From Saccharicrinis carchari (GTDB lineage: Bacteria; Bacteroidota; Bacteroidia; Bacteroidales; Marinilabiliaceae): a stretch of DNA of 64,000 nucleotides. The notes below the pieces were generated by a model. The model did not search any database. It saw only the letters and a program-made list of their open reading frames with translations, and was not told the origin of the DNA. The stretch's first letter is position 1. Each line of letters starts with the position of its first letter. Shown in pieces: positions 1 through 64,000 of this stretch. The position numbers and the translations under genes are program-made. The stretch lies in assembly GCF_900182605.1 (NCBI RefSeq), contig NZ_FXTB01000012.1, forward strand, positions 1-64,000. Reading direction: 5' to 3'.

Positions 1-279
1 GGGCCATTAAGAGATGAACCAGCCTACACAAATATAAAAGAAGTGACGGAATCATCCCGTTTAATATACAATGATCAAAAACTGTATTTTATTGGCATCC
101 CAACTTATTTATTAAATACGCAAAATGATTTCGGATCCGACTGGCATCCCTCCTACCGGGGGCAGCTAAAGATGGCGGCACATATTATTCCTACTTTATC
201 CAATATCCTTAATTGGGATTATGACGATTCAGAATTCAGAATTATTGATTCAGATTTTAACATGCAAAAAACAAAATAG
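1..279 (+). CDS. C-terminal part of a CE2-like SGNH esterase (cut by window start)
   Basis: The reading frame is open from base 1, so the gene begins before the window and only about 92 C-terminal residues are visible. The segment begins GPLRDEPAY and contains GSDWHPSYRGQ. A D-x-H-P motif near the C-terminus is typical of SGNH/GDSL esterases, where it supplies the catalytic Asp/His, and the layout resembles CE2 acetyl-xylan or acetyl-mannan esterases. The inferred role is removal of O-acetyl groups from a polysaccharide. It ends 3 bp before the GH92 gene, so the two are probably one operon for a mannose-containing glycan. The family call rests on the C-terminus only. Confidence 0.6.
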   Translation, partial: GPLRDEPAYTNIKEVTESSRLIYNDQKLYFIGIPTYLLNTQNDFGSDWHPSYRGQLKMAAHIIPTLSNILNWDYDDSEFRIIDSDFNMQKTK

Positions 280-282
280 ATT

Positions 283-2565
283 ATGGTTATAAAAAATATT
301 GGTCGGTATATCCTCGGAGTCGGTTTGTTTTTATCAGCGGCTTGCTCCATGGTAGACAGCGATAATAACTTTAATAAGGATAATAATAAAAACCTGTTGC
401 AATATGTAGATCCATTTATAGGGACAGGTTTTCATGGTCATACATTCCCGGGAGCTGTTGTTCCTCATGGTCGTGTTCAACTGAGCCCCGACACGCATCT
501 GTTTGGTTGGGAAGCAAGTAGTGGCTATCATTACGATGATACTACATTGTATGGCTTTAGCCATACCCATTTAAGTGGCACAGGCATCGGCGACATGGGC
601 GATTTTCTGTTTCTGCCATTTACTGGTTCGTTTCCCGATAAAAAACCCACTGGACATTTTTCTCACGAAAACGAATCGGCACAACCAGGTTATTATCAGG
701 TTAAGGTGCAGCCTTGGAATATAAATGCAGAATTATCTGCAACAAAACGTACGGGATGGCATAAATACACATTCCCGCAACAGGATGAAGCTTGTGTGAT
801 GATAGATCTCTCGCATATCCTTCAGTCCGATTGGGGGCATCATCTGGTGGAGAGCGAAATTGCCCTTTTGGATGAACATACGGTAATTGGCTACCGCTTA
901 ACAAGTGGGTGGGCAGCTAATGATCCGGTTTGGTTCAGGTGTGTATTTGACAAGCCAATTTTGAACCATCAAATACGTGTAAATAACGAAGTATTTAATG
1001 GTAAGGAAGCTGAGGGTAAGGATTTAAAGCTTTACCTATCATTTGGAAGGTTAGATAAGGCCTTGAATGCATCGGTTGGTATTTCAGCTGTAGATGTGGC
1101 AGGAGCCGAACAAAACCTTTCGGAGCTGTCGACTTATACTTCGATTGATCAGGTTGTGCAAGCGGCGCAAAAGGAATGGAGAAGCGAACTCGAAAAAGTA
1201 ACTATCGAAACCGACAATCAGGCAGTACTCATTAATTTTTATACTGCCATGTATCATTCAAAAATTGCTCCCATGCTTTACAGCGACCTCGATGGTCGTT
1301 ATAGGGGCATGGATCAGGAAATTCATCAATCTGACGGAAAGGAGCATTATACGGTTTATTCTTTATGGGATGTTTTCAGAAGTTGGTATCCGTTAATGAC
1401 GATAATAGAACCGGAGCGAGCGCGGGATTGGGGCTATGATCTTTTGGACCATCAGGAAAAGGGTGGCCTGTTACCAAAGTGGCCGCTGAACGGAAATTAT
1501 ACAGGTACTATGGTAGGCTATCCCGCCGTTGCCATTTTGGCGGATGCTATGCAAAAAGGATTACTTGATTCGATTCCTGATAAATTATTGGCCGCAGCCG
1601 TGAAAAGCTCGCAGTGGAACCCTGTGTTTAAAGAAAAACATAAAGGCACACGTGCAGAAAATGTGATGCCTGAGCACATTTACTATAAAGAAAAAATGGG
1701 CTATGTGCCCGTGGATAAATGTACAGAGTCAGTATCGTACGGACTGGAAATGGCTTATTATGATTGGTGCATTGCTGTAATGGCCGAATTAGTTGGCGAC
1801 GCTGAGCTATCCGGTCAATATTACGAAAAAGGCAAGGCCTATGAATATTATTTTGATTCTCAAACGCAATTTATGCGGGGCAAGAAAGCTGACGGAAGTT
1901 GGGATGAAAATTTTAATCCGCGTTTCTCAGATCATCTAAAAAGTGAATTTGTAGAAGGAAATGCCTGGCAATGGACTCCTTTTGTTCCACATGCCATTAA
2001 TGAATTAGGGCAGTTAATGGGTGGAAAGGAAAATTTAGGTATTTGGCTCGATAGTTTATTTACAACCTCCTCTGTTATAGAGGGAGACAATGCTTCGGCA
2101 GATATTACTGGCTTAATAGGTCAGTATGCACATGGTAATGAACCCAGTCATCACGTACCCTATATGTATCAGTTTTCTGATCGCCCGTGGCGAACTCAGG
2201 AAGTATTGGATTCTATATTATATCATTTCTATAAGCCTACCCCCGAAGGGATAATTGGCAATGAGGATTGTGGTCAAATGTCGGCGTGGTATGTTTTAAA
2301 TGCACTTGGCATCTATCAAGTTACTCCCGGTAGGGATGAATTTAGAATTGGCCGACCCATTATAGACAAAGCACGTTTGGCCATTGGGGATGGTTTTTTT
2401 ACCATTAGCGTAATAAATAACTCTCTGCACAATAAATACGTGCAAAAAGTTGAACTCAATGGAAAAAAATTAGAATCTCAAACATTTAGTTATGATGATT
2501 TTAAAGATGGAGGGGAACTTAAAATATACATGTCTGAAAAAAAAATAATTAACTGGATAAATTAA
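283..2565 (+). CDS. GH92 exo-alpha-mannosidase, lipoprotein
   Basis: This is a 760-residue protein with a lipoprotein signal (cleavage before the Cys of LSAAC, about residue 21), so it is anchored in the periplasm or on the surface. The mature protein starts with the GH92 signature YVDPFIGTG and continues with GFSHTHLSGTG. The catalytic half has HGNEPSHHVPYMY, with the expected general-acid Glu at about residue 620, and GNEDCGQMSAWY with Asp at about 662. GH92 enzymes are calcium-dependent inverting alpha-mannosidases of Bacteroidota that trim N-glycans or yeast mannan. Length matches the family. Compare the second GH92 at 58045-60330, where the acid position is Gln. Confidence 0.95.
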   Translation: MVIKNIGRYILGVGLFLSAACSMVDSDNNFNKDNNKNLLQYVDPFIGTGFHGHTFPGAVVPHGRVQLSPDTHLFGWEASSGYHYDDTTLYGFSHTHLSGTGIGDMGDFLFLPFTGSFPDKKPTGHFSHENESAQPGYYQVKVQPWNINAELSATKRTGWHKYTFPQQDEACVMIDLSHILQSDWGHHLVESEIALLDEHTVIGYRLTSGWAANDPVWFRCVFDKPILNHQIRVNNEVFNGKEAEGKDLKLYLSFGRLDKALNASVGISAVDVAGAEQNLSELSTYTSIDQVVQAAQKEWRSELEKVTIETDNQAVLINFYTAMYHSKIAPMLYSDLDGRYRGMDQEIHQSDGKEHYTVYSLWDVFRSWYPLMTIIEPERARDWGYDLLDHQEKGGLLPKWPLNGNYTGTMVGYPAVAILADAMQKGLLDSIPDKLLAAAVKSSQWNPVFKEKHKGTRAENVMPEHIYYKEKMGYVPVDKCTESVSYGLEMAYYDWCIAVMAELVGDAELSGQYYEKGKAYEYYFDSQTQFMRGKKADGSWDENFNPRFSDHLKSEFVEGNAWQWTPFVPHAINELGQLMGGKENLGIWLDSLFTTSSVIEGDNASADITGLIGQYAHGNEPSHHVPYMYQFSDRPWRTQEVLDSILYHFYKPTPEGIIGNEDCGQMSAWYVLNALGIYQVTPGRDEFRIGRPIIDKARLAIGDGFFTISVINNSLHNKYVQKVELNGKKLESQTFSYDDFKDGGELKIYMSEKKIINWIN

Positions 2566-2657
2566 AAGTTAGTACTTTGGAAATTCAGCATAATCAAAAT
2601 ATATGATTATCTATAAATTAGACGCTGCTGTTTTTATAGCTGTAGCTTTGTGAGGTG

Positions 2658-2990
2658 TTTTAATACTTTTCAGCTTAAATCTTAGCTCCTCCCCCATCAT
2701 CTATATTATCCCCCAGCGGTACCCCTCGCGTTACAGCACTTGGCATTACTTAGCGGAAGGTGACCTGAAAAACGGTCACACTATTCCGCTATAGCATGCC
2801 AAGAGCTTTTAACGCCCCGCCAATACCCTTGCAAACAAGGTTTCCTTGCTCCGTAAACTCCGATAAGGAAACTTTTTATTTACAAGCGTGTTTTTTGCTT
2901 ACGCGCCCAAATGGTACAACCCACCGTTGAGTGACGCACCGTGCCGTTTTTGGTTTGCTGCAAGTTATTGATTGCCAAAAGCAACAGAAT
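2658..2990 (+). repeat. Structured dispersed repeat, copy 1
   Basis: This is one of four related intergenic elements in the window; the others start near 24402, 42802 and 45300, all in the same orientation. Hairpin I is nested: CTTGGCAT (2739-2746) with ATGCCAAG (2796-2803), GCGGAA (2753-2758) with TTCCGC (2784-2789), and GTGACC with GGTCAC around the loop TGAAAAAC. Hairpin II spans about 2828-2887, with TTTCCTT pairing AAGGAAA and a basal CTTGCAAA/TTTACAAG stem. Similarity to copy 2 extends further left, from about TTTTCAGCTTAAAT. No reading frame is shared by all copies, so it is probably non-coding: a structured RNA, a non-autonomous mobile element or a recombination substrate. Confidence 0.8.
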
Positions 2991-3051
2991 AGGGGGCTAA
3001 CACCTTTTTTATGAACGCAGCAACAGATTTAAAGCTTGCTTCAAATGGCTC

Positions 3052-3333
3052 TTATTCAAAACGGATTTCTAATCTCATTTCGAGTGCTTTGGCAACTTTT
3101 AAAAGATATTCAACGCTTGGGTTAAATTTTCCGTTCTCCAGCTTTGAAATGTTCCCTTCAGGCTTGTTTATTAATGCTCCAAATTGTGTCTGTGTTAATT
3201 TTCTTTCTTCCCTTAACTGTTTTATTTTAGAGCCAAGCTGCACATTATATAGACTACCGTAAATTACTTTTGGTTCGTCGTCTTTATTCCCCAAAAACTC
3301 TTTTTCCATAGGATAAAGTGTGTTTTTTTTCAT
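3052..3333 (-). CDS. XRE-family helix-turn-helix regulator (HigA-like)
   Basis: This 93-residue protein has a C-terminal Cro/C1-type HTH from about residue 32 on (LGSKIKQLREERKLTQTQFG, then ISKLENGKFNPS). The order resembles HigA-type antitoxins. No toxin-sized frame lies directly upstream (3334-3600) or downstream, so it appears to be an orphan. It sits between repeat copy 1 and the RadC-like gene, on the opposite strand. It may regulate itself or the RadC-like gene, but nothing in the sequence shows its target. Confidence 0.75.
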   Translation of the reverse strand: MKKNTLYPMEKEFLGNKDDEPKVIYGSLYNVQLGSKIKQLREERKLTQTQFGALINKPEGNISKLENGKFNPSVEYLLKVAKALEMRLEIRFE

Positions 3334-3359
3334 CTCATTATAATTATTGATTTATGTGG

Positions 3360-3465
3360 TCCCGATGCATCGGGAGAACTCGCCGATAATGTTTTCCCCT
3401 CCCGCAAAAGCGGGACAAGTTATGTGAGAGGCTACTCTTATAGCCTGCCCCGACCATTCGGGGGC
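3360..3465. other. Cluster of four short hairpins upstream of the XRE gene
   Basis: Four perfect or near-perfect inverted repeats lie within about 105 bp: TCCCGATGCATCGGGA (3360-3375), CCCGC-aaaa-GCGGG (3401-3414), AGGCTA/TAGCCT (3429-3446) and GCCCCGA-ccat-TCGGGG (from 3447). Such GC-rich palindromes stand out in an AT-rich intergenic region. They could be operators, transcription barriers or remnants of interspersed palindromic repeats. No function can be assigned from sequence alone. Confidence 0.55.
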
Positions 3466-3624
3466 TCGTTTCATAACATGTTTGTGTTTTGTTAGAATAC
3501 AATATACATATAGTTGTAATATACTACAACTTCATATAGGTTAATTTCTTCATTGCCCACTGTGGGGAGAGCGGAAGTTCTTATTTATTCAAATTTCCTG
3601 CAAAATACCTACATGCCTCAAAAT

Positions 3625-3704
3625 AGTAAAGGGGAAAAAGCAAGGCTTTTTTCCGTCGGATTTGTTCATTCCGTAAAAAACGGAATGACATAAACCCCTT
3701 GACT
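3625..3704 (+). promoter_or_regulatory. Conserved three-way-junction leader upstream of the RadC-like gene
   Basis: The outer stem AGTAAAGGGG (3625-3634) pairs with CCCCTTGACT (3695-3704) with one mismatch. It encloses arm 1, AAAAAGC-aag-GCTTTTT (3635-3651), and arm 2, TCATTCCG-N7-CGGAATGA (3666-3688). The same architecture lies upstream of ArdC at 43081-43162. There arm 2 and the outer stem are the same sequence, but arm 1 is CGGTTTT/AAAACCG, a different sequence that still pairs. The start codon follows about 93 nt later, after an AAATCCC..GGCA..GGGT box that ArdC also has. It could be an RNA leader, a protein-binding cruciform or a single-stranded-DNA promoter. Confidence 0.6.
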
Positions 3705-3797
3705 TATTTTTCATCATCCGGTCTTTAAGCACAAAATTTAATTAAAACAGGTGTGCTTGATACCATTAAAAAATCCCAAAGGCATGGGTATTAAATT

Positions 3798-4244
3798 ATG
3801 AATGAATACAATTTCCCACAAGTTGAATTAAAGTATGTATTAGACAGTAAACCCATTTATAAAATAAATGGACCTAGTGATATTTGCCGATATGCACGAT
3901 CTCTTTATGATGGAGATACTATATCACACAGAGAGTTTTTCTTTGTTATCTTCTTAAACCGTTCAAATCATATTTCGGGATATTATAAAGCTTCGGAAGG
4001 TGGAATATCCGGAACAGTCGTCGATGTTCGTACTATTTTTCAAGCGGCGCTACTTAGCCAAGCTTCGGGATGTATTATAACGCACAACCATCCATCAGGC
4101 AATCTTGAACCATCACAACAAGACATGGCCATCACAAATAAAATTAAAGCTGCGGCAAAGATGCTGGATATCGCGTTACTAGACCATATAATTGTCAATG
4201 CTTTTGATGAGTACTACAGTTTTGCAAATGAAGGGGCTTTATAG
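3798..4244 (+). CDS. RadC-like JAB/MPN-domain protein
   Basis: This 148-residue protein consists almost entirely of a RadC-type JAMM domain. The metal-binding signature is HNHPSGN at residues 96-102 with Asp109 in SQQDMA, i.e. HxH(x10)D. It lacks the N-terminal helix-hairpin-helix part of full RadC, as is usual for the short RadC-like genes on Bacteroidota plasmids and integrative elements. The biochemical role is unsettled; proteins of this kind are frequently found with anti-restriction genes such as ArdC. It is a single gene with its own leader (3625-3704) and its own terminator, which overlaps the stop codon. Confidence 0.85.
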   Translation: MNEYNFPQVELKYVLDSKPIYKINGPSDICRYARSLYDGDTISHREFFFVIFLNRSNHISGYYKASEGGISGTVVDVRTIFQAALLSQASGCIITHNHPSGNLEPSQQDMAITNKIKAAAKMLDIALLDHIIVNAFDEYYSFANEGAL

Positions 4245-4254
4245 CCCTTTTTTT
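4231..4254 (+). terminator. Intrinsic terminator straddling the RadC-like stop codon
   Basis: GGGCT pairs with AGCCC around a 4-nt loop, extended by A/T pairs, and runs into seven T residues. The stop codon TAG (4242-4244) lies inside the hairpin. Confidence 0.8.
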
Positions 4255-4547
4255 ATCAATTCAGATTATAATTAGGCCTAATGACTACATAGCTGCGAAA
4301 ACGCAAACAATTTTACATCTATCAGTATATTAAGAGGATACACTTAGTGTGTTGTGTAAAAATAACAAATCGAGTTTGCTTTTTGCATATAATCTGACCC
4401 GTGACTAATATGTTGCCCATTAGCCACTTCATGGGTTCAGCAAATAATAGTTGGCCTAAATCACAGCTATGTTGGTCACCGGGCCATTTACGCTAGGATT
4501 AATCATGGAAAAATATTTACCTTTAACAAGGTGAAAAAACACGGGAT
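4255..4547. other. Intergenic, no gene seen
   Basis: This AT-rich spacer lies between the RadC-like terminator and the secreted-protein gene. I see no coding frame, no RNA gene and no copy of the window's repeat families. A promoter for the downstream gene presumably lies in its last 100 bp, but no clear element was identified. Confidence 0.5.
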
Positions 4548-5399
4548 ATGAAAAGATTTTTAATTTTTACTGTTCTGGCTGTAAGCTTCTCGATATGCGC
4601 GATAGGGCAGAACCTTGCGTTTATAGGCGAGAAAAGTTTTCCTTGCACGGAAACCTTCATCCTAAAATCGAACTCGGATAATGATTTTATCGCCGACCTA
4701 AAACTTGTATTCGCGAAGGATGGGGAGAAGGAGCTATTGATAATCAGCTCGAAACTGGTGAGCACGGTAAGGATAAGCGGAAAGCTTATCGTGTACCTTG
4801 ATGACGGCTCTGTCATTGCCTGTGACGACAAAGGCATAAAGGACAACATGGATGATGTGGCGATAACAGCCTATTACCTGACCTCTGCTGATATCCGTAA
4901 ACTGGAAAAAAGCAATATCAACACGGTACGGTATGTGGTTAAATGTGAAGAATGCCTCTCGAACGCGATATATGAGGGCATCTACACCGCCTCAAACAAA
5001 GGAGACTTGGAAACCGATTTTATGTCCGTGACTACTAGATTCTTTAACCAAACTGAAGAACAACCATATATACCACACAAACAAAAGAGCGAAACAGAAA
5101 GAAAGCCTTACATAACAAATATGGCTCCTGGTCTTTCATTAAAAGGACGCTCATTATTAGGACCATTGCCAGCTCCTAATTATAGCGTTCAGGAAGAAGG
5201 TATAGTTGTTATTGCAATAACTGTAAATAAAAAAGGAAATGTGGTTAATGCCGAATTTGAGTTGAAAGGTTCAACTACTCAAAACAGACAATTGATATCT
5301 GCAGCTTTAAAAGCAGCATCTCAGACTAGATTTAATTCTGATTCTAATGCAGCAGCTTTTCAACGAGGTTCTATTACCTATCATTTTGAACTTAATTAA
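4548..5399 (+). CDS. Secreted protein with a TonB-like C-terminal domain
   Basis: The protein has 283 residues. A signal peptide covers about residues 1-20 (ending CAIGQ). The next 150 residues match no family I recognise and contain a Cys pair, CEEC. The last 80 or so residues (from GRSLLGPLPAPNYS) resemble the C-terminal domain of TonB-type energy transducers (GIVVIAITVNKKGNVV..., ending SITYHFELN). Unlike TonB it has no N-terminal membrane anchor and no proline-rich linker, only a short charged stretch around residue 180. It could be a periplasmic domain protein that touches TonB-dependent receptors. Codon use looks GC-richer in the first half and AT-richer from about 5035 on, hinting at a composite origin. 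It is a single gene. Confidence 0.55.
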   Translation: MKRFLIFTVLAVSFSICAIGQNLAFIGEKSFPCTETFILKSNSDNDFIADLKLVFAKDGEKELLIISSKLVSTVRISGKLIVYLDDGSVIACDDKGIKDNMDDVAITAYYLTSADIRKLEKSNINTVRYVVKCEECLSNAIYEGIYTASNKGDLETDFMSVTTRFFNQTEEQPYIPHKQKSETERKPYITNMAPGLSLKGRSLLGPLPAPNYSVQEEGIVVIAITVNKKGNVVNAEFELKGSTTQNRQLISAALKAASQTRFNSDSNAAAFQRGSITYHFELN

Positions 5400-5896
5400 A
5401 GAAATAGTCTCACGAAACCAATTTATAGGGAAAAGGATAGGACTTTTTTTTGGTGACAAAGTATACCTTTTCCCCTTGTTTGCCCAAATTTAGCACTTAC
5501 CCCCGCATTACTTATGACCGCTTGTGTGTGCCTCGTTATTCCTTCCGACTATTTCTATTATCTTGTCTATTAGTGGTTTAAACTTTATGAATAATTTTTG
5601 CGATGCATTATCAAGTATTTAGTTCTCAAATTGAGGTTTCGTGAGGCAGGTTAGGCAAGGCTGAGCATCAAGCTGTCTGAAATTTAATAAGGAAGTTCTC
5701 ATGAAAATGGGGCCTTACCTTATTTTAAAGTGGGTTAAAGGTATGGTTGGCGTGAAGAGTGATTGTGCTTATACTTGACGAACCACTGTACAAGTGACTC
5801 GTGAAAAAAGAGCATATGTAACAATAAACGCTTTGGATATTAGTGTTTTTATAAAAGTGTGTCCGTTTTTTTTATGTCTTTAGATGTTGCTTATGA
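5400..5896. other. Intergenic, no gene seen
   Basis: About 500 bp separate the secreted-protein gene from the terminator of PUL1. I see no plausible coding frame, no RNA gene and none of the window's repeats. Confidence 0.5.
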
Positions 5897-5941
5897 TAAA
5901 AAAGCCCAGGCACCATCTTTTGTCGATGAAAAACCCGGGCC
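5897..5941 (-). terminator. Terminator of the PUL1 operon
   Basis: Read on the minus strand, GCCCGGG pairs with CCTGGGC (one G-T wobble) and is followed directly by six T residues. It lies about 35 bp past the last gene of the seven-gene minus-strand operon. Confidence 0.7.
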
Positions 5942-5974
5942 TTCCCTTTTTACAAGAATTCTACCCTATAAAGC

Positions 5975-7027
5975 TTATTCTAATGGTTTTTCTAAATTAT
6001 AGATTGACTGAACCTGCGCATCGCTTAAAACAGTTTTATAAATTCTAACTTCATCCATCATACCATGGAAGTATCCTCCCCAGGCAAGAGGAATAATTTT
6101 GTCGTTATCGTAGTTAGAGTCATCGGCTGCATACACATCAGTATCCCTACCAAAAACAAGATCGTTGGGTGAAGAAACAAGTGTTCCCGGGGTATCTTCC
6201 CACACCTGCGCTTTTGTTCCGTTTACATAGAAAGTTGTTTTCCCATCCCCTACTGTTACTGCTAGGTGATACCACGTTTGAATATCAAGTTCGGGCTCGG
6301 TGTCTTTGTCAAAAATACCGTCGGTAGTTGCAACAGTGAAGAAAGCTTTGTTTACCGATTGGAGCTGAAACTTGTACCCATTCCATGAGTGCAATCCGAT
6401 AAAACGATTGTTCTCAAGTATTTCCGCAGCATTTACCCAAACAGCTATTGAAATAGTTTGCGGGCTAAATGCCGGGTTGTTCGGTATTTTTACATACGCC
6501 CCCATATCGAATGAAAGTGCTTTGCCTTGATTTCCATAGCGGTCTTCTGCCCATACGGGCAATCCACCGCCCCAAGTGTCGGCACCGCTTGTGAGGGTTC
6601 CGTGAAAGTCATTGCCGGAGTGATCGGTAAGGGTGGTTCCTGAACCATCGTCAAAGGTCCAATGACCTATAAGAGCTGTTGGGGCTATGGCCTCTACCAC
6701 TTTAGAGTTGTAAACACCTATCGCTTCGTTCAGCGCAATTAAGGTGTTATCAACCGCCGTCTGAAGAGCATCGGGAGCGCTATTGACAAGTTTTGCATTG
6801 TCAATTACAGCTTGAAGAGCTACTTTGGAACCAGGGATGTACTGCCCCTCGGCAGTTCCTTCTTCTGTACCTGCAATAAGATCTTCGGCCACTTTAATTT
6901 TGGCCGCCAATTCAGTTTTATCAACTGAAACCGGATCATCATCGTCGTCGCTACAGGAGTTAAAGGAAATAAAACTTCCTGTAAGCAATACGATTACAAA
7001 CATGTTCATCCATTTAAAATTTTTCAT
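5975..7027 (-). CDS. LamG-domain lipoprotein, probable surface glycan-binding protein
   Basis: The 350-residue product has a lipoprotein signal (NSCSDDDDD, Cys at about 25); the acidic stretch after the Cys fits the lipoprotein export signal that sends Bacteroidota lipoproteins to the cell surface. Residues 35-112 form a helical FIVAR-like segment. Residues 118-345 are a concanavalin A-like LamG fold (LIGHWTFDDGSG near its start, DEVRIYKTVLSDAQV near its end), as in laminin-G3 carbohydrate-binding modules. It is the last gene of the PUL1 operon, right after SusD, the usual place of a SusE/F-like surface glycan-binding protein. Binding rather than catalysis is inferred from fold and position. 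Confidence 0.8.
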   Translation of the reverse strand: MKNFKWMNMFVIVLLTGSFISFNSCSDDDDDPVSVDKTELAAKIKVAEDLIAGTEEGTAEGQYIPGSKVALQAVIDNAKLVNSAPDALQTAVDNTLIALNEAIGVYNSKVVEAIAPTALIGHWTFDDGSGTTLTDHSGNDFHGTLTSGADTWGGGLPVWAEDRYGNQGKALSFDMGAYVKIPNNPAFSPQTISIAVWVNAAEILENNRFIGLHSWNGYKFQLQSVNKAFFTVATTDGIFDKDTEPELDIQTWYHLAVTVGDGKTTFYVNGTKAQVWEDTPGTLVSSPNDLVFGRDTDVYAADDSNYDNDKIIPLAWGGYFHGMMDEVRIYKTVLSDAQVQSIYNLEKPLE

Positions 7028-7071
7028 GTGATTGAATTTTGATTAATAAATAAAAACTAATTTAATTACGG

Positions 7072-8553
7072 CTAATTGCTTATCTGATTGTTAATATCTA
7101 CTTCGTTTTGGGGTATCGGAAAAAATCTATGTTCATCATATTGAAAGTTGGTTTCTGAAAGTTTTTCTTCGGAATATGTTTTTCCATAGCGCATCAGATC
7201 ATAAAATCTATGGAACTCAAAACCCAGCTCTACCCTTCTTTCGTTACGGATTATTTCTCGTAAGATACCTTGATCCGTTGTGACAACATCTTTAAGGAGA
7301 TTTGGCGGGATAGCTCCAAATCCTTGGATCGACTCATCATAAAGGAAGCTCTCCCTTGCTCTTTTTCTGACCTCGTTTAAAGGTGATAGTGCCAAGGTGC
7401 TCCTGGAAAGTTCATTGAGCGCTTCTGCTTTTATCAATAGGATTTCCGCATATCGCATAAATATATAGTTAAGATTGCCGTTGCCCTTTAGGCCGGCGGG
7501 TATCTCTGATAAAGGCTGGAGATGTTTTTTTTGAATATATCCGGTGGGTGACCAAGTGGGATCAAACGCCTCGCCGTTAATCCATTCTGAACCTTCTCTG
7601 CCTAATGTGTAATCTAAACGAGGGTCAGAAGCTCCATCCGCATTTTTTTCAAAAGCGCTTACAAAATCTTTGGTGGGGACATTAAAAAAGTAGCCGTTTT
7701 CGGCCTGTGGCGCAAACCATTGGTTTAAAATATTTCCTTGAAACGGATCTTGGTCGCTTAAGTGCTGTATCTCAAATAGGGACTCGGCGTTGTTTTGGGT
7801 TCCGAATTTAAAATTGTGACTGTAAATGGGCATAAGGGAATAGAGCCCAAGAAGCTCGATGTCGTCAATAGCATTTAAACAAAGTTCATATTTTTTCTGA
7901 AATAAATAAACTTTTGCCAAAAGACCCAATGCTGCGCCTTTTGTTGCCCTACCCTGTTGCACGCCGGTGGCAGACAAAGCTTCGGCAGATTCAATCAAGT
8001 CGGTTTCAATTTTTTCGTAAATTTTAGCGACCGATGATATGGGTACGTGCAAGTCTTTTTCGGTAACGGCCGGTTCAACTTTAAGGGGTATTTCGCCAAA
8101 TATATTTACTAAATGGAAATAATAGTATGCCCTCAGGAATTTGGCCTCGGCCGTAGTTGTCTCTTTTACTTCTGGACTAACATTGGCACTTAGGCGATAA
8201 ATTACATCGTTCGACCTTGATATCCCTTCGTAATATCTTTGCCAGATGCTTTCGAGAAATCCATTGTCCCTTGTATAAGTAAACTGTCCGATAAATTCAA
8301 TTTCACTTTGGTCTCCAGGAACGCCACCTTTAATGGCGTCGTCGGAAGCAACATCGCCATAGACCCACAAAGGGTTCTCAATGCTGGTAAAGCTTGCCGG
8401 CTGATAGGCCGCGGTGAGGGCAAGCATGGCATGCTCATCGGTTTGAAAAAAGGTTGCACTTGTATATATGCCTTCCATTTCCTCCTTCAGGAAGTCGGTG
8501 CATCCCGTCAACAAAAGGACAGCTACGATTAATATACGGAATAATTTTATCAT
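7072..8553 (-). CDS. susD-like: SusD-like glycan-binding lipoprotein (PUL1)
   Basis: This RagB/SusD-family lipoprotein is the partner lid of the SusC transporter. The signal is MIKLFRILIVAVLLLTGC, and the chosen ATG places the lipid Cys at residue 18. An in-frame ATG at 8589, 5 bp after the SusC stop, is also possible and would suggest translational coupling. Typical SusD features are ATFFQTDEHAMLALTAAY near the N-terminus, TPR-like helices with ATTAEAKFLRAYYYFHLV, and a C-terminus with NERRVELGFEFHRFYDLMRYG followed by FFPIPQNEVDIN. It lies between SusC and the LamG lipoprotein in one operon. Confidence 0.95.
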   Translation of the reverse strand: MIKLFRILIVAVLLLTGCTDFLKEEMEGIYTSATFFQTDEHAMLALTAAYQPASFTSIENPLWVYGDVASDDAIKGGVPGDQSEIEFIGQFTYTRDNGFLESIWQRYYEGISRSNDVIYRLSANVSPEVKETTTAEAKFLRAYYYFHLVNIFGEIPLKVEPAVTEKDLHVPISSVAKIYEKIETDLIESAEALSATGVQQGRATKGAALGLLAKVYLFQKKYELCLNAIDDIELLGLYSLMPIYSHNFKFGTQNNAESLFEIQHLSDQDPFQGNILNQWFAPQAENGYFFNVPTKDFVSAFEKNADGASDPRLDYTLGREGSEWINGEAFDPTWSPTGYIQKKHLQPLSEIPAGLKGNGNLNYIFMRYAEILLIKAEALNELSRSTLALSPLNEVRKRARESFLYDESIQGFGAIPPNLLKDVVTTDQGILREIIRNERRVELGFEFHRFYDLMRYGKTYSEEKLSETNFQYDEHRFFPIPQNEVDINNQISN

Positions 8554-8594
8554 GGCTATATAGATTTTATTTTTTACAGAACTAATCATTACGG

Positions 8595-11500
8595 CTAAAA
8601 CTTAATTTGTATGCCAATATTGTAAGACCTTGCCAGAGGGTAAGTCCCCCAGTCGATACCGGCAGCAGCATCACCTTCTGCTTTTGAATTGTCGCTGGTC
8701 GTCATTTCCGGATCCAAGCCCGGATATTTCGTAAAGGTCAGCATATTGTGTGCGAGCAAATAGATTCTTGCATTGGTCATTGCCAGTTTACTTATCCATT
8801 TTTGTGGTAGCGTATAGCCTATTTGTACATTTTTTAGGCGCAGGTAGGATCCGTTCTCCAAAAATCGGGTGGAAGGTCTTGTATTATTTGATTTTCCGCT
8901 CCACGATGCTCTGGGCTGCGTGTTACTTGTGCCTTCTCCTGTCCAGCGTTCATCGTAGTACCGCTTAGTTACGTTAAACGGTCGGTAAAAGCCTTCGATA
9001 TCAGTTGCCACTTGATAGTATATTTTATGGCCAAAATCGCCTTGCCAAAACATAGATGCGTCTATGTTTTTATAGTTGGCAGCAATTTGCAAACCAGTTG
9101 AAAACTTTGGTATGGCACTACCTACATGCATTCGGTCGCGCTCATCTATATATCCGTCGGTATAACTATCTGCATATCGCACATCGCCTGGGTAAATATT
9201 GTTTCCTTGATGTGCATTGGTAGTTATTTCTAAATCGTTTTGAAAGATGCCCTCCATCTTGTATAAATAAAATGAGCCAATAGGCTGCCCAACTTCTGTT
9301 CGGGTCGCATAAACCCCATTGTCAATCCTTCCGCCTACGATTGGGCCTCCCAGATCCAATACTTCGTTTCGCAAATAGGCAAAATTTCCGCTTACATCTA
9401 AGCCAACATCTCCAAGCTGATTCCTATAGCTTAAGTCTAACTCAATACCCGTGTTAAGGATCTCGCCATTGTTAACCCAAGAAGGCTCTGCATATCCAGC
9501 TGAGGGGGGGATGGGTTCTCGTACAAGCATATCTGCTGTTATTTTCCTATAATAATCCATAGTGAGCGAGAGTTTGTTTTGCCATATTGCCATATCTAAT
9601 CCCACATCAATTTGTGTACTTGTTTCCCATTTTAAATCGCGATTCCCTAAATTTGAAATCGCGTACCCCGGTGACATAACCCCACCGAAAGGATAGTTAA
9701 TATTAGGGGCAAGTTGATCTGAATAGGGGTAGTTCCCTACTTCCTGGTTTCCAATCGCACCGTAGCCAACCCTAAGCTTTAGCATAGAAATGAGGTCGTT
9801 ATTTTCCATAAAGCTCTCTTGGTCGATGCGCCAGGCGCCAGACACGCTGTAGAAGTTTCCCCATTGGTTACCATCGCTAAAGCGCGAAGAGCCGTCTCTT
9901 CGTAGGGTCAGTGACAGCAAATATTTTCTGTTGTAGGTATAATTTGCCCTTCCAAAAAATGATAGGAGGGAATTGGCCCATTTATTTTCTGATGCCACCA
10001 CGCTTCCTACTCCGTTTCCTAAAACCACCAAATGGTCAGCTTGATCGGGGAAGTCCCTTTCGGTTGTTGCATGGGTATATCCTTTGTTTCTGATAGTTTC
10101 TGTTCCAATCATTGCCGAGACGCTGTGCACATCTGCAAAAACTTTATTGTACGAAAACACATTGCTGGCAGTGAAAGACTGGAAATACCCATTTGAAATT
10201 TGCAGTGAATTAGGATTGTTGATTCTTTGATTTGTGCCCCAGGTTTCATTGAACCTTCTTTGGTTAAAATCGGTTTTGTCCATACCTAATGTGGAAGTGA
10301 AGTGCAAATAAGGGAATAGTTGGATATGCGCATTAACATCTCCAAACAGCTGGTCCTGTCCGCGATTGTTGTTCATCTTCTCGGCCAACCCTACAGGATT
10401 GTACCCATCGCCAAAGAAATTTTGATTGGCGGGTCGATCCACAAACTGCCCGTCTTGGTCATGAACAGGGATTGCCGGTGTACGAAACAATGCGTAACGA
10501 ACTACACTACCTCCATTTCCACCGTATCCGTCCCCGCTACTTCCTATAATATCGTTATCGCTTTTGGAAATATTTATATTTGTACCTATTCGGATGTAAT
10601 CATTCACTTGGCTATTTAAGCTTACCCGTCCCGAGTGTTTCTTATAGTGCGATCCTATTATTATTCCTTGCTGCTCAAATAAGTTTGTAGATATAAGATA
10701 GGTAAGTTTGTCGTTACCTCCATTAATTGATACGGTTTGATTTTGAATAAATCCTTTGCGAAAAATTGCATCGAGATGATCCACGTCCGGTAAAGTGGCT
10801 GCAAGGTCACCGTCAATTAAATTCCGCAGGAATATTGGGTTATCAACAAAGGCGTTGTCGTTGTTGGCCGCCTCGTTGTACATACTAATGTACTGGTCGC
10901 GATTGGTCATGGGAGTTAGCTTCCCATGCTCTTGAAAGCCAACTTGGGAGTTGATTTCTATTTTTGTTTTACCCTCGGTTCCCTTGCGGGTTGTTATAAT
11001 AATAACGCCATTATTGGCCCTCGCACCGTATATTGCGGCAGATGCGGCATCTTTAAGTATGCTGATAGACTCAATGTCGCTGGTTGATAAAACGCTAAGT
11101 GCGTCAACCGTTGGCACACCATCAACGATATATAGGGGATCGTTACTGCTGTTGATGGATCCAACCCCTCTAATTCTAACATTTACCCCTTCGCCCGGCA
11201 TTCCTGTGTTGGAGGTAATATTTACACCCGCGGCGCGCCCTTGTAAAGATTGATCGATGCCGGCTACCGGAAGCGATCTGATTTGGTCTGCATCTACATT
11301 TGAAACTGAGCCTGTTAAATCTATTTTGCGCTGAACCCCATACCCAATAACTACAAATTCATCCAGTACTTGCGTATCTTCCTCCAGGATAACATCAATG
11401 CGCCTGTTCTGTCCTACAATATGAGATTGGGTTTTAAAACTAATATAGCTGAACACAAGGGTTGGGTTTTCAACCTCCCGGGGGATTTCTATCTCATATT

Positions 11501-11714
11501 CACCATTTAAAAAACTCGATGTTCCATATGTAGTTCCTTCAATAACTATAGAAACACCCGGCAACCCAATACCTTCGTTATCTTTTACCGTGCCACTTAC
11601 CTTTATCGCCTGGTCTTGACTACTGCTGGCTAAAGGTATTAGCAGTGCTATTATTAAAATCCAAAGGCTTTTTATTTTTATAGTTTCCATTTGTTTAGAT
11701 TTTTTTATTTTCAT
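8595..11714 (-). CDS. susC-like: SusC-like TonB-dependent outer-membrane transporter (PUL1)
   Basis: A 1039-residue outer-membrane receptor that imports oligosaccharides in a complex with the adjacent SusD. A signal peptide covers the first 35 or so residues; METIKIKSLWIL from 11690 is an alternative start. A carboxypeptidase-regulatory-like domain follows (IKVSGTVKDNEGIGLPGVSI). Next come the TonB-box-like region DEFVVIGYG, the plug with SLQGRAAGVNITS and the NGVIIITTRKG segment, and the beta-barrel ending in an aromatic-rich strand (YNIGIQIKF). Length fits the family. The gene starts 47 bp after the preceding gene of the operon. Confidence 0.96.
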   Translation of the reverse strand: MKIKKSKQMETIKIKSLWILIIALLIPLASSSQDQAIKVSGTVKDNEGIGLPGVSIVIEGTTYGTSSFLNGEYEIEIPREVENPTLVFSYISFKTQSHIVGQNRRIDVILEEDTQVLDEFVVIGYGVQRKIDLTGSVSNVDADQIRSLPVAGIDQSLQGRAAGVNITSNTGMPGEGVNVRIRGVGSINSSNDPLYIVDGVPTVDALSVLSTSDIESISILKDAASAAIYGARANNGVIIITTRKGTEGKTKIEINSQVGFQEHGKLTPMTNRDQYISMYNEAANNDNAFVDNPIFLRNLIDGDLAATLPDVDHLDAIFRKGFIQNQTVSINGGNDKLTYLISTNLFEQQGIIIGSHYKKHSGRVSLNSQVNDYIRIGTNINISKSDNDIIGSSGDGYGGNGGSVVRYALFRTPAIPVHDQDGQFVDRPANQNFFGDGYNPVGLAEKMNNNRGQDQLFGDVNAHIQLFPYLHFTSTLGMDKTDFNQRRFNETWGTNQRINNPNSLQISNGYFQSFTASNVFSYNKVFADVHSVSAMIGTETIRNKGYTHATTERDFPDQADHLVVLGNGVGSVVASENKWANSLLSFFGRANYTYNRKYLLSLTLRRDGSSRFSDGNQWGNFYSVSGAWRIDQESFMENNDLISMLKLRVGYGAIGNQEVGNYPYSDQLAPNINYPFGGVMSPGYAISNLGNRDLKWETSTQIDVGLDMAIWQNKLSLTMDYYRKITADMLVREPIPPSAGYAEPSWVNNGEILNTGIELDLSYRNQLGDVGLDVSGNFAYLRNEVLDLGGPIVGGRIDNGVYATRTEVGQPIGSFYLYKMEGIFQNDLEITTNAHQGNNIYPGDVRYADSYTDGYIDERDRMHVGSAIPKFSTGLQIAANYKNIDASMFWQGDFGHKIYYQVATDIEGFYRPFNVTKRYYDERWTGEGTSNTQPRASWSGKSNNTRPSTRFLENGSYLRLKNVQIGYTLPQKWISKLAMTNARIYLLAHNMLTFTKYPGLDPEMTTSDNSKAEGDAAAGIDWGTYPLARSYNIGIQIKF

Positions 11715-11761
11715 GATTTGCTTTCAAAAACTATTTTTTTGTGACAGTCTGTGTGCTAAAC

Positions 11762-13483
11762 CTATTTATAAGAAACAACTACATCGCCTGCTTTATAAGC
11801 TCCATTCTGCTTTTCAAGTTTTAACCCTTCCGGAATTTCAACAATAAGTCTTGCGCTTTGAGCAGGAATACTTAATGGAGTTTTCCCTGTTATATTTTTT
11901 GCCAATACACGATGAGAAACAACATCGAAAAGATAGATCGGCTCCCCCTGATAGAAATAATCAACTTCCATCGCTTTATCGTAAGGATTAAAGATTAGAT
12001 AAGTAGGGTAAGCGCTGTCTCTATGGAAATCAGTTGCCAGGCAGTCCAGTTTTAAAATAAAATCGACATTGGTTTTTTGAACGATTGCACCAAAAATACC
12101 TACATGTGCCGAACCATAAATACTAAATTGAGATACATCGGGATTGTTTTCGGCCCAAAGGGGACCGTCTCCTAAAGCTACTGGTGATGCGTCAACCAAT
12201 AATGTGTTGTCAAACTTGTCATTTTTTCTAAGTCCTTCATAGGCGATCACATTTCGGGTTAAATTCTTTTTATTAGGAAGAGTCTGGTTATTATCGGGAA
12301 TTTCGTTGGGATAGAATAAGCGAGTGGCATTGGCTACATTAAGCATCCATTTCCCGATGGTTTCGGCATATTCTGGGGCATACCTAACCATGGGGACCAA
12401 CGGCCAAGCCATGTCGAAACTATTCATCAGAAAGCCGAAGCCTCCACCGTCGTCCCAGCTGCCTTGAATCCCATGTACATCGTAACTGCCCCAGCGCTCA
12501 TTGATTATTCCCCAGCCATATCGTCCATCGCTTGCATGAGTGCCATCAAAAGTCCAGTCTAGGATGGGGTGGAAATTATAACTTGTTCCATGTTGTGCAT
12601 TTAGCCGGGCGGCAGTTAATGCGCCAAAGGGCATGAGTACTTCGTAGAACCTGCTCTCTTTTTGTGCAAGGAGTGCCTCTGTTGCAGATTTGGCGCCTTG
12701 TAGATACTTTTCGTCCCCAAATTTTTGATAAGCTGCCATAAGTACCCAGGCATGGCCTGCCGCTGCATCTTCTTGAAAAGGGATGTGGCTCTTTTTTCCT
12801 TCCATTGTTGAATAATCGAAGAAGGAGTAGCTGTAATCTCCATTTAAAGTTGAATCGGCGCTGTAAAACTGGTCGGCAACAATTTGCATTAGGCTGTCGG
12901 ACCGATCCACTCCGGGGAAAAGATCTGCAACGGCGTAATACAACATATTCGGAAACACATCGTACCACCAATCTCTCGAATATCCCCCTCCCAGATTTCC
13001 GACTTTTTCGGAAGTGTTGTTCATGAATATATTCCACTCATTATCTAGGTTGAAATAATTTTGGCTCATTTTTACATAATTATACCCTTGCTGGTCGGTT
13101 TTGTCAATTCCAACCAAGCCGGCGCTCATTAGTGCGCCAAGAGCACCAACAGCTTCGTGAAACTCTCCTCCATTAGCATCGCTGCCCTGCCTCACATCGC
13201 CTATTGCCGTGTAAAGACCAAAGGTTTGCTGAGGAAAATTGCGCTGGCTATCGTCGAGCCATATAAAAGGCAAATAGTCGCCTTTAATATTATAATCGAA
13301 CACATACCGATCAAAATTGACGGCAACCTCTTTCCAGTCAAGCATTTTGTATGGTTGCGGAAGAAAGGGCATAGTTTCTACCCTGTCAATCTGCAATTGT
13401 TCGATCGGTTGCTTTTGATCGCAAGAAACCAGCAAAAGAAGTAAAACAAGAAATGTTGAGATATAGGATATGTTTCGTTTCAT
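11762..13483 (-). CDS. Lipoprotein of unknown family, probable alpha/alpha-barrel glycosidase
   Basis: About 573 residues starting at MKRNISYIS, with a lipobox ending LLVSC; an in-frame extension to 13537 would lack a sensible signal peptide. I do not recognise a named family. It is clearly homologous to the first 545 residues of the protein at 16102-19242: both have PQPYxMxDWKxVA, VGIDKT, DWWY, TAARxNA, GWGII/V with RWG, FLMN and YGSxHVG. Helical segments rich in W, A and G suggest an (alpha/alpha)6 barrel, and the conserved D/E-rich loops could hold catalytic acids. Position in a PUL beside GH130 and an MFS transporter supports a glycosidase or lyase role. Function is inferred from context only. 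Confidence 0.6.
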   Translation of the reverse strand: MKRNISYISTFLVLLLLLVSCDQKQPIEQLQIDRVETMPFLPQPYKMLDWKEVAVNFDRYVFDYNIKGDYLPFIWLDDSQRNFPQQTFGLYTAIGDVRQGSDANGGEFHEAVGALGALMSAGLVGIDKTDQQGYNYVKMSQNYFNLDNEWNIFMNNTSEKVGNLGGGYSRDWWYDVFPNMLYYAVADLFPGVDRSDSLMQIVADQFYSADSTLNGDYSYSFFDYSTMEGKKSHIPFQEDAAAGHAWVLMAAYQKFGDEKYLQGAKSATEALLAQKESRFYEVLMPFGALTAARLNAQHGTSYNFHPILDWTFDGTHASDGRYGWGIINERWGSYDVHGIQGSWDDGGGFGFLMNSFDMAWPLVPMVRYAPEYAETIGKWMLNVANATRLFYPNEIPDNNQTLPNKKNLTRNVIAYEGLRKNDKFDNTLLVDASPVALGDGPLWAENNPDVSQFSIYGSAHVGIFGAIVQKTNVDFILKLDCLATDFHRDSAYPTYLIFNPYDKAMEVDYFYQGEPIYLFDVVSHRVLAKNITGKTPLSIPAQSARLIVEIPEGLKLEKQNGAYKAGDVVVSYK

Positions 13484-13511
13484 AACAATTATTTTTAGCA
13501 TTGTTGATAGT

Positions 13512-14807
13512 TTAATGGTCAAGTTTAGTGGCAACAAGATTAGGATTGTCTTTTTTTACCTCACCCACAGTTTTGTTTACATGGTTGATAATATTTTTTG
13601 CAACAGGAATAGAGATCATCTGGATAAGAGCCACAATAACGAGTGCATAACGAAGCGCAAAATCTTTAGAAACATAAAGAGCGAGCACTATGAATAATAC
13701 AAGCCCGAAGAAGCGGCCAATATAGAGGCCAAATTCGTGATTAAAGATATAGGCGTACTCGCTTCTGTTTTCTTTTACCGAGAGAATATCGATTACTCTC
13801 ATCTGAATTGGAAAGTAAGCGATATCGTGCAAGGGCATAAACAGGACTTTACAAAGAACAAAAATTATGACCCCAACCGCAGAGAAAAGTATCTGATTGG
13901 CAAGTGCCCCGATAAGAAATATAACCATCCCGGTGGTAAAAATAATTAGCCTGTGCTTGGGTTTGGTTGTCCTGCCCAAGATGTACAAGATAAATGCAGT
14001 TAGAATACCGCCCACACTTTGAACGGTTCCAAGTGTTCCTTCGTCGCCAACTAAAGTCATAATTAGAATGGCCGGTGCCGTAACCAAATATCCTTGGATC
14101 ATACCCTTTAAAGATGCAAGAGCAAGCATCTTTTTCCAAAGCAAGTCAAATCGGAAATAGAGAAACTTCTTCTTGTCGGGGTTTCTAAATTTTTCTTTGT
14201 GAATTACCATGCTTGCAAGTATGGTAAGAAGAATTACTACCCCTGTGACCACCTGATAGGCTCCTGTAATTTTTCCGTCGAACCATTCATTTTTTCCGCT
14301 TTGGACAATAAACCATCCAACAACAGCCGGTACAATAATAAACGTAAGGGTATAAAAAAACGTTTCAACTCCGTAATAATAATTTCTGTTGCTATCGTTT
14401 GTAGTGTCTAAGGTTAAAAAATCCCTATTGGCCCAAAAAAAGCCGAAAGATGCACCCATAATTAAGCCAGCGATGGAAACGCCGCCCATATCTATTTTGC
14501 TGAGCGTCATCATAAAGATCATTGAAATACCGCTTAACAGCATTCCGAAACTGTATAAATGCGAAATGTTAATTTTCTTCAGCAAAAAACCGTTTATTAA
14601 GAATGTGAAAGGAATACCGGTATATACGCACAGTTGATATACTGCAACCATCGAGGGGTCGTTGGAACTACGCATAATGTAAGCGCCAACGAAAATATCG
14701 ATGATGGGCAAAACAAACGCATATATCATGTTGGTGATAAGCACCAGGCGCATATCGCGCGGCATGGTAAGGAAAAACTGATATTCAGAGAAAAGTTTCT
14801 TTTTCAT
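13512..14807 (-). CDS. MFS transporter, probable oligosaccharide importer
   Basis: The 431-residue inner-membrane protein has about 12 hydrophobic helices in an MFS-like layout: a first block to about residue 190, a polar loop (HKEKFRNPDKKKFLYFRF), then a second block. It sits 28 bp upstream of the unknown glycosidase and about 80 bp downstream of GH130. In Bacteroidota an MFS gene next to GH130 commonly imports the disaccharide that a cytoplasmic phosphorylase then splits. That role is inferred from context, and the substrate cannot be read from sequence. Confidence 0.8.
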   Translation of the reverse strand: MKKKLFSEYQFFLTMPRDMRLVLITNMIYAFVLPIIDIFVGAYIMRSSNDPSMVAVYQLCVYTGIPFTFLINGFLLKKINISHLYSFGMLLSGISMIFMMTLSKIDMGGVSIAGLIMGASFGFFWANRDFLTLDTTNDSNRNYYYGVETFFYTLTFIIVPAVVGWFIVQSGKNEWFDGKITGAYQVVTGVVILLTILASMVIHKEKFRNPDKKKFLYFRFDLLWKKMLALASLKGMIQGYLVTAPAILIMTLVGDEGTLGTVQSVGGILTAFILYILGRTTKPKHRLIIFTTGMVIFLIGALANQILFSAVGVIIFVLCKVLFMPLHDIAYFPIQMRVIDILSVKENRSEYAYIFNHEFGLYIGRFFGLVLFIVLALYVSKDFALRYALVIVALIQMISIPVAKNIINHVNKTVGEVKKDNPNLVATKLDH

Positions 14808-14886
14808 TATTTTTAGATATGGTAACTTTTAACTCCCACAGAATAAATCTTAAACGGGGGATCTTATTTCTCACAGATAATATGTT

Positions 14887-15930
14887 TTACTTCAATGAAT
14901 CCAGGATTTCTTGAATGGAAAGTTCTGCTCCGCAGATTACTTCATCGCTAGCTCCGTAATAGAGTGTAATTGTATCGCCGTTTACAATATGGCCATTGGT
15001 AAAAATCACATTTCCAAAAAACCCTTCTTTTTCGTATTCCATAATGGGCTCCATGATGGGTTTCATACTTCTTGAAATAACCTTGGCCGGATTATCCCTA
15101 TCAAGAAGGAGTGCGCCCAGGCAGTATCGGTTGTTCTCATCTGCGCCATGGTATATCTCCAACCATCCTTCGGATGTTGCAATTGGTGCAGCTCCTGCCC
15201 CTACCCTTGCGCTGTCCCACATTCCTGATCGTGTTACTGCAATGCATTGGTGTTTGCCCCAATGAAGCATATCAGGGGACTCGGCTATCCAGATATAATT
15301 ACCCCCCAGTTCAGGACTGCTTGGCCGGTGAAGTGCATAATATTTATTGTTGATTTTTGTGTCGAAGATTGCACAGTCCTTATTGTGGGGAGGGAAAATC
15401 ATGCCCTGCCTTTTAAAGCTCTTCCAATCTTTTGTTGACATATACCCTACACCTACCGCAATTTCTGAAACCATGGTGTAGGTAAGGTGATATTCTTCGC
15501 CTATTTGGGAAACCCTGCAATCCTCTATTCCAAACGACTCATATTCCCCTTTACCATTAATTGACTTATAGGAGTCCGGTTCTGTAAAAACTTTTCCATC
15601 CTTACTGTTGACCAAACGTAAATGGGATAAAGTGGTAAGGTAATTTTTACCATCGTATGTTATTACTCTTGGATCGGAATCATCAAGCTTGGGGTCGTTC
15701 TGATCGAAGGTTAGGATCTCGGCTTTACCATTCGCATCTAAAACGGGGACTTTGATACTCCCCTCTATCTGTTTGGTTCTTTCGGCAACCCGGCACAGCA
15801 TCCAAGTTTTCCCATCGAACTGAAAAACGCCCGGATTAAGGAGGCATTCGATATACATCTCCTTTGAGCTTGGTTTTATATCCTTGGGCCTAAGAATCGG
15901 ATTATTTTTAAATCGTTTAGCAATATCCAT
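14887..15930 (-). CDS. GH130 beta-mannoside phosphorylase or beta-mannosidase
   Basis: A five-bladed propeller enzyme of about 347 residues that cleaves beta-mannosides by phosphorolysis or hydrolysis. I chose the ATG at 15930 (MDIAKRFKNNPILRP); upstream in frame there is only a TTG. GH130 marks are NPILRPKD near the start, NPGVF, SFGIEDCRVSQIG with the catalytic Asp, RVGAGAAPI and IYHG. There is no signal peptide, so it should act in the cytoplasm, consistent with the neighbouring MFS importer. Phosphorolytic members need basic phosphate-binding residues, which I cannot verify by eye, so hydrolase versus phosphorylase is left open. Confidence 0.88.
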   Translation of the reverse strand: MDIAKRFKNNPILRPKDIKPSSKEMYIECLLNPGVFQFDGKTWMLCRVAERTKQIEGSIKVPVLDANGKAEILTFDQNDPKLDDSDPRVITYDGKNYLTTLSHLRLVNSKDGKVFTEPDSYKSINGKGEYESFGIEDCRVSQIGEEYHLTYTMVSEIAVGVGYMSTKDWKSFKRQGMIFPPHNKDCAIFDTKINNKYYALHRPSSPELGGNYIWIAESPDMLHWGKHQCIAVTRSGMWDSARVGAGAAPIATSEGWLEIYHGADENNRYCLGALLLDRDNPAKVISRSMKPIMEPIMEYEKEGFFGNVIFTNGHIVNGDTITLYYGASDEVICGAELSIQEILDSLK

Positions 15931-16017
15931 CTTATCTGTTTTAAATTCACCTGTTTGTATTGTTTTCAAAATTAAGATGAATTAATGTGAATCGTGTGTA
16001 CCGGGTTTTCAAATTAG

Positions 16018-16036
16018 TACATCCTATTATCAAAAT
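16018..16036 (-). promoter_or_regulatory. Candidate HTCS1 operator upstream of GH130
   Basis: The plus strand reads TACATCCTATTATCAAAAT. At 19308-19326, upstream of the PUL1 lead gene, it reads TACACTCTATTATCAAAAT, so 17 of 19 bases match. Both copies precede minus-strand genes (88 and 66 bp before the start codons). On the minus strand each also carries TTTTG, as in the -33 box of Bacteroidota promoters. A role as operator or promoter is inferred. Confidence 0.45.
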
Positions 16037-16101
16037 CGACTTAATCGTTATAGTTCAAGGCTTTTAGCGTTTTTTTAGTTGCTAAAAAGTGAGAGTCCAG
16101 A

Positions 16102-19100
16102 TTATTCGGAAATCATAAAGCGCGTAGATAGAGTCTTGTTATTTGTTAAAATTCTCAAAAAATACAATCCCGACAAAAAGCTAGAAGGTAAGTTAATAGT
16201 CAATGGTGTTTGTCCATCATCAGATAAACTGTGGCTCTCATAAAAGGCCAGACTTCCTTTAATATCAAAAATTTGATACTGAACATACTCCACATCACTG
16301 GTATCAAAAAGTAAATTAACAACTAAATTGTTAACTGGATTTGGGTATATAACTAAATCTTTATTGGTGGATGGATGTGTGATTCCTACATCTTCCAAAA
16401 GTTGTACCTTATTAATTTGAGCAGGCGTAAGGGCAAAGTTGAAGATGCTAACCATAGCCATATCGCCCATAAAGTTATACTCATTATTTCCGGGTAAATT
16501 TTGGCCCAAAACCATATTTACAGGGGATTGGTTAATTGTCCCTGAATGATTTGCGAAGGAATCCAGTTCTCCGTTCAACCAAATCTCCATATTTACCCCG
16601 TCATACAATGCTACCACATGGTACCATTCGCCTGCTGTTAGGCTAGACTCGGAATCAAGATCTCTTATGCTTTCGCTAGAATTGACCGTAAATCGCAACT
16701 TGTTGTCGGTAATAGATATCTTAAATCTGTTTTCCCAGCTTCCATGCGAAATGGGATGCTGCTCTTTGGTGGAAAGCTCATCTATCTTTAAAAAGATAGA
16801 AATTGAGATTTCCTCGGAAAAGTTTAATTTTTCGGATGAAGGCATTAAAATATTGGCCGAGGAACCGTCAAAGCGTGCCGCATGATTATTGTTCCCGTTC
16901 ATATCGTCGGTCCAGGTTATCCCTCCACCAACAATCCCATGAAGATTATTTCCGCTATCGTCATCGGCATTCCCTCTTAATTTATAAAATGCGACTCTGT
17001 CCCCCGCGGGATTATCCTGAAAGTCCCGAACAATAATTTGCACACTATCTTTGGCAAACAGATTATCCGGATTGCTCACTTTGCATAAGATGTAGTAATT
17101 CCCCTCTTCCTCGGGAGCGGTTAAGGTAACAGACTCACCATCGCCTGCGATAGCACCACTTAACTTTGTTTCCCATGCGTATTGCAAAGGGTCGTTGTAA
17201 TAATCCTGCGCATTACATAACAGCGCGATTTTCTCTCCAGGTTTGCATTTTCTGGGAGTGGCTGTGATAGAAAGTATTTTGGGAGGGTGCGGGATTCGTT
17301 CTACTACATCTATTTGTATTGATAAGGAGTCTGTTAAACCACTTTTGTTTTCAACTTTGCAAGCAATTGTATATTTACCGACATCTTTTGGCGCATCGTA
17401 CTTTATCTCACTAGTAGCCATGGATACGGAGTTCCCTATAAACCAAGAATATGTAAGCTCCTCGTTGTTGGCATCGTATGCCGTACAGTAAATAGTCGTT
17501 GATTTATTTATTTCTAAGGTGCTGTCGGCACTTGCCAATGCTTTTATTCGGGGAGGTAAATTTTCCGTGGGCAATCCATTATTAAAGTCAATAATTACAC
17601 CGTTGGCAATTGTTTTATTGTTTGTATATTCTATCTCTGCCTCCTGTGGCACTATCACAATCATGACAGCGCTGCCCGCAGATAATTCAATACTGGAAAC
17701 ACCTGATTGCCCATGGCCGATAAACTGATTAGAAATGGCATCGTATAATTTAAAAGTGCCTTCGGGTAAATAGAAATTAACTGAATGGGCTTGTTCAAAT
17801 GGGTTATAATAAAGATAAGAGGGGAAGGCTTCTTGACCAAAGTAATCTGTTTTGAGCAAATCCAGCTGAAGGATTCCTTCTATATTGGTTGTGTCGATAA
17901 TGGCAGCCAATGTGCCAACGTGGGACGAACCGTACAGCATTAAATTGGTTTGCGCCCATCCGCCAGCAATAGCATCCCCGGTTGCGTAGGGTTCTTCGTT
18001 GTTCTTGACCTCTCGCAGTGCTTCGTATGCTATGTAGGAGTTTGGATCGTAAGTTTCGGACCAAGTTGCATTGTCCTGCATATTAGGAGGGAGGTAAGCA
18101 GGGTAAAGGAGTCGTGATGCGTTGGCCATATTCAAGACCCACTTGGCGATGCTTTTTGAAAACCGTTCATCATACCGGAGCATCGGTACAAGTGCCCCCG
18201 CTTGTTGAAAACCGTTCATCAAAAAGGCATAATCATTTCCATTATCGTTCGCTTCGCCAATAAGCCCGGAGCAATCCAAATCTCCCCATCTACCAACTAT
18301 CGCTCCCCACCCTCTAAGATCGCCTCTATCGAAGCACCAGTTTACCATTTTTTCAATATCGTATCGAGTAGCCATCTCTGCGTTCATTCTTGCAGCAGTA
18401 TAAACGCCGTAAGGCAATTGCAACTCATAGGAAGGATTGTCGGCCCACTCATTTAAAAATTCCATCGCCCACTCAGCGCCCTTTAAATATTCCTTTTGTC
18501 CTGTCTCCACATAAGTATTATAGAGGATCCACGCTATTGCTCCTGCGGCTTCGGGTTGTTTAACGCCTTCATCCAGCGGATCCATTGTTGACATGCTCCA
18601 TGCGCGGTAGTTCATATAGGGCGATGCCCAAGGGGTATCGGATGCGCCCATTTTTCGTAGCGCTCGCATCCATTGGTTGGCCATGACCGGTAGTTGATCA
18701 TCAAAGATTTGAATTTCAGGGTACAAATCTTTTAGTTGCATAAAAAAAACATTGGGCATGGTTTCGTACCACCAGTCGTTGCCCGAACTCGTTTGAGGAT
18801 GATTCAGATATATATTCTCCTGTGGGCGTTTGTTAAAAAACTCTCTTACCATGGACACCCAGTTGTTGCCAAACTGATTGGTTTTATCTATACCCACCAA
18901 GCTTGCACCAACAACGGCAGGAATTACGTTGATGGCCTCACCGGAGCTTGGCGCGTTTGTTCCAACCGCAGTGTGCAAGCCGAAGCTTGGAAGTCCCGGG
19001 TAGTTAAGCGAATTATTCCGGGAAAAGACCAGAGGTAGGTGCTCACCAACAAGATTTTGATTAAAAACGATGGAATCATAACCGCCGGCAACTTTTTTCC

Positions 19101-19242
19101 AATCCCGCATTTCGTATGGTTGGGGGAAGTTGGGCATTAAGCTAATCCTGGGAATATCTATTTGTTGCCCCGATAGTTGACTGGCCGAAATTGAAAATAT
19201 AATTATTAGCCAATGGGGTATGATTCTGTTTACATATCTCAT
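16102..19242 (-). CDS. Multidomain T9SS-secreted protein: unknown barrel, Ig-like domains, LamG, sorting tail
   Basis: A 1046-residue protein with a signal peptide (about residues 1-25). Residues 30-545 are homologous to the unknown lipoprotein at 11762-13483. Residues about 560-750 are two Ig/PKD-like domains (ELTYSWFIG and PLQYAWETK cores). Residues about 755-950 form a LamG domain. The last 85 or so residues are a type A T9SS sorting domain (VIYPNPVNNLVVNL, SGLYFLRI). The protein is therefore expected outside the outer membrane, presumably acting on the polymer before SusC/D uptake, while its shorter lipoprotein paralogue acts nearer the cell. It is the first gene of PUL1, divergent from HTCS1. 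The catalytic class is unknown. Confidence 0.75.
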   Translation of the reverse strand: MRYVNRIIPHWLIIIFSISASQLSGQQIDIPRISLMPNFPQPYEMRDWKKVAGGYDSIVFNQNLVGEHLPLVFSRNNSLNYPGLPSFGLHTAVGTNAPSSGEAINVIPAVVGASLVGIDKTNQFGNNWVSMVREFFNKRPQENIYLNHPQTSSGNDWWYETMPNVFFMQLKDLYPEIQIFDDQLPVMANQWMRALRKMGASDTPWASPYMNYRAWSMSTMDPLDEGVKQPEAAGAIAWILYNTYVETGQKEYLKGAEWAMEFLNEWADNPSYELQLPYGVYTAARMNAEMATRYDIEKMVNWCFDRGDLRGWGAIVGRWGDLDCSGLIGEANDNGNDYAFLMNGFQQAGALVPMLRYDERFSKSIAKWVLNMANASRLLYPAYLPPNMQDNATWSETYDPNSYIAYEALREVKNNEEPYATGDAIAGGWAQTNLMLYGSSHVGTLAAIIDTTNIEGILQLDLLKTDYFGQEAFPSYLYYNPFEQAHSVNFYLPEGTFKLYDAISNQFIGHGQSGVSSIELSAGSAVMIVIVPQEAEIEYTNNKTIANGVIIDFNNGLPTENLPPRIKALASADSTLEINKSTTIYCTAYDANNEELTYSWFIGNSVSMATSEIKYDAPKDVGKYTIACKVENKSGLTDSLSIQIDVVERIPHPPKILSITATPRKCKPGEKIALLCNAQDYYNDPLQYAWETKLSGAIAGDGESVTLTAPEEEGNYYILCKVSNPDNLFAKDSVQIIVRDFQDNPAGDRVAFYKLRGNADDDSGNNLHGIVGGGITWTDDMNGNNNHAARFDGSSANILMPSSEKLNFSEEISISIFLKIDELSTKEQHPISHGSWENRFKISITDNKLRFTVNSSESIRDLDSESSLTAGEWYHVVALYDGVNMEIWLNGELDSFANHSGTINQSPVNMVLGQNLPGNNEYNFMGDMAMVSIFNFALTPAQINKVQLLEDVGITHPSTNKDLVIYPNPVNNLVVNLLFDTSDVEYVQYQIFDIKGSLAFYESHSLSDDGQTPLTINLPSSFLSGLYFLRILTNNKTLSTRFMISE

Positions 19243-19286
19243 AAGTTATTTTTCAATAAAGATACACCCATTTATAAAGAATTTTG

Positions 19287-19326
19287 TAAACTCTATTTGC
19301 AATACTATACACTCTATTATCAAAAT
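19287..19326. promoter_or_regulatory. Direct repeat spaced 21 bp between PUL1 and its regulator
   Basis: TAAACTCTAT (19287-19296) and TACACTCTAT (19308-19317) differ at one base and start 21 bp apart, two helical turns, as expected for tandem AraC-type binding. The second half continues into the TTATCAAAAT also found before GH130. The site lies in the divergent intergenic region between the PUL1 lead gene and the hybrid regulator. Confidence 0.5.
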
Positions 19327-19465
19327 GGGATCAATGATTTTTAGAGGAATAGTACAATAAAAATTTAAGTTAACTTGCTTCTGAAAAGTTTAGGGAGAGT
19401 ATTGCGTTTTATCGACTAACTTTACGATTATGTGTTATTTATTTTCAATTTTCCGTTTTAATACA

Positions 19466-22400
19466 ATGCGCCGCATATCAAGTCATTCTGTTCTAATAGT
19501 TTCTTTGATTGTATTTTTTTCCTTCTCAAAGATGAGTCTTTTAGGTAGTGGGTTGATATGGCAATCGTTAAGGATCACCAATGAGATGGGTCTCTCAAAC
19601 AGTGCCGTAAATAATATTTACCAAGATTCTCGCGGATTTATGTGGTTTGGTACTTGGGATGGCCTTAACCGTTACGATAGCAAGAGTATTAAAACATATG
19701 TACCCGATATATTTGACAAGAACGCCATTAGCAATAATATTATTAGACGAATAATTGAAGACAAGCACAACAATCTTTGGATCGTTACCGAGCAAGGGCT
19801 TAATCGGTATTCGTACGATTTTGACAATTTTACTTGCTGGTTTACTGAACTTGCAGCGCATCGCGTAAAAGAGCAAAGTTTGAAAGCGCGAATTGCTTAC
19901 GATGGAAATATTTGGGTAAATGCGTTTGGCGTAGGAATTTTTAAATTCTCCACCGACCAAGATAATTTTATACCTATAGAGTTCCCCACGCTGGGCGAAC
20001 AAACAGTAAGAAGCATCGATCTTTTTTTACCTCTACAGGATAACCTATTTATCTTAAGTCAAGACTCCTTGATCGTGATGGATTCCCATTCATTACAAGT
20101 TTTGAACAGAATCCATTTACTTACACATTACCCAAATCTAAATTTATCGACTGCTGAGGAGCGTTGGCTTTTTGAGTTTGAAGAGATTCCCTATTTGGCT
20201 CTTAGCCAAAGGAAAGGCGGACTGTTCTTTATCAACCTCAGCAATTGGGAAGTAACATCCATCCACCCCCAGGATCCAGCGTTTGTTGTAACCACAATTG
20301 AAACATCAGGAGATAAAGATTTCTTGTGGGTGGGCACAGATGACGGGAATATTTTCAAGGTACGCCCTAACGATCATTTTACTACCCAATCGGTCATAAA
20401 TCAAATTCCGGAACTTGCAGATAAGAAAGTTAAGATTTGGTCGATCCTGGAAACAGCCGATGATTTGCTTTGGATCGGGACAGATGGCGAGGGGGTATTT
20501 AGAAGCCACTTAATGCCCAAGCCTTTTTATCAGATCGGGAGAGGGGAAGCAAAAACTCGTCAGTTAAACCACCAAATCGTACGATCTATTTATGAAGATA
20601 AGAAAGGAGGTTTATGGGTAGGAACAAGAGGTAACGGCTTGAACCTTATTCCGTATAAGGATGGGGAAACGAAGTATTTCAATACATCCAATGGCCTGAC
20701 GAACAATGCGGTTTTATCGCTCCAAGAGGATGGGTTTGGTAATTTATGGATCGGGCACGATGGTTTTGGGATAGATGTTTTAGACATGGAGACAGGGGAA
20801 TTCTTTCATTTCCCTTCCGAGCTTAAAGGGGGTGAGGATCTGGAATTTGGTTCGGTATATGCAATTTGTATCGATGCTTTTGATCAAATATGGCTGGGAA
20901 CGAGCGGTTATGGCATCTTGGGGCTAAACATCAAAAAGGAAGAAGGGGAGTTCGTACTTATTAACCATATGCATATTAAAGGGGGAAGTATGGACGATCC
21001 GCTTCAAAGCAATGTTGTTTATGCTATTGTAGAAGAGAAACCAAACATTCTATGGTTAGGTACTCGGGGAGCCGGGATTTATAGGTTAAATACAATCACT
21101 GGCCAAATGGAAAACTATACACTTGACACAATAGAAAAACCAGGCCTTAGCGACAATGACATTCTCAGTCTGCATATTGGAAGAAACAATAATTTATGGG
21201 TGGGTAGCAGCGGTGGGCTGAATAAGGTGGATATTAATTATTTGCCATATAGTTTCGAATACTACACCATTAAGGACGGATTGCCCAATAATAGTGTACA
21301 TGGTATATTGCAAGATAAAAAAGGCAATCTATGGATAAGTACCAATAATGGATTGAGTAAGTTTTTTGTGAGCGAAGAGAAATTCCTCAATTTTAATAGT
21401 GCAGATGGATTGCAAAGCAATGAGTTTAGTGATGGAGCTGCCCGTATAGGGCAGAAAACTGGTAAGTTTTATTTCGGGGGAATAAATGGCTTAGATTGGT
21501 TTTACCCGGAGAACATCCAAATCTCAGAGAAAGCACCAGAACTAATCTTTACAAATTTTATACTTTACAATAAAAAGGTTTTACCTAGTGACTCGACTGC
21601 CATACTAAATAAAAACATTGATGAACTTGACGAGATTGTTCTCAAATATGATCAGAACTTTTTTACGGTCGAATTTACTACGCTAAATTATATAAACCCT
21701 GACAAGAGTTTATTTGAATATAAGCTGGAGAATTTTAACCCTGATTGGGTTTCTGTTGAGAATCAACGTGAAGCTAATTTCACAAACGTTCCTCCGGGAG
21801 AATACAAGTTATTTGTAAGAGCGACAAATGAAGATGGAGTTTGGTCAAAGGAAGCCAGATTCATCTCCATAATTGTAAAGCCACCCTTTTGGATGACTTG
21901 GCCAGCCTATTCGATCTATACTTTCCTCATTGTAATTTTGGTATATATTGTTTTTAAATACCAGAACAAAAGAATAAAAGTAAAACATCAAATCGCATTC
22001 GAAAAGCTTCAGCATCAGAAAGAAATAGAATTAAACCAATACAAGTTGAAGTTTTTCACAAACCTTGCCCATGAGTTTGGCACACCGCTTACTTTAATTT
22101 TTGCATCTGCCGCAAGTTTGTTAAACCCCAATAAAAAACCGAAGGAAGCCTCAGCGTTAACAAAAACCATTTACCAAAATTCCAGGCGTATGCAAAGGCT
22201 CGTTCAGGAATTACTGGAGTTCAGGAAGGTTGATACAGGGCGGGAGAAGCTTGAACCAAGACCGGTTGAAATCATAGGTGTGATGAATAATATCGTGGAT
22301 GTTTTTAGTCATTTTGCGCGTGAGAATGGAATAGAGCTTAGTTTTGAGCCTGAGTTGGATGAACTTCATTGTCTCCTTGATTCGCAAAAACTGGATAAAA

Positions 22401-23632
22401 TAATGCTAAACCTACTAAGTAACTCAATTAAAAATACACCTGAAGGTGGAAGTGTGGCGCTCAGGTTGAAACTGATCGGTGAAACTATCTTTATAGAGGT
22501 AGAGGATACCGGAGTAGGTATTGCTCCCAACATAGCGGCAAATATATTCGACAGCTATTACCAACAAGCACCTGATTTAAAAAGGTCTACAAAAACATTT
22601 AGGGGGATTGGGATTGGCCTTGCATACACAAAAAGTCTTGTGGAACTTCATGGGGGAAATATATCTGTTAAAAGTAAGTTGGAACAGGGGAGTACATTTA
22701 CTGTTGCCATACCGTTTCAAGCTGTGGAGCCAGATATGAGCATAGCTGCGCAATCGTCAAGCCTAATAGGGAGGAATCAACTTTTGAGTAATATATCTGA
22801 AAAACTTACGGAATATTCAGAGGGGGATGAATCTTTGTCCTCGTTAAAGGCGGACTTGTGGACAACGCCTAAAAAATATAAGGTGCTTGTTGCCGAAGAC
22901 GATCCTGAACTTTCCAACTTGCTTTATAAAATGCTCTCTGAGCAGTACGATGTTTATCTTGTGCAGAACGGGAAGCAAGCCCTTGAAGTGATAAACGAAA
23001 AAAGAGTGGATGTGATCGTTAGTGATGTTATGATGCCCGAAATGGATGGCTTAACCTTGTGCAAAACTATTAAAGCAGACGTTCTGACCAGCCATATCCC
23101 TGTTATTCTGCTTACTGTCCGTTCCCAAATAGAGGATGAAATCGAGGGATTGGAAATGGGGGCTGACGCTTATATCCCCAAACCATTTCATCCAAAGCAC
23201 CTTTTTGTAAGAGTTGAACGACTTCTGAAATCAAGAGAGCAGGTTTTAGAATATTTCAGAACAAATTTTGGTACACCTACTTATGATCTCAAACAGGATT
23301 ATTCTTCCAGGGATAAAGAGCTGCTAAAAAAATGTGTTGCTTTTGTTGAGGCCAACTATGCCGATGAAAATATTGATGCAGATAAAATGGCTTCGGATTT
23401 AGCTATGAGCAAAGCTCAACTATACAGAAAAGTAAAAGCTTTGACTGGATTTACACCCCATGGCTTGATTAAAGACTACAGATTAAAACAAGCGAGACAA
23501 TTGATTTCTGAAGGTAAACATTCCATATCGGACATAATTTTTATGACAGGATTTAATAATCGCACCTATTTTTACCGTTCGTACAAGGAGCTTTTTGGAG
23601 AGACCCCAAGTAAGTTCAATAAGATGGTCTGA
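19466..23632 (+). CDS. Hybrid two-component system regulator (HTCS1) of PUL1
   Basis: About 1388 residues starting at MRRISSHSV, which gives a normal signal peptide; an ATG at 19430 is also open. The periplasmic sensor consists of repeated Reg_prop propeller motifs (GFMWFGTWDGLNRYD, LWIGTDGEGVFR and others), then a Y_Y_Y domain, and one membrane segment before the coiled-coil linker. The kinase has H869 in AHEFGTPL, where the usual Arg of the H-box is Gly, and an ATPase domain with DTGVGI. The receiver has D1187 in SDVMMPEMDG, and an AraC HTH pair ends the protein. Such proteins sense an oligosaccharide in the periplasm and activate the neighbouring PUL. Confidence 0.95.
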   Translation: MRRISSHSVLIVSLIVFFSFSKMSLLGSGLIWQSLRITNEMGLSNSAVNNIYQDSRGFMWFGTWDGLNRYDSKSIKTYVPDIFDKNAISNNIIRRIIEDKHNNLWIVTEQGLNRYSYDFDNFTCWFTELAAHRVKEQSLKARIAYDGNIWVNAFGVGIFKFSTDQDNFIPIEFPTLGEQTVRSIDLFLPLQDNLFILSQDSLIVMDSHSLQVLNRIHLLTHYPNLNLSTAEERWLFEFEEIPYLALSQRKGGLFFINLSNWEVTSIHPQDPAFVVTTIETSGDKDFLWVGTDDGNIFKVRPNDHFTTQSVINQIPELADKKVKIWSILETADDLLWIGTDGEGVFRSHLMPKPFYQIGRGEAKTRQLNHQIVRSIYEDKKGGLWVGTRGNGLNLIPYKDGETKYFNTSNGLTNNAVLSLQEDGFGNLWIGHDGFGIDVLDMETGEFFHFPSELKGGEDLEFGSVYAICIDAFDQIWLGTSGYGILGLNIKKEEGEFVLINHMHIKGGSMDDPLQSNVVYAIVEEKPNILWLGTRGAGIYRLNTITGQMENYTLDTIEKPGLSDNDILSLHIGRNNNLWVGSSGGLNKVDINYLPYSFEYYTIKDGLPNNSVHGILQDKKGNLWISTNNGLSKFFVSEEKFLNFNSADGLQSNEFSDGAARIGQKTGKFYFGGINGLDWFYPENIQISEKAPELIFTNFILYNKKVLPSDSTAILNKNIDELDEIVLKYDQNFFTVEFTTLNYINPDKSLFEYKLENFNPDWVSVENQREANFTNVPPGEYKLFVRATNEDGVWSKEARFISIIVKPPFWMTWPAYSIYTFLIVILVYIVFKYQNKRIKVKHQIAFEKLQHQKEIELNQYKLKFFTNLAHEFGTPLTLIFASAASLLNPNKKPKEASALTKTIYQNSRRMQRLVQELLEFRKVDTGREKLEPRPVEIIGVMNNIVDVFSHFARENGIELSFEPELDELHCLLDSQKLDKIMLNLLSNSIKNTPEGGSVALRLKLIGETIFIEVEDTGVGIAPNIAANIFDSYYQQAPDLKRSTKTFRGIGIGLAYTKSLVELHGGNISVKSKLEQGSTFTVAIPFQAVEPDMSIAAQSSSLIGRNQLLSNISEKLTEYSEGDESLSSLKADLWTTPKKYKVLVAEDDPELSNLLYKMLSEQYDVYLVQNGKQALEVINEKRVDVIVSDVMMPEMDGLTLCKTIKADVLTSHIPVILLTVRSQIEDEIEGLEMGADAYIPKPFHPKHLFVRVERLLKSREQVLEYFRTNFGTPTYDLKQDYSSRDKELLKKCVAFVEANYADENIDADKMASDLAMSKAQLYRKVKALTGFTPHGLIKDYRLKQARQLISEGKHSISDIIFMTGFNNRTYFYRSYKELFGETPSKFNKMV

Positions 23633-23690
23633 TATAATTTTGGAGGGTCCCACCGTTAGGTTTATTTTTATCATTTTAAAGAAAAGTAAG

Positions 23691-23730
23691 TAAGCCTTAA
23701 ACTAAGAATATCTTTCAGGCTTTATTCCTT
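23691..23730 (+). terminator. Weak terminator-like hairpin after HTCS1
   Basis: TAAGCCT (23691-23697) pairs with AGGCTTTA (from 23717) and is followed by a T-rich stretch. The stem is short and the loop long. Confidence 0.35.
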
Positions 23731-24098
23731 TATTTCAATATTGCCATAAATAATAAAATGAGCTTCCTTGATACTTTGCTTCACCCGTTTTTTGCCGAAC
23801 TAATCGAAAGCTTATTAAAAGTTTTGTAGGGGTAAAATTTTTAAATGAACAAGAATCTACCTGTCCCCCCTTTAGATGTTATCTTCCAACCCTTTGTTCA
23901 CTTTCTTTAGCGTCACAACTCTTCAATTAAAATTCCAAGCTAAGATAGGGTTGCGGCAATGGTCTCCGGGATACTCCGCACATCCAACAATTTTCCCGGC
24001 ATATCCTCGCTTTGCTCCGGTATTCCAGTTGCTTGTTGCGATGCCATATCCGCTTTCCCTTACATCTTGCATGTAATTATTAATTAAAAAAATAAGTT
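23731..24098. other. Intergenic region upstream of the small orphan gene
   Basis: About 370 bp. A 66-codon open frame at 23876-24076 has unusual composition and no recognisable signal or domain, so I do not call it. The last 25 bases before the next start are nearly pure A/T. The three-way-junction leader found before RadC and ArdC is absent here. Confidence 0.4.
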
Positions 24099-24332
24099 AT
24101 GGCTAAGAAAAACGAAAAAAACGGGTTTACCAGAAACTACATTGGTAAGGGGACACAGGTGCAAGATCTTGACATTGTAAAAGTAACCGTAGAATTGGAC
24201 AGCGCACTAGAGTATTCACATGCGTACAAAGGCAAAAAGTACCTTAGCTTCGAGGTTGCCAGAATGAAGCAGCCCGACGAGTTCGGCAAGACACACACTT
24301 GCTACGTGAACATAAAAAACAAGGCTGATTAG
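24099..24332 (+). CDS. Small conserved-looking orphan protein
   Basis: A 77-residue basic soluble protein with no signal peptide or membrane segment. The N-terminus is Lys-rich (MAKKNEKNGFTRNYIGKG); the rest alternates hydrophobic and polar residues as a small beta-rich fold would (VKVTVELDSALEYSH, YLSFEVARMKQ, HTCYVNIKN). I do not recognise the family. Reasons to call it real: an A/T-rich start context, a strong terminator overlapping its stop codon, and the same setting as the RadC-like and ArdC genes, i.e. a single gene near a copy of the structured repeat. It may be an accessory gene of former mobile elements. Confidence 0.6.
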   Translation: MAKKNEKNGFTRNYIGKGTQVQDLDIVKVTVELDSALEYSHAYKGKKYLSFEVARMKQPDEFGKTHTCYVNIKNKAD

Positions 24333-24342
24333 CCTTGTTTTT
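24316..24342 (+). terminator. Intrinsic terminator straddling the small gene's stop codon
   Basis: AAAACAAGGCT pairs perfectly with AGCCTTGTTTT around the loop GATT, and the hairpin ends in a T tract. The stop codon TAG (24330-24332) lies within it. Confidence 0.88.
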
Positions 24343-24401
24343 CTTCAAACCGTATTTATTAACGGTGGTTTTAAGCTGAAGATGATAATACAATTATAAA
24401 T

Positions 24402-24730
24402 TGTTTAAATATTTTCAGCTTAAATTTTAACCCTTCCCCATCATCTATTCTTTCCCCCTCCGGCACCCCTCGCGTTACAGTACTTGGCATTACTTAGCGG
24501 AAGGTGACCTGAAAAACGGTCACTCCATTCCGCTATTCCATGCCAAGAGCTTTTAACGCCCCGACAACACCCTTGCAAATAACGCTTCCTTGCTACGTAA
24601 ACTCCGCCAAGGAAACCTTTTATTTACAAGCGTGTTTTTTTGCTTACGCACCCAAATGGTACAACACGCCGTTGAGTGACGCACCGTGCCATCTTTGGTC
24701 TGTTGCAAGTTGTCCGATGCACGGGGAACA
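24402..24730 (+). repeat. Structured dispersed repeat, copy 2
   Basis: This is the copy closest to copy 1; the match runs from TTTTCAGCTTAAAT through the CTTGGCAT/ATGCCAAG hairpin (GCGGAA/TTCCGC and GTGACC/GGTCAC kept) and on to GCACCGTGCC and GCAAGTTGT. Hairpin II is present as CTTCCTTG/CAAGGAAAC. Bases that differ lie mostly in loops or keep pairing. It lies between the small orphan gene and the 3' end of PUL2, and with copy 3 it brackets PUL2 as direct repeats. Confidence 0.82.
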
Positions 24731-24781
24731 TTGATACCCTAATCACTAGAAATATTATGTGTCTCAAGGGAATAAACAAAA

Positions 24782-24828
24782 AACTCATCGGATGAATTTT
24801 ACAACCGTAAAAATGCATCCGATGAGTT
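24782..24828 (-). terminator. Terminator of the PUL2 operon
   Basis: AACTCATCGGATG (24782-24794) and CATCCGATGAGTT (24816-24828) form a perfect 13-bp stem about 25 bp past the epimerase gene. The T tract on the minus strand is weak, so it may also serve as an mRNA 3'-end stabiliser. Confidence 0.65.
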
Positions 24829-24851
24829 AATTAATAATAAATAAAGGGACT

Positions 24852-26012
24852 TTATTTATCCACACTAAACCTATAAATGGTGGCGGTTTCATATACCTCT
24901 CCCGGATTTAGGATTATGGATGGAAAATTGGGTTGGTTTGGCGAGTCGGGGAAATGCTGCGTTTCAAGAGCAAATGATTGACGGTACCCATAGGGGACTC
25001 CGCTTTTACCTATGTCGGATCCGTCCATGAAGTTGCCGCCGTAAAACTGTAGCCCGGGTTCTTCGGTATAAACGGTCATTTTTCGTCCGCTTGTAGGTTC
25101 TACCACGGTAGCTGCCCATGTCATGCCACCAGCTTCGTTTTTATTGATTGCGAAGTTGTGATCGTAGCCCAAACCATTATTCAGTTGTTCATCGTTGTCT
25201 TGCTGCGGCAAATCGGTCCCGATAGCTTTGGCTTGTCTAAAGTCGAAAGGCGTTCTTTCAACGGGCACATTTTCGCCCAGGGGAATTAATGTGCTATCAA
25301 CCGCCGTAAAAAGATCGGCGTTGATGGTCAGCAAGTGCTCGTTAATGCTGGCGCCGCTGCCTTCGCCTGCCAAGTTAAAAAAAGCATGGTTGGTCAGGTT
25401 TACGGGGGTGGCCTTGTCAGTGGTGGCTTTGTAATCGATGGTCAATTCATTTTTAACTGTGAGCGTGTAGGTTACCGCTACATATAGGTTGCCGGGATAG
25501 CCCATTTCGCCGTCCTTAGACAAATGTGTCAATATCAAAGAGGTGTCGTTGGCTGATTTTACGCTCCACACCACGTTATGAAAACCACCAGGGCCACCGT
25601 GCAAATGATTGGGGTCATTGTTAATAGGCAAGGTATATTCCATCCCGTCCAGTGTAAATTTTCCTTTGGCAATGCGGTTGCCCACTCGGCCAATCAAGGC
25701 GCCGTGGTACACTTCCTTTGCACCCACATATTCGTCGATGCTGTTGAATCCCAATACCACGTCGGCCAACTTACCGTCACGCCCTGGTGCACACAGGCTA
25801 ACGATACGTCCACCATAATTGGTGATGGCGGCCGAAATATCACCGTTGCGAAGAAAATAAAGGTTGGTTTCGACCCCGTTTAACTCTGTTTTAAAATCAT
25901 CCCTTTTTAAATCGGAACATGTTTTTTTGTCGCTATCTGTCTTTGCTGTTGGATTACATCCTGCCAGTAGTAGGGTGGTGGCGGTTAGCATAAGAAATAA
26001 AATATTTTTCAT
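24852..26012 (-). CDS. Aldose 1-epimerase lipoprotein
   Basis: A 386-residue GalM-type mutarotase that interconverts alpha and beta anomers of free sugars. The lipoprotein signal ends LLLAGC. Family marks: NYGGRIVSL, the catalytic-His stretch DPNHLHGGPGGF, TNHAFFNLAGEG with the second His, and a C-terminal ALETQHFPDSPN with the catalytic Glu. It is the last gene of PUL2. Exported epimerases in PULs are thought to convert released monosaccharide into the anomer taken up or metabolised; here the likely sugar is arabinose or galactose, which is inferred from the neighbours. Confidence 0.92.
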   Translation of the reverse strand: MKNILFLMLTATTLLLAGCNPTAKTDSDKKTCSDLKRDDFKTELNGVETNLYFLRNGDISAAITNYGGRIVSLCAPGRDGKLADVVLGFNSIDEYVGAKEVYHGALIGRVGNRIAKGKFTLDGMEYTLPINNDPNHLHGGPGGFHNVVWSVKSANDTSLILTHLSKDGEMGYPGNLYVAVTYTLTVKNELTIDYKATTDKATPVNLTNHAFFNLAGEGSGASINEHLLTINADLFTAVDSTLIPLGENVPVERTPFDFRQAKAIGTDLPQQDNDEQLNNGLGYDHNFAINKNEAGGMTWAATVVEPTSGRKMTVYTEEPGLQFYGGNFMDGSDIGKSGVPYGYRQSFALETQHFPDSPNQPNFPSIILNPGEVYETATIYRFSVDK

Positions 26013-26177
26013 CTGGTTTGTTCTTAAGTGTTAGAGACACAGACGCACATTTTGTCCGTCTGTACATGTATTTGTAGTGTTTCTTTACATGGTTTGGGTG
26101 AAAATTGTACCCGAGCAATCACATTATAAAGTTGGAAAAAATATTGATGATTTGATGATGTTATTAAAATTTTATTT

Positions 26178-27266
26178 CTAGTCGCGCGTGGTTGGGCCAT
26201 GTACCACCAAGATACCATCTTCCCGTATTTCCATAAGGTCGATAAACACCACCCGCTGGTCGCCCGTTTTTGAGGTACGCCCGTGATAAACGCACAGCAT
26301 CTGTTTCCCGTCGGGTGCAACGGTAACCGAATTGTGACCGGTACCGGTGACGATCCCACCTTTCTCCACGTTCTTTTCCAGCACAGGGTTATTGTCCGCT
26401 TTAGTAAACAGGCCTAAAGGCGATTTGGAGGTGGCGTATCCCACGGCATAGTTTTTTCCGCCATAAAAATTGGCCGAATACATCATGTAAAAGATGTCGT
26501 TATGCTTAAATATGTAGGAACCTTCGGTCCAACGCCTGTTCACCTCCCCCGAGGTTACAGACCGGCTTTCCCATTCAGCCTGTTGGTCGTCCATGGTGAG
26601 CGGCGGACGGAGCAACACTTGGGGCTCCCCGATAACACCCGAAAAGTCGGGCTTCATCTCCACGCCGTAAATCCAGCTTTCTTCTATCTCATCATACATG
26701 CCCTTTTCGCGTGCCCATACCGCCACTTCACTCTCCACAGGGTGTTTATAACATGCGCGGGAATAATAAAGATATACCTTACCGTCTTCGAAAAGGAGAT
26801 TGGCATCGATAATGGGATAACCTGGGTCAAATACCGGGCGGTTGAACATATCAGCGTAAGGACCGGTGGGCGAATCGGATACCGCTACACCAATACGGAA
26901 CGTTTCCAGATCATTGTTTGGGTTTTCGCGCCAATCGGCACTATAAAACAGATAAAATTTTCCGTTGCGTTCGTACAGTTCGGGGGCCCAAAAACTGGCC
27001 ACGTTCCAGGAGCTGCCGGTATTGCCTTGATAAATGCGACCTTCGTCTTTCCATTCATTTAAATCGGTGGACGAATACATTTTGAAGCCATCCTTGACCT
27101 CGCCCGTTCCCACCATATAATATAGGCCATCCGAAGCTTTAAGAATGTATGGATCGGCCAGCTTTACCGGCAAGGGGTTTTGCGGTTCAAAAGATACCGG
27201 TGCTTTTTGTTGGCACGAAACCAATAACAAAATTCCGATAGCAATAAATACATGTTTTAAATACAT
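26178..27266 (-). CDS. GH43-family glycosidase, lipoprotein (PUL2)
   Basis: The 362-residue product carries a lipobox ending LLVSC. It is a five-bladed propeller with the three GH43 acidic residues in expected places: LADPYIL (base Asp), YPIIDANLLF (pKa-modulating Asp) and RWTEGSYIF (acid Glu). SFWAPELYERNGKFYLFYSA is typical of the family. Substrates of GH43 are mostly alpha-L-arabinofuranosides and beta-xylosides; the subfamily cannot be set by eye. It lies 39 bp downstream of the GH5-like gene. Confidence 0.9.
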   Translation of the reverse strand: MYLKHVFIAIGILLLVSCQQKAPVSFEPQNPLPVKLADPYILKASDGLYYMVGTGEVKDGFKMYSSTDLNEWKDEGRIYQGNTGSSWNVASFWAPELYERNGKFYLFYSADWRENPNNDLETFRIGVAVSDSPTGPYADMFNRPVFDPGYPIIDANLLFEDGKVYLYYSRACYKHPVESEVAVWAREKGMYDEIEESWIYGVEMKPDFSGVIGEPQVLLRPPLTMDDQQAEWESRSVTSGEVNRRWTEGSYIFKHNDIFYMMYSANFYGGKNYAVGYATSKSPLGLFTKADNNPVLEKNVEKGGIVTGTGHNSVTVAPDGKQMLCVYHGRTSKTGDQRVVFIDLMEIREDGILVVHGPTTRD

Positions 27267-27305
27267 AGCTGATTTTATTGAATTCTTTATTTTAGTTGAA
27301 ACGTC

Positions 27306-28409
27306 TTATTCAGCACCGGTCAGGCTCATGATTAACTCTACTTCCTCCTGTCTGTAAGGCGTTCCGTCCAACCTAAATATCTCATGAAACCAAAGCTGTG
27401 GTTCCGAGCCATCGGCAATGGGCTCGTCCCAAGCATATTTGGTGTTAGATTTACCATCCACCAGACCCCAATTGATTGCACCAATGTTTTCGCGCTTTAA
27501 GATGGGCATGATATTTTGAAAATAGCTGTTGTTACGTCGTGCCATATATTCGGTACATATCATCGGACGACCATATCGCTTCAAACTGTCGATGGCTGCC
27601 TGATGTTTTTCGGGACCTTCGTAGTTGTGGTAGGTGATAATGTCAGAGTTTTCAACCTGAAACTTGTTAAGGTCGGATAGGCTTAGGCTCCAAACGCCCA
27701 CGGATAATGGCTGCGAAGGGCGCACTTCCCGTCCCCACCCAAAAACGTCCTTAAGCAGTGGCATCGATTTGTTGCCATAGCCCGAATTGCCCGGCTCGTT
27801 ATACAAATCCCACATCACGATACGTCCGTCACCATCAAAAGTATTTAGGATGTCTTTTACATAGACTTCGAGATCGTTGATAAGCGTAGGCTGTTCATGC
27901 AACAGGTCGCCCGGATCGCGCACCCAGCCCGAATTATGCACACCGGGCTTAGGTTCGGGTTGAGGGCCGGCCTGATACGTGGCATTCCAGCAATCGTCAA
28001 AAAAAACGAAGATGGTTTTGATACCATGACTATCCGCAATATCCAGATATTCACGCATGCGATCTTTAAAACCCTCTTTATCCACCTGCCATGCCACATG
28101 ATGTAGGTAAACCCTCATGCAGTTCAACCCAATGTCTTCGGCCCATCCAAGTTCCCTGTCGATGGTTTCGGGGTCGAACGTTTCGGCTTGCCAGGTTTCC
28201 AATTGGTTTATGGCAGTGCTGGGGTTAAAATTGGCACCCCGCAGCCAGCCTTTTTCTTCACCCCAGACTTTGGCCTGTTCTACTGTCCAACGCCCCTTAG
28301 TGCCGGCTTCAAGTGCCTTTTCGTTGTTTTTGCTCGATTTGGGGCTGCTGTTGCAACCTACAAGTAGGAACAAGCCGAGTATGATGCTTAAAAAAATATG
28401 TTTTTTCAT
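27306..28409 (-). CDS. GH5-like TIM-barrel glycosidase, lipoprotein
   Basis: A 367-residue protein with a lipobox ending FLLVGC. The barrel shows clan GH-A marks: LRGANFNPS at strand 1, LNCMRVYLHH, the acid/base Glu in WDLYNEPGNSG, and the nucleophile Glu in MICTEYMARR. Annotation of such genes varies (cellulase-family, xylanase or GH5/GH2-like), so the exact family is uncertain. It starts 5 bp after the GH2 gene ends, which implies tight co-expression. A role in cleaving a beta-linked backbone or side chain of the PUL2 glycan is inferred. Confidence 0.7.
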   Translation of the reverse strand: MKKHIFLSIILGLFLLVGCNSSPKSSKNNEKALEAGTKGRWTVEQAKVWGEEKGWLRGANFNPSTAINQLETWQAETFDPETIDRELGWAEDIGLNCMRVYLHHVAWQVDKEGFKDRMREYLDIADSHGIKTIFVFFDDCWNATYQAGPQPEPKPGVHNSGWVRDPGDLLHEQPTLINDLEVYVKDILNTFDGDGRIVMWDLYNEPGNSGYGNKSMPLLKDVFGWGREVRPSQPLSVGVWSLSLSDLNKFQVENSDIITYHNYEGPEKHQAAIDSLKRYGRPMICTEYMARRNNSYFQNIMPILKRENIGAINWGLVDGKSNTKYAWDEPIADGSEPQLWFHEIFRLDGTPYRQEEVELIMSLTGAE

Positions 28410-28414
28410 TTTTT

Positions 28415-30226
28415 TTATTTTAGTGTTTCAATCACCTCTTGATTTACTTTCCGCAGCCGTTCTTCGTCCAGCTTCATCACTTCTCTGTCGTAGGTCATCA
28501 GGCCGTTCACTTCCACCTCCACGTCGGTGGTTTGGGTGTAAACGGCAGCAGCATAGCCAAAGGGAATCATCTTTTTTAGCTGTTCGGCCATCTCTATGTA
28601 GGCATCGGTGGCTTCTTTGGCTGTTTTGTATTGCACATAACCCCAGTTACGCCCTTGCTCCCATACGTGTTCGGGATATACCAATCCTATGCCGCCATAT
28701 TCGCCCAGCACGTTCACCCGTTGCGGGTCGAAGAGTCCCATCACCGGCCCGGGATAATTGTGCATATCAATCATGTCGCCCACGGGATAATGGTTGCCGC
28801 CACTTGCCGGGTTCACCAGGCGCGATGGATCGTAGCCTTTGGTCCACTCCACTATCTCGGGTGTTTTAAACTGACCCCAAGCCTCGTTAAATGGAACCCA
28901 CACCACCACGCTGGGGTTCGAATAGGCAAGATCCATGATGTCTTTCCATTCTTGGCGGAAATTGGCTTCGGATTCTGCGCTGCGTTGCGCCTCCTTGCCG
29001 TTAAAGTAGTTGCGCATTTGCCACTGCGGCGAATGGTCGCCGTTGGGCATGTCCTGCCACACCAGGATACCTTCGCGATCGCAATGATAGTACCAGCGGG
29101 CGGGCTCAACTTTAACGTGTTTGCGTATCATATTAAAACCGTAATCCTTGGTTTTTTTGATGTCGAACAGCAAAGCCTCGTCGGTAGGTGCCGTATAAAG
29201 TCCGTCGGGCCACCAGCCTTGGTCAAGGGTTCCGTAATGAAACAAGTTTTTGTTGTTGAGTTGCATGCGCATCACACCGTTCCCGTCGCGCGCAGTGGAT
29301 ATTTTGCGCATACCAAAATAGCTCTTTACTTTATCAAGTACCTTACCATCTCGCACCAAGGATACTTCCATATCATAAAGGAAAGGGGAGCCCGGGCTCC
29401 AAAGCTTGGCGTTGGGCACGCTCATCAAGACTTCCTGACCTACAACGCCTTTGCCGGTGCTTATCATTTGTCCATTGTCCATCACTTTAATCTCCACTAA
29501 ATCGTAAGCAGCTGTACCTTGTGCCGAAGCCAATACGGAAACATTGCCCCCATCGATGTTTGGAACGGTTTTAAGTTGTGATAGATGAGCAGGGGCAACA
29601 GGCTCGAGCCATACGGTTTGCCATATTCCCGTAACCGGGGTGTACCAAATGCCCTTTGGGTCTTCCACTTGCTTGCCTCGCGGCTGAAAACCTTTGTCCG
29701 ACGGGTCCCATACCCTGACTTCGAGCTTTTGATTGCCGCCCCTTGTGAGGAAAGGGGTAAGGTCGAAGCTGAAAGGCGTATATCCGCCACGATGGCTGCC
29801 CACTTTGACATCGTTGATCCATACGTCCGTTTCCCAGTCCACGGCCCCAAAGTGCAACAGCACCCTTTGGTTTTTCCAGTTGGGCGGCACGATAAAGCTT
29901 TGGTGATACCATAATTCCTGATCTTTCCCAACGCGTTTCTGTACGCCCGAGAGGCTCGATTCTACCGCGAACGGAACCAATATTTTACCATCAAATTTTT
30001 GGGGTATGCTGCTGCCTTTTGGCACGATGGCATAATCCCATAGTCCGTTCAGGTTTTTCCAATTATCGCGTACCATCTGTGGGCGAGGGTATTCGGCCAA
30101 TGGTTTGTCAGGGTTTATTTTTTCGGTCCATGGGGTTTTGATCTTATCGCCTGCCGGCTTCCAGCTTTGTGCACCAACCGACAAGAACAATCCCGCCAAA
30201 AAGATCAGTAAAAAAAACTTTTTCAT
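28415..30226 (-). CDS. GH2-family glycosidase (beta-galactosidase or related)
   Basis: 603 residues with a cleavable signal peptide (ending SVGAQS). Domain order: N-terminal jelly-roll sugar-binding domain (NWKNLNGLWDYAI, residues 35-215), Ig-like domain (to about 310), then a TIM barrel. The acid/base Glu lies in WVPFNEAWGQF and the nucleophile Glu in VLGEYGGIG. It is shorter than LacZ but of normal size for periplasmic Bacteroidota GH2 enzymes. Substrate could be a beta-galactoside, a beta-glucuronide or an alpha-L-arabinopyranoside; the arabinan-type neighbourhood does not decide this. Confidence 0.9.
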   Translation of the reverse strand: MKKFFLLIFLAGLFLSVGAQSWKPAGDKIKTPWTEKINPDKPLAEYPRPQMVRDNWKNLNGLWDYAIVPKGSSIPQKFDGKILVPFAVESSLSGVQKRVGKDQELWYHQSFIVPPNWKNQRVLLHFGAVDWETDVWINDVKVGSHRGGYTPFSFDLTPFLTRGGNQKLEVRVWDPSDKGFQPRGKQVEDPKGIWYTPVTGIWQTVWLEPVAPAHLSQLKTVPNIDGGNVSVLASAQGTAAYDLVEIKVMDNGQMISTGKGVVGQEVLMSVPNAKLWSPGSPFLYDMEVSLVRDGKVLDKVKSYFGMRKISTARDGNGVMRMQLNNKNLFHYGTLDQGWWPDGLYTAPTDEALLFDIKKTKDYGFNMIRKHVKVEPARWYYHCDREGILVWQDMPNGDHSPQWQMRNYFNGKEAQRSAESEANFRQEWKDIMDLAYSNPSVVVWVPFNEAWGQFKTPEIVEWTKGYDPSRLVNPASGGNHYPVGDMIDMHNYPGPVMGLFDPQRVNVLGEYGGIGLVYPEHVWEQGRNWGYVQYKTAKEATDAYIEMAEQLKKMIPFGYAAAVYTQTTDVEVEVNGLMTYDREVMKLDEERLRKVNQEVIETLK

Positions 30227-30250
30227 TTTGATAAATATTTAAATAGTTTA

Positions 30251-31300
30251 TTAATTGTCATTTTCTTTTTTTTCTATGCCAAAATGTTCTACCAAATCGT
30301 TGTATTCATTTTTTGAGATGGTGATCATGCATCCATGGCGCACGGAATCGGGCAGGCTGTATTTATCCCAGTCGCTAAAAAATGTATAGCCCGAGGCCTG
30401 GTACCAGGGGCCGTTCATGTTGTCGGCAATGGACAGGCCATAGGAAACGCCTGGATACTGTTCGTAATAAAGATACCAAATCTCATCGTCGGGCGAAGGT
30501 ATCAGCATGGGCGCTTCCCTAAAATTAGGGCTTATGGGATCGGAAGGCAGCGAGTAGGGCCCCAGTAACGAAGGTGCCTTTGCTGTGCGAATGGTTTTGC
30601 CGGTTACCCAATATAGGGTAGGATAGGTCTCGTCCTTTAAAATAGCGAAGTATTGATTGCCTACCTTGCGGATGATTACATCTATGGTGCCTATATCCCA
30701 GTCGAACAAACGCGTAGGGTATTCCGAAAAGGTTTTTAAATCATCGGACAGAACATATAAAGTCCGCTGACTAGCCCAGTATGTTTCTCCGCCTTCTTTA
30801 TGTGGTGTGTGCCAGGTTAACAGGTACTTTCCTGAATCTTTGTCGTAGAATATTTTAGGCGCCCCAATGCGCTGCAAACAGTACGAGTAATCCGGCGTGC
30901 TTTTAAGATCCGGTGTAAAAGTGCTGTGTTTTTGCCACGAAATCAAATCTTTTGAAACCCAGATGTTAATATCAGGCGATGCATCACTTTGGTTGCCTGC
31001 GATATAATATCGGCCATCGTGCCCTTTACAGATATCCGGGTGTCCTTTGTACTCTTCAAAAACCCTTTTACGCTTGTTCAGCGCGTGCCAATGTAAACCG
31101 TCAAGGCTCACCGAATAGTACAATCGCCCATAATCCTGATGGGTCATGTGCGCAAACAAATATGCTTGGTTAACCGCTTCGCCGGAGGTTATGGCCTGGC
31201 CGGGGGGATCGGGCTGTTGCGCCGTAGCGTTGCCGGACGAAAGGACCAGGCCTAAAACGAACGTGATTATAAATAGGTATTTATTTTTCTGGCATATCAT
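30251..31300 (-). CDS. GH43-like beta-propeller glycosidase, divergent active site
   Basis: About 349 residues from MICQKNKYLFII, with a signal peptide ending ATAQ; an upstream in-frame ATG at 31339 would put a poor leader in front. Propeller motifs: HPDICKGHDGRYYIAG (possible base Asp), IGAPKIFYDKDSGKYLLTWH, DIGTIDVIIRKVG (possible second Asp) and FREAPMLIPS (possible acid Glu). Spacing differs from the other three GH43 genes here and the IGAPK blade lacks the usual Asp, so this is a separate subfamily or a related propeller family. It is co-transcribed with GH2 (24 bp gap). Confidence 0.7.
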   Translation of the reverse strand: MICQKNKYLFIITFVLGLVLSSGNATAQQPDPPGQAITSGEAVNQAYLFAHMTHQDYGRLYYSVSLDGLHWHALNKRKRVFEEYKGHPDICKGHDGRYYIAGNQSDASPDINIWVSKDLISWQKHSTFTPDLKSTPDYSYCLQRIGAPKIFYDKDSGKYLLTWHTPHKEGGETYWASQRTLYVLSDDLKTFSEYPTRLFDWDIGTIDVIIRKVGNQYFAILKDETYPTLYWVTGKTIRTAKAPSLLGPYSLPSDPISPNFREAPMLIPSPDDEIWYLYYEQYPGVSYGLSIADNMNGPWYQASGYTFFSDWDKYSLPDSVRHGCMITISKNEYNDLVEHFGIEKKENDN

Positions 31301-31346
31301 ATCATTTAATTTTAATGAAGGACAAATAACAAATATCACTAATAAA

Positions 31347-32324
31347 TCAATGGCTTATTACCGGCGTCAAATATGCTGGATCGATTACCATAACTTCTTT
31401 CCCATCGCGTACTTCAAAAGTCACCTTGCTGATGTACATGTGGCGGGGATGAATTTTTGTGGCACTGTTGTGCGCATGGAAAACAATTTGCAAGTTGCCG
31501 TCTTTATCCCTAAACATGGCACTGTGCCCCACACCTACTAGGTTACCGGGTTTCTGTAATATCGGGTTTTTCTCATATTTTGTCCAAGTTCCGTCAACAC
31601 GGTCAGAAGTAGCGAACCCTACACCATAAAACTGACTTTCGTAGCTGTTGGCCGAATAAGTCATGTAATAGGTGCCGTTGTGCTTTATCACAAATGCGCC
31701 TTCGTTTACACGTGGCCACACGGTTTCCCATTCCTGCGAAACATGGATACACTTTTTCATCGTTTCGGGCAATATCTCCAATAAATCGTCGGTCAGTTCG
31801 GCCACCCAAATGTTCAGACCGTCGTTAAAGCGGTCGAAGTAAAGATAGGGCTTACTGTCGTCGTCGATATAAAGACTATTGTCGATGCATTTTTCATCGG
31901 CTATCATCGGCTTTTTAACTTCTTGTACGAATGGCCCTAGTGGGTTGTCGGCTGTGGCCACGCAAATGTGCTCATCGGCCGAAAAATACATATAGAATTT
32001 GCCGTTGACGTGATATACCTCGGGAGCCCAGAACCAACGGTCGCCCCATACGTCGCGTTTATGAAGGGCCAAACCGTCGGACAGTGATTTTGGAGTTTTC
32101 CATGTGAGCATGTCGTCGGACACCATAACGGCTATTCCATCTTCTGAAAGTGTTCCATAGGCGTAATATGTATCATCGTAAAGCATGATAAAGGGATCGC
32201 CAAGAGGAACCTTGGCCATTGCCTCGATCGGCTCTTCTTGGTCTTCATTGGAAGTATTGCAGGCGCTAATATTGATTATCAAGCAAAACGATGTCAAAAT
32301 AAAGGAGTATCCTATCTTCATCAT
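31347..32324 (-). CDS. GH43-family glycosidase, lipoprotein (PUL2)
   Basis: 325 residues with a lipoprotein signal (ISACNTS). The three catalytic carboxylates are visible: LGDPFIMLYDD (Asp), CIDNSLYIDDD (Asp) and RVNEGAFVIKHNG (Glu). FWAPEVYHVNGKFYMYFSA supports a standard single-domain GH43, probably an exo-acting alpha-L-arabinofuranosidase or beta-xylosidase. It directly follows SusD in the operon. Confidence 0.9.
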   Translation of the reverse strand: MMKIGYSFILTSFCLIINISACNTSNEDQEEPIEAMAKVPLGDPFIMLYDDTYYAYGTLSEDGIAVMVSDDMLTWKTPKSLSDGLALHKRDVWGDRWFWAPEVYHVNGKFYMYFSADEHICVATADNPLGPFVQEVKKPMIADEKCIDNSLYIDDDSKPYLYFDRFNDGLNIWVAELTDDLLEILPETMKKCIHVSQEWETVWPRVNEGAFVIKHNGTYYMTYSANSYESQFYGVGFATSDRVDGTWTKYEKNPILQKPGNLVGVGHSAMFRDKDGNLQIVFHAHNSATKIHPRHMYISKVTFEVRDGKEVMVIDPAYLTPVISH

Positions 32325-32420
32325 ATAAAAATATTAAATTGGGATATGGAGCAGCAGTTTATCCATATCCCAATTGTTAATTATACTGGTTAATTATTCC
32401 ATTGTGCCATACCCAATCCA

Positions 32421-33986
32421 TTAAAAATCGGGATTTTGGTCCAATCCTTCGTTATTATTTACCTCACTCGACGGAATTGGCAGACGGCTGTGTTTTCCGA
32501 TTTTGAAATTGTTAAAATCCGGATCGCGCTGTTTCAGTTCATCCAAACCTGCCTGGTTATCCACCAAACCCCAGCGTTTAATGTCGGCCCATCGATGACC
32601 TTCGAGGCAAAGCTCCAGTGACCTCTCCATTTGTAAGCGTTTCAAAAACGCCTCCTTGCTCTGGGTGGCAGCGGCATGGTTAACCGATAAAGCGGGCATG
32701 TCAACCCTGTCTCTTACCCGATTTACAATAGCCACAGCTTCAGTCAGATCCCCTGAGGGCATATTGGCCAAACACTCGGCATACATCAATAACACATCAG
32801 CATACCTTATTAAGCGCACATTTACGGGGCTATGGTAATCATCGAAGTTCCTGTAATAATCTGTTCCGTATTTTCTGAAGAATATCCTGTTACGGTAGTT
32901 GTCCTGGTTCCAAACTTCCATTCCAAACCGGTATATCTTATCGTTTCCCGGAAAATCATTGGCCATGTCGGCATAAAAAACGCTTTCTCTCAAACGGATA
33001 TCATAGGCCCCGTTCGTGTCCATTTCCTTTTTAAATTCATCTACAAGCCAGGGACGTACCTCACCGTCCGTCCAACCAATTCCGGGAGGGGCAAAAAACT
33101 GTCCACGGTTAAGTCCCAGATTGGGGTCGATGGAGAAATCACTGTCGCCGGCCGGTGCTTTGTGTACATCAGAATATTGAAGTTCAAAAACAGACTCCAT
33201 GTTGTTCTCGTTAAAATGGGTGAAATTGTCTTTGAAGTTGGGCACGAGATCGTAATATTGGGCTCCTTCTCCTTTTACCATCCATTCCAAATCCTGTTGT
33301 GCGCCTTGCCAGTTAAGCTGTTGCATGCGGCATTTGGCACGTAGCGCATAGGCGGCACCTTTGGTTGCACGGCCTTTATTGTTAGCATCCCAAGTGGCAG
33401 GCAACTTATTAATGGCCTCCTGTAGATCGCTTTCGGCCTGGGCCCAAATGTCCGAAACGGGATGGCCTACCGGCGTGTCGCCAGGTTTAGAAGGCTCCAA
33501 AACAATGGGCAAACTGTTATTTTCGCTTCCCCAAAGTATGGCTAAATTGTAATAGTACAAGGCCCGCAAAAAGTAGGCCTGTCCCAGCAAACGATCCTTG
33601 GCCGCCTGATCGGCAAACTCGATATCGGGAATATGGAACAAAGCCTGGTTGGCTCTGAATATAGCTTCGTAGCAATCGCGATAGGTCCAGGCATTGCCTT
33701 CCCAAAAGTTATAGTTGTTATAGATAAAGCGGGTCCAGTCGGCAAGTTCGATCCAGGGGCTCGAGCTGAAGCCCTCGTCAGATGTCAGATCCAAACGGAA
33801 CCATATCCACCGGCTATAAGTACCGGGTTTATAAAACATATTATATATGGCATTTACGCCACTTTGGGCGTCTGCCTCACTTTTCCAAAACACCCTTACT
33901 TCCAAATCATTTGGATTGGTGACATCAACTTCGCACGACGTGAAAAATAAGCTGATGGAAAATATAAGAAACAATATTTTTTTCAT
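32421..33986 (-). CDS. susD-like: SusD-like glycan-binding lipoprotein (PUL2)
   Basis: 521 residues with a lipobox (SLFFTSC). Family features: VFWKSEADAQSGVNAIYNMF near the N-terminus, AYFLRALYYYNLAILWG in the TPR region, and a C-terminus with ERSLELCLEGHRWADIKRWG and RLPIPSSEVNNN. It starts 21 bp after SusC and should form the lid of that transporter. Confidence 0.96.
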   Translation of the reverse strand: MKKILFLIFSISLFFTSCEVDVTNPNDLEVRVFWKSEADAQSGVNAIYNMFYKPGTYSRWIWFRLDLTSDEGFSSSPWIELADWTRFIYNNYNFWEGNAWTYRDCYEAIFRANQALFHIPDIEFADQAAKDRLLGQAYFLRALYYYNLAILWGSENNSLPIVLEPSKPGDTPVGHPVSDIWAQAESDLQEAINKLPATWDANNKGRATKGAAYALRAKCRMQQLNWQGAQQDLEWMVKGEGAQYYDLVPNFKDNFTHFNENNMESVFELQYSDVHKAPAGDSDFSIDPNLGLNRGQFFAPPGIGWTDGEVRPWLVDEFKKEMDTNGAYDIRLRESVFYADMANDFPGNDKIYRFGMEVWNQDNYRNRIFFRKYGTDYYRNFDDYHSPVNVRLIRYADVLLMYAECLANMPSGDLTEAVAIVNRVRDRVDMPALSVNHAAATQSKEAFLKRLQMERSLELCLEGHRWADIKRWGLVDNQAGLDELKQRDPDFNNFKIGKHSRLPIPSSEVNNNEGLDQNPDF

Positions 33987-34007
33987 GATAGAATATTTTT
34001 TTGTTGA

Positions 34008-36998
34008 TTAAAAAGTGATTTGAGCACCCACCGTAACCGTTTTTGGGTTCGGAAAGGCTCCATAATCGTAACCTCTTTCCCATATATTCGAGTTCCTGAA
34101 TTCAGGATCCAAACCGGTGTAACCTGTAAAAGTGATCAGATTTTGGGCATTTACAAATATCCTGAACTGATCCACGTTTTCACCAAAAATTGTTTTTGGA
34201 AGGGAATATCCAATGGCAAGTTGCTTTACCCGCACATAGGATCCATCTTCAATCCACCTGTCCTGATCGCCTCTTGTATTTCGTCCATCCTGATAAATTG
34301 GGCGGGGATCCTTGGCGTTTTTATTGTCTGGCGACCAAGCATCGTAATCGGCGCGGTAATTTGAATTGTCGTCGAACCTATCAAAACCACTGCGGGGGCC
34401 ATTGAACACTTTGTGACCAAAAGCGCCTGTCATTTGCAGTTGCAAATCTATACCTCTCCATTCTAACGACGAATTAAGCCCTAATTGAACCGTAGGCCAA
34501 GGGCTTCCTATATACTGCCGGTCAGAGTCGGTAATTTGTCCGTCTTCGTTAAAGTCAACAAAACGTATATCCCCGGGTTTGGCATTGGGCTGTATCAGGG
34601 CATCATCTTCGGTGACATGAGCCATTACTTCGTCCATGGAACGGAACAGTCCGTCGGTTTTGATAAGGTACCATTCCCCGATTGGCTTGCCTACATACGA
34701 GCGCGTGTTCCATTGCGTAAAATACTCTCGGCCGTAGCCCAGTTTTAATATTTTATTTTTAACGGTCGACACGTTGGCATTGACACTATAGCTCAATTCA
34801 CCTTTTTTCTCACGCCAGGTCATCGAGAGCTCGACACCTGTGTTCTGAAGGGATGCAGCATTTACATTGGGATTTCCCCCGTTGTTACCGGTTGACATGA
34901 GTATCTGCATTCCGGTCAGCACATCGCGGGTTTCCGATTTGTAATATTCAGCCGAAACATCCAACCGGTTTTGAAGTAAAGTGACGTCAGCACCTATGTT
35001 GAACTCGTGCATTTCTTCCCATTTTAAATCCGTATTGACCAATTTGACCTGGGTTTGTCCGTTTTCAATATGCTGATTGTCCCCGAATATAACCTGGGGA
35101 AATGAATTGATAAAGGGAATCCAATCCCACACCCCAATGTTGGAACTACCCAGCACACCGTAGTTTGCGCGCAGTTTTAAGCCATCAACCCACGAAACAT
35201 CAAAGAAATCCTCATTGCTGATGCGCCAGGCTCCGGCAATTGATGGGAAAACCCCGTCGCGATAGCTGGGACCGAACTTTGAGGAGGCATCGCGCCTAAC
35301 GGTGGCACTTATCAGATACTTGTCGTCGAAATTATAATTGACACGTCCAAATACGGAGAAAAGTTTCTGAAGATCGCTATAGCCACCGGTTTTAGGATCC
35401 TTTTGTGCAGCGTTCAATTGCTCAAAATAGGTGCCGTCGCTGAGGCGTAAAAGGTCGTTTTTCGTACCCCAAAGCTGCTCGTACTGAATATCCATAAAGC
35501 TTGTGCCAACTACCGCATTTATACCATGTTGGCCAAAGTTATTGTTAAACTCTATGGTGTTATCGTAAACCAAAGAAGTAAAACGTGCTTTATTTTTGTT
35601 TAACGAGGAAGGATCGTAGGGTTGATTGAATGTCCAGTTACCTTCCTTTCGCAGGTACATATGCTCGTCCATGCTGGTTTCGAAACCTAGGTTGAACTTA
35701 TACTTTAATTTACCCCAAAAACCCAGCTCGGTAAAAGCATTGCCCCTTAACCTAAAGTTGGAGTTGTTGGTAACGGTAAGGTCTTCTTTCGCGATGGAGT
35801 TGGTGGCAAAAACCACATCTCTTGATCCGTCACCATATCCATATCCTCCCGGGTTGTCAGGGTTAAACACGGGGATGGTGGGTAACAGCCTCCATGCGTC
35901 GATGATGGGATTGGTATTCAGTTCGTCAATATCGTAATTGCTGACAACAATATTTTCTCCTATCTTAAAAGTTACAGCACTGCCAAAATCACGGGTGGCC
36001 GAAGTATTTGCCCGAAACGTTATTCGTTCACTTTTTGTGCCTATAGTTGCACCCGAATTGGTTTGGTAATTGGAAGAGATAAAATAATTACTGCTACTGC
36101 CACCTCCTGAAAAGGACACGTTATAATCCTGTATGGTACCTGTTTTAAATATCTCATCTTGCCAGTCCGTGTCGGCATCGGAATGGTTGGCCGACGGGAT
36201 GCCCTTATTGGCGAAGGCCATGTCGTTCAATTCGATCCAATTCTCGCGATTGGTCAAATTGTAGCGCGGTAGCCATTGAAAACTGGTTTTTGCCGAGGCG
36301 TCGATCCTCATTGGGCCTTCAGTTCCTTTTTTGGTTGTAATAATAATAACGCCATTGGCAGCCCTCGAACCGTAGATGGCGGCTGCCGAAGCATCCTTTA
36401 AAACCTGGATGGATTCAATATCGTTGAAGTTAAAGTCGCGGTTGGCGCCACCTTCAACAGCTATTCCGTCGATTACATACAGGGGTTGGCTGGAGCCGAA
36501 CGATTTTGTGCCCCTTATCTCTATCCAACCTTCGGCACCCGGCTTTCCTTCTGTACGTGTGTAAACGCCGGGAACGGTACCCAAAACCTCACCTACGTTT
36601 CCGGTAACCACGGCACTTTTAAGCTCCTCGGGCTTAAATACTGAAACCGCCCCGGTAAGGTCTGCCTTTTTAACCGTCTGGTAGCCAATGACCACTACTT
36701 CATCCAATGATGACAGGGTTTCTTGCATTACTACATTGAGTGCAGGCTGTCCTTCAAAAAGAATCTCACGGGTATCCATACCGATAAAGGAAAAAACGAG
36801 TGTTTGTCCTACGTTTGCCCCCAACGAAAACTGACCGTCAATGTCGGATATTGTCCCACCTTGTGTTCCTTTGATTAAAATGTTGACGCCGGGTATGGGT
36901 TTTCCCGATGTATCTACGACTTTTCCTGTTACGTTTACCGTTTGCGCCAATAGTCCTATCGGAATCAGGAAAAACATTAAAAACAAGATTTTCTTCAT
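34008..36998 (-). CDS. susC-like: SusC-like TonB-dependent outer-membrane transporter (PUL2)
   Basis: 996 residues from the ATG at 36998 (MKKILFLMFFLIPIG); two further in-frame codons start only with TTG. Order: signal peptide, carboxypeptidase-like domain (VNVTGKVVDTSGKPIPGVNI), TonB-box-like region DEVVVIGYQ, plug with NGVIIITTKKG, and a 22-strand-type barrel ending VTVGAQITF. It imports the oligosaccharides released by the surface enzymes of this PUL. Confidence 0.96.
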   Translation of the reverse strand: MKKILFLMFFLIPIGLLAQTVNVTGKVVDTSGKPIPGVNILIKGTQGGTISDIDGQFSLGANVGQTLVFSFIGMDTREILFEGQPALNVVMQETLSSLDEVVVIGYQTVKKADLTGAVSVFKPEELKSAVVTGNVGEVLGTVPGVYTRTEGKPGAEGWIEIRGTKSFGSSQPLYVIDGIAVEGGANRDFNFNDIESIQVLKDASAAAIYGSRAANGVIIITTKKGTEGPMRIDASAKTSFQWLPRYNLTNRENWIELNDMAFANKGIPSANHSDADTDWQDEIFKTGTIQDYNVSFSGGGSSSNYFISSNYQTNSGATIGTKSERITFRANTSATRDFGSAVTFKIGENIVVSNYDIDELNTNPIIDAWRLLPTIPVFNPDNPGGYGYGDGSRDVVFATNSIAKEDLTVTNNSNFRLRGNAFTELGFWGKLKYKFNLGFETSMDEHMYLRKEGNWTFNQPYDPSSLNKNKARFTSLVYDNTIEFNNNFGQHGINAVVGTSFMDIQYEQLWGTKNDLLRLSDGTYFEQLNAAQKDPKTGGYSDLQKLFSVFGRVNYNFDDKYLISATVRRDASSKFGPSYRDGVFPSIAGAWRISNEDFFDVSWVDGLKLRANYGVLGSSNIGVWDWIPFINSFPQVIFGDNQHIENGQTQVKLVNTDLKWEEMHEFNIGADVTLLQNRLDVSAEYYKSETRDVLTGMQILMSTGNNGGNPNVNAASLQNTGVELSMTWREKKGELSYSVNANVSTVKNKILKLGYGREYFTQWNTRSYVGKPIGEWYLIKTDGLFRSMDEVMAHVTEDDALIQPNAKPGDIRFVDFNEDGQITDSDRQYIGSPWPTVQLGLNSSLEWRGIDLQLQMTGAFGHKVFNGPRSGFDRFDDNSNYRADYDAWSPDNKNAKDPRPIYQDGRNTRGDQDRWIEDGSYVRVKQLAIGYSLPKTIFGENVDQFRIFVNAQNLITFTGYTGLDPEFRNSNIWERGYDYGAFPNPKTVTVGAQITF

Positions 36999-37004
36999 AA
37001 CCAA

Positions 37005-37362
37005 GATTTTTTGTTCGTTAATAATTTAAAAATAAGGCCAACGGTAAACCAGTAAAAAAATACCATTCAGGATGTATCAGGATATTTTCATTAATCTATT
37101 TACCGTGACGGTCTTACAAAGAGACAACATTTATTAACAAACGGATACAAATTTTTAGTCAAAAAACAACACAGGTTAGTCATTCTAAGAAATATTTAAA
37201 TAGAAATGGGGTTTAAAGTCAGTTTAAATGGGGAGGGCAATACAATATTACAGATAATACCGTATATAATATGCTTTCAGGAATATGTACGGGGGTATTA
37301 TTTACGGAAGGACGGTTAAAGGTAAGGTCGGGGTATTTTACTTATTGATTAAAAAATGCAAA
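37005..37362. other. Upstream region of the PUL2 susC operon
   Basis: There is no gene in this AT-rich 350-bp region. It should hold the promoter of the eight-gene susC-to-epimerase operon and a candidate operator at 37240-37252. TTTG boxes occur on the minus strand around 37100-37170, but I could not fix a promoter. Confidence 0.45.
37240..37252 (-). promoter_or_regulatory. Candidate HTCS2 operator before susC
   Basis: The minus strand reads TGTAATATTGTAT, identical over 13 bases to the plus strand at 38572-38584, next to the HTCS2 direct repeat. It lies about 240 bp before the susC start codon. Confidence 0.35.
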
Positions 37363-37409
37363 GTTCAATACTCATCCGATGTGTAACAATTTTTGGATAA
37401 GTATTGAAC
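37363..37409 (-). terminator. Terminator-like hairpin after the lead GH43 gene
   Basis: GTTCAATACT (37363-37372) and AGTATTGAAC (37400-37409) form a perfect 10-bp stem just past the GH43 stop on the minus strand. It separates that gene from the susC operon. The following T tract is short. Confidence 0.5.
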
Positions 37410-37421
37410 ATGGAATTTGCT

Positions 37422-38438
37422 TTAAAACTTAGGTCTGGGCACACTGCCCAATGCAGGTGAATTGGTTGCAACGCTTGGCCAGCCATTGTCCCATTGCAGT
37501 TTATCTAGCATCAGCACGCGGCCCTCGGGCTTGGATTTGTCCACGGCATGGTACAATATCCAATCGTCGTTGTTGTCGTCGGTCACAATTTCGGCATTGT
37601 GCCCGGTGCCCACGAAGCGAGAATTTCCCTTGATAAGCAGCTCGTGATGGTTGTCTATCATGCCCTGCCCCGATTTGTCACGATAAGGCCCCATGAGGTT
37701 TTCCGAACGGCCTACTACGGTGGTGTAGGTACTGTTGATCCCATTGCAGCAGGATCCTATGGACGCAAAAAGATAATAAAAACCGTCCTTTTTATAAATG
37801 TAGGTGGCCTCATAGGCCGTGCCGGCAACCTGCTGTTTTTCGGCACCGGGTTTTATTGTTAGTCCGTCGTCGCTAAGCGCAATGGCATATATACCCCTAA
37901 AACTACCCCAGAAAAGGTATTTGGTTCCCTCCTCCTCCATATAAAAAGGGTCGATGGAGTTTTTGACATCTATTTCGTTGCTGCGAAATAGCTTGCCATG
38001 ATCGGTGAAGGGGCCCTGGGGCTTGGAAGCGGTGGCCACCCCAATGCCACAAGTCCACTCGCCACCCCATACCGACATGGAATAGTATAATACGTATTGG
38101 CCGTTAAAATAATTGATATCGGGTGCCCACAAACCTCCATTGGGTTCAAAAGTAGGCCGTGTATTATCGGTAAATGCAGTGGCCATAAATTCCCAATCCA
38201 CCAAGTCGGTCGACCTATGGATGGGTGTATTGCGGATATCTTCGGTGGCATATAGATAAAAATAGCCATCCTGTGCTTTGATGACAGTGGGATCGGGCAA
38301 GCTGTAGTCGACAACAGGGTTGGTGTATTCATCCTTTTTAGGTTCGTCGGGTTCCGGTTTGGTTTCTTCATTGTTGCTACAGGCACATGCAGAGAATACG
38401 GCCGCAATTAGAAAGAAGGAAAAAAATAATAGTTTCAT
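37422..38438 (-). CDS. GH43-family arabinanase-like lipoprotein
   Basis: 338 residues with a lipoprotein signal (SACACSNNEE). Catalytic positions: SLPDPTVIKAQDGYFYLYA (Asp), NSIDPFYMEEEG (Asp) and TAYEATYIYKKDGFYYLF (Glu), with a HNAEIVTDDNND segment near the end. The sequence resembles endo-alpha-1,5-L-arabinanases, which cut the arabinan backbone. It is separated from the rest of PUL2 by 420 bp and a hairpin, and is divergent from HTCS2, so it may have its own promoter. Confidence 0.85.
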   Translation of the reverse strand: MKLLFFSFFLIAAVFSACACSNNEETKPEPDEPKKDEYTNPVVDYSLPDPTVIKAQDGYFYLYATEDIRNTPIHRSTDLVDWEFMATAFTDNTRPTFEPNGGLWAPDINYFNGQYVLYYSMSVWGGEWTCGIGVATASKPQGPFTDHGKLFRSNEIDVKNSIDPFYMEEEGTKYLFWGSFRGIYAIALSDDGLTIKPGAEKQQVAGTAYEATYIYKKDGFYYLFASIGSCCNGINSTYTTVVGRSENLMGPYRDKSGQGMIDNHHELLIKGNSRFVGTGHNAEIVTDDNNDDWILYHAVDKSKPEGRVLMLDKLQWDNGWPSVATNSPALGSVPRPKF

Positions 38439-38539
38439 AGCTTGTAAATTTATGCAGTTTAGTATTTTGAGAAGGATATGAAGTGCAAATTATAAAAATT
38501 GACGGTTATTAATGTATTGCACTGCCGACTAAAAGTCCT

Positions 38540-38584
38540 ATTGCCCAAATTGTGCTATGTATTGCCTAAATTGTAATATTGTAT
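38540..38584. promoter_or_regulatory. Direct repeat spaced 21 bp upstream of HTCS2
   Basis: ATTGCCCAAATTGTGCTAT (from 38540) is followed exactly 21 bp later by ATTGCCTAAATTGTAATAT (from 38561), 16 of 19 bases identical. Two helical turns between repeats suits tandem AraC-type binding. The region is shared by the divergent GH43 gene and the regulator gene. Confidence 0.55.
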
Positions 38585-38635
38585 ACAAAATAAGAAATCG
38601 TTTCTTGTAATTAGAAACAAGGAGAAAGGAACTTT

Positions 38636-41600
38636 ATGACACCCCGTTTTAAAACAGGAATATTAGCCATTGTATTTATTGGTCTGGCCACAATCGCTTC
38701 GGCCTACAATTTTTCGTTCAGAAAGCACCAGGTAAACCAGGGACTCTCGGGAAATACGGTACATTGTATCTTACAGGATGACCGAGGCTTTATGTGGTTT
38801 GGCACGCAGGATGGATTAAACCGTTTTGATGGCAGCAATTATAAGATATTCAAAAATGACCCAAATAATCTACATTCTTTGGGTAACAATTTTATTCGGT
38901 CGTTGTATCAGCACACAGATAATAAAATTTGGGTAGGAACCGACCAACGGATATTTATTTTCGACCCGGAAACAGAATATTTTCAGCAGTTTATCGAGAA
39001 AACCGACAAGGGGATTGCTATAACATCGGCTGTAACATCCATTGAAGCTGATAGTCAACATTCCATCTGGATAGGCACTATGACCCAAGGCGCTTTTAGC
39101 TACAATACCATTACGGGGAAACTTACCCAATACAAATCAGAAGACGGCTCTAAGTCCATCCCTGATAATTTGGTGTGGCGCATATATAAAGATTATTCCG
39201 GAACAGTTTGGATTGGAACAAGGGGCGGACTGAGCCGATTTAACAAGGAGAGCAAATCGTTTATCACTTATGGTTCGCGCGAAGAAAAGAGTGTTCTCGA
39301 CGATCCCGAAATTCTTTCTGTTTTTGAGGATTCGGATGGCGACATTTGGCTAGGGACCTGGTCGGGCGGACTGAGCCGTTACAACAAAACCACAGATACT
39401 TTTACTTCCTATTTTAACGAACAAGATGACGTTTATATTAGTCATATAAGGGCTTTTTTCGAGTACGAAAAAGGCAAGCTGCTTATCGGTTCCGACGATG
39501 GCTTGTACCTTTTTAATAAAAAAACTTTACAGATCCAACGTATCGATGATTCGCGCGACCAAAATAGCCTGAGCGATCAAAATATATACGCTATCTATGG
39601 CGATAAAGAAGGAGGCATATGGATAGGTACTTATTTTGGCGGTGTAAATTATCTATCGCCCAATAGCAGTGTCATCGAACATTATTATCCAAATTACAAA
39701 GAAAGTTCCATGTCGGGAAAAGCGGTGAGTCAGTTTTTGGAAGATCCCAAGGGTAACTTATGGATTGCCACCGAAGATGGCGGACTAAACTATTTTAACA
39801 CGAAAACAAAAGAATTTACCTCCCATCTTCCTCACGAAGATAAGCCCAGTATTAGTTATACCAATCTCCACTCTCTTTTGCTGGATCAAAATAAATTATG
39901 GATAGGGACCTTCTCCAGGGGACTGGACGTTATGGATTTAAGAACTGGCCAATTTACCAATTATCAATATAACCTTAACGATACCAATACCATTGACGAC
40001 AATTGTGTTTTTGCTTTGTACAAGACAAAAGATAACGATATTTTTATAGGTACGCCCTTTGGGTTGAGCCGCTACAATCGCCACCAAAATAATTTTGAAA
40101 GGATACCCGAGGTAAGGGGTTTTGTTTACGATATGGCCGAAGATCATTTGGGGCAGCTTTGGGTGGCTTGTTATGGGCAAGGGGTATTTCGGTACGATCT
40201 TCTAGGCAAAGAGTGGAGCAGTTACCGACACAAAAATTACAAGGACAATTCGCTTTGTTTTGATAAGATTGTAGATGTTTTTCAGGACGAAAAACAACGG
40301 CTCTGGTTTTCGAGCGAGGGCGGTGGTATTTGCAAATACAACTACGATACCAACGATTTTACTAGCATAGATGTGTCCGATGGACTTCCAAACAACGTGG
40401 TATACGGGGCGTTGGACGACAAGTATGGCCATATTTGGGTGAGCACCAATAAAGGCATAGCCAACATTGACCCTTCATCACTTAAAATAAAAACTTTTAC
40501 AAGCGAGGATGGCCTGCAGAGCAACCAGTTTAACTATCGATCGAGCTTAAAGACCAGCAACGGAAAATTTTATTTTGGGGGTATAAACGGGTTCAATGCT
40601 TTTTATCCGGATCGCCTCTCTGAAAATAAATGCGTACCTCCGGTATTGATTACCCATTTAAAGCTGCTCGATACGGACAGGCGCGTTAAAAGCGACTCTT
40701 TGCACAGCAAGGTTTTGAATACCGACAGGAGTATTACGCTGAGACACGATCAGGCTTCGTTCCGAATCGATTTTGTAAGCCTTAGCTTTATGGCACAGGG
40801 AAAAAATAAGTTTTCGTACATGATGGAAAATTTAAATGAAAAATGGATCGAAGCCGGCAATCAAACCAACGTATCCTACATTAACCTTAAACCCGGTGAT
40901 TATATTTTCAGGGTAAAGGGTTCTAACAACGACGGGTTATGGAATGAGGACGGAGATTTTTTAAGAATTAAAATCCTACCCCCCATATGGCTTACGGATT
41001 ATGCCTATCTATTTTATTTACTGCTCTCCATTACCTTGATATATTACCTTTATAAATTTTATCAACGTAATTTACGAAGGAGACAAAAACAAAAACTAGA
41101 AGATTTTAAGGTTGAAAAGGAAAAGGAGATGTACGCCTCCAAAATCAACTTTTTCACTAATATCGCCCATGAAATCAGAACCCCCGTGAGCCTCATAAAA
41201 GCCCCGCTCGACAGTATTCTAAGGGCTAAGGAAGGCTCGCCTGAATCAAAAGAAAATCTGGTTGTAATTGATAAAAATACCGATCGGCTGCTGAACCTTA
41301 TTAACCAGCTGCTCGATTTCAGAAAGATTGAAGCAGAATCCTACGTGCCAAATTATGAACCCACAAACATTGGCAGCTTAATTTCGGATATTATTTACCG
41401 TTTTAAATCAACAGCATCAAAAAAATTTATTATCATAAACATTGTCATTCCGCAAGAAGGAATGGTGTATGATGTGGACAGGGAAGCCTTGACCAAAATC
41501 ATCAGTAACCTGATGACAAATGCCTTAAAGCATGCTAAAAAGATTATCACAATAAAAATAGCGGAACCCTCGGGCGCGGATTATTTTGAGATTACCGTTG

Positions 41601-42691
41601 AAGACGATGGGTCAGGCGTTCCGGCAAAATACAGGGAAAGGGTGTTTGAACCTTTTTTCCAAGTGGAAGAAGAAGACCGTACGGCTCAAAATAAAGGTGC
41701 CGGAATAGGTTTAGCCTATTCAAGGCAATTGGCCGAAAGGCACGCAGGCTCCCTATTTGTGCGCGATAATGGGCAAGAAGGCAGCGAATTTGTGTTGCAG
41801 ATAAGTACACAACTTCAGGATATGGAGACACATCCCGTCGAAATGGAGGAGCAGGTTCGGAACCAGCCTGTTGCATACAAGGAAGTAGATGCTTCCCTGC
41901 ACACAGGAAAACCAGTACTTTTAATAGTAGAGGACAACGAAGATTTGTGCACCTTTTTAAATCGTAGCTTAAAATTGGAATATGAGGTTCTAACTGCCTC
42001 CAACGGGCAGTTAGCATTGGACTTGCTCGAGAATCACGTGGTGGACATCATTATTAGCGACGTAATGATGCCTGGCATAGATGGTCTGGAATTGGTAAAA
42101 AAGGCAAGGGAAAATGAACAATATAGCCATATCCCCATAGTGCTGCTCTCGGCACGTACTAATCTAGAAACAAAAATAACAGGCTTGGATTATGGAGCCG
42201 ACAGCTACATTGAAAAACCTTTTTCGTTAGAATATCTACGGGCGCAGGTGAAAAGTTTGATTAAAAACCGTAACCTTTTATTGGAGAAGTTTGCCAACTC
42301 GCCTTTTATACCTTACGGAAGTATCGCCAACAATAAAAAGGACGAAGAATTTTTAAATAAGCTTAACGGCGAAATAGAGAGCAACATTTCCGACAGCGCA
42401 TATTCTATCGAAAAATTGGCCAGTTCCCTTTCCATGAGCCGCTCAAACCTGCAACGAAAGATCAAAGGCATATCCGGTATGTCGCCCAATGATTATATCA
42501 GGGTGTTCAAACTAAAAAAAGCAGCCAGGCTCATTATGGAAGGGGAATACCGTATCAATGAAATTTGTTATATCGTAGGCTTCAACAGCCCTTCCTATTT
42601 CTCAAAATGTTTCCAAAAACAGTTTGGAACATTGCCCAGCGAGTTTGCAAATGACGCCACTGAGCATCCTAAAATGAAGGACGAGATGTAA
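38636..42691 (+). CDS. Hybrid two-component system regulator (HTCS2) of PUL2
   Basis: 1351 residues with a signal peptide (ending IASAY). The periplasmic part is two Reg_prop propellers (GFMWFGTQDGLNRFDG and many similar blades) and a Y_Y_Y domain. A membrane segment lies near residues 783-808. The kinase has H845 in a canonical AHEIRTPV and an ATPase domain with EDDGSGVP. The receiver has D1142 in SDVMMPGIDG, and the C-terminal AraC HTH ends the protein (SMSRSNLQRKIKG, FNSPSYFSKCFQKQFG). It is expected to sense an oligosaccharide of the PUL2 glycan and activate both divergent units. Confidence 0.96.
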   Translation: MTPRFKTGILAIVFIGLATIASAYNFSFRKHQVNQGLSGNTVHCILQDDRGFMWFGTQDGLNRFDGSNYKIFKNDPNNLHSLGNNFIRSLYQHTDNKIWVGTDQRIFIFDPETEYFQQFIEKTDKGIAITSAVTSIEADSQHSIWIGTMTQGAFSYNTITGKLTQYKSEDGSKSIPDNLVWRIYKDYSGTVWIGTRGGLSRFNKESKSFITYGSREEKSVLDDPEILSVFEDSDGDIWLGTWSGGLSRYNKTTDTFTSYFNEQDDVYISHIRAFFEYEKGKLLIGSDDGLYLFNKKTLQIQRIDDSRDQNSLSDQNIYAIYGDKEGGIWIGTYFGGVNYLSPNSSVIEHYYPNYKESSMSGKAVSQFLEDPKGNLWIATEDGGLNYFNTKTKEFTSHLPHEDKPSISYTNLHSLLLDQNKLWIGTFSRGLDVMDLRTGQFTNYQYNLNDTNTIDDNCVFALYKTKDNDIFIGTPFGLSRYNRHQNNFERIPEVRGFVYDMAEDHLGQLWVACYGQGVFRYDLLGKEWSSYRHKNYKDNSLCFDKIVDVFQDEKQRLWFSSEGGGICKYNYDTNDFTSIDVSDGLPNNVVYGALDDKYGHIWVSTNKGIANIDPSSLKIKTFTSEDGLQSNQFNYRSSLKTSNGKFYFGGINGFNAFYPDRLSENKCVPPVLITHLKLLDTDRRVKSDSLHSKVLNTDRSITLRHDQASFRIDFVSLSFMAQGKNKFSYMMENLNEKWIEAGNQTNVSYINLKPGDYIFRVKGSNNDGLWNEDGDFLRIKILPPIWLTDYAYLFYLLLSITLIYYLYKFYQRNLRRRQKQKLEDFKVEKEKEMYASKINFFTNIAHEIRTPVSLIKAPLDSILRAKEGSPESKENLVVIDKNTDRLLNLINQLLDFRKIEAESYVPNYEPTNIGSLISDIIYRFKSTASKKFIIINIVIPQEGMVYDVDREALTKIISNLMTNALKHAKKIITIKIAEPSGADYFEITVEDDGSGVPAKYRERVFEPFFQVEEEDRTAQNKGAGIGLAYSRQLAERHAGSLFVRDNGQEGSEFVLQISTQLQDMETHPVEMEEQVRNQPVAYKEVDASLHTGKPVLLIVEDNEDLCTFLNRSLKLEYEVLTASNGQLALDLLENHVVDIIISDVMMPGIDGLELVKKARENEQYSHIPIVLLSARTNLETKITGLDYGADSYIEKPFSLEYLRAQVKSLIKNRNLLLEKFANSPFIPYGSIANNKKDEEFLNKLNGEIESNISDSAYSIEKLASSLSMSRSNLQRKIKGISGMSPNDYIRVFKLKKAARLIMEGEYRINEICYIVGFNSPSYFSKCFQKQFGTLPSEFANDATEHPKMKDEM

Positions 42692-42801
42692 TGGGAATAT
42701 AAGCTAACAAGTATTTATGATTGAACACGATCTCTTTAGCCCCGGGCAATGTCTGTAATGCCACTGGCATTTGATGTGCTTGCATCTGTTTCCTGTCCAC
42801 C

Positions 42802-43080
42802 GCCCCCAGCGGTATCCCCTGCGTTACAGCACTTGGCATTACTTAGCGGAAGGTGACCTGAAAAACGTCCGTGCCCCTTCCGCCACTCCATGCCAAGAGC
42901 TTTGAACACCCCGCCAACACGCTTGCAAATAAGGCTCCCTTGCTCCGTAAACTACGACAAGGAAACCTTTTATTTGGAAGCGTGTTTTTTTGCCCGAGCG
43001 CCTGAATGAGGCAACTCGCCGTTGGGTGATGCACCGTACCGTCCTTGGTTTGCTGCAAGTTATTGATCGCCAAAGGGAAC
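42802..43080 (+). repeat. Structured dispersed repeat, copy 3
   Basis: It aligns with copies 1 and 2 from CCCCCAGCGGTA to GCAAGTTATTGAT. The base of hairpin I is kept (CTTGGCAT/ATGCCAAG), but its upper part changes to GCGGAAGG/CCTTCCGC, losing GTGACC/GGTCAC and pairing differently. Hairpin II basal pairs AAATAA/TTATTT are present. It is immediately followed by the ArdC leader, so repeat and leader are adjacent here, while at copy 1 the XRE gene lies between them. Confidence 0.82.
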
Positions 43081-43162
43081 AGTAAAGGGGCGGTTTTGAA
43101 AAAAACCGTCCTTCGGATTTGTTCATTCCGCAAAAAAACGGAATGACATAAACCCCTTGACT
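43081..43162 (+). promoter_or_regulatory. Conserved three-way-junction leader upstream of ArdC
   Basis: Outer stem AGTAAAGGGG (43081-43090) with CCCCTTGACT (43153-43162); arm 1 CGGTTTT-gaaa-AAAACCG (43091-43108, with one extra loop A); arm 2 TCATTCCG-N8-CGGAATGA (43123-43146). Outer stem and arm 2 are identical to the RadC leader, while arm 1 is an unrelated but self-complementary sequence. The ArdC start codon follows 83 nt later, after AAATCCCC..GGGCA..GGGT. Confidence 0.6.
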
Positions 43163-43245
43163 CGTTCCCTTTGGCTCAAAGTGCCTGCAATAAACCAATG
43201 GCGGGCCAGATGCCAAAATAAATCCCCAGGGCAGGGGTGATTCGA

Positions 43246-44121
43246 ATGAAAACTTCAAAAACTGTTTATGACATTATCAACGAGAAGATTTTCTCTCAAC
43301 TCGAAAAGGGAACGATTCCCTGGCACAAACCATGGAAGAGCTTCGATAATGATGGAAACTTTGTCCCACCACAAAATTTTGTTTCGAGGATCCCTTATAA
43401 GGGTATTAACTTTGTTCTTCTGTTAAACCTGTATGAACAACCCTATTATCTTACTTGGAAACAAATACAATCGCTCGGGGGTCAAATTATAAAGGGTGAG
43501 AAAAGCCTACCAGTTGTCTTTTGGAAACCCATTAGCAAGGAAAGTATCGACAAAAATGGGAATCCAAAGACCGAAAAAAAATTCATGTTCAGGTACTACA
43601 ATGTCTTCAATATCACCCAAACAACCGGGATTGATTATGAACCCGTGAAATTTTATGAAGACACCGAACCTCTTTGCTTTGACCGGATTCAGAAAGCCGA
43701 AGAAGTAATAACAGGTTACAAGGACTGCCCCAAAATTATCTATGGGGGAAACGCTGCTTTTTATATACCCTCCCTCGATAAAATTCATATCCCGGAACCT
43801 GCTCATTTCGATAAGCCTGAATATTTTTATTCCACACTGTTCCATGAAGCAAGCCATTCTGTAGGGCACCCATCACGCTTAAACAGGAAAGACATTGCTG
43901 ATGTAAACGGCCAGAGCCAACATGACTATTCTTACGAAGAGTTAATTGCCGAGTTTTCAGCGTCTTATCTATCGGGTCACTGTGGTATCCTTCAAACAAC
44001 TATTCAGGAAAGTGCAGCTTACATCCATCATTGGTTAACCGCACTTAAGGAAAACACCAGATGGTTGGTTAGCGCTGCCGGGTCAGGTCAAAAGTCTGCC
44101 GAGTATATCTTGGGCGTGTGA
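43246..44121 (+). CDS. ardC-like: ArdC-like anti-restriction protein with zincin domain
   Basis: About 291 residues from ATG 43246 (a GTG 9 bp upstream is also open). The N-terminal ArdC-type ssDNA-binding domain covers about residues 4-125 (EKGTIPWHKPWK, YKGINFVLLL, YLTWKQIQSLGG). The C-terminal metallopeptidase domain has the zinc motif HEASH at residues 200-204, then GHPSRLNRK and EELIAEFSASYL. ArdC proteins of conjugative elements protect incoming DNA from restriction. Here the gene stands alone, 3 kb from a type III restriction operon, with its own leader and terminator. It is probably a cargo gene of a lost mobile element. Confidence 0.9.
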   Translation: MKTSKTVYDIINEKIFSQLEKGTIPWHKPWKSFDNDGNFVPPQNFVSRIPYKGINFVLLLNLYEQPYYLTWKQIQSLGGQIIKGEKSLPVVFWKPISKESIDKNGNPKTEKKFMFRYYNVFNITQTTGIDYEPVKFYEDTEPLCFDRIQKAEEVITGYKDCPKIIYGGNAAFYIPSLDKIHIPEPAHFDKPEYFYSTLFHEASHSVGHPSRLNRKDIADVNGQSQHDYSYEELIAEFSASYLSGHCGILQTTIQESAAYIHHWLTALKENTRWLVSAAGSGQKSAEYILGV

Positions 44122-44127
44122 TATATT

Positions 44128-44152
44128 AGGGGTGTAACAGCCCTTTTTTTGT
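44128..44152 (+). terminator. Terminator after ArdC
   Basis: AGGG(G)TG and CA(G)CCCT pair with one mismatch around a 3-nt loop, followed by seven T residues, 7 bp past the stop codon. The nuclease gene converges on it from the other side. Confidence 0.65.
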
Positions 44153-44162
44153 GCAAACCTCT

Positions 44163-45050
44163 TTAATGTTTTTTTGCCTGTTTCTGGTGATACCTGCAAT
44201 ATCCGATGTTGTTCCTTGTTTTTTGCTTACATCTTTTCCCCGTTGATTTGGCTATGCCTTTGCATTGGGTTGAAGCCGTTGTGCTTTTGGTGGCTGCGGG
44301 TTTCCGTTGTGAGCTGCTAAATTCCCATGCCGAGATATCTGAGGTAGCTTCCAATTTATCCTCTAAAGAATCCTCCATGCCCTGAAAGAAATCTATTCCC
44401 GTCAACGCTTCTACTTGGTCAACTGTTTTTACGTAAGCGGCAATAGGCTGAAACAGCTTTTTGTTGGGCATCACGAAAGCAATCATTTTCTGCTTGCTCG
44501 GACAATATACGACCTTGTAGTAGTACCCCGGCACGGTTACTTGGTTGGTACCTATATGTCCTATGTTATCTTTAAAAACGGGGCCGGTGGCCACCACCAA
44601 ATTTTGATATTGATTTGTCCATTTACGTACCTGGCTTTCCAACATCTTCCAACGGCCGGTATTGAAAGAAGGCGCCTGGGGCGACATGTTAGAAAGAAAA
44701 AAGGATTCCGACATGGAGGTGCGGTTCATATCCATAGAGCCTGCCGGACACAAATGCCCCCTATGGTAGCCGCTGCCCTTATAATCAGTCAGTGTAGCCG
44801 AACCCGTGGACACTTTTGGATCTGGACGAAAGTCGTCGGTCCGTTTCTCAGAGCCGTTTACCAGCTCCGGGGTGAGCTTATAATATACCCAAATGGCCTG
44901 TTCGTGCTGTTCGCTATAGCAAAGTGTGTAGTATGTGTGTTCTGCAATTTGTCCCGATGATTTGGGAACTAGGTTTTTGCCCCCTAGCGATAGGGACAAG
45001 AAAACAAATGATAAAAGAAAAATAAATTTTTTCAAAATAAGCAGCTTCAT
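44163..45050 (-). CDS. Secreted DNA/RNA non-specific endonuclease with Cys/His tail
   Basis: 295 residues with a signal peptide (about 1-24). The core is a beta-beta-alpha-metal nuclease of the NucA/EndA type: GYHRGHLCPAGSM carries HRGH at residues 96-99 (DRGH in most members, with the final His as general base), and FLSNMSPQAPSFN supplies the metal-binding Asn. The C-terminal 30 residues hold CKGIAKSTGKRC...YCRYHQK, a C-x11-C-x10-C-x2-H arrangement that could bind zinc and contact nucleic acid. It may serve in nucleotide scavenging or DNA clearance. It is convergent with ArdC, and no operon partner is visible. Confidence 0.88.
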   Translation of the reverse strand: MKLLILKKFIFLLSFVFLSLSLGGKNLVPKSSGQIAEHTYYTLCYSEQHEQAIWVYYKLTPELVNGSEKRTDDFRPDPKVSTGSATLTDYKGSGYHRGHLCPAGSMDMNRTSMSESFFLSNMSPQAPSFNTGRWKMLESQVRKWTNQYQNLVVATGPVFKDNIGHIGTNQVTVPGYYYKVVYCPSKQKMIAFVMPNKKLFQPIAAYVKTVDQVEALTGIDFFQGMEDSLEDKLEATSDISAWEFSSSQRKPAATKSTTASTQCKGIAKSTGKRCKQKTRNNIGYCRYHQKQAKKH

Positions 45051-45299
45051 GTTTTATTCAATAAGCGTTTACGTAATAACTCCCTACCCCATCGATAACT
45101 TCATTATTTTGTTGATGATACGGTCTATGATAAACGGGTATTACGCAATTTTCAGTTTAGGCCGTAAGGTGTGTACGTTTTCTTTTCTGATAAGTTCGTA
45201 ACCAGTAAAAATATTTTTTTGAAAGAAACAAATCACCTCATTTATAACGCCTAATTTTCTATTTTGCCGCCCGTCCTTAAACCATGCCTATTATCAACC

Positions 45300-45545
45300 T
45301 CCCGCCCTTCAGCGGTATTCCCCCATGCGGTATAGCCCATGGCACTGCATAGTGAAAGGGGAACGGGAAAACGACCAAGCCCCTTCCGCTACTCCATGCC
45401 AAGCGCACCACCGCCCCGCCAACACACATGCAAACAAGGCTTCCTTGCTCCATAAACTCCACAAGGAAACTCTCTTTTTGCAAGCGTGTTCCTTTGCCCC
45501 CACACCGGAATGGAATGATTGACCTGTTCCAAATGCTACACCGTG
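45300..45545 (+). repeat. Structured dispersed repeat, copy 4 (most diverged)
   Basis: It aligns with the other copies from CAGCGGTATTCCCC through CAAGCGTGTTCCTTTG, then similarity fades near 45545. Hairpin I pairs TGGCA/TGCCA at the base and AAGGGG (45356-45361) with CCCCTT (45380-45385) at the top, where copies 1-2 have GTGACC/GGTCAC. Hairpin II pairs TGCAAA with TTTGCA perfectly, where the others have mismatches or wobble. Pairing thus persists despite sequence change. Confidence 0.72.
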
Positions 45546-45780
45546 TTCAGTAATGAAGTTGGGTTTTTGCCAAACGATTTCGCACCGATACCTAATACAC
45601 TGCCCTACTATGTTACCGATGCAAAACATGCTTTCGGCCAAACAGCAACACGTACTTTTATTGCACCCGCAGTAGATGGTATAAAAGGAATCGGTTTTTG
45701 TAAGTGCCAAATTTGTACTTATGGATTTTTGGGGCATTGGGAAACATTCAGTCCGTTGTCGCCAACAATTGGCAACTGTA

Positions 45781-46266
45781 CTATTTCAACTTTTCAATTA
45801 TTTGTTCTTCATTTGGTAGGTATTTCCGTAAATCTGATGGAAGGTCTTTTGTCAACTGGTATTCTGCTACACCAATTGGTCTATTTGCAATTCGCAGTGC
45901 ATATTCTACCTCCAAATTATCTTTTATTTTCGATAAAATTAACAAGTTATGCCCCCAGGGAACTTCTGCGACAAGCTGTCGCAGTTTTTCATTTTTAGAA
46001 TATCTTGAATAAAACCGCCTCATATCCCAAAGGTTTCTAGCGGAATAACCTTCGGAATTAGGGAACTCAGCTTGTAAATCGGTCGACAACTTTTCAACAA
46101 CAGATTTCCCCCATTCTTGCGATTCTTGTATTTCCAGAATTATTCTACCAATATTTAGATAATGTTCTATTTGCTCTTTAACAACTTTACGAATAACTTT
46201 TATATGTGCTGTCCGTATCTCATTTCTAATTTGTTCGAGAGTATCCGAATATATTTTCCCTAACAT
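45781..46266 (-). CDS. Internally deleted DUF1016/YhcG-like protein
   Basis: 161 residues. The first 116 or so match the N-terminal DUF1016 region of YhcG-type PDDEXK nucleases (EQIEHYLNIGRIILEIQES, YSARNLWDMRRFY, VPWGHNLLILSKIKD). The remainder matches the extreme C-terminus (VEYALRIANRPIGVAEYQL, then DLP and LP spaced as in the family). The roughly 180 residues between, which include the nuclease core of full-length members (about 340 residues), are missing, with the joint near base 45915. The frame is intact across the joint. It is either a natural nuclease-less small version or a decayed gene; no nuclease activity is expected. Confidence 0.7.
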   Translation of the reverse strand: MLGKIYSDTLEQIRNEIRTAHIKVIRKVVKEQIEHYLNIGRIILEIQESQEWGKSVVEKLSTDLQAEFPNSEGYSARNLWDMRRFYSRYSKNEKLRQLVAEVPWGHNLLILSKIKDNLEVEYALRIANRPIGVAEYQLTKDLPSDLRKYLPNEEQIIEKLK

Positions 46267-46529
46267 GATTTTTATGTTTTACGACAAATATAATCACATT
46301 TAATCCAACTATCGTATTCAGAGGGTAATCGGTTGCTAACGTTTAAGTGTTGGTATTTCGGAGCAAACTGCCCCCTTAGCTCAACGTTGTTGGGAGTTAT
46401 AATTCTCACCAAATATTCCTACCACGTGATTCTCGCTATTCGGACCAGGGCAGTAGCCTCCAATACTCCTTTTTAAGCATACCCCTGGAATGGGCATACT
46501 TCGCACCGATACTGCAAGGTAACCGAAAA

Positions 46530-46769
46530 AATTTGACCCACGCGAAACCGCCTTTGATACCATCTGTCGAGGATAATGCAAGAACGGAAAGGGAGCTTGC
46601 ATTGTCCTCTGCGAAAGGTAAAGGCGGTTTCTTTGCTTGCCTCAAATTGTGGGGCGTTAACTTTTTTTCTTTGGGACAATATGGTGTACCGCGGAAAAAA
46701 CTGAGCCGCCCTTTCCTCGCCGACAGATTCCCCTTGCCTTGCTCCGCAGGGTCGGGCAGTGCCCCCGAC
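46530..46769. other. Long rod-like inverted-repeat region upstream of mod
   Basis: Nested stems: AATTTG/CAAATT (46530-46535, 46643-46648), GAAACCGCCTTT/AAAGGCGGTTTC (46544-46555, 46620-46631) and GAGGATAATGCAAG with CTTGCATTGTCCTC (46569-46582, 46596-46609, one wobble). A further stem GTCGGG/CCCGAC lies near 46751-46769. The segment is more GC-rich than its surroundings. Open frames of 130-140 codons cross it on both strands, as expected for an inverted repeat, and are not called. The rest of 46267-47109 shows no gene. Confidence 0.55.
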
Positions 46770-47109
46770 AGGACAGAGGAACTGCAAGAACGGGGCAATA
46801 AAATAAAAGTGTCCCTTTGCCAGACAAATTGTTTGAAAATTATTTTCGGCATCTGGGTTGAAATTTATTCGGCTTGTCATCACTTATTTCCATTTAATTT
46901 TTCCCCTATCTTACCCCCTATCTTCTTTTTAACTGTATCCTCCTAAATGACTACACCCAACGCTCCCAATATCTTACATCGTACCTTTTCCAAAATTCCT
47001 CGCTCAACCCATCGGTTTATCGTATCAAATATCTATTTTAGTCGAAGTTTGTTAAAACACCCCATATCTTGCCTTAAAGCAAGGATTAATAAATGGGGAA
47101 CCATTCACA

Positions 47110-49149
47110 ATGAATACAATGAGCATAGATAAATTAAATTTAAAAAGCCCCGACCTGGTGAGTGAGAACATAGAAAAACTGGCCGCACTTTTCCCCAATT
47201 GTGTTACCGAAAGTAAAATAGAAACAGCCACCGGTACCGAGCTTAGCCGGAGTATTGATTTTGATTTGCTCAAACAGGAGCTGAGCCATGCCGTGGTGGA
47301 AGGCAACAAGGAGCGTTACCGCCTGGAGTGGCCCGGAAAACGCGAAGCCATTGTTACGGCCAACTTGCCAACAACAAAAACCTTGCGCCCCGTGCGCAAC
47401 GATTCCGTTGATTTTGACAATACCGAAAACCTATATATTGAGGGCGACAACCTGGAGGTGCTCAAGCTATTGCAAGAAAGCTATCTGGGCAAGGTGAAGA
47501 TGATTTACATTGACCCCCCATACAACACGGGAAAGGACTTTGTGTATAAAGACAATTTTAGCAAAGATATACAACAGGAACTTTTTGAGAGCGGACAAAA
47601 AGACGAATACAACCAACGCTTAACTGTTAACCCCGAAACCGCAGGGCGTTATCATTCGGATTGGTTGAGTATGATGTATCCGAGGTTGAAATTAGCCCGT
47701 AATTTATTGACCGATGATGGGGTTATCTTCATCTCAATAGATGATAATGAGGTGCATAACCTACGAAAGTTATGTGATGATATTTATGGAGAAAATAATT
47801 TCCTTGCAAATATCGTGTGGCAAAAAAAATATGCAGCAACCAATGATGCAAAGGGTTTTTCAAACTTACATGATCATATAATAGTCTATCAAAAGTCAAA
47901 TGCGTTTGAGCGCTATCTTCTTCCTCGAACTGTTGAGCAAAATAAACCATATAAGAATGATGATAATGATGGTAAAGGGCTATGGCGTTCTGATAATCTT
48001 TTAGTTAAATCCTTTTCTAACTCAGGTGTTTATCCAATCGTCAATCCAAATACTGGTAAAAAGTATTTGCCACCAGAAGGGAATTGTTGGCGTGCCAGCC
48101 CTGATACGATGCGGGTTTGGTTAAGCGAAAATAGAATCTTTTTCGGAAAAGATGGGAAGGGTGCACCTCAATTAAAAAGATATTTAAACGAAGTACAACA
48201 AGGTAGGGTTCCAAATACATGGTGGACATTCCAAGAAGTAGGACATAATGATGCAGCAAATAAAGAACTGAAAGCACTATTTAGCTCTAAGGCTCCATTT
48301 GATACACCAAAACCATCTACTTTGATTAAACAAATGTTAATGGTTTCTACACGAAATGATGATATAGTTTTAGATTTTTTTTCTGGTTCGGCAACAACAG
48401 CTCATGCTGCAATAAAATTAAACGCTGAAGGTGAAAGAAGTTGTAAATACATTATGGTTCAAATTCCTGAAACTACCGACTCAAAAAGTGAAGCTTACAA
48501 AGCAGGTTACAAAAACATCTGCGAAATAGGCAAAGAACGCATCCGCCGTGCAGGAACTCAAATTGTAAATAATCAATTGTCGGTTGTTAATGATAAAAAA
48601 ACCGTATTGGAGAAGTTGATAAACGGAAAGTTGATAAAAGAAAATGGTGAATGGCGTTTCCCCGATAATGCACTAATCGAAGATAAAGCGCAAAACCTGC
48701 TGCAAGAGCTCAACCAACTACAGCTCAACATTGATAACCTGGACACCGGTTTCCGCGTCTATCGTCTCGACGAAAGCAATATGCAGGATGTGTATTACAA
48801 ACCGCAGGATTACAAACAGGACATGATGGATATGTTTGCCGATAACGTAAAGCCCGGCCGATCGGCCGACGATCTGTTGGCGCAGGTGATGTTGGATTGG
48901 GGCCTGCCGCTCTCCTTAAAAATTGAGCAAGCAAACGTGGTGGGCAAGCAAGTGTTTAAGGTGGCCGGCAACTCGCTTTATGCCTGTTTCGATAAAGGGA
49001 TAGACGAGGACTTTGCCAAGGAGATAGCAAAGGAAACGCCCTTGCGCATCGTATTCCGCGATAATGGTTTTAAAAACGATACCGCCAAGGTAAACGTGCA
49101 GCAACTGTTAAAACAACTGAGCCCCGAAACCGAAATGAAAGTAATTTAA
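47110..49149 (+). CDS. mod: Type III restriction-modification methyltransferase (Mod)
   Basis: 679 residues. An adenine-N6 methyltransferase of the beta class: the catalytic motif DPPYNTGKDF starts at D135 and the AdoMet motif LDFFSGSATTAHA follows at about 421, in that order. ENLYIEGDNLEVLKLLQ before the DPPY motif is typical of Mod subunits. The segment about 225-400 should hold target recognition; its base composition is AT-richer than the flanks, as often seen for exchangeable recognition domains. No simple-sequence tract suggesting phase variation was found. It is the first gene of the operon, 4 bp before the next gene. Confidence 0.95.
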   Translation: MNTMSIDKLNLKSPDLVSENIEKLAALFPNCVTESKIETATGTELSRSIDFDLLKQELSHAVVEGNKERYRLEWPGKREAIVTANLPTTKTLRPVRNDSVDFDNTENLYIEGDNLEVLKLLQESYLGKVKMIYIDPPYNTGKDFVYKDNFSKDIQQELFESGQKDEYNQRLTVNPETAGRYHSDWLSMMYPRLKLARNLLTDDGVIFISIDDNEVHNLRKLCDDIYGENNFLANIVWQKKYAATNDAKGFSNLHDHIIVYQKSNAFERYLLPRTVEQNKPYKNDDNDGKGLWRSDNLLVKSFSNSGVYPIVNPNTGKKYLPPEGNCWRASPDTMRVWLSENRIFFGKDGKGAPQLKRYLNEVQQGRVPNTWWTFQEVGHNDAANKELKALFSSKAPFDTPKPSTLIKQMLMVSTRNDDIVLDFFSGSATTAHAAIKLNAEGERSCKYIMVQIPETTDSKSEAYKAGYKNICEIGKERIRRAGTQIVNNQLSVVNDKKTVLEKLINGKLIKENGEWRFPDNALIEDKAQNLLQELNQLQLNIDNLDTGFRVYRLDESNMQDVYYKPQDYKQDMMDMFADNVKPGRSADDLLAQVMLDWGLPLSLKIEQANVVGKQVFKVAGNSLYACFDKGIDEDFAKEIAKETPLRIVFRDNGFKNDTAKVNVQQLLKQLSPETEMKVI

Positions 49150-49153
49150 GCAA

Positions 49154-50821
49154 ATGGCACTACCGGTAAACATAGAAGAATTAATCCATGGAGAAACAGT
49201 TGAATGGGCTCGTATTGAACTGAAAAAAGGTTGGAATGCAAAAAAAGTAATGCATACCATGTGTGCTTTTGCAAATGACATTCATAATTGGGGTGGTGGC
49301 TATTTGATTGTTGGAGTTGAAGAAGTTGATGGCCAAGCTAAACTTCCACCTGAAGGAATAGAACAAAGTACAATAGATGGTATTCAAAAGGAGCTATTAC
49401 AGTTAAGTCATCGTATTACACCTAACTACTTCCCCATAGTTGAACCTTATATATTAGATCAGAAACATATATTGGTCATTTGGTGTCCTGCAGGGGATTT
49501 TCGCCCTTTTTCTGCTCCGGCTTCATTGGAGAAAGGAGCGCATAGAAACTATTATATCAGGCTCAATTCTAATACTGTTATTGCTCCGCAGCACTCTGCA
49601 GAATATAATCGGCTCATGGAACTTGCAGCCCGCATCCCCTTTGACGATAGAGTCAATAACCAAGCTTCGATTGATGATTTGGATTTAGGCTTAATCAGAG
49701 AATATCTACAAGAAATTAAAAGCGGTCTGTTTGAAGATAGCGCCCATTTGCCTTTAGCCGATTTATGCAGGACAATGCATATTGCAAAAGGACCGAATGA
49801 AGATATCAGACCCGTAAATGTGGGCTTATTATTCTTTTCGAAAGAGCCACATCAATTTTTTGACAGAGCTTGGATAGAGCTGGTAATACACAAGGGCAAT
49901 TCAGGAAAAGACTTTGAAGAAAAATACTACAAAGGGCCACTCCATAAGCAACTAAGAGAAGCGCTTTATTTTATTAAGAATAATATTGTTTCGGAACAAG
50001 TCATTAAACATGCCGACAAAGCAGAATCCGATCGTTTTTTTAATTATCCTTTTGGTGCCATAGAAGAAGTTTTAGCCAATGCAGTGTATCATAAAAGCTA
50101 TGAGCATGGAGCACCTATAGAAATTCAGATTTTTCCGGACCGAATAACCATTCTTAGTCATCCAGGCCCGGTTCCTCCTGTTAATGCTCATGTAATGGCG
50201 AATCAAAAACAAATTATTGCAAGAGAATACCGCAATCGTAGAATAGGGGATTTTTTAAAGGAACTACATCTTACCGAAGGACGGGGCACCGGTTTCCCTA
50301 CAATATATAAGGCATTGGCCGATAATGGCTCACCTACACCAACTTTTGAAACGGATGAAGCTTCTTATGTTATGGTTGTTATTCCTATTCATGATCGTTT
50401 TAAAGGTACTGAAAGTGACGGAGCAGGTGACGGAGTAAGTGACGATGTAAAGGCGCCTAAATTCAATACTTTAAACGATGTTATAGTTTTTTGTGACCAA
50501 GTAAGTGACCAAGCAGGTAACCAAGTAAGTAACCAAGTAAGTAACCAAGTAAGTAAGCAAGTAAAAACACTTGTTGAGCAAAATGTTAATGATAAAGTCC
50601 TATCCATATTAGCTTTTTTAGAAAAAGGACCTAAATCAATGAGCGAACTATTATCCCATATAGGAGTAAGCAAGCAGACAAAAAACAAGAGAAAATATAT
50701 AGACCCTTTATTCGATATTGATTGGTTGGCTTACACTATTCCCGAAAATCCGAGAGACAGAAATCAGAAATACAAAATAACAGAGTCGGGCAAGAAATTA
50801 TTAAAAATACTCAACAAATAA
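49154..50821 (+). CDS. AlbA_2/Schlafen-like ATP-binding DNA-binding protein
   Basis: 555 residues. The AlbA_2 domain covers about residues 10-130 (MCAFANDIHNWGGGYLIVGVEE). A GHKL-type ATPase-like domain lies at about 300-415 (IEEVLANAVYHKSY, then RRIGDFLKELHLTEGRGTGF). A repetitive Q/V/S/N linker (about 448-472) leads to a winged-helix end. It belongs to the COG2865-type family seen with restriction genes. It is embedded between mod and res, with 4 bp to mod and its stop overlapping the res start (TAATG), so co-translation is likely. Its role in the restriction system is not established; regulator or accessory effector are options. Confidence 0.85.
   Translation: MALPVNIEELIHGETVEWARIELKKGWNAKKVMHTMCAFANDIHNWGGGYLIVGVEEVDGQAKLPPEGIEQSTIDGIQKELLQLSHRITPNYFPIVEPYILDQKHILVIWCPAGDFRPFSAPASLEKGAHRNYYIRLNSNTVIAPQHSAEYNRLMELAARIPFDDRVNNQASIDDLDLGLIREYLQEIKSGLFEDSAHLPLADLCRTMHIAKGPNEDIRPVNVGLLFFSKEPHQFFDRAWIELVIHKGNSGKDFEEKYYKGPLHKQLREALYFIKNNIVSEQVIKHADKAESDRFFNYPFGAIEEVLANAVYHKSYEHGAPIEIQIFPDRITILSHPGPVPPVNAHVMANQKQIIAREYRNRRIGDFLKELHLTEGRGTGFPTIYKALADNGSPTPTFETDEASYVMVVIPIHDRFKGTESDGAGDGVSDDVKAPKFNTLNDVIVFCDQVSDQAGNQVSNQVSNQVSKQVKTLVEQNVNDKVLSILAFLEKGPKSMSELLSHIGVSKQTKNKRKYIDPLFDIDWLAYTIPENPRDRNQKYKITESGKKLLKILNK
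50495..50566 (+). repeat. 12-bp in-frame tandem repeat
   Basis: Six consecutive 12-bp units of the form RACCAAGTAAGT encode SDQA/SNQV-like four-residue repeats in the linker of the AlbA_2 protein. The central three units are identical. A shorter related run (GTGACGGAG units) lies at 50411-50446. Unit gain or loss would change linker length without a frameshift. Confidence 0.85.
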
Positions 50822-53800
50822 TGAAGCTTCAGTTTAAAGAGCAAGGTTTTCAGATAGATGCAGTAAAAGCGGCGGTGGATTGTTTTAAGGGGCAAGCCTT
50901 AAAAACCAACCGCTTTACCTTGGAACGCAGCCGCAGGCTAATAGAAAAGGCCAGGTTGGCCGCCCGGGGTGCTTCTACCATCGAATTTGAGCAAGACGTG
51001 CTGGAAGATATAGGGTACCGGAACAGCGGCATCCAGATTACCGAAGCGCAGATACTTAAAAATATACGCGAAGTACAGCAATTCAACGACCTGTTCGAGA
51101 GCCAACAGATTGAACGGCCCAAAGGCACAAAATTGGGCTACAACCTAACCATCGAAATGGAAACGGGCACAGGCAAAACCTATACCTATATCCGCACCAT
51201 GTACGAGCTGCACAAACATTACGGGTGGAGCAAGTTTATCGTCATCGTGCCCAGCATCGCCATCCGCGAAGGGGTTTTTAAATCCTTTCAGGTAACGCAG
51301 GATCATTTTCAGGAGCTGTATGGCCATAAAATAAATCCATTTATATACAATTCGGGCCGGCCACAGGATATTGAAAACTATGCTTCGGACAGTCGTATTA
51401 GCGTGATGATTATCAACACGCAGGCTTTTAATGCCCGGGGAACCGATGCCCGAAGAATCTATCAGGAGCTGGACCAGTTTGGCACCCGCAGGCCCATTGA
51501 AATTATCGCACAAACCAACCCTATCTTGATCATCGATGAACCGCAATCGGTTGAGGGGGCAAAAACCCTGGAGAGCATGCAGGATTTCAACCCCCTGCTC
51601 ACGCTCCGGTATTCGGCTACCCATAAAGTCGATTACAACAAAATATATCGTTTAGATGCCCTGGACGCCTACAACAAGCGCCTGGTAAAAAAGATACAGG
51701 TAAAGGGGATCAACCTAAAGGGTTCTACCGGCACCACAGGTTATTTATATTTGGAGCACATAGAAAGGAGCGCAAGCAAGCCACCCCTGGCGGTGCTTGA
51801 GTTTGAGCAGCGGACCAAGGCCGGCGCCATTAAAAAAGTGAGGAAAAAACTGGCACAGGGAGCCAACCTGTACGAGCTATCGGGCAACATGCCCGCATAT
51901 AAAAACCAGGTAATAACAGATATAAACGCATACCTCAATAAAGTGGCCATCGGAGGGCAAGAGCTCTACCCCGGCGATATACTAAACGACAAGGACGAAA
52001 ATGACTTCCGCAGGGTGCAGATACGCGAAACCATTATGTCGCACCTAAAAAAGGAAAAGCAATATTTTGGCATGGGCATAAAGGTGCTGTCCCTTTTCTT
52101 TATAGATGCCGTGGAAAAATACCGGGTGTACGATGAATCGGGGGACGAACTGCTGGGCGAATATGCCCGGATATTTGAGGAGGAATACGATAAGGTAAGA
52201 AGCGATTTCCTGGATTTGTTTCAGCAGGAATACAACGAATTTTTGTATGCCACCGACCCGGGCCAGGTTCACAAAGCATACCTGCCCGATGGGCAGACGG
52301 GCCTGCCCGGCAGATACGACGAGTATTTAAAGCGCGACCCGGCCGAAACGGTACACCAGGGCTATTTTTCCATTGATAAAAAGAACAAGCTCACAGATCC
52401 CAAGGTAAAGCGGGGAAAGGAAGACTCGGACGATATTTCGGCCTACGAACTTATTATGAAGGACAAGGAGCGCCTGTTGAGCTTTGATGAGCCTACGCGT
52501 TTTATCTTTTCGCACTCTGCACTAAAAGAAGGTTGGGACAACCCCAACGTGTTTCAGATATGTGCCTTAAAAAACACCGACAGCGGCAGCCAAACCAGGC
52601 GCCGGCAGGAGGTGGGCCGGGGCATGCGCCTTTGTGTGAACAAAAACGGCAACCGTCTGGATTTTGATTCGGTGGGCGACCGCGTACACGAAATAAACAA
52701 CCTGACGGTTATCGCCTCCGAAAGCTACGAAGCTTTTGCCAAAGGCCTGCAGCACGAAATTGCGGCAAGCTTAAAGGACAGGCCGCAGAAAGCAGAGGTG
52801 GAATATTTTGTGGGCAAGTTAATTCGTAACGAAAAACAGGACGAGTGCCGCATTACGGAGGAAGATGCCAAAAGACTAAACAAGCTCCTGTATAAGAATG
52901 ACGTGATAGACGTGGACGATAAAATTACCTCAATAGGCAGGGAGATAATTGAAGCTAAAAAGATACCCCTGCCCGAAAACCTGGAACCCTACCGGAATGC
53001 GATATGCAGTTTATTGCAGGCCGTTTACACAGGCAGCGAGTTTAAACCCGAAAACGAGCGCGATAAAATACTTGTAAGCACCAATAAAAACTTTTTCAGG
53101 AAAGAGTTCCGGGAGCTTTGGGAAAAAATTAATTTGAAAACCATTTACGAAGTCCGGTTCGATACGGCAAAGCTGATAGAGGACAGCAAAAACCTGATTA
53201 ATGCACAACTGCATATCGCCGATAGGATATACGAAATAAAAACAGGCGAACTGCGCGACGGCTCAAAAGAGCAAATGAAGGATGGGGTTTTGATAAAAGA
53301 GACCAAACGGGAGAACCTGAAATTAAAGAACGACCTGTATGCCAACACGGTTTACGATATTGTTGGGGAGATTGAAGTGCATACCAACCTTACGAGGCAA
53401 ACCATTGTAGGGGTGTTGAAGAAACTGAACCCGGAAAAATTCGCTTTGCTCAGAAAAAATCCCGAAGAGTTTATTTCAAAGTGCAGCAAGCTGATAAACG
53501 AAGTGAAAGCAAGCTTGATCATCAACAATATCGTTTATCACAAAACGGAGGAAAGGCACGATGCAAAAACGGTGTTTACTAACGACAAATCGGCTTTGCA
53601 CAATGCCGAGATGCTTAAAAAGCATATCTACGATTTCCTGATTTCCGATTCGCAAATAGAATCGGATTTTGCCACAGCCTTGGAAAACAGCACCGAAGTG
53701 GTAGTTTATGCCAAACTGCCCAAAAGCTTTTATGTTACTACCCCGGTTGCAAGATACAGCCCCGATTGGGCCATCGTATTCGATAAGGACAAAGTACGCC

Positions 53801-53970
53801 ACATCTATTTTGTGGCCGAGACCAAGGGCTCCGATTCGGACATGGATTTGCGCGAAATAGAAAAGCTGAAGATCCATTGTGCCGGCGAGCATTTTAAGGA
53901 AATAAGCGGAAACGAAGTGAAGTTTGAAAAAGTAAGCAGCTACGAAAGGCTGCTGGAAATTATCAACTAA
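50821..53970 (+). CDS. res: Type III restriction enzyme helicase/nuclease (Res)
   Basis: 1049 residues from ATG 50821, which overlaps the previous stop in TAATG; the frame is open 99 bp further upstream, but that lies inside the preceding gene. SF2 helicase motifs: METGTGKTYTYIRT (Walker A, K119), LIIDEPQ (D239), YSATHK, and a late GRGMR. The nuclease domain is C-terminal: SPDWAIVF (D982) with AETKG (E1000, K1002), a PD-(D/E)xK site. Both active sites look intact. A short GC-rich palindromic insertion lies at 52281-52313. It forms the restriction complex with Mod. Confidence 0.95.
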   Translation: MKLQFKEQGFQIDAVKAAVDCFKGQALKTNRFTLERSRRLIEKARLAARGASTIEFEQDVLEDIGYRNSGIQITEAQILKNIREVQQFNDLFESQQIERPKGTKLGYNLTIEMETGTGKTYTYIRTMYELHKHYGWSKFIVIVPSIAIREGVFKSFQVTQDHFQELYGHKINPFIYNSGRPQDIENYASDSRISVMIINTQAFNARGTDARRIYQELDQFGTRRPIEIIAQTNPILIIDEPQSVEGAKTLESMQDFNPLLTLRYSATHKVDYNKIYRLDALDAYNKRLVKKIQVKGINLKGSTGTTGYLYLEHIERSASKPPLAVLEFEQRTKAGAIKKVRKKLAQGANLYELSGNMPAYKNQVITDINAYLNKVAIGGQELYPGDILNDKDENDFRRVQIRETIMSHLKKEKQYFGMGIKVLSLFFIDAVEKYRVYDESGDELLGEYARIFEEEYDKVRSDFLDLFQQEYNEFLYATDPGQVHKAYLPDGQTGLPGRYDEYLKRDPAETVHQGYFSIDKKNKLTDPKVKRGKEDSDDISAYELIMKDKERLLSFDEPTRFIFSHSALKEGWDNPNVFQICALKNTDSGSQTRRRQEVGRGMRLCVNKNGNRLDFDSVGDRVHEINNLTVIASESYEAFAKGLQHEIAASLKDRPQKAEVEYFVGKLIRNEKQDECRITEEDAKRLNKLLYKNDVIDVDDKITSIGREIIEAKKIPLPENLEPYRNAICSLLQAVYTGSEFKPENERDKILVSTNKNFFRKEFRELWEKINLKTIYEVRFDTAKLIEDSKNLINAQLHIADRIYEIKTGELRDGSKEQMKDGVLIKETKRENLKLKNDLYANTVYDIVGEIEVHTNLTRQTIVGVLKKLNPEKFALLRKNPEEFISKCSKLINEVKASLIINNIVYHKTEERHDAKTVFTNDKSALHNAEMLKKHIYDFLISDSQIESDFATALENSTEVVVYAKLPKSFYVTTPVARYSPDWAIVFDKDKVRHIYFVAETKGSDSDMDLREIEKLKIHCAGEHFKEISGNEVKFEKVSSYERLLEIIN
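52281..52313 (+). repeat. REP-like palindromic insertion inside res
   Basis: CTGCCC-gat-GGGCAG followed by CGGGCCTGCCCGG reads in frame as PDGQTGLPG between AYL and RYDEYL. The GC-rich palindrome resembles small interspersed palindromes of Bacteroidota and adds about 10 residues without breaking the frame. Confidence 0.55.
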
Positions 53971-53989
53971 CCATTAACCATACCTATTC

Positions 53990-55537
53990 ATGAAGCTCAT
54001 TGACAACGTAAGCAACCGCTTAAAAGATGATTTAAAGGTAGAGATAAAGAAAAACGGGAAGCTGGCCATTGCTGCTTCATCTTTTTCTATCTATGCTTTT
54101 GAAGCCTTAAAAAAAGAGCTTTCAAAAATTGATGAGCTGCGTTTTATCTTTACCTCCCCCACTTTTTTGGAGGAGAAATTTAAAAAGCAATCGCGCGAGT
54201 TTTATATCCCCCATATTTATAAAGAGGCAGACCTGTGCGGCGGCGAATTTGAATTGCGCCTTAAAAATGAATTAAACCAACGGGCCATCGCCAAAGAGTG
54301 TTCGGCATGGGTGCAGGAAAAGGCAGTTTTTAAATCGAACAAACATAGCAACCAGCCGCTCAACAGCATTATACACGTCGAAAATGCCGAGGGCTCCGGT
54401 GTGGCCTACACCAATGTAAACGGTTTTACAACTTCCGACTTGGGTATTACCCACAAAAAAGGATTCCCCACGCTCATTCAAAAAAATGCGCACCCCCAAA
54501 GCAAAGCTTATTTAGAGTGGTTCGACCAGGTTTGGGACAACAAAGAAAGTTTAGAGGATATTACAAAGTTTGTTCAGGGCTATTTCGAAAACGCTTTTAA
54601 GGAGAATAGCCCGGAGTTTATTTATTTTGTCACCCTTTACAATATCTTCAATAACTTCCTCGATGATATTTCGGGAGATAATTTGCCCGACGACGAAACG
54701 GGATTCAAGCACACGCTTATATGGAACAAGCTTTACAATTTTCAGCAGGATGCCGTAATCGGCGCCATCAACAAACTGGAAAAATACAATGGGTGCATCA
54801 TTGCGGACAGTGTTGGGTTGGGTAAAACCTTTTCGGCCTTGGGGGTCATAAAATACTACGAAAAAAGGAATAAAGACGTATTGGTCCTCTGCCCAAAGAA
54901 ATTGGAGGATAACTGGAACACCTATCGCCACAACGATAAAAACAACATACTGGCCAAGGACCGTTTTGGCTACGATGTGCTTTTCCATACCGACTTGTCA
55001 AGGGAAAAGGGGCAGAGCAACGGCAGAAAGCTCGAGAACGTAAACTGGGGCAATTACGGACTGGTCGTTATCGACGAATCGCACAATTTCAGAAATAACA
55101 ATACGTCGGTAGGTAAAGAAAACCGCTACCAGAAACTATTGAGAAAAGTAATACAGGAAGGAATTGAAACCAAGGTTTTGATGCTCTCGGCAACGCCCGT
55201 AAACAACCGCTTTAACGACCTTAAAAATCAATTGGCATTGGCTTACGAAGGTGTTGCCGGCAAGATGGACGAGAGGCTAGATACCAGCAAAGGGATTGAC
55301 ATTGTTTTTAAGAAAGCGCAGCAAGCCTTTAATATCTGGTCCAAGTTCGATGCGGAACAAAGGACAACAGATAAGCTGTTGGACATGCTGGACTTCGATT
55401 TCTTTGAGATATTGGATAGCCTTACCATTGCCAGGTCGCGAAAACATATTACCACCTATTACGATACCTCGACAGACTTGGCCGGTCCCTCAAACATCTC
55501 ATCGATCTGGTTACCGGTTTCCGGGAAAAGGGGATAG
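53990..55537 (+). pseudogene. SNF2/DEAD-type helicase, truncated by fusion to a recombinase fragment
   Basis: The open frame has 515 codons. Residues 1-150 look like a PLD-like N-terminal region (LAIAASSFSIYAFEALKKEL) as in large PLD-helicase proteins of defence islands. RecA domain 1 follows with DSVGLGKTFSALG (K279), IDESHNFRN (D362) and MLSATPVNNR. After YYDTS (about 55470) the helicase sequence stops abruptly and the DNA becomes the 3' part of a serine recombinase gene, read here in the wrong frame until a stop 67 bp later. Full relatives are about twice as long, with a second RecA domain. It is therefore probably non-functional as a helicase. Confidence 0.8.
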
Positions 55538-55872
55538 AATTCATCAGTCTTAACGATAGCATCGATACCACCACCGTACCAGGTCGGTTAACTTTCAATA
55601 TCTTCGCCAGCTTTGCCGAATTTGAGCGCGAACTGATCCGGGAGCGTACCATGGCGGGTCTGCAAGCAGCTCGAGAACGAGGCCACATTGGTGGCCGCAA
55701 AAAAGGATTGTCGCCCGAAGCCAAAAGAGCAGCTTATGCATGTTACCAGTTATGGGAGGATCAAAGCAGAACAATCCCTGAAGTTTTGAAAATTGTTAAG
55801 GTAAGCAGGGCTACTTTTTATAGGTATATTGCATGGGTGAAGGAGCAGAAAGGCAAGAAAAAGGATATATAA
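55468..55872 (+). pseudogene. 3' fragment of a serine recombinase (resolvase/invertase)
   Basis: In the frame beginning LDRLGRSLKHLIDLV the DNA encodes the second half of a resolvase catalytic domain (FASFAEFERELIRERTMAG), the linker ARERGHIGGRKKG and an HTH_7 domain ending RATFYRYIAWVKEQ. The first 60-70 residues, with the catalytic Ser, are missing and replaced by helicase sequence. The nearest ATG is at 55651. The fragment joins the helicase at about CCTCGAC, which fits both genes and may be microhomology. Confidence 0.85.
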
Positions 55873-55898
55873 TTATTAGATGACCTAATATTACTATT

Positions 55899-55937
55899 CA
55901 TTAGTGTCCGGTTAAATATTTTTACCGGACACTAATG
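55899..55937. terminator. Perfect 14-bp inverted repeat after the recombinase fragment
   Basis: CATTAGTGTCCGGT (55899-55912) and ACCGGACACTAATG (55924-55937) pair perfectly around an 11-nt A/T loop with a run of five T. It may terminate transcription of the restriction operon and the convergent small gene. GTGTCCGGT-type ends also recall insertion-sequence termini, so an abutting or excised IS is an alternative. Confidence 0.55.
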
Positions 55938-55955
55938 AATTTCTATGTATTAAAT

Positions 55956-56180
55956 TCATTTCCTTTTTTTTTGGGAACATTCGACATGATGGACTAAGAT
56001 ACAGTCCTTTTTTTCGGTATCAAGCCCATCAAACCAAATCAATTTCTCTTTAAACGAAAGGTGGCTCACCTCACTTAAGGGGCAGTTCTCTATACGGTTA
56101 TTAGTAGGACAAGCATACAAAATTCCATATAGTTTGTTGTAATCATATTCTTTTTTACCTGGGTATAAACGCTCTACCAT
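55956..56180 (-). CDS. Small Cys-rich hypothetical protein
   Basis: 74 residues, no signal peptide. It has several Cys/His positions (YACPTNNRIENCP, then DCILVHHVEC), which could bind a metal, and a basic tail (SQKKRK). I do not recognise a family. It lies between the recombinase fragment and a tyrosine-recombinase relic, so it is probably an accessory gene of a decayed integrative element. An A/T-rich upstream region and coding-like composition support it moderately. Confidence 0.5.
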   Translation of the reverse strand: MVERLYPGKKEYDYNKLYGILYACPTNNRIENCPLSEVSHLSFKEKLIWFDGLDTEKKDCILVHHVECSQKKRK

Positions 56181-56262
56181 GATAGCTAATGTTTTATATA
56201 TGGTTCAACTTCATCTTGTCTAAATGCGTTCAAATAAATGGAGATTTTCCGACTTATTAAAG

Positions 56263-56382
56263 TCTCCATTTGCGACAATGGTAACACAATCTAAGGGAGT
56301 ACCTATTGAGAAGTCTAGTAAAATGCTTGGCCACACCAATTTCAAAACAACGCAAACAAACCTTTCCTTGCATTACGAATAA
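56263..56382 (+). pseudogene. Relic of a tyrosine recombinase C-terminus
   Basis: About 39 codons read PFATMVTQSKGVPIEKSSKM followed by LGHTNFKTTQTN and a stop. This matches the end of XerD/phage-type integrases around the second catalytic His (LGHTN) and the ATxxxxxGVPIE helix. The catalytic Tyr is replaced: the position expected in TTQxYA is Asn. Nothing upstream continues the frame. It is a clear trace of a lost integrative element. Confidence 0.75.
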
Positions 56383-56637
56383 GAAAATAAACACAGATAT
56401 GCAATTCCCAGTGGAAAAACTAAAGGATTCATAAATTGACCTATACAGATGATGATATCAGTATACTTTCCAGTTGATCTGGATGCATAGAAAACTCCCG
56501 CTTGACTATTATTGAGCCGAGAATTTCTTTATTTGGAAATTAATTGATATTTCAAACTAATTTCCAAATAAATCTTAATATGCTTTACGACAACAACACA
56601 TGCGCCATAATTCTAGCAATCTTTGCATTGATTCACA

Positions 56638-58029
56638 TCAGTTAAAGTTTACTGTATAAAGCATTTGCCCAATTTCCCCTATCTGATTACCTTCAGTTGG
56701 TAAATAACTTGTTACACCAAAGTTTCCGTTTCCAAAATCAGCAATACCTGGGTTTGCAAAAGATGTAGAACCTTTAGGCGTTTGCAGATTTAATTGAGTA
56801 TAAAATCCTCCATCTCCTAATAATAAACGCCATCCTTCCCAAGTATATTTTTGTGTTTGAGCTTCTAGAATTACATATTGATTTTCTCCTGAGTAAAAAC
56901 TAGATCTAGCACCAATATTACCTGCAAATCCCATAGCAGTTACATTGTAGTTTGCTATTTCATCTTTCCATCCTCTAAAGTCATCGAAATTATCTAAAAC
57001 ACCAAATGCTTGTAAGTCTACATTGTTATTATCATAAAAATGAAATCCTAGATAAATTCGAGAATTGTCAGGAGTTGACCCTGTAATTTGACGTATATCT
57101 GGTGTTCCCTCAGCACTTGGTGCAAACAAATGTGGCAAAGTTACATTTGATAATGGAATATTGTTTTTCAAATTTTGATAACTTGTATAATACCTGACTT
57201 GAATATAATTGGCTCCCTCAATCACATCTTGTTCATTAACTAAAAGGTATCCATTACCCCACTTTTCAATATCCCCTTGGTGAGCCCGGTCTCCTAATGT
57301 TTTTATATATGTCCAATTCTGAAGATCATTACTTCCAGCCAAATAAAGGTTAAAGTGATTGGAACCTATCATGCCATGATAAACACCTAGATAGGTATAA
57401 TCCGGTTCATCAGCTTTTACAACTCGTAATACTTCAATAGACCTATTTTGATCATCTTTCAAATCGAAGAATGCGTTATTTAAATTTGCATTATTAAGTC
57501 CTGCAATCTCATTATAACAACTGATTGATAACCACCAATTATAAGCTATCTGAAGGTTTTTTGCATTATCAAATCCTTGTAATACAGAAATTGTATAGCT
57601 AGTATTGTTATTATTAGCTGCAATTATGGTATTTCGAAAATTGTCTACGCTCATTGCTGCTAGCTCAGTTTCTGTTTTTATTTCTGACCCAAGCAAGAAA
57701 CGGTACATTAAACTGACATACGATAAATCATAATCACTTAATTGTTGAATAAACGATACCGGATCGGATGTCCGATTTGACATTTCTACAATTAAAGTAT
57801 TGCGCATATCATTATAGCTCATGGGATATAACTCTACTGCAGTACGCCAATTATTGAGTATTAAACTTTTTGCTAAAATGTTTTCATTTGGACCTGTAGT
57901 CTGGAATACACTCTTTAGCATCGCACTTTCTACTGCACCTTCTTGAATAGAATCCTCTTTAAATATGTTCTCCGAACATGAAGACATAAAAAAGATTATA
58001 ACAACAAGCAATAATTGTATATTTTTCAT
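56638..58029 (-). CDS. Lipoprotein with propeller-like C-terminal region
   Basis: About 463 residues from ATG 58029; the frame extends 15 bp further only through a TTG. The lipobox ends FFMSSC. Residues about 45-190 are a helical region of unknown type. Residues about 195-463 have repeated blades with Y/F-L and D-W patterns (YLGVYHGMIG, GSNDLQNWTYIKTLG, WGNGYLLVNEQD, DSRIYLGFHFYD-like, FGNGNFGVTSYLP) reminiscent of GH43/GH32-type five-bladed propellers, but I cannot find the full catalytic triad. It directly follows GH92 (15 bp gap). Glycan binding or hydrolysis is a guess from context. Confidence 0.55.
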   Translation of the reverse strand: MKNIQLLLVVIIFFMSSCSENIFKEDSIQEGAVESAMLKSVFQTTGPNENILAKSLILNNWRTAVELYPMSYNDMRNTLIVEMSNRTSDPVSFIQQLSDYDLSYVSLMYRFLLGSEIKTETELAAMSVDNFRNTIIAANNNNTSYTISVLQGFDNAKNLQIAYNWWLSISCYNEIAGLNNANLNNAFFDLKDDQNRSIEVLRVVKADEPDYTYLGVYHGMIGSNHFNLYLAGSNDLQNWTYIKTLGDRAHQGDIEKWGNGYLLVNEQDVIEGANYIQVRYYTSYQNLKNNIPLSNVTLPHLFAPSAEGTPDIRQITGSTPDNSRIYLGFHFYDNNNVDLQAFGVLDNFDDFRGWKDEIANYNVTAMGFAGNIGARSSFYSGENQYVILEAQTQKYTWEGWRLLLGDGGFYTQLNLQTPKGSTSFANPGIADFGNGNFGVTSYLPTEGNQIGEIGQMLYTVNFN

Positions 58030-58044
58030 ATTTAATGTGTTCAA

Positions 58045-60330
58045 TTATTTAGTGAATGAATATGGATAATCTTTGCTGTCGATTCCCCTATTTTTATTGG
58101 GTTGGCTGCTCATATCAAACTTAAGCCGGGCTCCCTTCATTAACTCAGGATAGCTCAACCAGTTCTTAGAATAAGGTTTGTCATTAAAATACATCTTATC
58201 AACATATTTATTTTCCGTACTATTTTCGGGAGCTTCGATAGTAATAGTGTTTCCATTTTCGAGTTGTACATATACTTTTGGAAACAGAGGAGCACCAAGA
58301 ACATATTGATCGGCTCCGGGTGTAACAGGATAAAACCCCATGGCACTAAAAACGTACCAAGCCGATGTTTGACCATTGTCTTCATCTCCACAGTAACCGT
58401 CCGGGTTTGGATTGTATAATTTGTCCATCACTTCGCGCACCCAATGTTGTGTTTTCCATGGTTGACCGGCATAATTGTACAGATAAATCATATGCTGTAT
58501 GGGCTGATTCCCGTGTGCATATTGTCCCATGTTCATAATTTGCATTTCACGAATTTCATGGATGGTTGCACCATAATAGGAGTTGTCGAACAATGGAGGC
58601 ATATTAAAAACAGAGTCGAGCATATTAACAAAAGTTTTCTCACCTCCCATCAAATTTATTAAGCCTTGAGTATCATGAAATACGGACCAGCTGTAGTGCC
58701 AGCTGTTGCCTTCGGTAAAAGCATCGCCCCATTTAAATGGATTGAAAGGTTTTTGAAAGGTTCCATCTTCATTCTTCCCTCTCATCAGATTGGTTTCAGA
58801 ATCGAAGAGATTGCGGTAATTTTGGCTCCGTTTCTTAAAACGTTCAATCTCCTTCTTAGGTCGATCCATAGCTTTAGCCAGTTTCCATATACACCAGTCG
58901 GCATATGCATACTCCAGTGTTCGGGCAGCATTTTCATTGATGCCCACATTGTAAGGCACATACCCCAGTTTATTGTAGTACTCATGTCCCAGACGGCCGG
59001 TAGCACTCACCGTGGGATGGACATTTTCGGTGCCATGCAATACGCCTTGATAGAGCGTTTCCATATCGTATCCGCGTAAACCTTTCAGATAAGCATCGGC
59101 AACTATGGTGGCTGAGTTGTTACCTATCATTACCGGACGATGCCCCGGGCTGGCCCATTCGGGTAAGAATCCGCTCTCGAGGTAGGTATTTACCAAGCCA
59201 GCCTGGATATTCTCATTCAGTGAGGGATACATTAAGTTAAAGAATGGGAATACAGCGCGGAAGGTATCCCAAAAACCATTATCGGTAAACATATAACCGG
59301 GTAATACTTTCCCATTGTAAGGACTATAATGTACCATTTTATTGTTGGCATCAAACTCATAAAACTTACGAGGAAAAAGCAAAGTACGATAGAGTGTTGA
59401 ATAAAAGGTGCGTGTTTGTTCTTCGGAGCCACCTTCAACCCGGATACGACTGAGCTCAGTATTCCAAATGTCTCTGCCCTCGGCATTTAAGGTGTTAAAA
59501 TCCTTATTGCCAAGCTCTTTAAGGTTAAGCAAGGCCTGCTCATGGCTGATAAAAGAAGAGGCCACTCGTGCATGAATCTTTTCGCCCTTACGGGTTTTAA
59601 ACCCAATCATAACACCCACGTGATTGTCCTCTGCTTCAAGCTGTCCATTTATTAATTTATCTCCGCTCCACACAGCTTTATACTGTATTGGCTTGTCAAA
59701 AATAACCACAAAATAATTGCGGAAATTGTCGGGCACTCCACCACTATTGCGGGTAGTATATCCTATTACTTTGTTTTCTCCGGGTATTATTTTCACGTAC
59801 GAACCCTTATCGAAAGCATCGATAACAATAAAGGAGCTGTCGGATTCAGGGAAGGTAAACCGAAACATGGCAGCCCGCTCTGTTGGTGTAATTTCAGTAG
59901 TTACGTCATGGTCGGCCAGATAAACGCTGTAATAGTGAGGTTTAGCAATCTCAGCCTTGTGGGAAAACCAGCTAGCTCTTTCTTCTTCCATGAAAAGAGG
60001 CTTACCTGTGACCGGCATAATGGAAAACTGACCATAATCATTCATCCAAGGGCTGGGCTGGTGTGTTTGCTTAAAGCCTCTGATTTTATCGGCATCGTAG
60101 CTATACTGCCATCCATTGCCCATCTCAGCGGTTTGAGGTGTCCAGAAGTTCATGCCCCATGGTAAGGCAATGGCAGGATAAGTATTGCCGTTGGAGAGAC
60201 TGTGCTTGGACTGTGTGCCCATTAAAGTGTTCACATACTCCACCGGATCATGTGATGAACCTGCAGTGGATTGTGCCTGGAGCGATAAAACAGATGATAT
60301 AAATAAAAATGCTAAAATAAATCGGTTCAT
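58045..60330 (-). CDS. GH92-family protein with Gln at the general-acid position
   Basis: 761 residues with a cleavable signal peptide (ending LQAQS). GH92 marks: YVNTLMGTQSKHSLSNGNTY, KQTHQPSPWMNDYGQ, and in the barrel GDEDNGQTSAWYVFSAMG with the catalytic Asp pair. The motif that reads GNEPSHH in ordinary GH92 (as in 283-2565, E620) is GNQPIQH here, so the catalytic-acid Glu is Gln609. In a characterised GH92 from Cellulosimicrobium, Gln at this place goes with cleavage of mannose-alpha-1-phosphate-6-mannose, where the leaving group needs no protonation. Such specificity is therefore plausible. The rest of the protein looks intact. Confidence 0.92.
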   Translation of the reverse strand: MNRFILAFLFISSVLSLQAQSTAGSSHDPVEYVNTLMGTQSKHSLSNGNTYPAIALPWGMNFWTPQTAEMGNGWQYSYDADKIRGFKQTHQPSPWMNDYGQFSIMPVTGKPLFMEEERASWFSHKAEIAKPHYYSVYLADHDVTTEITPTERAAMFRFTFPESDSSFIVIDAFDKGSYVKIIPGENKVIGYTTRNSGGVPDNFRNYFVVIFDKPIQYKAVWSGDKLINGQLEAEDNHVGVMIGFKTRKGEKIHARVASSFISHEQALLNLKELGNKDFNTLNAEGRDIWNTELSRIRVEGGSEEQTRTFYSTLYRTLLFPRKFYEFDANNKMVHYSPYNGKVLPGYMFTDNGFWDTFRAVFPFFNLMYPSLNENIQAGLVNTYLESGFLPEWASPGHRPVMIGNNSATIVADAYLKGLRGYDMETLYQGVLHGTENVHPTVSATGRLGHEYYNKLGYVPYNVGINENAARTLEYAYADWCIWKLAKAMDRPKKEIERFKKRSQNYRNLFDSETNLMRGKNEDGTFQKPFNPFKWGDAFTEGNSWHYSWSVFHDTQGLINLMGGEKTFVNMLDSVFNMPPLFDNSYYGATIHEIREMQIMNMGQYAHGNQPIQHMIYLYNYAGQPWKTQHWVREVMDKLYNPNPDGYCGDEDNGQTSAWYVFSAMGFYPVTPGADQYVLGAPLFPKVYVQLENGNTITIEAPENSTENKYVDKMYFNDKPYSKNWLSYPELMKGARLKFDMSSQPNKNRGIDSKDYPYSFTK

Positions 60331-60490
60331 GGAATTATGTTTTTAATAATAAGATGAATTTAATAAAGGTTTATCAAAGAGTTAATTGATATAAACGCCA
60401 CGACAAGTCCTCCGTATGCATGAGTCATCAAACCTAGAGTCTAAACCCTCGATTTGAATTAATCGACTTTATATTATTTACTTTTTTTAA

Positions 60491-61197
60491 TCAGAGATTA
60501 ATAATCTTATTAACGGTTATTCCTTTCTCAGAAACAACTCTGACTATTAAAATTCCCTTCACATTATATACAGGTTCTGAACTTGTGATGTATTCACTTA
60601 CTTTAAGTTTACCTGTGATGTCATAAATCTCCACAAGCGAGTTAGCATCTGCACCGACCAAATGAACCTGACCTTGTGCGCCGAAAATTCTAACATTTAA
60701 GGTTTCAACGTTTACTATATCAGTTGCATTAAGGAGTAATTGGGTCTGATCAGGACGATAGTGCATTCTTATACGCCATATCATTTCTTCTATATTTACC
60801 ACCTTAAAGTTCTCATTTAGCTTATTGACACATAGTTTAGCAGCCCCAGCGCCTTTAATGTCACCACTTGATGTTCCTGCTTCATTAAAACCACTCCATG
60901 CATGAACAATAACTAAATTATAAGGATCAGAATCTGCAGAGCTTGTCAACTTATTTGCAATGTAATCTGGAGTTCCTTCACGTTGATTGTTACGCCCTCC
61001 AAAATCCCATAATGAATACTTAACGGTAACAACAGGAATATCATAACCGCTGCTATTCGTAAACCACATGATTTCCCCTTTACCTCCAGCATATGGGGTA
61101 TATTGAACCGAGTTGCCTATTTCAATAGTCTAAAGAAGATAAGGTCGTATTATAAGCCCAGTCATAAGAAATTATATTACCTTTTTTTGATACATGA
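60491..61197 (-). pseudogene. Decayed duplicate of the GxGYxYP-like gene, fused to a T9SS tail
   Basis: A frame from 61069 to 60491 encodes 192 residues: 110 closely match the C-terminal part of the protein at 62740-64000 (GYDIPVVTVKYS, NLVIVHAWSGFNE, MIWRIRMH), then 75 residues of a T9SS-type sorting tail (NSLVEIYDITGKLKVSEYI) almost the same as that of the GLUG gene. Further upstream the DNA still matches an earlier part of the paralogue (YDWAYNTTL, to about 61197). About 480 bp between are deleted and a stop (TGA near 61122-61124) lies at the scar. The 5' end is absent. It is a dead copy, although the intact tail could still be translated from ATG 61069. Confidence 0.8.
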
Positions 61198-61246
61198 TTA
61201 AAAAATAACTTCTCATTATTAAATATTTTGACTGGAACGGTTTAAG

Positions 61247-61292
61247 TTAAGGTATAAAGTCGGTTTGCAACTATTCGCCGACTTTAAACCTT
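61247..61292. terminator. Strong inverted repeat after the GLUG gene
   Basis: TAAGGTATAAAGTCGG (61247-61262) and CCGACTTTAAACCTTA (61277-61292) pair over 16 bp with one mismatch. It lies 15 bp past the GLUG stop codon on the minus strand. Confidence 0.65.
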
Positions 61293-61306
61293 AGTTTTTA
61301 TATTAC

Positions 61307-62575
61307 TTATAAATTGACAAGCTTACCAACTATAGTTCCTTTTGCAGAAGTAACTCGTACAATTAAAATTCCCTTCACATTATATACAGGCTCTGAATTT
61401 GTGATGTATTCACTTACTTTAAGTTTCCCTGCAATATCATAAATCTCCACAAGTGAATTAGCTTCTGCACCAACCACATGAATCTGACCCTGAGAGCTAA
61501 AAATTTTAATATTTGATTTTTCTAGGTTCAATACACTTGTTGGATAATCACCTTGCCATCTTAATACCGGGCCATCAGTATCCATATACCAAACATTTTT
61601 AAAATCCCATGATAAATTAGTAGCATAAAATGAAGCATCTTTAAATTGACTTGCAGTAAGATCAGCGCCATCCTTGCCATCAGCCTCACTCTCCCAGAAA
61701 AATTTATGCGGATCAGTTAAACCCATTTGGTCAAACCCATAGTTGTTGGTATATGTTGCCCCACCATGATCTCCTACAATTCTATAGGTTTTTTCAATGT
61801 CAGGATTTACTGTTGTCATTGATGTTTGCATCCCAATGCATTCCGTTATACTTACACTTTGTCCGCCAGGAGCAACACCAAGCATACCTCCTGAAAATCC
61901 GCTTTGACTGCCGGTTGTTCCTTTCGCATAACACTTTGAAATAACAGCGCTACCTTCTGCCCAGCCAGCAATACCACCAACTTGCCAACCCGTTGAATAA
62001 ACAGCTCCGTTATAATAACAATTTTCAATTGTTCCTCCATTCCCATTTATATGCGCAACAATTCCGCCTACATGATCCCTACCTGTTACTGTGGCGGTAG
62101 AGTAACATTCAGAAACTGTTGAATTATCGACATGTCCGATAAAACTACCTGCAAATCCATTTGATGTTATTGATCCAGAAACAAAACACTTGCTAACTGT
62201 TGAGTTACTGGCATTACCAGCGAGTGCCGCAGCCCATGCATTAGGTGTATTAACAGTGATGTTTTCTAAACCAAGGTTTGAAATCGTAGCACCAGTAATA
62301 TTATTAAAAACACCTCCTCTGTCTCCATCATGTTGAATAGTTAAATTCATAATAGAAAATCCATTCCCATCTAAGGTGCCTGTAAAATCAAAGGAACTCC
62401 AGTTCTGATTCTGCATATCAATATCATTGTTTAAAATAAACTCACCCGAAGGGTTCGAGGACATAGCTTGCAAATCGGCCACCGTTGAAATTTGAGTTTG
62501 TGAATGACTTGCATTCAGCATTGTAAAAGTAAACACGAACAATGCAATTAAAATTTTGAAGTTAAAATGTTTCAT
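61307..62575 (-). CDS. GLUG-repeat T9SS-secreted protein
   Basis: 422 residues with a signal peptide (ending ASHSQ). After TVADLQAMSSNPSGEFILN come repeated beta-helix turns of the GLUG type (GGVFNNITGATISNLGLE, VGGIVAHINGNGGTIENCYY, VGGIAGWAEGSAVISKCYA) over about residues 40-265. The end is a T9SS-like sorting tail (IFSSQGQIHVVGAEANSLVE ... GILIVRV). GLUG proteins are surface adhesins or parts of glycan-active proteins; no catalytic residues are visible. It lies between the intact and decayed copies of the GxGYxYP-like gene, and its tail is the source or sibling of the one on the decayed copy. Confidence 0.8.
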   Translation of the reverse strand: MKHFNFKILIALFVFTFTMLNASHSQTQISTVADLQAMSSNPSGEFILNNDIDMQNQNWSSFDFTGTLDGNGFSIMNLTIQHDGDRGGVFNNITGATISNLGLENITVNTPNAWAAALAGNASNSTVSKCFVSGSITSNGFAGSFIGHVDNSTVSECYSTATVTGRDHVGGIVAHINGNGGTIENCYYNGAVYSTGWQVGGIAGWAEGSAVISKCYAKGTTGSQSGFSGGMLGVAPGGQSVSITECIGMQTSMTTVNPDIEKTYRIVGDHGGATYTNNYGFDQMGLTDPHKFFWESEADGKDGADLTASQFKDASFYATNLSWDFKNVWYMDTDGPVLRWQGDYPTSVLNLEKSNIKIFSSQGQIHVVGAEANSLVEIYDIAGKLKVSEYITNSEPVYNVKGILIVRVTSAKGTIVGKLVNL

Positions 62576-62673
62576 AAAATAGTATTTAATTGATTAAACA
62601 TATAGGCATAGCTATCGCAACACCTTGTAAACAAACGCTTTTTTTGAATTACAACATTTAAAATTAATCCCCA

Positions 62674-62713
62674 TCATTAGCTAAAATGTATTTGAAGCAT
62701 ATTTAGCTAATGA
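62674..62713. terminator. Inverted repeat after the GxGYxYP-like gene
   Basis: TCATTAGCTAAA (62674-62685) and TTTAGCTAATGA (62702-62713) form a perfect 12-bp stem about 27 bp past the stop codon of the minus-strand gene. The T tract is weak. Confidence 0.5.
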
Positions 62714-62739
62714 CGGAAACTGATATGTAAAAAATCCCT

Positions 62740-64000
62740 TTAGAATACTTCGTCCAGATATTTTTGAGTTTGCTCTGGACGATGATGCATTCGAATACGC
62801 CAAATCATTTCTTCAATATTTACGACCGCATAGTTCTGATTCAACTTGTCGGCACATAATTTGGCAGCTCCAGCACCTTTTATGCCCCCACTCGCAGTTC
62901 CTGTTTCATTAAATCCGCTCCATGCATGAACAATAACCAGATTAAAAGGATCGGAATCTGAAGAACCGATCAATTTATTGGCAATGTGATCAGGGGTACC
63001 TTCGCGTTCATTGTTATATCCCCCAAAATCCCAAATTGAATACTTCACGGTAACAACAGGAATATCATAACCGTTCCCATTGGTAAACCACATAATTTCG
63101 CCTTTACCTCCGGCATATGGGGTATATTGAACCGAAATAATTCCTTCTAATTGATCGTTGGCGTCGATATAAGCTTGATAAGCCTCTGCTGATGCAGCAG
63201 AACTTACATCTTTTGCCATCACAGCCAAAACTTTAACCCTATGCTGACGCATATGTGCAGCGGTTCCCTCTGCAAGAGACTTAAGGATTGTATGTCGTGA
63301 CTTCTTTTCTCCATAATTGTCGATATAGTTATAGCCACCACCAAATGTTTGAACAATAGATGTTTTGGAACCTTGGCTATTGAATAAATCCTGACATACC
63401 GAAGGTGCAATCATGGATAAGTTATCGACGGGAAGACCAAAAGCCATTTTTACATTATTGGCTTCGGGATGTGTGTAGTAATCTGCTCCTATAAAATTAT
63501 TCATCATCCATTGTACATTGTCACCATCCGACAGATAAAAAGAAACATATTTCTTACCTTCTTCTTCCCAATTTATAAATTGAGGATTCTTTACCTTTAC
63601 CAAGTCAGGTTGTCTCTGTTTATAATCTAATGAAGTTAAGGTTGTATTATAAGCCCAGTCATACGGGATCATAATATTTCCTGATTTTGAAACACGCTCA
63701 ACAAATTGATCCTCTCCAACGCCCTGTTCCCATCCATAAACTGGTGAGTTTGGTTCCAGCCATTGAAGAATTTCCTCGAATAGGGCAATATTTTGCCCAC
63801 CTTGCGAGGTAGAATATCTCTTATTAAGGTTGATTACAAACAAGTTATTTTTAATTGCGAATTCCCTTAGCTCACCAGTTTGTACAGGCATGACTACCAA
63901 TGCCTTATTGTTACATTTATCTTTAAATTCATTCCAGGCATCCACAGTCGTTTTTTGAGAAGCATCATACGTCATGGTATATCCATTGCTTTCATAAAAA
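62740..64000 (-). CDS. GxGYxYP-like putative glycoside hydrolase (5' end outside window)
   Basis: At least 419 residues are visible and the frame stays open to the window edge, so the N-terminus is missing. Marks of the GxGYxYP family: VSFYLSDGDNVQWMM, TFGGGYNYIDNYG, then QYTPYAGGKGEIMWFTNGNG and VIVHAWSGFNE. The family is predicted to be a TIM-barrel glycosidase but little is known of its substrate. This intact copy ends YLDEVF without a T9SS tail, unlike its decayed duplicate at 60491-61197. Genes in this cluster (GH92, GLUG protein) suggest action on a mannose-containing glycan, which is inference. Confidence 0.6.
   Translation of the reverse strand, partial: FYESNGYTMTYDASQKTTVDAWNEFKDKCNNKALVVMPVQTGELREFAIKNNLFVINLNKRYSTSQGGQNIALFEEILQWLEPNSPVYGWEQGVGEDQFVERVSKSGNIMIPYDWAYNTTLTSLDYKQRQPDLVKVKNPQFINWEEEGKKYVSFYLSDGDNVQWMMNNFIGADYYTHPEANNVKMAFGLPVDNLSMIAPSVCQDLFNSQGSKTSIVQTFGGGYNYIDNYGEKKSRHTILKSLAEGTAAHMRQHRVKVLAVMAKDVSSAASAEAYQAYIDANDQLEGIISVQYTPYAGGKGEIMWFTNGNGYDIPVVTVKYSIWDFGGYNNEREGTPDHIANKLIGSSDSDPFNLVIVHAWSGFNETGTASGGIKGAGAAKLCADKLNQNYAVVNIEEMIWRIRMHHRPEQTQKYLDEVF

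Follow-up and report, generated by a model that had tools for sequence, protein, structure and literature searches.

A Bacteroidota family of folded leaders upstream of radC, ardC and other mobile-element genes: probable hairpin promoters

Two folded leaders that precede a RadC-like and an ArdC-like gene of Saccharicrinis carchari belong to a family of branched stem-loops found upstream of mobile-element genes in Bacteroidota. In a sister class of these leaders, the 5' arm of the long stem carries the consensus promoter of the phylum, on the strand opposite to the gene. It seems probable, judging from the sequences, that the leaders are hairpin promoters working like the Frpo/ssi elements of F and ColIb. 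The latter are stem-loops placed before the leading-region genes ssb, psiB and ardA of F, ColIb-P9 and their relatives, as outlined in PMC9849209 and PMC11541004. The single strand of Frpo folds so that -10 and -35 boxes are rebuilt, leading genes such as ssb are expressed early after entry, and conversion to duplex switches the promoter off (PMC9849209, PMC11541004).

The window, that is, the whole stretch of DNA analysed, comprises 64,000 nt of contig NZ_FXTB01000012.1. The leader sequences at 3625-3704 and 43081-43162 read in the DNA as the original prediction gave them, and its assignment of the downstream genes to the RadC-like (PF04002) and ArdC (PF08401 and PF18818) types is upheld. The leader pattern matches twice in the window as against 0 matches in 100 shuffles, and a genome-wide DNA search (4.64 Mb, E 0.001) places the leader at these two positions only. 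The features of the two copies, in window coordinates, are the following.

3600..3607, minus strand: candidate -7 box of the radC copy, TATTTTGC, one T short of the consensus TAnnTTTG
3604..3617: outermost 5' arm of the radC copy, AATACCTACATGCC, with its predicted partner at 3781-3792
3625..3704: core of the radC copy, with inner stem P1 (AGTAAAGGGG/CCCCTTGACT), arm 1, the mini-hairpin TCC-GTC-GGA and arm 2
3625-3634, minus strand: candidate -33 region of the radC copy, CCCCTTTACT
3781..3792: 3' half of the outermost stem of the radC copy, GGCATGGGTATT
3798..4244, plus strand: RadC-like JAB-domain gene, 148 aa (PF04002)
43045..43057: outermost 5' arm of the ardC copy, TTGGTTTGCTGCA, with its predicted partner at 43186-43198
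43055..43062, minus strand: candidate -7 box of the ardC copy, TAACTTGC, lying mostly in an internal loop of the predicted fold
43081..43162: core of the ardC copy, with P1, arm 1, the mini-hairpin TCC-TTC-GGA and arm 2
43186..43198: 3' half of the outermost stem of the ardC copy, TGCAATAAACCAA
43246..44121, plus strand: ArdC-like gene with ArdcN and zincin-like domains, 291 aa from the ATG

Both strands of both copies fold far better than their shuffles (z -4.4 to -5.4; equalled by none of 200 shuffles). The anatomy is richer than the three-way junction first described, since a 3-bp mini-hairpin, TCC-NTC-GGA, adds a fourth element and makes the junction four-way. P1 contains one A.G mismatch. 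Its outward continuation, a feature missed earlier, differs between the copies (GGGAAC/GTTCCC versus AAAAT/ATTTT) and brings the stem to about 22 bp in the ardC copy. A further predicted outer stem closes each structure (43045-43057/43186-43198 and 3604-3617/3781-3792). The AAATCCC..GGCA..GGGT motif, previously taken for a separate box beside the radC ATG, is the 3' half of this outermost stem (GGCATGGGTATT).

A third copy of the leader is present in the congener G002, on a contig matching JAGXIO010000100 (Saccharicrinis sp.); it is kept there (L004 1590-1750) despite preceding an ardC that ends after 16 codons, and its -7 box position reads TAACTTAC. About 280 nt on the 5' side of the ardC leader (window 42804-43080) fall within a 487-nt match to G002 at 89% identity; the match of the radC copy to G002 is confined to the leader core. 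Comparison of the three copies, two from the window and one from G002, bears out the claim that the pairing of arm 1 is kept with a different sequence: all 7 arm-1 pairs change on both sides, and so do 3 pairs of the outer stem. The total of 10 both-side changes among 38 pairs is equalled by 0 of 500 shuffles, and 98.2% of the cells are paired, a value that drops to 52-56% when the partner is slid by one column. Covariation thus gives strong support, from three sequences, to arm 1 and to the outer stem. Arm 2 is invariant in all three copies, which are therefore silent about it on their own. Compensatory changes of this kind are those looked for in an RNA leader, and a DNA structure fits the three sequences equally well. 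They also weigh against regarding the leaders as decayed or selfish repeats without function, such as a mobile hairpin element copied before genes. The persistence of the G002 leader before a truncated ardC would suit such a repeat, but the leaders keep a single orientation toward the start codon wherever a gene is named, and the same gene types recur downstream; we regard this origin as hardly credible.

The original prediction called for a search of Bacteroidota genomes and expected the pattern upstream of other ArdC- and RadC-type genes. The exact sequence proves rare. Seven of 393 genomes of the order matched the loose pattern TTTGTTC..GACATAAACC, five of them by chance to judge from the matched strings, so that 2/393 hold a true copy; a scan of 84,980 species returned four matches, two of them true, the fold being absent from the others (L145, L146). 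In IMG/VR, the loose pattern matched at least 120 stretches, and the pattern GTGTTCA..TGACATACA at least 120 further ones, none of the 120 listed for either pattern being a true member by the descriptor. Blast of the window leaders against plasmids gave chance matches only, or none. The R1 model, run on 295 genomes of the order at E 0.5, matched seven: those in G000 and G129 are true, those in G099 and G178 were discarded on inspection, and those in G040, G065 and G102 are partial (E 0.16-0.43).

G129, a Bacteroidota MAG (contig JAKLIX010000001), harbours three related leaders inside 2.3 kb of a mobile element. They precede an ORF of 109 aa, a radC gene (PF04002) and an ORF of about 220 aa; Pfam gives no match for the products of the two ORFs. 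P1 (GTCAA../..TTGAC), the mini-hairpin (CCT-TTC-AGG, CCT-TAC-AGG or CCC-TGC-GGG) and arm 2 are retained, and 4 nt stand in place of arm 1. Inspection of the regions upstream of RadC homologues added a leader from a Pedobacter plasmid, also placed before RadC, which has the same P1, mismatch included, and otherwise a simple hairpin only. The same regions revealed a sister class, class A, with the core TCTCCACRCC-loop-GGTNGTA. Class A cores occur in Bacteroides, Phocaeicola and Prevotella records, in other genomes and in IMG/VR contigs, their carriers being conjugative elements, plasmids and tailed-phage contigs; the exact core was found at 4 places in 3 of 217 genomes of the class.

Core matches identical over the core and 25 flanking bases were merged, leaving 41 distinct ones, of which 29 were kept as class A leaders. 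The selection was made by eye, before the -7 box was noticed, and dropped 12 matches (L313, L314, L315, L317, L318, L319, L322, L324, L327, L332, L353 and L356). All 12 lie within an open frame of at least 110 codons, but so do 11 of the 29 that were kept. With the 7 leaders of class B, which include the three of G129 and the one of Pedobacter, the set amounts to 36.

Downstream of the 29 class A leaders stand RadC in seven cases (L279, L280, L303, L304, L307, L310, L346), ArdA in three (L280, L307, L330), SSB in one (L343) and, again in one (L316), a protein that matches ArdC-N below the cut-off. A PcfK/PcfJ-linked ORF follows in three more, by annotation in L306 and by likeness in L305 and L312, and the other 14 have small or unknown ORFs downstream, or none that was found. 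By position, then, the genes after the leaders include the leading-region or anti-defence types RadC, ArdC, ArdA and SSB. As for the expected occurrence upstream of other ArdC- and RadC-type genes, it is borne out for the architecture, which recurs on Bacteroidota elements before RadC, ArdA, SSB and the weak ArdC-N match, but most RadC homologues lack a leader, which accompanies just 2 of the 29 non-self RadC loci retrieved.

The housekeeping promoter of Bacteroidota has TTTG at -33 and TAnnTTTG at -7, with TAHHTTTG as a refined form of the latter, and in F. johnsoniae the -33 box stands out less (PMC7366714, PMC6847099). The outer part of the class A 5' arm mostly reads GCAAAnnTA, giving TAnnTTTGC on the complementary minus strand, and its inner part mostly reads CAAGG, giving CCTTG there. 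The long stem thus holds in its 5' arm the minus-strand arrangement TTG-N18..22-TAnnTTTG. Within the 130-nt 5' arm, the minus strand has an exact TANNTTTG in 29 of the 36 leaders (28/29 class A, 1/7 class B); the sole class B instance lies outside its hairpin and is probably due to chance. The plus strand has no exact box in the 5' arm (0/36) or in the 3' arm (0/36), and the minus strand of the 3' arm has it in 3/36. Dinucleotide shuffles of the minus 5' arm give a mean of 1.75 box-bearing leaders of 36 and a maximum of 6. The -33 TTG stands 18-22 nt before the box in 24 of the 28 box-bearing class A leaders, where shuffling of the 26 nt before the box predicts 2.1. The box is present in 9 of 10 class A similarity clusters, and 27 of the 29 boxes conform to the refined consensus TAHHTTTG (PMC6847099).

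The remaining class A leader (L344) carries TAnnTTCG, as does the class B leader of the 109-aa ORF in G129. If the box is relaxed to TAnnTTYG, 31/36 leaders have it on the minus strand of the 5' arm and 2/36 on the plus strand of that arm. The TTCG form is seen in two further relatives, on plasmid pMMCAT and in a faecal phage clone. The 330-nt regions upstream of 27 leaderless RadC genes, taken as a control, contain 7 plus-strand and 4 minus-strand boxes.

Taken at face value, -33 and -7 boxes of such good consensus could be an ordinary duplex promoter that reads leftward and yields a divergent or antisense transcript, with another role for the inverted repeat. However, the nearest genes on the left run rightwards in the annotated elements inspected, the arrangement persists in carriers that are unrelated, and the box is missing from core matches that have no hairpin: none of the 12 dropped matches has it on either strand, and their fold is unremarkable (z 0.8 to -2.4). 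We consider a leftward promoter very unlikely. An invertible promoter was rejected, the promoter being situated within the arms rather than between them. A forward promoter starting from the TTGACT of the 3' arm was dropped because a -7 box follows it in 0/36 leaders.

The folds of the 36 leaders have a median z of -5.1; 29 are below -3, and the 7 that fold at z -3 or weaker include the SSB leader (-0.3) and a phage radC leader (-1.9). The minus strand folds better in 29/36 with RNA parameters and in 24/36 with DNA parameters; the difference is small, and the minus strands contain more G.T pairs than the plus strands. Four of the 28 class A leaders have less than one third of their spacer base-paired in the predicted fold. 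For six leaders on viral contigs, the prediction leaves the A of the -7 box (position -11) unpaired. A generic scan for a hairpin-promoter device at four plasmid loci gave weak matches only, all in L298.

These observations suggest the following mode of action. The minus strand of the 5' arm of the long imperfect stem would supply a promoter for sigma-ABfr, the sigma factor of the phylum (-33 TTG, -7 TAnnTTTG). As long as the DNA is duplex, this promoter would face away from the gene, with no recognisable forward promoter to take its place. Once the minus strand becomes single, either as the transferred strand in conjugation or in an extruded hairpin, it would fold; the promoter arm would then act as the non-template side, and its partner, the template side, would continue into the gene. 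RNA polymerase could thus leave the base of the hairpin toward radC, ardC, ardA or ssb, until second-strand synthesis turned the promoter off. The device would amount to a consensus promoter inverted inside the 5' arm, serving the gene only when one strand folds. Its activity, strand and timing are what we infer. Weaker backing comes from the slightly better folding of the minus strand, from the unpaired A of the -7 box and from the GNA loops and relaxase strands described below; the seven weakly folding leaders and the four with under a third of the spacer paired speak against it. The scheme makes a sharp prediction, namely that one box on one arm should matter.

How well do the window copies conform to this scheme? 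Their minus strands read CCCCTTTACT-...-TAACTTGC (ardC) and CCCCTTTACT-...-TATTTTGC (radC), with about the right spacing and one T missing; an exact TAnnTTTG is found in 0/2. Because their -7 boxes are shortened, they appear to be weaker members, presumably still working. The box of the ardC copy is predicted to sit mostly in an internal loop between stems, as the box of an opened promoter would. In the radC copy, a hairpin of the 3' arm interrupts the span of the promoter, and the predicted start site falls approximately at the ATG. Two of the G129 copies carry TACTTTGC on the minus strand. Within class B, the minus strand of the 5' arm has TANNTTGC in 4/7 leaders; the opposite strand of that arm and both strands of the 3' arm lack it in all seven. 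None of 2000 mononucleotide shuffles attains 4/7, for a motif that was picked after the data had been seen. Since the radC span is interrupted, with its start near the ATG, and since the class B motif is post hoc, a hairpin promoter may be held more firmly for class A than for the two copies in the window. The proposal of a folded single-stranded promoter, made earlier by analogy with anti-restriction genes of plasmids, has therefore gained an inverted Bacteroidota promoter in the stem, which had gone unseen, but sits less easily with the window boxes being one T short, with the additional hairpin of the radC copy and with carriage by tailed phages.

Some information on the strand comes from the carriers. 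Records with a leader and a relaxase, recognised by Pfam above cut-off or by annotation, show the gene and the relaxase on the same strand in 5 of 6 cases (NZ_CP072340, NC_022111, NZ_CP081918, NZ_MN657144 and G635). It must be noted that in NZ_CP072340 a second, plus-strand relaxase is nearer (about 13 versus 18 kb) and lies on the strand opposite to the leader gene; the one used is that beyond the tra genes, by analogy with NC_022111, which has a closely similar leader and for which the nearest relaxase was taken. In pMMCAT (L376), the annotated relaxase is on the strand opposite radC, and in L303 a below-cut-off relaxase match is on the strand of the leader. The same-strand relaxase, as a sign of the transferred strand, is a lead and not a test. 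At L376 11850-12330, the radC of this gut plasmid has a relative of class A, whose minus strand reads TACCTTCGC.

Three of the class A contigs (L348, L339 and L320; 3 of 10 proteins scanned) have terminase matches, which identify tailed phages among the carriers. We know of no single-stranded entry in tailed phages, nor is it expected. For these carriers, cruciform extrusion would offer an easier route to the folded state than conjugative entry. This raises the possibility that the same hairpin promoter is generally deployed by extrusion from supercoiled duplex and senses supercoiling or SSB rather than conjugative entry. The early promoters of phage N4 are hairpins formed by cruciform extrusion, and GNA loops are very stable in DNA; on the minus strand, the loop of the mini-hairpin is GNA in 5/7 class B leaders, the exceptions being the window radC copy (GAC) and the Pedobacter leader, and in several class A copies. 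Such a sensor agrees with the phage carriers, yet it leaves unexplained the presence of anti-restriction, RadC and SSB genes in conjugative elements after the leaders, as well as the same-strand relaxase in 5/6 records, and we regard it as quite unlikely. The broader statement, that a family of sigma-ABfr hairpin promoters is common to conjugative elements and tailed phages of Bacteroidota and would extend the Frpo counterpart to phages, we give an even chance.

A different view is that the leaders act in cis as RNA. An upstream promoter would then produce a plus-strand RNA whose fold regulates mobile-element genes at the level of translation or termination, comparable to the Proteobacterial radC motif RF01754. 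The plus-strand RNA does fold well, and the apical loops of class A are often TNCG closed by C-G, which as RNA gives UNCG, a stable loop. RF01754, tabulated in PMC2864571, is likewise a long branched hairpin with several copies per genome: 11 copies were found in 5/398 genomes, and one Proteobacterial genome has 4 of them inside about 8.6 kb. These four (L365, L370, L374 and L375) all have a forward TTGAC immediately ahead and resemble a parallel set of RNA leaders belonging to one mobile element. Overall, 9/11 copies of RF01754, some of them close relatives, show a forward TTGAC box placed 22-29 nt ahead of the motif; the best forward -35/-10 scores of RF01754, 7-10 of 12, overlap the shuffle maxima of 9-11. 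In contrast, a search by the Bacteroidota consensus finds a plus-strand -7 box in 0/36 Bacteroidota leaders over the 110 nt that precede the hairpin base. Because of its fixed forward TTGAC, RF01754 looks like an RNA leader and the Bacteroidota leaders do not. Nor would an RNA leader account for a consensus promoter in the 5' arm that reads from the other strand. We think this explanation possible but unlikely. RF01754 was also considered as a second example of an inverted promoter, and its behaviour did not fit.

None of the covariance models of Rfam matches the window, L143, L279, L280 or L300 at gathering score, and RF01754 does not match at E up to 10. The weak matches (E 0.31 to 9.1) are to snoRNA, miRNA, sRNA and similar families, none of which fits. 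RF01715, 'Pedo-repair', is also from Bacteroidota (Pedobacter) and precedes genes of the DNA-repair type; it has no gathering-score match to the same sequences, among them L300, the radC leader of the Pedobacter plasmid.

The closest parallel to the hairpin promoters proposed here is Frpo/ssi. Common to both are a stable stem-loop upstream of the gene, evident in the window copies and in the leaders with z < -3 (29/36), and boxes in the stem that would read toward the gene when the template strand is single (28/29 class A). They differ in the boxes, TTG/TAnnTTTG as opposed to TTGACA/TATAAT in Frpo, in the branched top of the Bacteroidota leaders and in the range of carriers, which extends to tailed phages; the Bacteroidota device is known here from sequence. 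The promoters of the phage N4 virion RNA polymerase share a hairpin promoter in a duplex phage genome, but are small hairpins served by a polymerase that the phage carries.

A word search of the main text of PMC11541004 does not find 'bacteroid', and the titles and abstract openings listed by searches of open-licence papers disclose no comparable device in Bacteroidota. Bacteroidota, which are major bacteria of the gut, exchange a great deal of DNA, and to our knowledge no way has been described by which their elements express protection genes on arrival. If the proposal is true, a folded-strand promoter with the sigma consensus of the phylum would be a searchable signature for leading regions and anti-defence genes, useful where the Frpo boxes TTGACA/TATAAT do not apply. 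It would also raise the question of why tailed phages carry a hairpin promoter.

The surroundings of ardC in the window deserve brief mention. A DNA/RNA non-specific endonuclease (PF01223) is encoded on the minus strand immediately adjoining ardC (44163-45050). At 45781-46266, DUF1016_N is accompanied by a short fragment of a YhcG nuclease domain that scores below the Pfam cut-off; the gene may be broken. Further downstream (47110-53970) lies a Type III-like restriction-modification set (DNA methylase, ResIII and RE_endonuc), with a Schlafen/AlbA-type gene inside it; the anti-restriction gene is therefore found near a restriction system.
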